DNA of 25,650 bases from a virus, in IMG/VR virus record IMGVR_UViG_3300031787_000746, positions 1 to 25,650 of that record; one strand, written 5' to 3'. This document shows, in pieces, positions 1 through 25,650 of this stretch. Under the pieces are notes generated by a model that ran no database searches, was not told the origin of the DNA, and worked only from the letters and a program-made list of their open reading frames with translations. Each line of letters starts with the position of its first letter. Positions within the stretch are counted from its first letter, which is position 1. The translations under genes were made by a program, and so were the position numbers.

Positions 1-452
1 AATTCATTTCTATCTACTAAAGTTGTTCCTGATCCTTGGGGTATGTTTTCTATTTCTTTAATTTTGTCATTAGCTTTTGCATCAAGCGCAGCTTTTTTAA
101 GTTGTAATTCGATCATTTTAATCTTCTTATTCACTTTAGCTGTTTTAGCAGTGATAGCATGTCCTAACATAGTGCCTGCGGTGCTGAATATTTCTGCTGC
201 AAATCTACTGTCAACTTGCATCCCTAGTTCCATCAAATCTGTATAACTTGACTTTGCTAGATCAGCCAACTCATCCATTTCAGTATCGCTTGCCTCAAGT
301 CCACGAACCTGAGGTAATGCGTTCTCAATCTTTTCTAAATTAGTATAAGCTTGAGTTGTTACTTCTTCTGGAACATCTATGACTAATTCTTCCGCAATAT
401 TAGGGAGATCGTCAGTTGGAAGCTCAAAAAGTTCTGATAATTTTTTAGTCAT
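1..452 (-). CDS. gp16: Small terminase subunit gp16 (3' part missing)
   Basis: The reading frame opens at ATG 450-452 on the minus strand and is still open at base 1, so about 150 residues of the N-terminal part are present. The protein begins MTKKLSELFELP. It has an acidic N-terminal stretch, then ASDTEMDELADLA, then MQVDSRFAAEIFSTAGTMLG and a lysine-rich helix (KVNKKIKMIELQLKKAALDA). From memory, this pattern is typical of the T4-type gp16 of marine myoviruses. In T4, gp16 recognises DNA and regulates the large terminase gp17 during head packaging. A late-promoter-like AATAAATA box lies about 20 nt upstream. No clear Shine-Dalgarno sequence is seen. gp17 would be expected just outside the window, which is inference. 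Confidence 0.85.
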   Translation of the reverse strand, partial: MTKKLSELFELPTDDLPNIAEELVIDVPEEVTTQAYTNLEKIENALPQVRGLEASDTEMDELADLAKSSYTDLMELGMQVDSRFAAEIFSTAGTMLGHAITAKTAKVNKKIKMIELQLKKAALDAKANDKIKEIENIPQGSGTTLVDRNE

Positions 453-471
453 AATCTACGTATAATAATAG

Positions 472-479
472 TATTTATT
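472..479 (-). promoter_or_regulatory. Late-promoter-like box AATAAATA before gp16
   Basis: The minus strand reads AATAAATAC, close to the T4 late promoter TATAAATA. It touches the stop codon of the gp4 gene and lies 19 nt upstream of the gp16 ATG. The same extended form (RATAAATAC) precedes other structural genes in the window, which supports a functional role. Confidence 0.55.
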
Positions 480-916
480 TACTTCTTTTTACCATTATAA
501 AATAGACTATCCTCATTTATTACTCTAAACGTGATTCCTTGATTTTTGCAGTAGGCATTTGCTGCAGCCCATTTGGCATGATTAACTGCCACTGTAGCAC
601 GATCACGTGCGCTAGCTACGCGGCTTTCAATTAAACTTTGTTTTTTAGGTTTTATTTCTACAATTTCTGCATGCTTTTGACCAAACTTATTTTCATATAA
701 AATAAAAAAGTCAGGTATATAAATTGTTTGTTTTCCGGTAAGAGGATTACGGTAGGGAATTCTTATTGATTCGCTTGCCCATTTTAATACGCTATTGTTG
801 TTGTCACAAAACATCATAAAAGTAAGTTCCCAACCAGACCTATATTTAGGTTTACGATTACCTATATATTTTTCTGGGTTCTTAACTTCATATATGCCTT
901 GTGCCCAGTTTGCCAT
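479..916 (-). CDS. gp4: Head-completion nuclease gp4 (T4 gp4/gp50 type)
   Basis: This 145-aa protein matches the T4-type gp4/gp50 head-completion protein that finishes the packaged head before tail joining. The signature block is RSGWELTFMMFCD (residues 26-38), then KWASE (45-49), IPYRNPLTG (53-61), IPDFF (67-71) and EIVEIKPKK (84-92). The layout E30, D69, E87-x-K89 fits a TnsA-like PD-(D/E)xK nuclease core, so it is probably catalytically intact. Length is normal for the family. It starts 3 nt after the preceding gene with no good Shine-Dalgarno sequence, so translation is probably coupled. Its stop abuts the late box that serves gp16. Confidence 0.88.
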   Translation of the reverse strand: MANWAQGIYEVKNPEKYIGNRKPKYRSGWELTFMMFCDNNNSVLKWASESIRIPYRNPLTGKQTIYIPDFFILYENKFGQKHAEIVEIKPKKQSLIESRVASARDRATVAVNHAKWAAANAYCKNQGITFRVINEDSLFYNGKKK

Positions 917-918
917 TT

Positions 919-1275
919 TTAAATAAGAATGTTTCGTTGAACGTTTGGATTTGGTACAGGAAGATTTGCTACACCATAAAGAGTAGTTTTACTCTTTAAA
1001 CTATTTAAATAGTACGCCATTGTCGCACTAAGTTCTAAACCAACTTTACCTTTTATATAGTCTAAAAGTGTCATTGGTGATTCCTGTGTATATGCAGCTA
1101 TTTTAAAAAGAATAGCTGTAAAATTATCTGCAGTATTAATGCTTTGACATACATCAACAAAGTATGATCTTACCACATCATAATCTGTTGCATTAACATT
1201 AACTGGATTGGTATAAAAGTTATTAAAAACTTTTACTGTGTTATCAAGTTGGGTCGATATATTTGTAATGGCCAT
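919..1275 (-). CDS. Conserved small T4-type marine phage protein, probably structural
   Basis: This 118-aa protein starts MAITNISTQLDNTVKVFNNFY and ends NPNVQRNILI. It includes LLDYIKG and AYYLNSLKSKTTLYGV. I recognise it as a conserved unnamed protein found next to the tail tube genes in T4-type marine phages, usually called a virion or hypothetical protein. No enzymatic motif, signal peptide or membrane segment is seen. It is predicted to be mainly helical. It lies 1 nt after the 389-aa tube-like gene and 2 nt before gp4, so it belongs to the tail/head late operon. The function is unknown. Confidence 0.75.
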   Translation of the reverse strand: MAITNISTQLDNTVKVFNNFYTNPVNVNATDYDVVRSYFVDVCQSINTADNFTAILFKIAAYTQESPMTLLDYIKGKVGLELSATMAYYLNSLKSKTTLYGVANLPVPNPNVQRNILI

Positions 1276-1276
1276 A

Positions 1277-2446
1277 TTATCTAGGGGTCTTTGATGAAGG
1301 AAAATTGAATAATGTGTTTCTGTTAGGTGTACCTGTTATTGAGTTTAAAGCACCTGTTTTTAATTCACTAGTTGCTAAGCTGCCTATATTAACATCTTTA
1401 AACGTATTGTAAGCCCTACCGCTTGTTAGGATTGCACCCCAATAATTTCCACTTGCAATATCACTGACTAAACCACCTGCCGAATCAACTAAACCAAACT
1501 TTCCTAATATTTTTGCAGTTGAACCAGGTCTTGCTATTGGACTAGTAATTGTATCATATAAGTCTTTGCCAAAATCGCCCGCTACTGCATTGCCTTGACC
1601 ATCAGTGCTTGTGCCATCAATACCACCTTCATAATAATTAACACCCTCGTAACCAATAGTCATAGTGTGTTCCATTATGCCATTGGCTGATGAATAGTCA
1701 TAAGTATCATGTTTAAAACTTGTTATTGTTGGATTTAATAATCGATATTGAGCAAACATATGTTGATTAAATCCGAAAATATTGATTGCTTTAAAAAAAG
1801 GCGCTTTGGAAATACCAGTAAGATTTGAAAGCGCAGTGATCTGATCGTTTGTACTTTGACCTATAAATCCCCACTCGTTATCACCATATATAGAACTATC
1901 GTATGTATTACGTCTATTGTAGTCGAATGCAGATGTGTTTGTCGCAAATTGATTGACAAATTGCGGAATATTAGCTGCATCGTTTCCTAATCCTGCTAAA
2001 GAACTTGCGCTAGCATTTTGTGTGCTATCTTTATAGTAATACGTAAAATAAGCATACCAAAGATTTCTGATTAAATTTGCGTTATCATCATGAAATTTTA
2101 TTGTAACATCATCATATTTTACCTTAGTCTGTACAATCCTCTTACGATTATACTGGTTCATTATGTGTGTATCAAACGTATAACCTGGAAGTTGTGCTGT
2201 TTTAACAGCCAATCCAAAGTGAGTGTTTGTGCCTTCAGGAAAAGCTTGCGATAGTCCTATTAGGTCGTAGTTAATTTCAAATGTAACATGAAATAAAAAC
2301 TTATGTTTAGGACTATAAGAATAAGAATCGCTACGGAATACTCTACTAGCATGTTGGAAATCTCGGAGATATTCTGTGCCGAATAATCCGCCCAGAAAAT
2401 TTTCTCCGAGATTTTCACCTAATAGGTTGTCAATGAACCCAGACAT
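1277..2446 (-). CDS. Second tail-tube-fold-like virion protein (gp19/gp54-like)
   Basis: This 389-aa protein lies directly downstream of gp19. The region KHKFLFHVTFEINYD (about 48-62), VKTAQLPGYTFDT (about 81-93), YNRKRIVQTKVKYDDVTIKF and NLIRNLWYAYFTYYY resembles the tube-protein layout of a strand, a PGY turn, a conserved YNRKR and a DDVTI.F strand. A further conserved-looking part is ITSFKHDTYDYSSANGIMEH, then IGYEGVNYYEGG. The C-terminal third is glycine/alanine/serine-rich. Roles that fit are a baseplate tube initiator or cap (T4 gp54 or gp48) or another structural tube protein. Which one cannot be settled here. It starts 6 nt after gp19 without a good Shine-Dalgarno sequence, suggesting coupled translation. 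Confidence 0.7.
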   Translation of the reverse strand: MSGFIDNLLGENLGENFLGGLFGTEYLRDFQHASRVFRSDSYSYSPKHKFLFHVTFEINYDLIGLSQAFPEGTNTHFGLAVKTAQLPGYTFDTHIMNQYNRKRIVQTKVKYDDVTIKFHDDNANLIRNLWYAYFTYYYKDSTQNASASSLAGLGNDAANIPQFVNQFATNTSAFDYNRRNTYDSSIYGDNEWGFIGQSTNDQITALSNLTGISKAPFFKAINIFGFNQHMFAQYRLLNPTITSFKHDTYDYSSANGIMEHTMTIGYEGVNYYEGGIDGTSTDGQGNAVAGDFGKDLYDTITSPIARPGSTAKILGKFGLVDSAGGLVSDIASGNYWGAILTSGRAYNTFKDVNIGSLATSELKTGALNSITGTPNRNTLFNFPSSKTPR

Positions 2447-2452
2447 TAATAA

Positions 2453-3082
2453 TTAAGTACCAATACCTGTTACTGTTGTTCCACCTAACGCACGACCAAC
2501 TGCAGTACCAAGACCAGAACCAAGAGGACTTTGGATTGCGTTATCAAATCTTATTGATAGACTTATAGTTACTGGTGCGTTTTCACCATAATTAAGTGTG
2601 TTGTAATTTACGTTTTGTATGAAACAACCGTATAATTCCCAAGTTTCTAAAACAGTAGGTGTTGAATTGCCATTACCACCATCTAGTATTTCATAGTTAA
2701 TTTGAAATTTATAATCTTGACCTGTTGCAGCACTTGCTTGCTCAACGAAATCCATTTGCTTTTGAATTTGTTGACCCACCAATTTTGCTACGCTTCCTGT
2801 AGCATCATCACGCAAGTTTACAGTGGTCATTTGCCACTCATGTTTGCCGACAAGGTATAATTTTGAGTTATAAATATCAATTGGAATTTCAGTAAAGCTA
2901 ACTTGAGGTCTTGAGACATCAATTACTTGTCTCGTCAACTCTTGTGTTGAACCACCTACTCCAAAATTTAAAAACAAAACTCTAAATCTGTATTGTAACT
3001 TAGGCATCAACAATGCTGCTGTACTAGGGGTATTGTCTGCCCCTATACTCATATTAAACAGTGATTCTGATGCTGTTGCCAT
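2453..3082 (-). CDS. gp19: Tail tube protein gp19
   Basis: This 209-aa protein follows the sheath gene, as in T4. Recognisable parts are LMPKLQYRFRVLFLNFGVG (about 26-44), QVIDVSRPQVSFTEIPIDIYNSKLY (the tube strand-turn-strand), HEWQMTTVNLRDD, WELYGCFIQNVNYNTLNYGE and a final strand VTISLSIRFDNA. These are the hallmarks of T4-type gp19, the inner tube subunit stacked as hexamers inside the sheath. T4 gp19 is about 160 aa, so this one is slightly longer, mostly at the glycine-rich C-terminus. The start has a strong Shine-Dalgarno sequence (AAGGAG) and a late box AATAAATA about 20 nt upstream. Confidence 0.9.
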   Translation of the reverse strand: MATASESLFNMSIGADNTPSTAALLMPKLQYRFRVLFLNFGVGGSTQELTRQVIDVSRPQVSFTEIPIDIYNSKLYLVGKHEWQMTTVNLRDDATGSVAKLVGQQIQKQMDFVEQASAATGQDYKFQINYEILDGGNGNSTPTVLETWELYGCFIQNVNYNTLNYGENAPVTISLSIRFDNAIQSPLGSGLGTAVGRALGGTTVTGIGT

Positions 3083-3101
3083 TTGTTTTTCTCCTTAATT
3101 G

Positions 3102-3109
3102 TATTTATT
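3102..3109 (-). promoter_or_regulatory. Late-promoter-like box AATAAATA before gp19
   Basis: The minus strand reads GAATAAATACAATT, followed closely by AAGGAG and the gp19 ATG. It lies in the 32-nt gap between gp18 and gp19. It would give the tube gene and those after it their own late transcript, separate from the sheath. Confidence 0.6.
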
Positions 3110-3114
3110 CAAAT

Positions 3115-6100
3115 TTATTGATTACCAAATATCGCAGTTCCACGCTCTGAAATTTCTCCTGTATTCATAATTCTTACAGGGATGTAAATAAATTCAGCAG
3201 CTTTTACTGGCTCAATTGCAATATCTATCCATAATTGATTTTGATCAATTCTGGCAGGGGTATTGTTTGTAGTATCACAAACAACTAGGTAATCATATAT
3301 ACCTCGTTTAGCTACCAAATCAACAAACAATGTTTGTACCACTGAAGTTATTTGGCTTCTAGTTAACGCATCATTAGGTTCAAATATAAACGGACGTGCT
3401 AAAATCTGTAATTTTTCACGAACATAGTTAACTAATCTTGCTACGTTAATGCGATCTAACGCAGATTGTGTATCTTTACTATTTTTATTACCATAATTCA
3501 CCAATCCTACACTTGTAAAGAATGCAAGAGGATTAATAAAGTTACTGTATAAAACATCACGTATACCTACACGATTTTTTATAACTTGGAATTCACCTGT
3601 CTGCGCATCGATATATCCAATTTGAACTGCATTATCAATTACTCCGCGTCTTGTCCCTGCAGGAGCTAGCCAAGGATAAGCGATAGTATCGTTACGTAAG
3701 AACGTTCTTAACATCATGTGACTTGGAGGAACTGCACATCTTCCATTTGTTCCTAAATCTGCTAAACCACTAGGATAAAACAAGCCCATGTATTCATCAC
3801 GTGTAACTAATCCATCTTCACCTGTGCCTGCCGCATTTGCTGCATTTTTAGCCCAATTGTCAATTTCTGTCGCTTGATCACTAAGTCTCATTGGTGTATC
3901 ACCAATTATGTAAGCAGTGTTCGCTCTTTCATTGTTTAGTGCTATCATTTGCGGTTGCAATTCAGGATATCCCGGAGTTGCCATTAGATTAAAGAAATTA
4001 TCTTCTTCTCGGATTGCCATGTTAGTTGAAATCGAAGCACTTAGAGCTTGTGTAACCATAGCTCTTTGAGCTTTTCTTCCCATATATGGACTACCGTTTT
4101 CTTTTAATCCACTTGCAGTTACCCATGCACTTTTAACTGTTGGGAGAACTACATCACCATATGTCAATGCATTAAAATAGTTTGATCTAAATTGTTTGAC
4201 GTTGTAACCTGATCTACGTGTATTAAATAGTAACATTCCTTGAGGATACATATCTGGATCAGGAGCATCCAAATCTAGATAATTGCTTGTTAACAGGCTT
4301 ACTATAGTTGGAATAGGGTCACTTATTGGATCTGTGCTTCCATTGGGTGCCCAACGTGCATCCGCAAAAAGAATGCCATCACCAGAAGTCTGATCGGTAT
4401 TATCAATTAAGACCCATTGATCTACACTATCAACATTTTGCCAACGATTAATTACAGGATAATTTTCTAAATCGCTGCTATCTAACCAAAGATCGCCATA
4501 CACCAAAGGAGTGCCATCACTTTGTGAAGTTGGAGCATCTGCTGATATGATAGGTCCTCTTGGATCCGTAGCGTTTGTTCCTGATATTATAGGATTGCCA
4601 GAACTGTCATAATTTACATTTTTATACCCTTTCCAGGCGCCTCCTTGTTGTACCATTATATCAACTTGGTCAATTGTGCTATAGAACCAATTTGTATTTT
4701 CAATTGGATTTGTAAATGGCGCTCCCTCATTAGCAGTATAAGTAATTTTTCTCCAATTAGAAACCAAACTTATATATCCTAAAGCGGAGACACCAGAGAC
4801 AAAAGCTATTCCTGTTACTGCGCCTGAGTTCACTGCTGTAACTTCTACAATTAGGTTATTTGCTGGGAAATTTAATCCAAAAGACGCACCAGAAATAGTA
4901 ATTTGATCTCCTACATTATAATCAGAACCACCTGTTGGAATGCCTGTTAAAATGTATCTATCTGTATAAACAACAGCATTTATAGTACAACCGGTACCAG
5001 CACCCGTGGTTGAATATTGTGGTAGGTTAGGGAATTCGATACGAATTCCTGGAGACGGTTCAACAGCAGAATTAGTCGCATAGGATAAACCAGCTAAATC
5101 TAATACATTACTATATGGTGTACCTGGGAGAACTGTAAATCCAATCTCACCTCCTAAAGTATGAGTAATCTGTATTGCACCTGTCGTTGTTACACTTGCA
5201 GTTGTATTTGGTATGTTAGCAGCCTGCCATGCAGTAACAAATTCTGTTGGCCCTACTACACCAGCTGCTGGAAGTGAAATTAAATATGAAGGGCTATCAA
5301 ATGTACCTACTTGACCAGGCATCGAAACACCAGCGTAAATTTGCGCACTATTTGGAAGTACAGGATTATTTACTGTACCAGTAATTACTGTGGGACCAGT
5401 TGCTAATCTTTCAAAGAAATATATATTATTACTAATATTACTTGATTCTTGGAATGTATTAAATATTCCTATTGCTGTACCTGCAGGAATATTTTGTCCA
5501 CCTGTTCTATCAATAAGAGCAGTCGCTTCATTTAGATTTCTATATATTGACACTGGCTTTTGAATAAATGTAGATGTAGCTGCACTAAATCTACTTAAAT
5601 TAATATTCATTCCGTTTCCGCTTACAGATGTTTTAATCCATAATGAACCAGTTGGATGAGGAGTAAGTTGCCCTTGTGTCCATAATGGCATTGCCGATGA
5701 AGGGCCATTGTATGCTTCAGGAGCATAATATCTAGTTGATGAATCTATACCCAAATCAGTTAGCACAGTAAATCCTGAAGATAATTCCATATAAGGAATA
5801 TGATCTTCGATGTCTGGTACAGGAGAGAAGTAAATATTTAACCTACCGTTAGTTACATCTGCACTTAAATCTCCGAACCCTAAATTATTAATTGCATTCG
5901 CTACTCCCAATGCAGTATTATTTGGCGCTGCAGGCACCGTTATTGTTGTATTATAATTTAATAATGAACCTAATATATTGATAGTAAACGTTGCTCCCGC
6001 ATTTAATGTTGGATTGCTAACTGTGCCAGTTATCGCAGGAATAGCCTTTAGCCAATCTTCTGTGCCTATTTGTACCCAACTATTCGCAAGGGTTTTATAA

Positions 6101-6711
6101 AAATAATGACTTTGATTAAAGGTATCAATAGTTATTGGATCTCTTGCATCAACTGCATAGTCTCCTATGTTACCAATACTTTGTAGTGGATATCCACCGA
6201 CTAGATCAGCATCATTAACTAAAACAATAGGATTTTTTTCTGTAAACTTACCAGTTGATTTATTAAATTCAAATATTCCCCATCTTGTAGATGTTGTGTC
6301 TAACCAATAAGTACCATCGGCTGGGTTGCCTTTTGGTCTTGTTAAAGTACCAATAAGACTCGCCAAATCAATATCTGCACGTAGTACCCAGCAACCATTT
6401 GTAACTCCTAACACAGAGTATGCTGCAGCTAGACCATATTCATTTAATTCGTAACCCTGTATTGGAGTTCCATTCGTAGTTTTATAGAAGAATGGATTGC
6501 CATATAAATTAACAAGATCACGTTGTGTTGTAACTTTGTATAGTTTATTAGCATTTGCTGCGACTGTTCCAGGAGCTACTCCTGTATTAGCAGGATTAGC
6601 TTTATTCGTAGCTGTAGCTATTAGCACAAAAGGTACAGAATTAGTTTGGGCAGGAGAATAATTACTTTCATCAATTATTGTAACTTCTACGCCTGGTGAT
6701 GTTAGAGCCAT
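3115..6711 (-). CDS. gp18: Contractile tail sheath protein gp18, enlarged
   Basis: At 1198 aa this is almost twice T4 gp18 (659 aa). The conserved N-terminal part starts MALTSPGVEVTIIDES and runs to about residue 115 (GCWVLRADIDL). The conserved C-terminal domain runs from about 800 to 1198: NTRRSGYNVKQF, then GRKAQRAMVTQAL, DNFFNLMATPGYPEL, LARPFIFEPNDALTRSQI, and AEFIYIPVRIMNTGE. The roughly 680 residues between carry repeated surface-type motifs: GTYWLDTT (near 130), GSLWIKTS (near 355), GDLWLDSS (near 740), and two copies of ITGTV.NP (near 227 and 441). Sheath subunits contract to drive the tube into the cell. The Shine-Dalgarno sequence is AAAGGAAT. A late box lies about 55 nt upstream. 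The next gene is gp19. Confidence 0.93.
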   Translation of the reverse strand: MALTSPGVEVTIIDESNYSPAQTNSVPFVLIATATNKANPANTGVAPGTVAANANKLYKVTTQRDLVNLYGNPFFYKTTNGTPIQGYELNEYGLAAAYSVLGVTNGCWVLRADIDLASLIGTLTRPKGNPADGTYWLDTTSTRWGIFEFNKSTGKFTEKNPIVLVNDADLVGGYPLQSIGNIGDYAVDARDPITIDTFNQSHYFYKTLANSWVQIGTEDWLKAIPAITGTVSNPTLNAGATFTINILGSLLNYNTTITVPAAPNNTALGVANAINNLGFGDLSADVTNGRLNIYFSPVPDIEDHIPYMELSSGFTVLTDLGIDSSTRYYAPEAYNGPSSAMPLWTQGQLTPHPTGSLWIKTSVSGNGMNINLSRFSAATSTFIQKPVSIYRNLNEATALIDRTGGQNIPAGTAIGIFNTFQESSNISNNIYFFERLATGPTVITGTVNNPVLPNSAQIYAGVSMPGQVGTFDSPSYLISLPAAGVVGPTEFVTAWQAANIPNTTASVTTTGAIQITHTLGGEIGFTVLPGTPYSNVLDLAGLSYATNSAVEPSPGIRIEFPNLPQYSTTGAGTGCTINAVVYTDRYILTGIPTGGSDYNVGDQITISGASFGLNFPANNLIVEVTAVNSGAVTGIAFVSGVSALGYISLVSNWRKITYTANEGAPFTNPIENTNWFYSTIDQVDIMVQQGGAWKGYKNVNYDSSGNPIISGTNATDPRGPIISADAPTSQSDGTPLVYGDLWLDSSDLENYPVINRWQNVDSVDQWVLIDNTDQTSGDGILFADARWAPNGSTDPISDPIPTIVSLLTSNYLDLDAPDPDMYPQGMLLFNTRRSGYNVKQFRSNYFNALTYGDVVLPTVKSAWVTASGLKENGSPYMGRKAQRAMVTQALSASISTNMAIREEDNFFNLMATPGYPELQPQMIALNNERANTAYIIGDTPMRLSDQATEIDNWAKNAANAAGTGEDGLVTRDEYMGLFYPSGLADLGTNGRCAVPPSHMMLRTFLRNDTIAYPWLAPAGTRRGVIDNAVQIGYIDAQTGEFQVIKNRVGIRDVLYSNFINPLAFFTSVGLVNYGNKNSKDTQSALDRINVARLVNYVREKLQILARPFIFEPNDALTRSQITSVVQTLFVDLVAKRGIYDYLVVCDTTNNTPARIDQNQLWIDIAIEPVKAAEFIYIPVRIMNTGEISERGTAIFGNQ

Positions 6712-6765
6712 TTTAAATATTCCTTTAATGTTATGATTTTGAGGGTTAACTCCCTAGTATAATAT

Positions 6766-6773
6766 TATTTATT
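6766..6773 (-). promoter_or_regulatory. Late-promoter-like box AATAAATA before gp18
   Basis: The minus strand reads TTAATAAATAATATTATAC, 55 nt upstream of the sheath ATG. It gives a leader of roughly 45 nt. Unlike the other boxes it is followed by AT rather than AC. It faces a second AATAAATA on the plus strand at 6820-6827, so this interval may act divergently. Confidence 0.5.
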
Positions 6774-6799
6774 AAAAATTTGAGAAAAAACGGTACGTT

Positions 6800-6827
6800 G
6801 ACTCTTCCCGAAGAGTTAGAATAAATA
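6800..6827 (+). promoter_or_regulatory. Hairpin and late-like box overlapping the HNH-like gene start
   Basis: A perfect 6-bp stem (ACTCTT, loop CCCG, AAGAGT) at 6801-6816 is followed by AATAAATA at 6820-6827, whose last base is the A of the first in-frame ATG. There is no T-tract, so it is not an obvious terminator. If the box is a promoter, transcription would begin near the second in-frame ATG at 6833, giving an almost leaderless message. This is inference. Confidence 0.35.
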
Positions 6828-7177
6828 TGATTATGTCTAGACCTATCTGCAAAGTATGCAATAAAAATCATTGCGCCGCTAACTACTATCGTAACGGAGT
6901 TAGACATTACCGCAGTAAATGTGAGGATTGTAGGAGAAAAAACAAGCAAATTCCGCTGCAACAACCTAGTTGGAAAATTGCAGGATACAAGAAAAAACCC
7001 ACATGTGATTTATGTGGCTTTAGAAAAATTTATGATAGTCAAATAACAGTTTTTCACATAGATGGAAATCTTAAAAATAATGAATTAAGCAACCTCAGAA
7101 GTGTGTGCCTTAATTGCATTGAAATTGTAAGACGTAAAGAAGTTGTATGGAAACGCGGTGATTTGGAATTAGACTAG
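6827..7177 (+). CDS. Zinc-knuckle, HNH-like small protein
   Basis: This protein is 116 aa, or 114 aa if the ATG at 6833 is used. Neither start has a good Shine-Dalgarno sequence. Numbering from the second start, the N-terminal half has C6-x2-C9 and C30-x2-C33 with NYYRNGVRHY between, a zinc-ribbon pattern. The second half, CDLCG (58-62), FHIDGN (74-79), LRSVCLNC (88-95), follows the layout of a phage HNH nuclease with two CxxC pairs. However, the usual final histidine (CxxCH) is replaced by isoleucine and the first position of the usual HH pair is phenylalanine, so nuclease activity is uncertain. It is flanked by the sheath gene (divergent) and dNMP kinase (convergent). It could be a degenerate homing-type nuclease or a DNA-binding protein. 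Confidence 0.7.
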   Translation: MIMSRPICKVCNKNHCAANYYRNGVRHYRSKCEDCRRKNKQIPLQQPSWKIAGYKKKPTCDLCGFRKIYDSQITVFHIDGNLKNNELSNLRSVCLNCIEIVRRKEVVWKRGDLELD

Positions 7178-7809
7178 GTTAATTCCAGCATATGCTTTAC
7201 GCAACTATACAAGTCATCAATAGTGCTATCATTATGGATCTCATGGTCGTATGCTAGTCCTACACTCATATATTCACTAGGATGTATCCCTAGCTTTGAT
7301 AATCTATCTTTACTAAGCGACCAACCAATATGTCTAGGCCCTTTATTAACCGCAATGGCATCATCGTACCAGTCAGGTTTAGGTCCACGATGCACACGAA
7401 TAGTAATTCCACCTAATCTTTTAATTGCTGCTAATTCATTGGGAAAACGTGTGTCTGTAATTATCACATCGTCTTTAGTTTGACGTAGTTTATTTTCTAA
7501 ACTTGCTACCCAAATATCGTCATGGAAGCTTTGACGACCTACTTCGGTGCCCCATTGCTGTAAAATGTATCTTGGAGTTAAATCTTTTATACCTAATCTC
7601 TCACTCCACCATGGATCAACTTGTTCACGCCACTCACGTGCATACTTAGTAGTACCCTCTAGTAGGTCACGTTCCCAATTAAATATGTGTGCAATCGCAT
7701 CTTTTAGCGATCCAGCCCAAGATTCTTTTTTAAAACCGTGTTCAGTAATGAGATAGTCGGCAATAGTGTCTTTGCCTGAGCCAATGAATCCAGTGACGCT
7801 AACTAGCAT
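7174..7809 (-). CDS. gp1: Deoxynucleoside monophosphate kinase (T4 gp1 type)
   Basis: This enzyme phosphorylates dNMPs to dNDPs for phage DNA synthesis. The start at 7807-7809 was chosen because AAGGAG sits 6 nt upstream. The upstream in-frame ATG lacks such a site. The resulting 211-aa protein begins MLVSVTGFIGSGKDT, a P-loop (G7-x2-GSGKD) with a following helix. DLTPRYILQQWGTEVGRQ and VIITDTRFPNELAAI (the D-x-R-F-x-NE motif) are typical of T4-type dNMP kinase. It lies downstream of gp13 and may use a weak sigma70-like -10 at 7832-7837. Its TAG stop overlaps the TAG stop of the HNH-like gene inside a CTAG palindrome. Confidence 0.9.
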   Translation of the reverse strand: MLVSVTGFIGSGKDTIADYLITEHGFKKESWAGSLKDAIAHIFNWERDLLEGTTKYAREWREQVDPWWSERLGIKDLTPRYILQQWGTEVGRQSFHDDIWVASLENKLRQTKDDVIITDTRFPNELAAIKRLGGITIRVHRGPKPDWYDDAIAVNKGPRHIGWSLSKDRLSKLGIHPSEYMSVGLAYDHEIHNDSTIDDLYSCVKHMLELT

Positions 7810-7831
7810 TTTTTCTCCTTGTAACATGACG

Positions 7832-7837
7832 ATTATA
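7832..7837 (-). promoter_or_regulatory. Possible -10 element (TATAAT) before dNMP kinase
   Basis: The minus strand has a perfect TATAAT 22 nt upstream of the chosen ATG. The hexamer 17 nt further upstream (TATGCA) matches the -35 consensus at only three positions, so this is a weak or activator-dependent promoter candidate, or chance in AT-rich DNA. Confidence 0.3.
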
Positions 7838-7869
7838 TTACAAAAAGGAGTTGATGCATAGTGTATCGG

Positions 7870-8634
7870 TTATCCTATTACCCAAGTTAATGGTTGGCTA
7901 TGGTCAACATACCTGCGCAAATCTTCTAATAGTTGATCTTGCATAGCTTTACCTTCAGATTTAAGCGTTGCCCCATTTAATGTTGTGCCACCTGCTGGGC
8001 CGGCAATACTTGCAAACTTTTCACGTGCCTCACCTAAAATCAATTTAAGCTGACTAAGTGTCCAATCTCCTATCCAAATGCCTGCACCTGGATCTAATAA
8101 TAATTCTATCTCAGGTCGTTGAATATCTGCCCAAATCAAAATTTTTTCGCCGCTTCCTTTTGGATCACGAACCATTTTAAATTCTTTCGTTACTGGATTA
8201 AATGTAAAAATAACGTATCCACCAAACATACGGGCTGCAAGTTCAATGTACTGTGCGTAAAAATCGTATGTAGCCAGTCCACCTGCATAGTTATAGTTTA
8301 ATAGATAAGTGTTAAGAATTGCACTACTGAAGGGATCAAAACTGCTTGCAGATGGTCCTGTTTCTAACCCAACTGTTCTACGAAATACCTGTCTTACATT
8401 TACAAATTCATCAGGTAAAATGTATGAATCTTTATTCTTTTCTATAGTCAATAATGTGTATGATTCTATAGTAGAGTTTTGAGCCCGTTGTCTATAAATT
8501 CTAACAGCATAACGATAGGCTGCTTCAAAATGTTCAGGATCAAGTTCAACATCAACTATACCGTCACCTAAACGATATCTCAGATCACGAAAAAGATTTT
8601 CTTTTAATTCTTGTAAATTGTAAGGTGAAGCCAT
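7870..8634 (-). CDS. gp13: Neck protein gp13-like
   Basis: This 254-aa protein starts MASPYNLQELKENLFRDLRY, then RLGDGIVDVELDPEHFEAAY and RYAVRIYRQRAQNS. The LGxxIVxVELxPxHxxxAxxxAxxxY pattern is that of T4-type gp13. Later conserved parts are YILPDEFVNVRQVFRRTVG, GGLATYDFYAQYIELAARM and a C-terminal WIGDWTLSQLKLILGEAREKF. In T4, gp13 and gp14 form the neck that closes the packaged head and binds the tail. T4 gp13 is 309 aa, so this is somewhat shorter. The Shine-Dalgarno sequence is GGAG 7 nt before the ATG. A late box GATAAATA lies about 20 nt upstream. The usual partners gp14 and gp15 are present but on the opposite strand 4 kb away. Confidence 0.85.
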   Translation of the reverse strand: MASPYNLQELKENLFRDLRYRLGDGIVDVELDPEHFEAAYRYAVRIYRQRAQNSTIESYTLLTIEKNKDSYILPDEFVNVRQVFRRTVGLETGPSASSFDPFSSAILNTYLLNYNYAGGLATYDFYAQYIELAARMFGGYVIFTFNPVTKEFKMVRDPKGSGEKILIWADIQRPEIELLLDPGAGIWIGDWTLSQLKLILGEAREKFASIAGPAGGTTLNGATLKSEGKAMQDQLLEDLRRYVDHSQPLTWVIG

Positions 8635-8653
8635 AAAAATTCTCCAGATATTG

Positions 8654-8661
8654 TATTTATC
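8654..8661 (-). promoter_or_regulatory. Late-promoter-like box GATAAATA before gp13
   Basis: The minus strand reads TAGATAAATACAATATC, 19 nt upstream of the gp13 ATG and just after the stop of the MazG gene. It marks the boundary between the early-type operon and the late gene gp13. Confidence 0.6.
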
Positions 8662-8676
8662 TAGAGAAGGGCTTAA

Positions 8677-9111
8677 TTACAAATCACCGTCTTTGCGGTT
8701 CTCGCTGTAATAAGGATCGAAAGTTCCGCCAGGGTAGCGTGACTCAAGCTTTCGCACATTCTCTCCAATAACTTCGTTTGGATCAAGATTAAGTGCCCTA
8801 CATGCATTGACCCAGTACCACATAACATCGCCCAATTCTCGTTTCATATGAAACACATTTTCTTCATTAAGTGGTTTGCCCTGAAAGAATATCTTTTTAG
8901 GAATTTCACAAAACTCGCCTGTTTCCGCTGCTAGCCCTAATGCTGCTGTCAGTAGCAATGGTACATTAATATCAGGACCATGTGACTGTGTTTCTACATT
9001 ATAGTTACAGTCTAACTCATCACACCGACTAAGAAAAGTGGTAAGATCATCGCTAGCTTGACTTGTAACTTCCTCTACAAAATCCTTATATTTGTTTAAA
9101 TCAATATTCAT
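8677..9111 (-). CDS. mazG: MazG-type nucleotide pyrophosphohydrolase
   Basis: This 144-aa protein carries the MazG all-alpha NTP pyrophosphatase signature: LGLAAETGEFCE (59-69) supplies the ExxE pair E63/E66, and KRELGDVMWYW (90-100) supplies E92 and D95 for metal binding. Such enzymes hydrolyse NTPs, dNTPs or (p)ppGpp-like nucleotides. The substrate of this one cannot be read from sequence. MazG is common in marine T4-type phages. It is the last gene of the early-type operon and overlaps the preceding 62-aa gene by 4 nt (ATGA). The Shine-Dalgarno sequence is AAGGA close to the ATG. Confidence 0.9.
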   Translation of the reverse strand: MNIDLNKYKDFVEEVTSQASDDLTTFLSRCDELDCNYNVETQSHGPDINVPLLLTAALGLAAETGEFCEIPKKIFFQGKPLNEENVFHMKRELGDVMWYWVNACRALNLDPNEVIGENVRKLESRYPGGTFDPYYSENRKDGDL

Positions 9112-9296
9112 TCATGTTCCTTATAAACTGTTGGTACATCTACCCATCTGAAAAATCTTTTGTATTGTAGCACAGGCTCTGTACGATTTACAAGAATTTC
9201 TTTTGCCTGTTGCATTGGTATACCATTTTGGACACTGTATGCCTTTACTTCTGATGTAGTGATTTTATTGTGCTTCACTAAGTACCTGAATTTCAT
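9108..9296 (-). CDS. Small basic protein of unknown function
   Basis: This 62-aa protein begins MKFRYLVKHNKITTSEVKAY and includes NGIPMQQAKEIL, which looks like a short helix-turn-helix-like segment. It ends VPTVYKEHE. No family is recognised. It is held between two 4-nt ATGA overlaps (with the 60-aa zinc-knuckle gene before it and mazG after it), which supports it being a real translated gene. GGAG lies about 10 nt before the ATG. Confidence 0.65.
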   Translation of the reverse strand: MKFRYLVKHNKITTSEVKAYSVQNGIPMQQAKEILVNRTEPVLQYKRFFRWVDVPTVYKEHE

Positions 9297-9475
9297 TCGT
9301 CATCGTCTCCAAATAGGTATATTGCCATCTTACGCTCTGTAGTCTCAGGGTCTTTCATTGCACACTCAAAGCAAATTTCTTCATCCTTAGGACCATATGG
9401 TCTGCATTCTGCGATCACCCCGCACATTTGACATGCTTGAGGGGGTTCTTCCGCAATGTATCCACGTCCACTCAT
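9293..9475 (-). CDS. Small zinc-knuckle protein
   Basis: This 60-aa protein has C15-x2-C18, C24, and C35-x2-C38, consistent with one zinc ribbon or knuckle. It has an acidic C-terminus (YLFGDDDE). The start has AAGGAG 6 nt upstream, lying in the last codons of the preceding gene. It overlaps the next gene by 4 nt. The role is unknown. A nucleic-acid or protein-binding adaptor is a possibility but not shown. Confidence 0.7.
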   Translation of the reverse strand: MSGRGYIAEEPPQACQMCGVIAECRPYGPKDEEICFECAMKDPETTERKMAIYLFGDDDE

Positions 9476-9477
9476 GT

Positions 9478-9750
9478 TTACTCCTTAGGTATATTGTACT
9501 CTCTGCCGTATTGCGAATAGTGTCCTATAGCATCAGGACTAGGATATTTGATATTACTTTCTACAGGCAAGCCAAATCGTTTGCGAATATTTCGCATGTC
9601 TGCTTGTGAGCCGCAACACGCTGCACATTCCAAAACAATTAATTCGGCTAATCTCTCTATGCCTTGCTTCGCATAATCATCAAACTCATCCCAACAGCCT
9701 TGTGCTGTAAGTCCTGATTCGTACAATAAATTTTCAAGTTTATCGTTCAT
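9478..9750 (-). CDS. MNERI/FGVE-family small protein, copy 4 (diverged)
   Basis: The start was set at ATG 9748-9750 because GGAG lies 6 nt upstream. The longer reading frame begins at a TTG without support. The 90-aa product begins MNDKLENLLYESG, has the family core ERLAELIVLECAACCG, and then RKRFGLPVES, which matches the FGVE end of its relatives but is followed by a tail of about 28 residues. Its last codons (CCT AAG GAG) form the Shine-Dalgarno sequence of the zinc-knuckle gene. It overlaps the preceding paralogue by 11 nt. The function of the family is unknown. Confidence 0.75.
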   Translation of the reverse strand: MNDKLENLLYESGLTAQGCWDEFDDYAKQGIERLAELIVLECAACCGSQADMRNIRKRFGLPVESNIKYPSPDAIGHYSQYGREYNIPKE

Positions 9751-9970
9751 CACCAACTCCGAAATGTTCTGCTACGTTGCAAATGCGGTTAACAACTTCC
9801 ATCATTTTACCATCACCACCTGGTTCAGGTAAGTCTCGTCCAAATACATCTATGCATTCTAACACAATCAATCCGGCAAATCGTTCAATAAATTGAACTT
9901 GCGTATCCCAAGTTTCACTAGAATCTTCTCTAGCAGCCTTGAGCCAACACTCTTTAATTTGTTCGTTCAT
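9740..9970 (-). CDS. MNERI/FGVE-family small protein, copy 3
   Basis: This 76-aa protein begins MNEQIKECWLKAARE, has core IERFAGLIVLECIDVFG, and ends NVAEHFGVGDER. It is a paralogue of the neighbours at 9970-10209 and 10804-11067 (shared MNE start, F/L-A-x-LIV-x-EC core, HFGV end). The ATG overlaps the preceding stop as TAATG. Its own GGA GTT codons in the FGV motif act as the Shine-Dalgarno sequence of the next copy. The function is unknown. Confidence 0.75.
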   Translation of the reverse strand: MNEQIKECWLKAAREDSSETWDTQVQFIERFAGLIVLECIDVFGRDLPEPGGDGKMMEVVNRICNVAEHFGVGDER

Positions 9971-10209
9971 TACTCAACTCCAAAATGCTGTTTAATCATT
10001 TTCGCTGCAATTTCTCTACCTGCTGCTCGGTGTCCTGCTATATCAGCAGTAAAAATCATACCGTCACTTTTATATACTGCTACATGCATACATTCACGGA
10101 TAATCAACTCGGCAAAGTTTTTACACTCTGGCATATCCCAATGCCCAATACCAAAATTATCTTCCATGTATCCAGCTTCAATAGCTAGTTCTTTAATTCG
10201 TTCGTTCAT
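9970..10209 (-). CDS. MNERI/FGVE-family small protein, copy 2
   Basis: This 79-aa protein begins MNERIKELAIEAGYMED, has core CKNFAELIIRECMHVAVY, and ends KMIKQHFGVE. It is the clearest member of the tandem family. Similar small proteins with this start and end occur in many T4-type marine phages (from memory, unnamed). A mixed alpha structure with a conserved ALIxxEC helix is likely. GAGGTGAG lies upstream of its ATG, inside the end of the GGQ gene. Its final TTT GGA GTT GAG codons provide GGAG for the next copy. Confidence 0.8.
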   Translation of the reverse strand: MNERIKELAIEAGYMEDNFGIGHWDMPECKNFAELIIRECMHVAVYKSDGMIFTADIAGHRAAGREIAAKMIKQHFGVE

Positions 10210-10610
10210 TATACACTCACCTCAAATTTAAAATCGTCAGGATCATCAACCAATTGGCTTTCTTTAACCTCAGTCCAACGACCATCTATTCTAATCTCTA
10301 GTTTAATCTTTGTCAACTCATCAGCAACCTTACGATCAATCTGATCCATCATTCCTGTTTTTCGGAGCGTTTCAAGTTTGTGCCATTTTTTGAACGTTTC
10401 CGTTTCGCACATTTTGACGAAGGCATCTCTTTTGTTGTCGAGTTGACTACGGCTAGATTCACTGTAACCTTTGGCCCCTGAGGCCCTATGCTTACAATGA
10501 ACTGCGGAACTAGTCTTATTTCGCTTCTGACCTCCGGCTCCGCTTCCTTTTGTATAGCTCCAGTCACAATCATCCTTTGTTACGCTAAAAAGTAATTGTC
10601 GTTCTTTCAT
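10209..10610 (-). CDS. Stand-alone GGQ release-factor-domain protein
   Basis: The start at ATG 10608-10610 is preferred because it forms a 4-nt ATGA overlap with the gene before it. The longer frame opens at a TTG. The 133-aa product carries KGSGAGGQKRNKTSSAV with GGQ at 26-28, followed by AVHCKHRASG and SRSQLDNKRDAF. This is the catalytic domain 3 of class I release factors and of ArfB-type peptidyl-tRNA hydrolases, which frees the peptide from P-site tRNA. There is no anticodon-mimic domain. Its C-terminus is acidic (DDPDDFKFEVSV) instead of the basic mRNA-channel tail of ArfB. It could rescue stalled ribosomes or act on host translation. This is inference. Confidence 0.88.
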   Translation of the reverse strand: MKERQLLFSVTKDDCDWSYTKGSGAGGQKRNKTSSAVHCKHRASGAKGYSESSRSQLDNKRDAFVKMCETETFKKWHKLETLRKTGMMDQIDRKVADELTKIKLEIRIDGRWTEVKESQLVDDPDDFKFEVSV

Positions 10611-10807
10611 GATTTCCATCCCCAACTAATCATTAAGTGTCCAATAATGATTTGATATAGTTTCGTATCACCTTCGGAAGGTTCTACACTACCAATAAAA
10701 AATCCCATATTAATCTTTTCATTTTGTCGATTAATGTAATACCAAGTTTCTTTACCCCAATCAATCTGAACTTGTAGTCGCCCAAAAGAATGAATATTAG
10801 TTTTCAT
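10607..10807 (-). CDS. Small protein of unknown function
   Basis: This 66-aa protein is rich in beta-type sequence (RLQVQIDWGKETWYYINR, then KINMGFFIGSVEP). No family is recognised. It overlaps both neighbours by 4 nt. Its Shine-Dalgarno sequence is GGAG, contributed by the FGVE codons of the preceding gene. The position between a FGVE-family gene and the GGQ gene, with tight coupling, supports it being real. Confidence 0.65.
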   Translation of the reverse strand: MKTNIHSFGRLQVQIDWGKETWYYINRQNEKINMGFFIGSVEPSEGDTKLYQIIIGHLMISWGWKS

Positions 10808-11067
10808 TCTTCAACTCCGAACTGTTCTCTTAATTGTTCTGAAGCAAAATGATCGTCTAAAGTGTCTGCAAGAAAATCTGCACATTCTCTAACAGTTTCA
10901 ATTGTGCCGTCACTCTTTCCAGCAATATATCCTTGACTGAAAAATTCTTTCTCCAGTAACTCGGCGAACTTGTTTAACTGTGCCGGCAGTAATTTATCAG
11001 TATTGGGGTTGTCCCAATATTCTTCTGCCCAAATCTTGTCAGCAAGTTCTCGGATTCGTTCGTTCAT
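10804..11067 (-). CDS. MNERI/FGVE-family small protein, copy 1
   Basis: This 87-aa protein begins MNERIRELADKIWAEEYWD, has core LNKFAELLEKEFFSQGY, then KSDGTIETV, and ends EQLREQFGVEE. It shares the start, core and end of the copies at 9740-10209, and shares KSDG with copy 2 (VYKSDGMIF), so they probably arose by tandem duplication. The ATG overlaps the previous stop as TAATG, with AAGGA from the previous gene's last codons. Its own FGVE codons supply the next gene's Shine-Dalgarno sequence. Confidence 0.78.
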   Translation of the reverse strand: MNERIRELADKIWAEEYWDNPNTDKLLPAQLNKFAELLEKEFFSQGYIAGKSDGTIETVRECADFLADTLDDHFASEQLREQFGVEE

Positions 11068-11252
11068 TATCGTTCCTTAAACAGCGGTACACCATCGGTT
11101 AAATGTCTAATGTATTCTAAGTTAGTTGGGAAAGAGTCAAGTGTGCCTCGGTGTCGCTGAATGCTTATTTCAAATGGTTCTTGTCGTTCAAGACCATAGA
11201 AAAACATTTCTGTAGCACCTTCTTCAATTTGTTTTTTAAAGTGTTCGTTCAT
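11067..11252 (-). CDS. Small MNE-start protein of unknown function
   Basis: This 61-aa protein begins MNEHFKKQIEEGATEMFFYG and ends GVPLFKER. It shares the start-region DNA (ATGAACGAAC.) with the FGVE family but lacks the core helix and the FGVE end, so it is at most a distant or truncated relative. Its start overlaps the stop of the 398-aa gene as TAATG, and its last codons carry AAGGA for the following gene. Confidence 0.65.
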   Translation of the reverse strand: MNEHFKKQIEEGATEMFFYGLERQEPFEISIQRHRGTLDSFPTNLEYIRHLTDGVPLFKER

Positions 11253-12448
11253 TAGAATGCCTTCAGGATAATCATTGAGTCATTAAACCTGCCGTTAGGT
11301 GCAGTCGCAGTTGCTTTGATACCCTCAAAATATTTACGTGCTGCAGGCTTACTACCCATAATCTCTTTAAGTTGCTCACCTGGCTTACGCAATGTTTTAA
11401 TTTCACTCTTGCCTGTATCAAAGCCAAGCACTGTATTGCCTTTAATTGTAAATGTTTGACTATATTGGTCAGCAACATAATGATGTAGTTTACGCTTTGC
11501 AGTGTCATATACCCACGCTTCACTTGCACCATGTAGTTTAGTTGGATGCACACTTACAAGATCAAGTTTTTGAGCAGGATCCTTAAACTCTTTCATGTAC
11601 TTGAGTTTTGCTACAATCTTCTCAACTGGCACAGGCTTACGCTTACGTGGAGTCTTGTTGGCTTTCTTAATGCTAATATAACTATTGAGGTCACTAATAA
11701 CTTGTTCAATAGCCTTAATCATATTTTTAACTTGCACCTTGCCGAACTGACTATAACCCTCAACAAGTTGTGGGTCTTTGCCTTCTTGCACTTCATACCA
11801 TTCGTTAAGTTCTTTTTTCCAAACGTCAAGTATGATGGGAATGTGTTGTGGCAGAATATTATACTTTGCAAGAATATCAATAGGCTTACCTGGCAAATTG
11901 CCCTTCATTCCAGCCTGAATAAATTCATCAAATAATCCAATGATTTCACCTGTAGCCTCACGTGCTTTTTCACGCATAATTTCTTGTACATTAGGACGAT
12001 TTACAGGTTCTTTTTCTTTTTCTGTTTCTACTTCCTGTGGTGTGAGATTGCTTTTGAAAACAGTTTCTGGCTTATGTACACAGGTAATCAGTCTACTTAT
12101 TTCATTTTGCAAACTAAGCTCCTCATGCTCAGTCAATTGAAGTCCACGCAGTGTCATTCTAGCGAGCCAACCGTAAGTAGTAAGAATTTCACTTTCAGGT
12201 GCTTTTGCCATAATCTTCGCATCTTGTTTACGGTCATTCTGCTCAAGATACTGAATCAACAAATCTTTAGCGTCCTTACGTACATAGAACCTCGTATACC
12301 AGCTAAATGCTCTGGCTAATGCACTGTTGCGAAATTCTGAATCGGGCTGAACTGCAAAAAAGGGTTCATCCCCCGTGTACTTAGTATCTGCATCTTTTGG
12401 GTTCAGGGCCTTGATGACATGATCGCTACTTTTAGACTTGCGTGACAT
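11252..12448 (-). CDS. Unknown 398-aa protein, first gene of the early-type operon
   Basis: No family is confidently recognised. I believe similar proteins occur unnamed in other T4-type marine phages. The protein starts MSRKSKSSDHVIKAL. It has a probably helical region at 40-125 (FRNSALARAFSWYTRFYVRK), a charged linker near 135-150, and a second helical block near 150-260. A basic patch KKANKTPRKRKPVPVEK lies at 261-277. The C-terminal part (296-398) has beta character (SEAWVYDTAKRKLHHYVA, GNTVLGFDTGKSEIK) and ends NDSMIILKAF. The basic patch suggests nucleic-acid binding, but this is inference. GGAG lies 9 nt before the ATG. It sits directly behind the sigma70-like promoter at 12477-12505, so it is likely expressed early. 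Confidence 0.75.
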   Translation of the reverse strand: MSRKSKSSDHVIKALNPKDADTKYTGDEPFFAVQPDSEFRNSALARAFSWYTRFYVRKDAKDLLIQYLEQNDRKQDAKIMAKAPESEILTTYGWLARMTLRGLQLTEHEELSLQNEISRLITCVHKPETVFKSNLTPQEVETEKEKEPVNRPNVQEIMREKAREATGEIIGLFDEFIQAGMKGNLPGKPIDILAKYNILPQHIPIILDVWKKELNEWYEVQEGKDPQLVEGYSQFGKVQVKNMIKAIEQVISDLNSYISIKKANKTPRKRKPVPVEKIVAKLKYMKEFKDPAQKLDLVSVHPTKLHGASEAWVYDTAKRKLHHYVADQYSQTFTIKGNTVLGFDTGKSEIKTLRKPGEQLKEIMGSKPAARKYFEGIKATATAPNGRFNDSMIILKAF

Positions 12449-12476
12449 GCTACACTCCTATTATTAATGAAATGCT

Positions 12477-12505
12477 ATTATAGCATACCCTGTATTTAAT
12501 TGCAA
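12477..12505 (-). promoter_or_regulatory. Sigma70 extended -10 promoter for the early-type operon
   Basis: On the minus strand TTGCAA (12500-12505) is followed after exactly 17 nt by TATAAT (12477-12482). TGC directly before TATAAT makes an extended -10. The -10 is perfect and the -35 matches four of six positions. Transcription would start near 12470, about 20 nt before the ATG of the 398-aa gene. This is the best host-type promoter in the window. Confidence 0.7.
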
Positions 12506-12542
12506 CCTTTTGGAAGTTATCAGAGTTGTAACGGATTTATGA

Positions 12543-12556
12543 CTAAATACTAAATA
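12543..12556 (+). promoter_or_regulatory. Tandem CTAAATA late-promoter-like boxes before gp14
   Basis: The plus strand reads GACTAAATACTAAATATAC, two CTAAATA copies 7 nt apart, ending 13 nt before the gp14 ATG. The form differs by a base from the RATAAATA boxes of the minus-strand late genes. Only one copy may be active. Confidence 0.5.
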
Positions 12557-12569
12557 TACGGAAATTACA

Positions 12570-14336
12570 ATGCCTAGACTATCACTATATCGTCCCGAAA
12601 AAACGCAGGATTACAAATTCTTAGATCGGACAATAAACGAAATGTTTACTGTCGGAGGCACGGACTTATACATACACAAATATTTAGGCCCTGACGCATC
12701 AAATCCAAGTAATGATTTTACCCAACCCCAATATAATAATCTAAATCCGTTAAACATTCAAGATTTACTTTTTTTAGAAAATCGTGACCGTAAGTACGCA
12801 CCTGACATATACAGATTACGTGGTCACTATAATGTACAAAACTTAGACTTTGATTTAAGTCAATTTGGGTTATTTCTTAACAATGATATTATATTCATCA
12901 CTGTGCATTATAATACAATGATAGACCTAATTGGGCGTAAATTAATGGTAGGTGATGTATTAGAGCTACCTCATCTTACAGATTATCATCCACTTAATGA
13001 TACTATTCCTGTGGGGTTACGCAGATACTATCAAATAACTGATGCAAATTTTGCTAGCGAAGGATTTAGTCAAACTTGGTATCCGCATCTTTGGAGAATA
13101 AAATGTGAGCCATTAATTGATAGTCAAGAATTTAAAAATATTCTTGACCAACCTATTAATAAAGACAACTATTTAGGAGACTGGGATAAGACCAAAACAT
13201 ATGTTCCGGGCTATGTAGTGACTTACGGAGAAAATAACTGGACTCCTTTAAAAGAGGTTCCTGTAGGCATACCCTGTCAGGGAGAAACGTGGGTGAATAC
13301 TAAAGAATATCCTGTGGGCACCACTGTCACAAAAGATGGAATTACTTATGTGACAAAACAATTAACTCCTGCCGGAACTCCTGTAACAAATATAAATTAT
13401 TATGAACCTTATTGGCAACTAGACGCAAAAGATAGTTTGAAGGATGTCATAAGCAGATACAATAAAAATATTCAAATAAATGACGCAGCAATTCAAGAGG
13501 CAAAACGTCTAGTACCTAAATCAGGTTACGATAGAAGTCAACTGTATATTTTGCCAACAGACAACAAAGGTAAACCTGCACCTCCTGTAAACTTAATTAC
13601 AAGAACTGATGAACCTGAATTAGGACAAGGATCATTGGAAATAATTCAACCCACAGGATTTACTCCTAGTCCTATAATCAGAATTACTGCAGCCGCTTTA
13701 GCAAGTATAAATGCTAACATGGAAATTGACGATCAGTTAAAAACTTTTATTCAATTAAGTATGGAACTTGCAGAAATTGCGCCTGAGTTGACTGATAGTG
13801 GATCAGGAAGTGTTGAGCCTGATATTGTTTTAGCTGTAAAGGCTTTTGGACCTGTGAATGTTCCATTTGGTACATCTGATAATACCTATGCATTTGCTGA
13901 TGCAGATCCTGATGATCCTAATTTTGACAGAACATTAATTACCCCAGACATGGATTATCGTGCTGATTGCGACCCACGATTTAGATTTATTGTAAGGTCA
14001 AGCCCACAAGGATTTGGTTACTTAGATGGTTATTTAGTTGGTACAGGAGAAGCGCCTAATGGCGAACCTGTAACATCAGCAATTGAATTTCCAAGTAACC
14101 CCACATTAGGTCAATATGTTTTACGTATTGACTATCTACCGCAGCAATTGTTTAGATGGGACGGTAGTTTATGGGTTAAAATAAGTGAGAATGTAAGAAC
14201 TGGTCTTGCATTTGAAGAAGATGATCAGTCGCTATTTGCAACCTTTATTAATAATAACAATACTACTGAAACAAATAATGGGCCTATACCTGAACAGCAG
14301 GCTCTCTCAACAATACTTCGTATAACACCAGATTAA
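12570..14336 (+). CDS. gp14: Neck protein gp14-like with internal CBM5/12-like insertion
   Basis: This 588-aa protein begins MPRLSLYRPEKTQDYKFLDR, then INEMFTVGGTDLYIHKYLGP. It carries RKLMVGDVLELPHLTDYHP and YPHLWRIKCEPLIDSQEFK, the beta-rich core of the gp14-type neck protein. The C-terminus has GQYVLRIDYLPQQLFRWDG, SLWVKISENVRTG and IPEQQALSTIL, a layout I associate with marine phage gp14. It lies directly before gp15, as in T4. T4 gp14 is much shorter (about 256 aa). An insertion at about 202-285 has two W...Y..G..V...G...Y repeats resembling carbohydrate-binding module 5/12. A Nudix gene and gp15 follow on the same strand. Confidence 0.75.
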   Translation: MPRLSLYRPEKTQDYKFLDRTINEMFTVGGTDLYIHKYLGPDASNPSNDFTQPQYNNLNPLNIQDLLFLENRDRKYAPDIYRLRGHYNVQNLDFDLSQFGLFLNNDIIFITVHYNTMIDLIGRKLMVGDVLELPHLTDYHPLNDTIPVGLRRYYQITDANFASEGFSQTWYPHLWRIKCEPLIDSQEFKNILDQPINKDNYLGDWDKTKTYVPGYVVTYGENNWTPLKEVPVGIPCQGETWVNTKEYPVGTTVTKDGITYVTKQLTPAGTPVTNINYYEPYWQLDAKDSLKDVISRYNKNIQINDAAIQEAKRLVPKSGYDRSQLYILPTDNKGKPAPPVNLITRTDEPELGQGSLEIIQPTGFTPSPIIRITAAALASINANMEIDDQLKTFIQLSMELAEIAPELTDSGSGSVEPDIVLAVKAFGPVNVPFGTSDNTYAFADADPDDPNFDRTLITPDMDYRADCDPRFRFIVRSSPQGFGYLDGYLVGTGEAPNGEPVTSAIEFPSNPTLGQYVLRIDYLPQQLFRWDGSLWVKISENVRTGLAFEEDDQSLFATFINNNNTTETNNGPIPEQQALSTILRITPD

Positions 14337-14344
14337 AGGCAGAC

Positions 14345-15718
14345 ATGGCAAAATATTTTTATGACAATCAGATTAGACGTTTTTTAATACAATTCGCTAG
14401 GATTTTTAGCAATTGGTATGTTACAAAAGGCCAAGATCCTGCAGGAAACGATATCTTAATGCGTGTTCCAATTCAATACGGAGATCAAAGTAGACAGGTT
14501 TCTACTGTAATAGGCAATAATAGTCCAAGTAGTTTACCAAGTGCTCCTATGATTACCTATTACATTACAGGTTTAGAATACGATCAAAGTAGGACTCAAC
14601 ATCCGTATTTCGTAGACAAAACAAGTGTTCGCAGAAGGACTTTTAACGAAGAAACACAACAATATGAGGCTACACAAGGAAATGCATTTACAGTTGAACG
14701 TTTGATGCCTGTTCCTTATAATCTCAGAATTAATGTTGATTTTTGGACAACAAATTATAATCAAAAACTTGAATTGATAGAACAACTTGGTGTATTGTTT
14801 AATCCAAGCATGGAAATTCAAAGCACTGACAACTTTATAGATTGGACTAGTTTAAGTGTTGTTTATCAAGACAGGCTTACATTTAGTAGCAGGACGATAC
14901 CGGTAGGAACTGGTAATCCAATTGATGTTATGAGTTGGAGTTTCTATATGCCTATATGGATTAGTTCAAGTGCTAAAGTCAAAAAGCTCGGTGTTATATA
15001 CAAAATTATTGCAAGTATATTTCAGGGCAATGCGCTTACCGACATGCAGGACGATGATTTATTGTTGGGCACACGACAGAAAATTACTCCATATGGATAT
15101 AAATTATTGTTACTCGGAAATAGTCTACAAATATTACCTGACGGACAACCATTTACACCAAACAATGATAGTTTAGATTTACCAACTAATCCTAACACAA
15201 ATATTTACTGGAAAGCATTTTTAAACGTTTACGGCACTGTTCGACCTGGTATTAGCCAAATATGGTTACAAAACCCACACATGGACACAGAAATTGTTGG
15301 AACTATTGCATTTAATCCAACTGATGATAGATTATTAATTTATAATATTGATCCTGATACACTGCCGCAGAACACTTTACCTGCGGTTGATAGTGTAATT
15401 AATCCTTTAGTGAAGGCTCCCAATAATGGATTACCTGCACCACTTGGTGGACAACGATACTTAATAGTAGAAAATATTGGTAATTCGAGTTTACCTAGTC
15501 AAACTGTTTGGGGAGATTTAGTAGCACATGCTAATGACATAATTGAATACGACGGGGTTTCAAATGAATGGTTTGTAAGTTTTGACAGCACGAATTTAAC
15601 CAATGTACAATATGTTACAAATCTTACATCAGGGTTACAGTATAGGTTTGTTAACGAAACTTGGATGAAATCTTGGGAGGGCTGGTATGCAGCAGGAGAT
15701 TTTAGTGTAGTAATTTAA
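14345..15718 (+). CDS. gp15: Tail sheath stabiliser / tail terminator gp15
   Basis: This 457-aa protein begins MAKYFYDNQIRRFLIQFARI, then FSNWYVTKG and ILMRVPIQYGDQSRQV, matching the T4 gp15 start (YFYNSSFRRY..., then RVPITYA). The region to about residue 235 (YNLRINVDFWTTNYNQKLEL, EQLGVLFNPSMEIQ, MSWSFYMPIWIS) continues this family. gp15 caps the finished tail and joins it to the neck. T4 gp15 is 272 aa. The extra 220 residues here form a beta-rich C-terminal extension (VWGDLVAHANDIIEYDG, then WFVSFDS). It follows gp14 by 8 nt with an AAAGGCAG Shine-Dalgarno sequence. Confidence 0.85.
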   Translation: MAKYFYDNQIRRFLIQFARIFSNWYVTKGQDPAGNDILMRVPIQYGDQSRQVSTVIGNNSPSSLPSAPMITYYITGLEYDQSRTQHPYFVDKTSVRRRTFNEETQQYEATQGNAFTVERLMPVPYNLRINVDFWTTNYNQKLELIEQLGVLFNPSMEIQSTDNFIDWTSLSVVYQDRLTFSSRTIPVGTGNPIDVMSWSFYMPIWISSSAKVKKLGVIYKIIASIFQGNALTDMQDDDLLLGTRQKITPYGYKLLLLGNSLQILPDGQPFTPNNDSLDLPTNPNTNIYWKAFLNVYGTVRPGISQIWLQNPHMDTEIVGTIAFNPTDDRLLIYNIDPDTLPQNTLPAVDSVINPLVKAPNNGLPAPLGGQRYLIVENIGNSSLPSQTVWGDLVAHANDIIEYDGVSNEWFVSFDSTNLTNVQYVTNLTSGLQYRFVNETWMKSWEGWYAAGDFSVVI

Positions 15719-15735
15719 TTCTGATAAATTACTAT

Positions 15736-16158
15736 ATGAACAAAAATAATACAAGTGCTGGCATATTTTTTTACAGTTCTTCAACAAATCGTTTTTTATT
15801 TTTATTGAGAAACGACAACAAAAACACAACTTTTTGGGGCATACCAGGCGGCAAACTAGAAAAAAACGAAACTATATTTGAAGGATTAGCACGTGAATGT
15901 CAAGAAGAAATTCAATACTTTCCTGCACATGCAAAATTAATTCCTATACAAAAATTCGTCAACAATACATTCACTTATCATACGTTCTTTTGCCCTGTTG
16001 AGAATGAATTTCTTCCAGTGCTAAATGAAGAACATATAGGCTATTGTTGGGTAGATGTTCACAATTATCCTAAACCTCTACATCCAGGATTGTTTAACAC
16101 TGTAAACTTTGATGTTGTAAAAGATAAGTTAGAACAATTAACGAAGGTTAAAGAGTAA
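15736..16158 (+). CDS. Nudix hydrolase
   Basis: This 140-aa protein has a Nudix box from G39 to E58: GGKLEKNETIFEGLARE then CQEEI, that is G-x5-E-x7-RE-U-x-EE. The usual later glycine is Q60. The catalytic glutamates E54, E57 and E58 are present, so it is probably active as a nucleoside-diphosphate-X pyrophosphohydrolase. The substrate is unknown. No clear Shine-Dalgarno sequence precedes the ATG. GATAAATT lies 5-12 nt upstream and could be a degenerate late box. Its 3' end overlaps the pirin-like gene by 21 nt, tail to tail. It may act with MazG and dNMP kinase on nucleotide pools. Confidence 0.9.
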   Translation: MNKNNTSAGIFFYSSSTNRFLFLLRNDNKNTTFWGIPGGKLEKNETIFEGLARECQEEIQYFPAHAKLIPIQKFVNNTFTYHTFFCPVENEFLPVLNEEHIGYCWVDVHNYPKPLHPGLFNTVNFDVVKDKLEQLTKVKE

Positions 16159-16821
16159 CATTTCAGGTTCTTCTTCTGGATTAGTAATCACTAATTCAGA
16201 CTCATTTTCATAACTAAATCCAGATCCAGTATATGCTTCTATACCATTAATTATAGCAGAACCGTTTATGATATAAAGATAATATCTACGATTAACGTCT
16301 AACTTTTCTGTATGGTCTTTTGTAAAGATACCTGCATATAACTTAGCATAACTTTGTATTACTAGTGGTCCTTCACTACTTGCGATAGGGCAGAAGTTAT
16401 CTAGTTTTTCTTCACGGTCAAACATCCATACGTCATATTTAGGAGGAAAGTTGTGTCTTGCTGCTCTCATCCATAACTGTAAATAGTGGATAGGTTCGTC
16501 ACTTGGATTACCTTCACAATGCCAAATGCCTGTGCCACAACTCATACGTTGTACTCCACCACTAGGCACTTCTACTGTATTCATTATATTATCATTATGA
16601 AAGCAAGGGCCTTTTACAACATATCCTATGATTTCCATATCATTGTGTTGATGTATTGGAGTGAAACTTTTTGGTTGTACACGGTCGTCATTAATAACTT
16701 CTAAGTCACTGAAGTTGGTATATTCAGGATCATTATATGTATTGTTGCTAAAAGTTCTGTAAGAATCAATCCAACCAAAATTGAAATGACCTCTAGTTTC
16801 GGGAAGTCTATGTTTAATCAT
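16138..16821 (-). CDS. Pirin-like bicupin protein
   Basis: This 227-aa protein begins MIKHRLPETRGHFNFGWIDS. It carries FTPIHQHNDMEIIGYVVKG with H57 and H59, and VQRMSCGTGIWHCEGNPSDE with H101 and E103. These four positions match the iron ligands of human pirin (H56, H58, H101, E103) in identity and spacing. The second cupin (about 140-227) is more degenerate. Some bacterial pirins have quercetin 2,3-dioxygenase activity or bind metabolic enzymes. The role in a phage is unknown and may be host-metabolism control. No Shine-Dalgarno sequence is seen, and a terminator lies 16 nt upstream, so its promoter is unclear. Confidence 0.88.
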   Translation of the reverse strand: MIKHRLPETRGHFNFGWIDSYRTFSNNTYNDPEYTNFSDLEVINDDRVQPKSFTPIHQHNDMEIIGYVVKGPCFHNDNIMNTVEVPSGGVQRMSCGTGIWHCEGNPSDEPIHYLQLWMRAARHNFPPKYDVWMFDREEKLDNFCPIASSEGPLVIQSYAKLYAGIFTKDHTEKLDVNRRYYLYIINGSAIINGIEAYTGSGFSYENESELVITNPEEEPEMLLFNLR

Positions 16822-16836
16822 AGAACTATTTAATGG

Positions 16837-16861
16837 AAAAGCGGCTTGCGCCGCTTTTTTT
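16837..16861. terminator. Rho-independent terminator, bidirectional shape
   Basis: GCGGC (16841-16845), loop TTGC, GCCGC (16850-16854), flanked by AAAA on the left and seven T on the right, so A-T pairs extend the stem to 9 bp. On the plus strand the T-run is strong. On the minus strand, 17 nt after the stop of the 370-aa virion gene, the T-run is only TTTT. It probably ends the fibre/virion transcript and can also stop plus-strand transcription that runs past Nudix. Confidence 0.85.
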
Positions 16862-16878
16862 GTTTAGCTAAAAATTGA

Positions 16879-17991
16879 TTAACAAGCGTAATCAAAATCA
16901 ACTGTGATAAGACCAGTAGCTGGATCTGGAGTATTTGTTTTTGCATCAAATGATGCCAAATACTTAGTTCCTGCATTTTCATCTGTACCATTGTCAGTGA
17001 AATCTAATGTAAATTTGTTAGTTACAGTAGATGCATAAACATCTGTTTCTGGTGCAGCTTTATCTATAGTTAATGTCATTTGATTTTTAGTTAAATTGGC
17101 TGCAGCGTCATTGACTAAAGTACAAACACCAACTGCATAAACAGTACCATTAGTTCCTAAACCTAATCCATCTGCTGTAGCTGTAAATATTTTACCTACT
17201 GCTGCATCTGAACCTGCACCTAAAGCAGCCCAATCAGTATTACTGACACTTTGAATGCGATATGTACCGCCTATAGCAATAAATTCATCTTGTATTGTGT
17301 CACTTCTTGCTACAAGATATTTTCTCTTGCCTTTTTGACGTAATACATATCCAGAATCCTGAGTTGCTACTGTGATGCCACCACCATTAATTGCAACCGC
17401 TGCATTTGCACCTAAAGTAATCGTTTCTGATTGAACTGCTGTTGTCGTAACTGTGTCATTTGTTAACTGCTTTAATGTTCCACCAATTGTTTCACTTACA
17501 GTGAATGTAGTTCCGTCAGGTACAGTTTTTACAAAATATACTGTTCCTGCTACTAAACCACCTATATTAGCACCAAATACCACTGCACCGTCAACCACTA
17601 ATCCTGTAGTATCATCTACTGTTACTAAATCTGTAGCTGATGCGGTTGATGCAGTGGTCATGCTTATTACTGCGCCAGTGCTTGACACAGTTCCTACATA
17701 TGTACCATCATAATATATTAATGAATCATTTTCTAATTCACTATTATTCAATGTTCCTGCGTTTTGTGAACTTACTACAGCAGAACCTGTACTTGCATAG
17801 TATGTACCATACCAGTTTTGTTCTATGCATACACTTCCGAATACTGCTACTGCACGAATACCACCTACTACACCTACTGCACTTGTTGTGAAGCCGTTAT
17901 CTGTAGTACCGTCATTAGGAAAACCTTGGTCAGTTACTCCATCTGGGCTTGCTGCTGCGTTTGTTTTTGCTATTTTTAAAGGGCGTCCCAT
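16879..17991 (-). CDS. Virion structural protein (MGRPLKIAK type)
   Basis: This 370-aa protein begins MGRPLKIAKTNAAASPDGVT. I associate this start with virion structural proteins of T4-type marine phages. It contains a TTGLVVDGAVVFGANIGG plus GTVYFVKTV module (about 127-172) and a GGTYRIQSVSNTDWAALGAG plus VGKIFTATADG module (about 241-275). Both are reused beta modules of marine phage appendage proteins. It is rich in T, A, V, G and D, with few basic residues after the start. The Shine-Dalgarno sequence is AAGGAG 10 nt before the ATG. It lies downstream of the giant fibre and may be a fibre-associated or capsid decoration protein. The exact role is not known. Confidence 0.75.
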   Translation of the reverse strand: MGRPLKIAKTNAAASPDGVTDQGFPNDGTTDNGFTTSAVGVVGGIRAVAVFGSVCIEQNWYGTYYASTGSAVVSSQNAGTLNNSELENDSLIYYDGTYVGTVSSTGAVISMTTASTASATDLVTVDDTTGLVVDGAVVFGANIGGLVAGTVYFVKTVPDGTTFTVSETIGGTLKQLTNDTVTTTAVQSETITLGANAAVAINGGGITVATQDSGYVLRQKGKRKYLVARSDTIQDEFIAIGGTYRIQSVSNTDWAALGAGSDAAVGKIFTATADGLGLGTNGTVYAVGVCTLVNDAAANLTKNQMTLTIDKAAPETDVYASTVTNKFTLDFTDNGTDENAGTKYLASFDAKTNTPDPATGLITVDFDYAC

Positions 17992-18031
17992 TTTGTTTCA
18001 TCTCCTTAAATGTGAACGTTCTAGGTCCTAC

Positions 18032-18047
18032 GCAGTTGGGGAACTGC
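18032..18047 (-). promoter_or_regulatory. Hairpin in leader of the MGRPLK gene
   Basis: GCAGTT, loop of four, AACTGC forms a perfect 6-bp stem. It lies between the late box at 18079-18086 and the ATG at 17991. No T-run follows in the minus direction, so it is a leader structure, possibly an mRNA stabiliser or processing site, and not a terminator. Confidence 0.45.
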
Positions 18048-18078
18048 ATAAGTCTCCCATATAGAGAGAGAACATATG

Positions 18079-18086
18079 TATTTATC
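18079..18086 (-). promoter_or_regulatory. Late-promoter-like box GATAAATA before the MGRPLK gene
   Basis: The minus strand reads GGGATAAATACATATG, 88 nt upstream of the virion gene ATG and directly after the fibre stop codon. It gives a leader of about 80 nt containing the hairpin at 18032-18047. It would allow separate late expression from the fibre gene. Confidence 0.55.
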
Positions 18087-18099
18087 CCCAACTGGTTAA

Positions 18100-21000
18100 T
18101 TAAGTGATGTATGGCCCATCAATAAACCAAGAATCAGTTCCCACTTTTATAATTCTAGCCAATCCCCAGTTTGATATAGTTCTAGTACCTGTAGTGCCTG
18201 TTCCTGTTAACTTAAGTGTTACTCCAACAGCAGGAATAACAGAAATATTATATCCTGCACCTAAGTCGTTAATTACATTGATTTCAGTACCAATCGGGAA
18301 CGCTGCAGTTGCGTCTGTAGGAATATTAAGTTGTAAGCTTCCTGCATTACTATTAAAGTAAATTAACCAACCTGCATCACTTAAGTTTAATGTATAGTTA
18401 GTGTTAGTAGACCTTACTGGATTACCTCTATATCCAATCGGATATTGAGCAGAACTATTATAAATTGTACTGTTTGCGCCACCAATTATAATGTTACCTG
18501 GTAATGTTGTATTACCGTTCGCATCCAATAGTGTTAATTCACGACTAACTGTAGTGAACGGACCAGAACCACCAGTAGTATACTGACGAACATAGATAGG
18601 CTCATTTCCGTTATCTGCAGTATCAATAGATACAAACCCTGCATTTGCTGCTGTTCCACCAACTTGAATTCTAAAGTAATCATCAGTTGCTATATTTGCT
18701 AAAATTAAGTTAGCATTATTTGTACCAGTTAATGTAGGTCCTATTAAATTACCTGTTAAATTCACTGCTGTTACATTAGCAGTTACACTTAGTGATGCAC
18801 CAACTCTAACATTGCCATTTGCACTTAAAGTGCCTGGGAAAGTAGTATTTCCGCCTGAGTCTAGTAAGGTTATTTGACGATTAACTTGTCCAAATGGGTT
18901 ACCTTGATCAGTGATGTACTGTCTTACATATACCGCCTCATTACCTTCATTTGCTACGTCAATAGAAACAAAGCCTTCACTAGCTGATGCACCGCCAATT
19001 TGTAATCTGAAGTAATCATCACCTGCCATTGTAGTGTTGATTATATTAGCAGTTGTAGTGCCTGTAACTGATGTGTTTACACTGCTTGCATATAAAATGT
19101 TTGCAGTAATATTTGCGCTAGTGCTTAAGTTACCAGCTAATAGTGTGTTGCCGCTAGCATCAAGTAATGTAAGTGTTCTAGACGGGCTGCCACCACTAAA
19201 CTGTTTAAAGTAGATTGGTTCGTTTCCATTATCACCTGTTTCAAAACTTACATAGCCCTGATCTATTCCTGTACCACCAACTACAACTCTGAAGAAGTCA
19301 CTATCAGCAATGTTTGAATTTATTAGATTAGCTGTCTGTGTTCCTGTCAATGTATTAGTTGTTAATACACCCTTAATATTGCCATAGAAATTATTACCTG
19401 TTATGTTATTTGCAGTTATATCAGAACCTGTAGCTAAATTACCAATAAAGTTATTAGCAGTAATATTTCCTGTAGCACTTATATTACCAGAATATGTTAA
19501 TGGTCCTGTGCCAGCACGACCTAACTTTGCTGAATTATCACTTGAACCAAATATAATATATCCATTAGCTGCAGTGGTTCCACCTGTTACCATTAATGAA
19601 TCAGCAACAGCTGGATCACCCAACCAAGCTTGTGTTCCAACCTTAATTATATTGGCGCCTGACGCTGTTCCTAGTAGCGCGGAAGTAGTTATATTACCAC
19701 TTGCACTTAGGGTAGTAACACTAGCAGTAGTGATTGTCGCTAATGTTGCAGATACATTACCTATTAGAGTACCTGATGTAGTAATATTTCCTGTTGCTGT
19801 AATTATATTACTTGTTCTTAAATTACCTGCGTCAAGATTACCTGTTGCACTAACTCTTCCTGCAGTGAATATATTTGCGCCTGTAATGTCTCCTGTTGCA
19901 GTAACAACACCGGAGGTTACTAGATTTAGACCAGTAATATTACCTGTAGCAGTAATAATTGCACCTGTTCCACCAATTGCACTGAAACTTGCTGCTCTAA
20001 CTGTACCTACTGCACTAATACTTTGAGAAGTGTTTACATTTCCTGTTGCATTTAAGTTCTGTGATAAGTTTATATTTCCAGTTGCACTAAATGCAGATAC
20101 ATTTAAAGTGCCACTTGGGCCCATATTAATGTTGCCTGCTACTGATATACTTCCACCAACACTTAGCGATTGTTGTATTCTTGTATTACCGTCAGTATCT
20201 AGTAGTGTAACCTGATTGTAAATTGAAGTGAATGGGGAACCTGTTGTGCCTGTGTACTGTCTAAAGTAAATTGGTTCAGTGCCATTATCAGCAGTATCAA
20301 AAGATACATAACCAGCATCTGTACTAGTGTTTGCACCTACTATAATTCTAAAAAAGTCATCAAAGGCAATGTTACTTGCTCTTACTAACTCAAAATTAGC
20401 ATTGTTATTTAAGGTTCTTGTTAATCCGCCAATGAAGTATTGACCAGTTACATTGCCTGTTGTGCTTATTCCACTAGAATTAGCTAGGAAGAACGAACTT
20501 GCAGTTATGTTTCCTGCTGTGCTTATACCTGTGCTGTTAGCAGAGAATCCTGTGGCACTGATCACACTACCTGTAATGCTTATATTAGAACTTGATAATG
20601 TGAAACCGCTACCTTTTACTACATTACCATTAGCACTTAAATTACCTGGGATAACTGTGTTACCTGTTGAATCTAATAATGCTAGATTACTTGTGACTGT
20701 AAGACCATTTAACTGTCTAAAGTAAATAGGTTCATTTCCATTGTCACCCATGTCAAACGAAATAAATCCTTGATCAGGGCTTGTACCACCAACTGTTAAC
20801 TTAAAGTAGTCAGTAGTGGCTATGTTAGCTGTTATTATATCAACGTTTGTAGTACCTGATAGTGCGTTGATAGTATGAACACCATATAAGGTACCATAGA
20901 AGTTACTGTTAGTAGATCCGATTCCTCTGAAGTTGTTAGCCTCTACATTACCAGCTACCAAAGTAGATGAGCTTAAATTAACTGTTCCGAATAAGTTTGT

Positions 21001-24000
21001 TGCAGTTAAGTTACCAGTTAGGCTTAAATCACCATTATATGTTAATGGTCCTGTACCTGCTCTACCTAAACTTTGACTATTATTTCCATTACCAAATATA
21101 ATATAACCATTTGCAGCATTCGCTTGACCCTTAATCATAACAGTGTCATTGATGCCTACTTCACCTATCCATGCTCTAGTAGCAACTCTGAAGTTTTCTC
21201 CGGTACCTGCAGTATTACTTGAAACTACAATGTTACCAGTAAGATTGCCTGTTACGCTAGCTAGGCTACCTGTCATTGAGGTAATTGATGCTGAAGTTGC
21301 TGTTAAATTACCATTAAAGTTATTTGCATTAATGTTACCAGTAGCACTTGTTACTGTACCTAATAGTGTTTGAATATTAGCTGTAGTTGCAATTAAATTA
21401 CCATTGAACCAATAATCAGTGTTTACGTTACCTGCTGCAGATATTACACCTGATATACCACCAAACGTACTAATTGATCCTGCTGTAACATTTGAAGAAA
21501 CACTTAATCTAACTCCTTCAATATTGCCAGTTGAAGTTAATAATGCACCCCTAATAGTGTTATCTACTGTTAGACTACCTAACATTGATTGGACACCAAG
21601 GCCAGTTATTCTTATGTTTCCTGCTGCACTTAGATTGCCGCCTACACTTAATCTATTGGTAATAGCAGCGTTACCACGTACTGTGAGATCAAACATGCTA
21701 ACATCATTAATAAAGTTAGCTAAACTACTATTCATGTTTAATGCATTAGCAGTGCCTGATATACCAAATCGTACATTTCCATTAAGGTCTACTACAACGT
21801 TACTTGTACCATTTACGATTGAAGTGCCTGCAGCAATAGAAATGTTAGTAAGTAGACCACCGTCACCTTGGAAATAATTTGCTCGTACTAAATTACCTAA
21901 ATTACTTGTGACTGCTGATCCTTGTCCTAATGTTAGGTTACCTGCTGCACTTATACTTCCTGCTGTGCTAATTAAACCTGTAGAAAATATTGTTGCGTTC
22001 CCTGTAATAATACTAGCACCTGTGATACTTCCAGCAGCAGAAATTGTATTTGTCGCTCTAAAATTTTGAGCATTTGCAAATGAAGTTACACTTAAACTTT
22101 CTGTAACACTAAGGTTAGATGTAACAGATAATATACTGCCACCTTCTGGTCTAATGATATTACCTCTTACACTTAAGTTACCTGGTAATACTGTGTTACC
22201 AGTACCATCTAATAATGTTAAGTTTGAGAATTCACTAGCAAATGAACCTGTATATTGCCTTATGTAAATTGGGGCTCTTGTACTTCCTGCAGTGGCGATC
22301 TCTACGAAACCGTCATTTAAACCTGTACCACCTGCTCTAAATCTAAATTGATCATTGGTAGCTATGTTACCAAATAAAATGTCTGCATTACCTGCAAGTA
22401 ACTGATTTGTGTAAATGTTTGCTGTAACAACATTAGCAGTAATATTTGCACTTGTACTTAAATTACCTGGGAATGTTGTATTACCAGCACTGTCTAATAG
22501 AGTTAATGTACGGTTTATTGTTCCACCAGTGTATTGTCTTACGTGTACAGATTCATTACCATTGTCTCCAACATCGATAGATACAAATCCCTGATCAGGT
22601 GCAGTGCCACCTACGTTAATTCTAAAGAAATCACTATCAGCAACACTAGCCCTGATCCACTCGTAAACATTACTTCCTGTGATGTTAGGACTAAACAACT
22701 TACCAGTGAAATTACCGCCATAGAAGTTGTTTGAAGTAAAGCTATTTGCATTTACATCAGCGTTGCCTATATTAACATTACCAGTAATAGTACCGCTTAC
22801 ACTTAGATTACCTGCGTTTATATTAGAAGTAACGCTAAAATTGCCTGTGTAAGTAAGTGCGTTAGTACCAATTCTACCCAATTTAGCTGTGCTGTCTGCA
22901 TTACCAAATATAATGAAACCATTTGCACCACTCGTTCCACCTTTAACTATAATTGAATCTGCTACGTCAGGATCACCTATAAACGCATTTGCACCAATTT
23001 TATATGCCTCGTCAGTAGTTGTGGTTGATACGAACTTAGAAGATGTTACAGTACCGATGACACTTACATTAGTTCCTGTCATTTCTGTGATAGCAGCAGA
23101 ACATGCACTAATATTTGCAGTTATAGATGGTATACTTAATGTATTTCCGGTTATAACATTAGCAGTAATATTTCCTGTGGTTGATAGATTGCCACCGAAA
23201 ATGTTAGCTAGTACACTAATAGTATTGGATCTTACGTTACCAACAAGACTTGCACCAGTGATATTTCCTGTTACACTTACTGTTGTACCATTAAATTCTG
23301 TACCAACAACCAAACCAGTTGTTGTCAAATTACCTGCAATAACATTACCTGTAGCAGTAACAAGTCCAGTCGTTCTTAAATTTCCACCATTAATATTAGC
23401 AGTTACAGAAATATTATTACCTAAATGCGTAAAGATATTTGCGTTTGGTGAATAAAAATCAGTTATATTTGCGCTAGCGGCATTTACAGTTCCTGTTGTG
23501 CTTAATTGTCCATTAAACCAAACTGCATTTACATTGCTTGTTGCAGAAAGGTTAGCAGCAACAATTCTCGTAGCATTAACAGTTGACCCTGTAGGGAATG
23601 TTGTATTACCTTGACTGTCAAGTAAAGTTAAAGTTCTAGTTGGAGTACCATAAGGATTGCCGCCTGAATTACTATACTGTCTAAATTGTATTGTTTCCGC
23701 TGAATCATCTGCTGTATCAAAAGACACGAACCCTGCTTCAGAGGTGCCACCTATTTGAATTCTAAAGTAATCAGATCCAGCCATTGTAGCATTGATAATA
23801 TTTGCTGTGCTTCCAGAAGGTGCAACAATTGAAATATTACCAATTATGCTTGATGCTTGAACTCCACCAACTACACTTAAGTTACCAGGTAATGTCGTAT
23901 TTCCATTATTATCAAGTAGTGTTAATGTTCTAGTAACCGTTGTTCCTGTAACTTGATTAAAGTAAATAAATTCATTACCTTCATTACCAACGTTAAATGA

Positions 24001-25650
24001 CACATGAGCGGTGTCTGTTGATACACCACCAACTGAAACATTAAAGAAATCACTAGTTGCTATATTTGCTCTTATAATTTCGTAGTTTGCAGTGCTTGTT
24101 TGCAAAGGTATAGTTAATCTACCAAAGAAATTACCAGTATTCGCATAGAAGTTTTGTGCAGTAAAGCTATTAGCTGATATATCTTGTGTGCCTAAATTTA
24201 AGTTACCAATAATATTATTAGCTGTGATATTGCCAACTAATGATACATCCCCATTATATGTCAATGGTCCTGTACCAGAACGCCCTAATAATTTACTTGT
24301 GTCACTACCAAATGATATGTATCCAGTAGTATCGTTTTGTTGACCACGAATACTTAATGTGTTAATTATATTAACATCACCTAACCAAGCTCCGTCACCA
24401 ACTTTAACGCCTCTACCATCACCTTTAGCATTTGAAATTAATACACCATTTGCTGTAACGTTTGATGTAACAGAAACATTGCCACCAATATAGTTGGTTA
24501 CATTTGCAGTTGTTATACCAATGATTGAGCCTGGTCCTACTAGGTTAGCACCAACAATATTACCACTTTCTATGTAAGTTGATGGACTTGGACCTATACC
24601 AATGTTTAATCTTGTACGGACAAAGCTATTAAGATTTTCTATACGATTAGCATATAAATGTAGATTACTGTTGGTTAAATTAGCAGCATTTGACGTAACT
24701 GTATTAAAGTATCCAGTAGGAGCATATACAAATGAATTAAAGTTTGCATTAGGGCCAATTAATGAACCTGTTAAACTGAAATTATTTGCATTTAGGTTTG
24801 GAGCTAGTATATTTGCATTAGTTGAAGTCAACAACATGACGGATGTTGAACCTGCAAATACATTAACATTTCCACCTGTACCTTGATTCAATAGAATTCC
24901 GCTTGTGGTTCCGTTAATTGTGTTTACTCCAAACAATGTTGGTATAGTTGCGCTTGGCGCTGTTACGCCAGTTGCTAAATTTAATGCTCCTGATAGTGTT
25001 AAGCTTCCGCCTACATTTAGACTGCCGCCAATACCTACACCACCTGCTACTATTAATGCGCCTGAAGTAGGTGATGTAGCAACAGTTGTTTGACGTATAT
25101 TAACACCCTGATTATTGACTACAGGAAGTTGAGCAGTTATTATATAATTTGTACCATTGCTATAAATGTTGTATTCATTAGATAAATTTTCTCTAATTAA
25201 TACTGATTGGCTTCCGCTATACCCTGCGCCTTCTATTGTTCCACTTGGTGTTTGTAGTGTATAAACGCTATCTGCTACTGTTAATATTAGTTTTACTTCG
25301 TACCCTCTATTACTTGTTGGATTAGGTAGATTAATTGCATAATTATTTCCTGCAGGTTGAATAATACCTACAATATTAGTAACAGTGAACGGACCAGAAC
25401 TAGGCGTTACAACGTTTGATACTAATGCGCCAGTTATTGTGCCTGTCAATGAAATGTTATTAGCTGTTAAATTACCAGTATATGTTGGTAAGTAAGCAGC
25501 TACGTTTGCATTACCGTAAACACTTGTATTAACTCCTGTTAAGAATGCACCGTTACCAAAAATGTAGTTACCAGTAATGTTACCGGATGCTGACATTACA
25601 GTACCAAGAACTGACTTATCTGATACAATATTACCAACAGCACTTATATC
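18100..25650 (-). CDS. Giant repetitive tail-fibre-like protein (5' end missing)
   Basis: At least 2,516 codons lie in the window. The frame is open through the right edge (DISAVGNIVSDKSVLGTV precedes MSASGNITG), so the ATG at 25594-25596 is internal. The protein is built from short LSVTGNITGxN-type beta repeats, which suggest a trimeric fibrous beta structure. Two larger modules recur: four W-modules (AWLGDP...GYIIFG...LGRAGTGPLTY) and nine L-modules (DYFRIQVGGT...GFVSIDTADNGNEPIYVRQY...LTLLDANGNTTLPGNL). The C-terminal domain (SDAGWLIYFNSNAGSLQLNI to WFIDGPYIT) may be the tip. No peptidase S74 chaperone is seen. It is a probable host-recognition fibre or large appendage. Confidence 0.85.
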   Translation of the reverse strand, partial: DISAVGNIVSDKSVLGTVMSASGNITGNYIFGNGAFLTGVNTSVYGNANVAAYLPTYTGNLTANNISLTGTITGALVSNVVTPSSGPFTVTNIVGIIQPAGNNYAINLPNPTSNRGYEVKLILTVADSVYTLQTPSGTIEGAGYSGSQSVLIRENLSNEYNIYSNGTNYIITAQLPVVNNQGVNIRQTTVATSPTSGALIVAGGVGIGGSLNVGGSLTLSGALNLATGVTAPSATIPTLFGVNTINGTTSGILLNQGTGGNVNVFAGSTSVMLLTSTNANILAPNLNANNFSLTGSLIGPNANFNSFVYAPTGYFNTVTSNAANLTNSNLHLYANRIENLNSFVRTRLNIGIGPSPSTYIESGNIVGANLVGPGSIIGITTANVTNYIGGNVSVTSNVTANGVLISNAKGDGRGVKVGDGAWLGDVNIINTLSIRGQQNDTTGYISFGSDTSKLLGRSGTGPLTYNGDVSLVGNITANNIIGNLNLGTQDISANSFTAQNFYANTGNFFGRLTIPLQTSTANYEIIRANIATSDFFNVSVGGVSTDTAHVSFNVGNEGNEFIYFNQVTGTTVTRTLTLLDNNGNTTLPGNLSVVGGVQASSIIGNISIVAPSGSTANIINATMAGSDYFRIQIGGTSEAGFVSFDTADDSAETIQFRQYSNSGGNPYGTPTRTLTLLDSQGNTTFPTGSTVNATRIVAANLSATSNVNAVWFNGQLSTTGTVNAASANITDFYSPNANIFTHLGNNISVTANINGGNLRTTGLVTATGNVIAGNLTTTGLVVGTEFNGTTVSVTGNITGASLVGNVRSNTISVLANIFGGNLSTTGNITANVITGNTLSIPSITANISACSAAITEMTGTNVSVIGTVTSSKFVSTTTTDEAYKIGANAFIGDPDVADSIIVKGGTSGANGFIIFGNADSTAKLGRIGTNALTYTGNFSVTSNINAGNLSVSGTITGNVNIGNADVNANSFTSNNFYGGNFTGKLFSPNITGSNVYEWIRASVADSDFFRINVGGTAPDQGFVSIDVGDNGNESVHVRQYTGGTINRTLTLLDSAGNTTFPGNLSTSANITANVVTANIYTNQLLAGNADILFGNIATNDQFRFRAGGTGLNDGFVEIATAGSTRAPIYIRQYTGSFASEFSNLTLLDGTGNTVLPGNLSVRGNIIRPEGGSILSVTSNLSVTESLSVTSFANAQNFRATNTISAAGSITGASIITGNATIFSTGLISTAGSISAAGNLTLGQGSAVTSNLGNLVRANYFQGDGGLLTNISIAAGTSIVNGTSNVVVDLNGNVRFGISGTANALNMNSSLANFINDVSMFDLTVRGNAAITNRLSVGGNLSAAGNIRITGLGVQSMLGSLTVDNTIRGALLTSTGNIEGVRLSVSSNVTAGSISTFGGISGVISAAGNVNTDYWFNGNLIATTANIQTLLGTVTSATGNINANNFNGNLTATSASITSMTGSLASVTGNLTGNIVVSSNTAGTGENFRVATRAWIGEVGINDTVMIKGQANAANGYIIFGNGNNSQSLGRAGTGPLTYNGDLSLTGNLTATNLFGTVNLSSSTLVAGNVEANNFRGIGSTNSNFYGTLYGVHTINALSGTTNVDIITANIATTDYFKLTVGGTSPDQGFISFDMGDNGNEPIYFRQLNGLTVTSNLALLDSTGNTVIPGNLSANGNVVKGSGFTLSSSNISITGSVISATGFSANSTGISTAGNITASSFFLANSSGISTTGNVTGQYFIGGLTRTLNNNANFELVRASNIAFDDFFRIIVGANTSTDAGYVSFDTADNGTEPIYFRQYTGTTGSPFTSIYNQVTLLDTDGNTRIQQSLSVGGSISVAGNINMGPSGTLNVSAFSATGNINLSQNLNATGNVNTSQSISAVGTVRAASFSAIGGTGAIITATGNITGLNLVTSGVVTATGDITGANIFTAGRVSATGNLDAGNLRTSNIITATGNITTSGTLIGNVSATLATITTASVTTLSASGNITTSALLGTASGANIIKVGTQAWLGDPAVADSLMVTGGTTAANGYIIFGSSDNSAKLGRAGTGPLTYSGNISATGNITANNFIGNLATGSDITANNITGNNFYGNIKGVLTTNTLTGTQTANLINSNIADSDFFRVVVGGTGIDQGYVSFETGDNGNEPIYFKQFSGGSPSRTLTLLDASGNTLLAGNLSTSANITANILYASSVNTSVTGTTTANIINTTMAGDDYFRLQIGGASASEGFVSIDVANEGNEAVYVRQYITDQGNPFGQVNRQITLLDSGGNTTFPGTLSANGNVRVGASLSVTANVTAVNLTGNLIGPTLTGTNNANLILANIATDDYFRIQVGGTAANAGFVSIDTADNGNEPIYVRQYTTGGSGPFTTVSRELTLLDANGNTTLPGNIIIGGANSTIYNSSAQYPIGYRGNPVRSTNTNYTLNLSDAGWLIYFNSNAGSLQLNIPTDATAAFPIGTEINVINDLGAGYNISVIPAVGVTLKLTGTGTTGTRTISNWGLARIIKVGTDSWFIDGPYIT
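18490..24105 (-). repeat. Nine L-modules (LTLLDxxGNT) inside the fibre gene
   Basis: Approximate positions in coding order are 23880-24105, 23590-23815, 22465-22690, 22170-22400, 20640-20870, 20150-20410, 19120-19345, 18830-19060 and 18490-18725. Each encodes about 75 residues: NIATDDYFRIQVGGT, then GFVSIDTADNGNE, PIYVRQY, and LTLLDANGNTTLPGNLS. The copies are diverged at both protein and DNA level, so they are old duplications, not recent ones. Confidence 0.85.
19489..24420 (-). repeat. Four W-modules (AWLGDP...LGRAGTGPLTY) inside the fibre gene
   Basis: Approximate positions in coding order are 24250-24420, 22840-23010, 21030-21200 and 19489-19650. Each encodes about 55 residues: KVGTQAWLGDPAVADSLMV, then ANGYIIFGSSDNSAKLGRAG and TGPLTYSGN. 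Each W-module is followed by two L-modules (three after the last), giving a higher-order repeat with a spacing of roughly 1.4-1.8 kb. Confidence 0.85.

Follow-up and report, generated by a model that had tools for sequence, protein, structure and literature searches.

The four genes described here belong to a family of small phage genes that probably constitutes a modular pool, the parts of which are joined by homologous recombination at short anchors conserved as DNA, the last anchor doubling as the ribosome site of the following gene. Each gene consists of a start anchor (ATGAACGAACGAATTAAAGAACTT), an N module, a middle anchor (GAAAAGTTCGCCGAGTTGATTGTNCGGGAATGT) of 27 nt, a C module and an exit anchor (CATTTCGGAGTTGAAGAATGA). 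Both modules are variable; their median lengths are about 24 codons for the N module and about 25 codons for the C module.

The window is a virus record of 25.65 kb (IMGVR_UViG_3300031787_000746), in which the family array is read on the minus strand, as are all features located below. Gene 1 (10804..11067; 87 aa, MNERIREL...FGVEE; from the list of open reading frames and the family HMM) has its middle anchor, FAELLEKEF, at 10942..10968 and its exit anchor, FGVEE followed by the stop codon, at 10804..10821. Gene 2 (9970..10209; 79 aa) has the middle anchor FAELIIREC (10090..10116), placed like that of gene 1 by translation and alignment, and ends with FGVE and a stop codon in a TAATG overlap (9970..9984). 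The middle anchor of gene 3 (9740..9970; 76 aa), FAGLIVLEC at 9854..9880, was placed by comparison with a relative of the window, locus L002, in which it is the site of a fusion; the exit anchor encodes FGVGDER (9740..9763). Gene 4 (9478..9750; 90 aa) was recognized from the same list and the family HMM, genes 2 and 3 from the list. It has the start and middle anchors, the latter being LAELIVLEC at 9625..9651, the acceptor end of the fusions in L002 and in a second relative, L008. Its end is different (FGLPVES...PKE), with no FGVE terminus. Gene 4 starts at the ATG at 9750 and not at a TTG codon at 9756. The final P-K-E and stop codons of this gene, CCT AAG GAG TAA (9490-9475), provide an AAGGAG upstream of the next ATG (9475), at a distance of 5 nt.

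Two unrelated genes lie between genes 1 and 2. The first (10607..10807), whose start is supplied by the gene 1 exit anchor, encodes 66 aa without a match to the family. The second (10209..10610) encodes a non-family RF-1-domain (GGQ) protein (Pfam PF00472, E=9e-13; phrog_3122); its product of 133 aa, with the GGQ stretch GAGGQKRNKTSSAVH, is a phage-encoded release-factor-like protein. A further non-family gene, of 61 aa with an MNEH start, was found in the list of open reading frames at 11067..11252. Elsewhere in the window, positions 18100-25596 encode a repeat-rich protein of 2498 aa, which may be a tail fibre or another surface protein of that kind.

Relatives were collected with codon-degenerate amino-acid patterns, so that codon choice was not selected for; regions of larger records were also sampled, and one degenerate scan for HFGVEE-TGA was added. 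A single pattern scan yielded at least 390 confirmed relatives. The final set comprised 320 loci (2.97 Mb), some of them overlapping on the same contig, with 743 unique copies by the family HMM after merging of copies identical in their last 150 nt. The 28 records searched whole contain 1 to 16 copies each. The host phages are uncultured and mostly large, and the T4-type capsid protein gp23 was matched in 18 of 36 large records, 17 times above the cut-off. Among cultured phages, a tblastn search with gene 2 gave no match, and a consensus query gave three weak ones (E 0.6-1). Bacterial and archaeal genomes yielded 7 loci only. Most of these lie on short MAG contigs bearing names of lake type and are presumably from misbinned phage contigs.

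The earlier note on this DNA had pointed out that the GGAG within the FGV codons of three genes lies just before the next ATG, and this holds in each case. Gene 1 ends with TTC GGA GTT GAA GAATGA (GGAG at 10818-10815, ATG at 10807-10805, gap of 7 nt), gene 2 with TTT GGA GTT GAG TAATG (GGAG at 9981-9978, ATG at 9970-9968, 7 nt), and gene 3 with TTC GGA GTT GGT GATGAACGATAA (GGAG at 9760-9757, ATG at 9750-9748, 6 nt). The gene following gene 1 (10807-10607) was confirmed to lie outside the family. Also borne out was the proposal that the rule is tied to the upstream gene. A set of 442 ends compiled earlier included 266 cases in which the next gene is unrelated and 118 in which it belongs to the family, and GGAG stands before 92.1% of the former and 91.5% of the latter. 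The anchor sequence precedes a family gene in 5.8% of cases when the upstream gene is unrelated, versus 71% when it belongs to the family. Over the 320 loci, 574 of 629 scored C-termini have an ATG or GTG 4-11 nt from the GGAG, and the distance is exactly 7 nt in 546 of them, a spacing that is more than chance. These phages use Shine-Dalgarno sites, since a GGAG, GAGG or AGGA 4-mer is present upstream of 39% of the long open reading frames versus 5.6% at a control position. These comparisons support the view that the FGV tail would supply a ribosome site to the next gene, whatever its kind.

Family genes without an adjacent start often enter a promoter-like sequence, TATAATACACAC, directly, sometimes with TTGACA upstream (L017 at 3186, L181 at 9432, L176 at 5433, L158 at 10168). 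The string TAACCCTACAGGTTGACAGGTCTTT was seen after three family gene ends (L150 at 7647 and 8578; L126 at 9296) and is possibly a shared promoter cassette.

Codon use was compared in 222 copies with mutually unrelated modules. The Gly of FGV is encoded by GGA in 95% (background 22%). Single codons also dominate in the other two anchors: Arg-4 of the start anchor is CGA in 91% (background 11%), and in the middle anchor Ala is GCC in 83% (background 19%), Glu is GAG in 90% (background 28%) and Leu is TTG in 89% (background 23%). Between unrelated copies, the codon difference at identical residues is 0.20 in the start, 0.27 in the middle and 0.20 in the exit anchor, where 0.59, 0.58 and 0.56 are expected. 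Residues identical by chance within unrelated modules served as a control and differ at 0.53 versus 0.57 expected. With this control near expectation and all three anchors frozen, the effect is anchor-specific, and the ribosome site alone does not account for it; the anchors are conserved as DNA beyond protein need. An out-of-frame ATG in the middle anchor, found in 362 of 477 copies, was considered as an internal start, but the median frame that it opens has 5 codons, and this role was rejected.

This bears on the suggestion, also made in the earlier note, that translation coupling helps to hold the conserved C-terminus. That GGA GTT is conserved by selection on coupling, the tail being kept solely as the ribosome site of the next gene, is unlikely. 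It would fit the prevailing spacing of 7 nt and the equal GGAG content before unrelated and family genes. The FGV residues are moreover intact in 93% of the copies touching a next start versus 59% of those far from one (p=4e-7), a gap that leans towards coupling but mostly separates copies with the whole block from copies without it. Against coupling, GGA GTT is used by 17 of 19 FGV copies far from a start, a small sample, and by 457 of 534 beside one (Fisher p=1.0); for GGA alone, the counts at FGV ends are 18 of 19 strictly far and 520 of 534 near (p=0.41). This codon test is a weak argument against coupling selection, given that few copies lie far from a start and that these may be young, several of them entering promoter-like sequence directly. 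The suggestion is also weakened by the equal synonymous freezing of the start (MNERIKEL) and middle (FAELIVREC) anchors, which serve no neighbour as ribosome sites. Conservation of the exit anchor may reflect direct selection or passive homogenisation by recombination.

The exit anchor is also found outside the family. The degenerate scan gave 340 unique HFGVEE-TGA sites, of which 33, some of them short fragments, were not assigned to the family; these have GGA in 33 of 33 and GTT in 32 of 33 cases. Fifteen belong to reading frames of at least 40 residues without family similarity. Pairs of homologues with and without the tail were identified: ...DTENIPVKEHFGVEE in L152 versus ...DTENIPDQPIEIEE in L040, and ...FEVEKHFGVEE versus ...FEVE in L097 and relatives. 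The protein encoded at 11252-11067 of the window ends with VPLFKER, whereas its homologue in L024 and L025 ends with VPFFTQEHFGVEE and carries the HFGVEE tail. The idea that the cassette could spread as a unit is thus upheld by its presence at the end of unrelated reading frames, some with tail-less homologues.

Across phages, N and C modules pair up almost at random. At 60% identity, a threshold with which the counts vary, 477 complete genes (related, non-independent copies on metagenomic fragments) fall into 322 N-module and 348 C-module clusters forming 471 pairings. Two or more partners were counted for each of the 79 N clusters that have several members and for 85 of the 86 C clusters of this kind, and only 6 of 423 pairs of genes with the same N module share their C module. 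For instance, 19 genes have the N module of gene 2, and their C modules belong to 17 different clusters. L026 and L136 have two N and two C clusters in common, but paired the other way round. Near-identical modules change partner within the middle anchor. When N modules are at least 90% identical, DNA identity is 0.95 in the module and 0.86 in the middle anchor; beyond the anchor, it falls to about 0.4, then 0.27-0.34, and it is 0.26-0.45 upstream of the start. Shared C modules give the mirror-image profile. Joints of this kind are found in close relatives of the window: L002 has a gene composed of the gene 3 N half and the gene 4 C half, and L008 one in which a gene-2-like N half is fused to that same C half. 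Both joints lie within the middle anchor. The same module is hardly ever present twice in one locus (no N pair, one C pair), so that exchange among tandem copies rests mainly on these two fusions. The family genes had been described as a tandem paralogue array; they are rather members of a two-module mosaic family, which would recombine at three DNA anchors.

The proposed explanation is that the array represents, in one place, part of a large pool of genes common to uncultured phages. The anchors would serve as sites of exchange through general homologous recombination, both between the genomes of co-infecting phages and among tandem copies. The exit anchor would persist both as a homology handle and as a ribosome site, so that any gene dropped behind it could be translated. 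General homologous recombination is the best-supported route, because 18 of the 24 large records contain a RecA-family match (RecA/UvsX-like), which exceeds the cut-off in 17 of them, whereas the same 24 records, which may be incomplete, contain no tyrosine integrase (PF00589), no resolvase (PF00239) above the cut-off and no reverse transcriptase (PF00078). The length of the anchors, about 25-40 bp, is short for some recombination pathways and counts against this model. The sharp boundaries within one short sequence could instead suggest a dedicated module mover, namely a site-specific recombinase, an invertase or a diversity-generating retroelement. This is quite improbable, given the lack of the corresponding enzymes among the 24 records and the fact that modules are replaced whole and not mutated at chosen bases. 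A broader picture is put forward tentatively: small proteins made of two parts may form a combinatorial library common to phages of several lineages, with the coding anchors as universal connectors. The middle anchor would link any N module with any C module, and the exit anchor would link any gene with whichever gene comes next while providing a ribosome site. New proteins and operons could then arise by ordinary recombination with frame and expression kept.

The products of the family matter, because the modules are under purifying selection, with dN/dS values of 0.13 and 0.12. The predicted structure of one member is a small three-helix protein (pLDDT 82, pTM 0.69) with the anchors in helices. 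Pfam and PHROGs gave no match for the family genes of the window, and almost nothing for 33 family members (one PHROG match for one member, E=0.003). A sequence search of the PDB gave no useful match, and the best E value of a fold search was 2.7, so that the family has no significant profile or fold match in Pfam, PHROGs or the PDB. The best match in BFVD (E=1.9e-3) was to uncharacterized proteins of uncultured phages. One guess, from the size, the predicted fold and the shuffling, is that the proteins might act on host targets as helical adaptors or inhibitors whose specificity would change with the exchange of modules.

The location of the anchors within predicted helices, and the purifying selection on the modules, would also be compatible with the conserved stretches being mere protein motifs, that is helix-forming segments whose DNA identity is incidental. 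This is very unlikely, as synonymous difference in the anchors is 0.20-0.27 versus 0.56-0.59 expected while identical residues inside the modules differ as expected, and as the HFGVEE tail is found on unrelated proteins, some of which have tail-less homologues. Finally, the anchors are short repeats, which are a known hazard for assemblers, but it is scarcely credible that the mosaics are metagenome assembly chimaeras at these repeats, since nearly all copies would need to be chimaeric (417 of 423 same-N pairs differ in their C module), the same arrays recur in different metagenomes (L058, L060, L061, L065, L066, L176 and L205; also L011 and L013), and within one cluster the modules diverge at about 44% of their synonymous sites, so that joints are not limited to co-assembled sequences.

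The anchors touch on the long-standing question of how phage genes are kept in frame and expressed despite free exchange. Border, breakpoint and expression signal are here the same short coding sequences, present in hundreds of copies, so that one could measure rates, the minimal homology and what the ribosome site contributes. The protein family is very abundant, although absent from Pfam, PHROGs and the cultured-phage searches that were made, and its shuffling points to diversity being of use in itself, as would be the case in host conflicts. A literature search, with most subscription journals outside its scope, returned no description of an anchor-module system and no paper for the peptide strings of the family.

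Several known systems share parts of this organization. The start-associated sequence (SAS) of Cluster K mycobacteriophages is a 13-bp repeat, GGGATAGGAGCCC, with a Shine-Dalgarno core, located before the starts of different gene families (PMC3203893). Like the SAS, which sometimes covers the upstream stop codon, the exit anchor is a short conserved DNA with such a core before varied genes, including the 266 unrelated next genes. However, the 13-bp repeat itself is not found directly before the starts, the anchor being TTCGGAGTTGAAGAATGA with the GGAG core only in common. Whereas the SAS is tied to the downstream gene, the exit anchor is coding, specifies the FGVEE tail and follows the upstream gene; it also has two companion anchors, and shuffled modules lie between the three. 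For module exchange between phages, a role of short conserved boundary sequences was proposed, but these could not be identified at most borders (PMC3029335). Here, too, short conserved border DNA is found where homologous recombination could swap modules, and it contains the breakpoint; unlike in that proposal, one anchor lies inside the gene, copies number in the hundreds and the choice of partner is near random. Stop-start overlaps (ATGA, TGATG) with coupled translation are described as widespread (PMC6728339, PMC10666635). The geometry of the overlap is the same here and coupled translation would be expected, but the overlap lies within a portable DNA unit that is also found on unrelated proteins. 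Shufflons generate protein diversity through recombination of one constant part with a large number of variable ones. Polymorphic toxins obtain diversity in the same manner (PMC3482391). In contrast to both, the two modules vary here while both ends and the middle are constant, there is no hint of a toxin, and no invertase-type recombinase family was detected: neither the tyrosine or serine recombinase of site-specific inversion nor the reverse transcriptase of diversity-generating retroelements was found in the 24 records, possibly incomplete. The present system thus combines known elements and adds to them an anchor within the gene.
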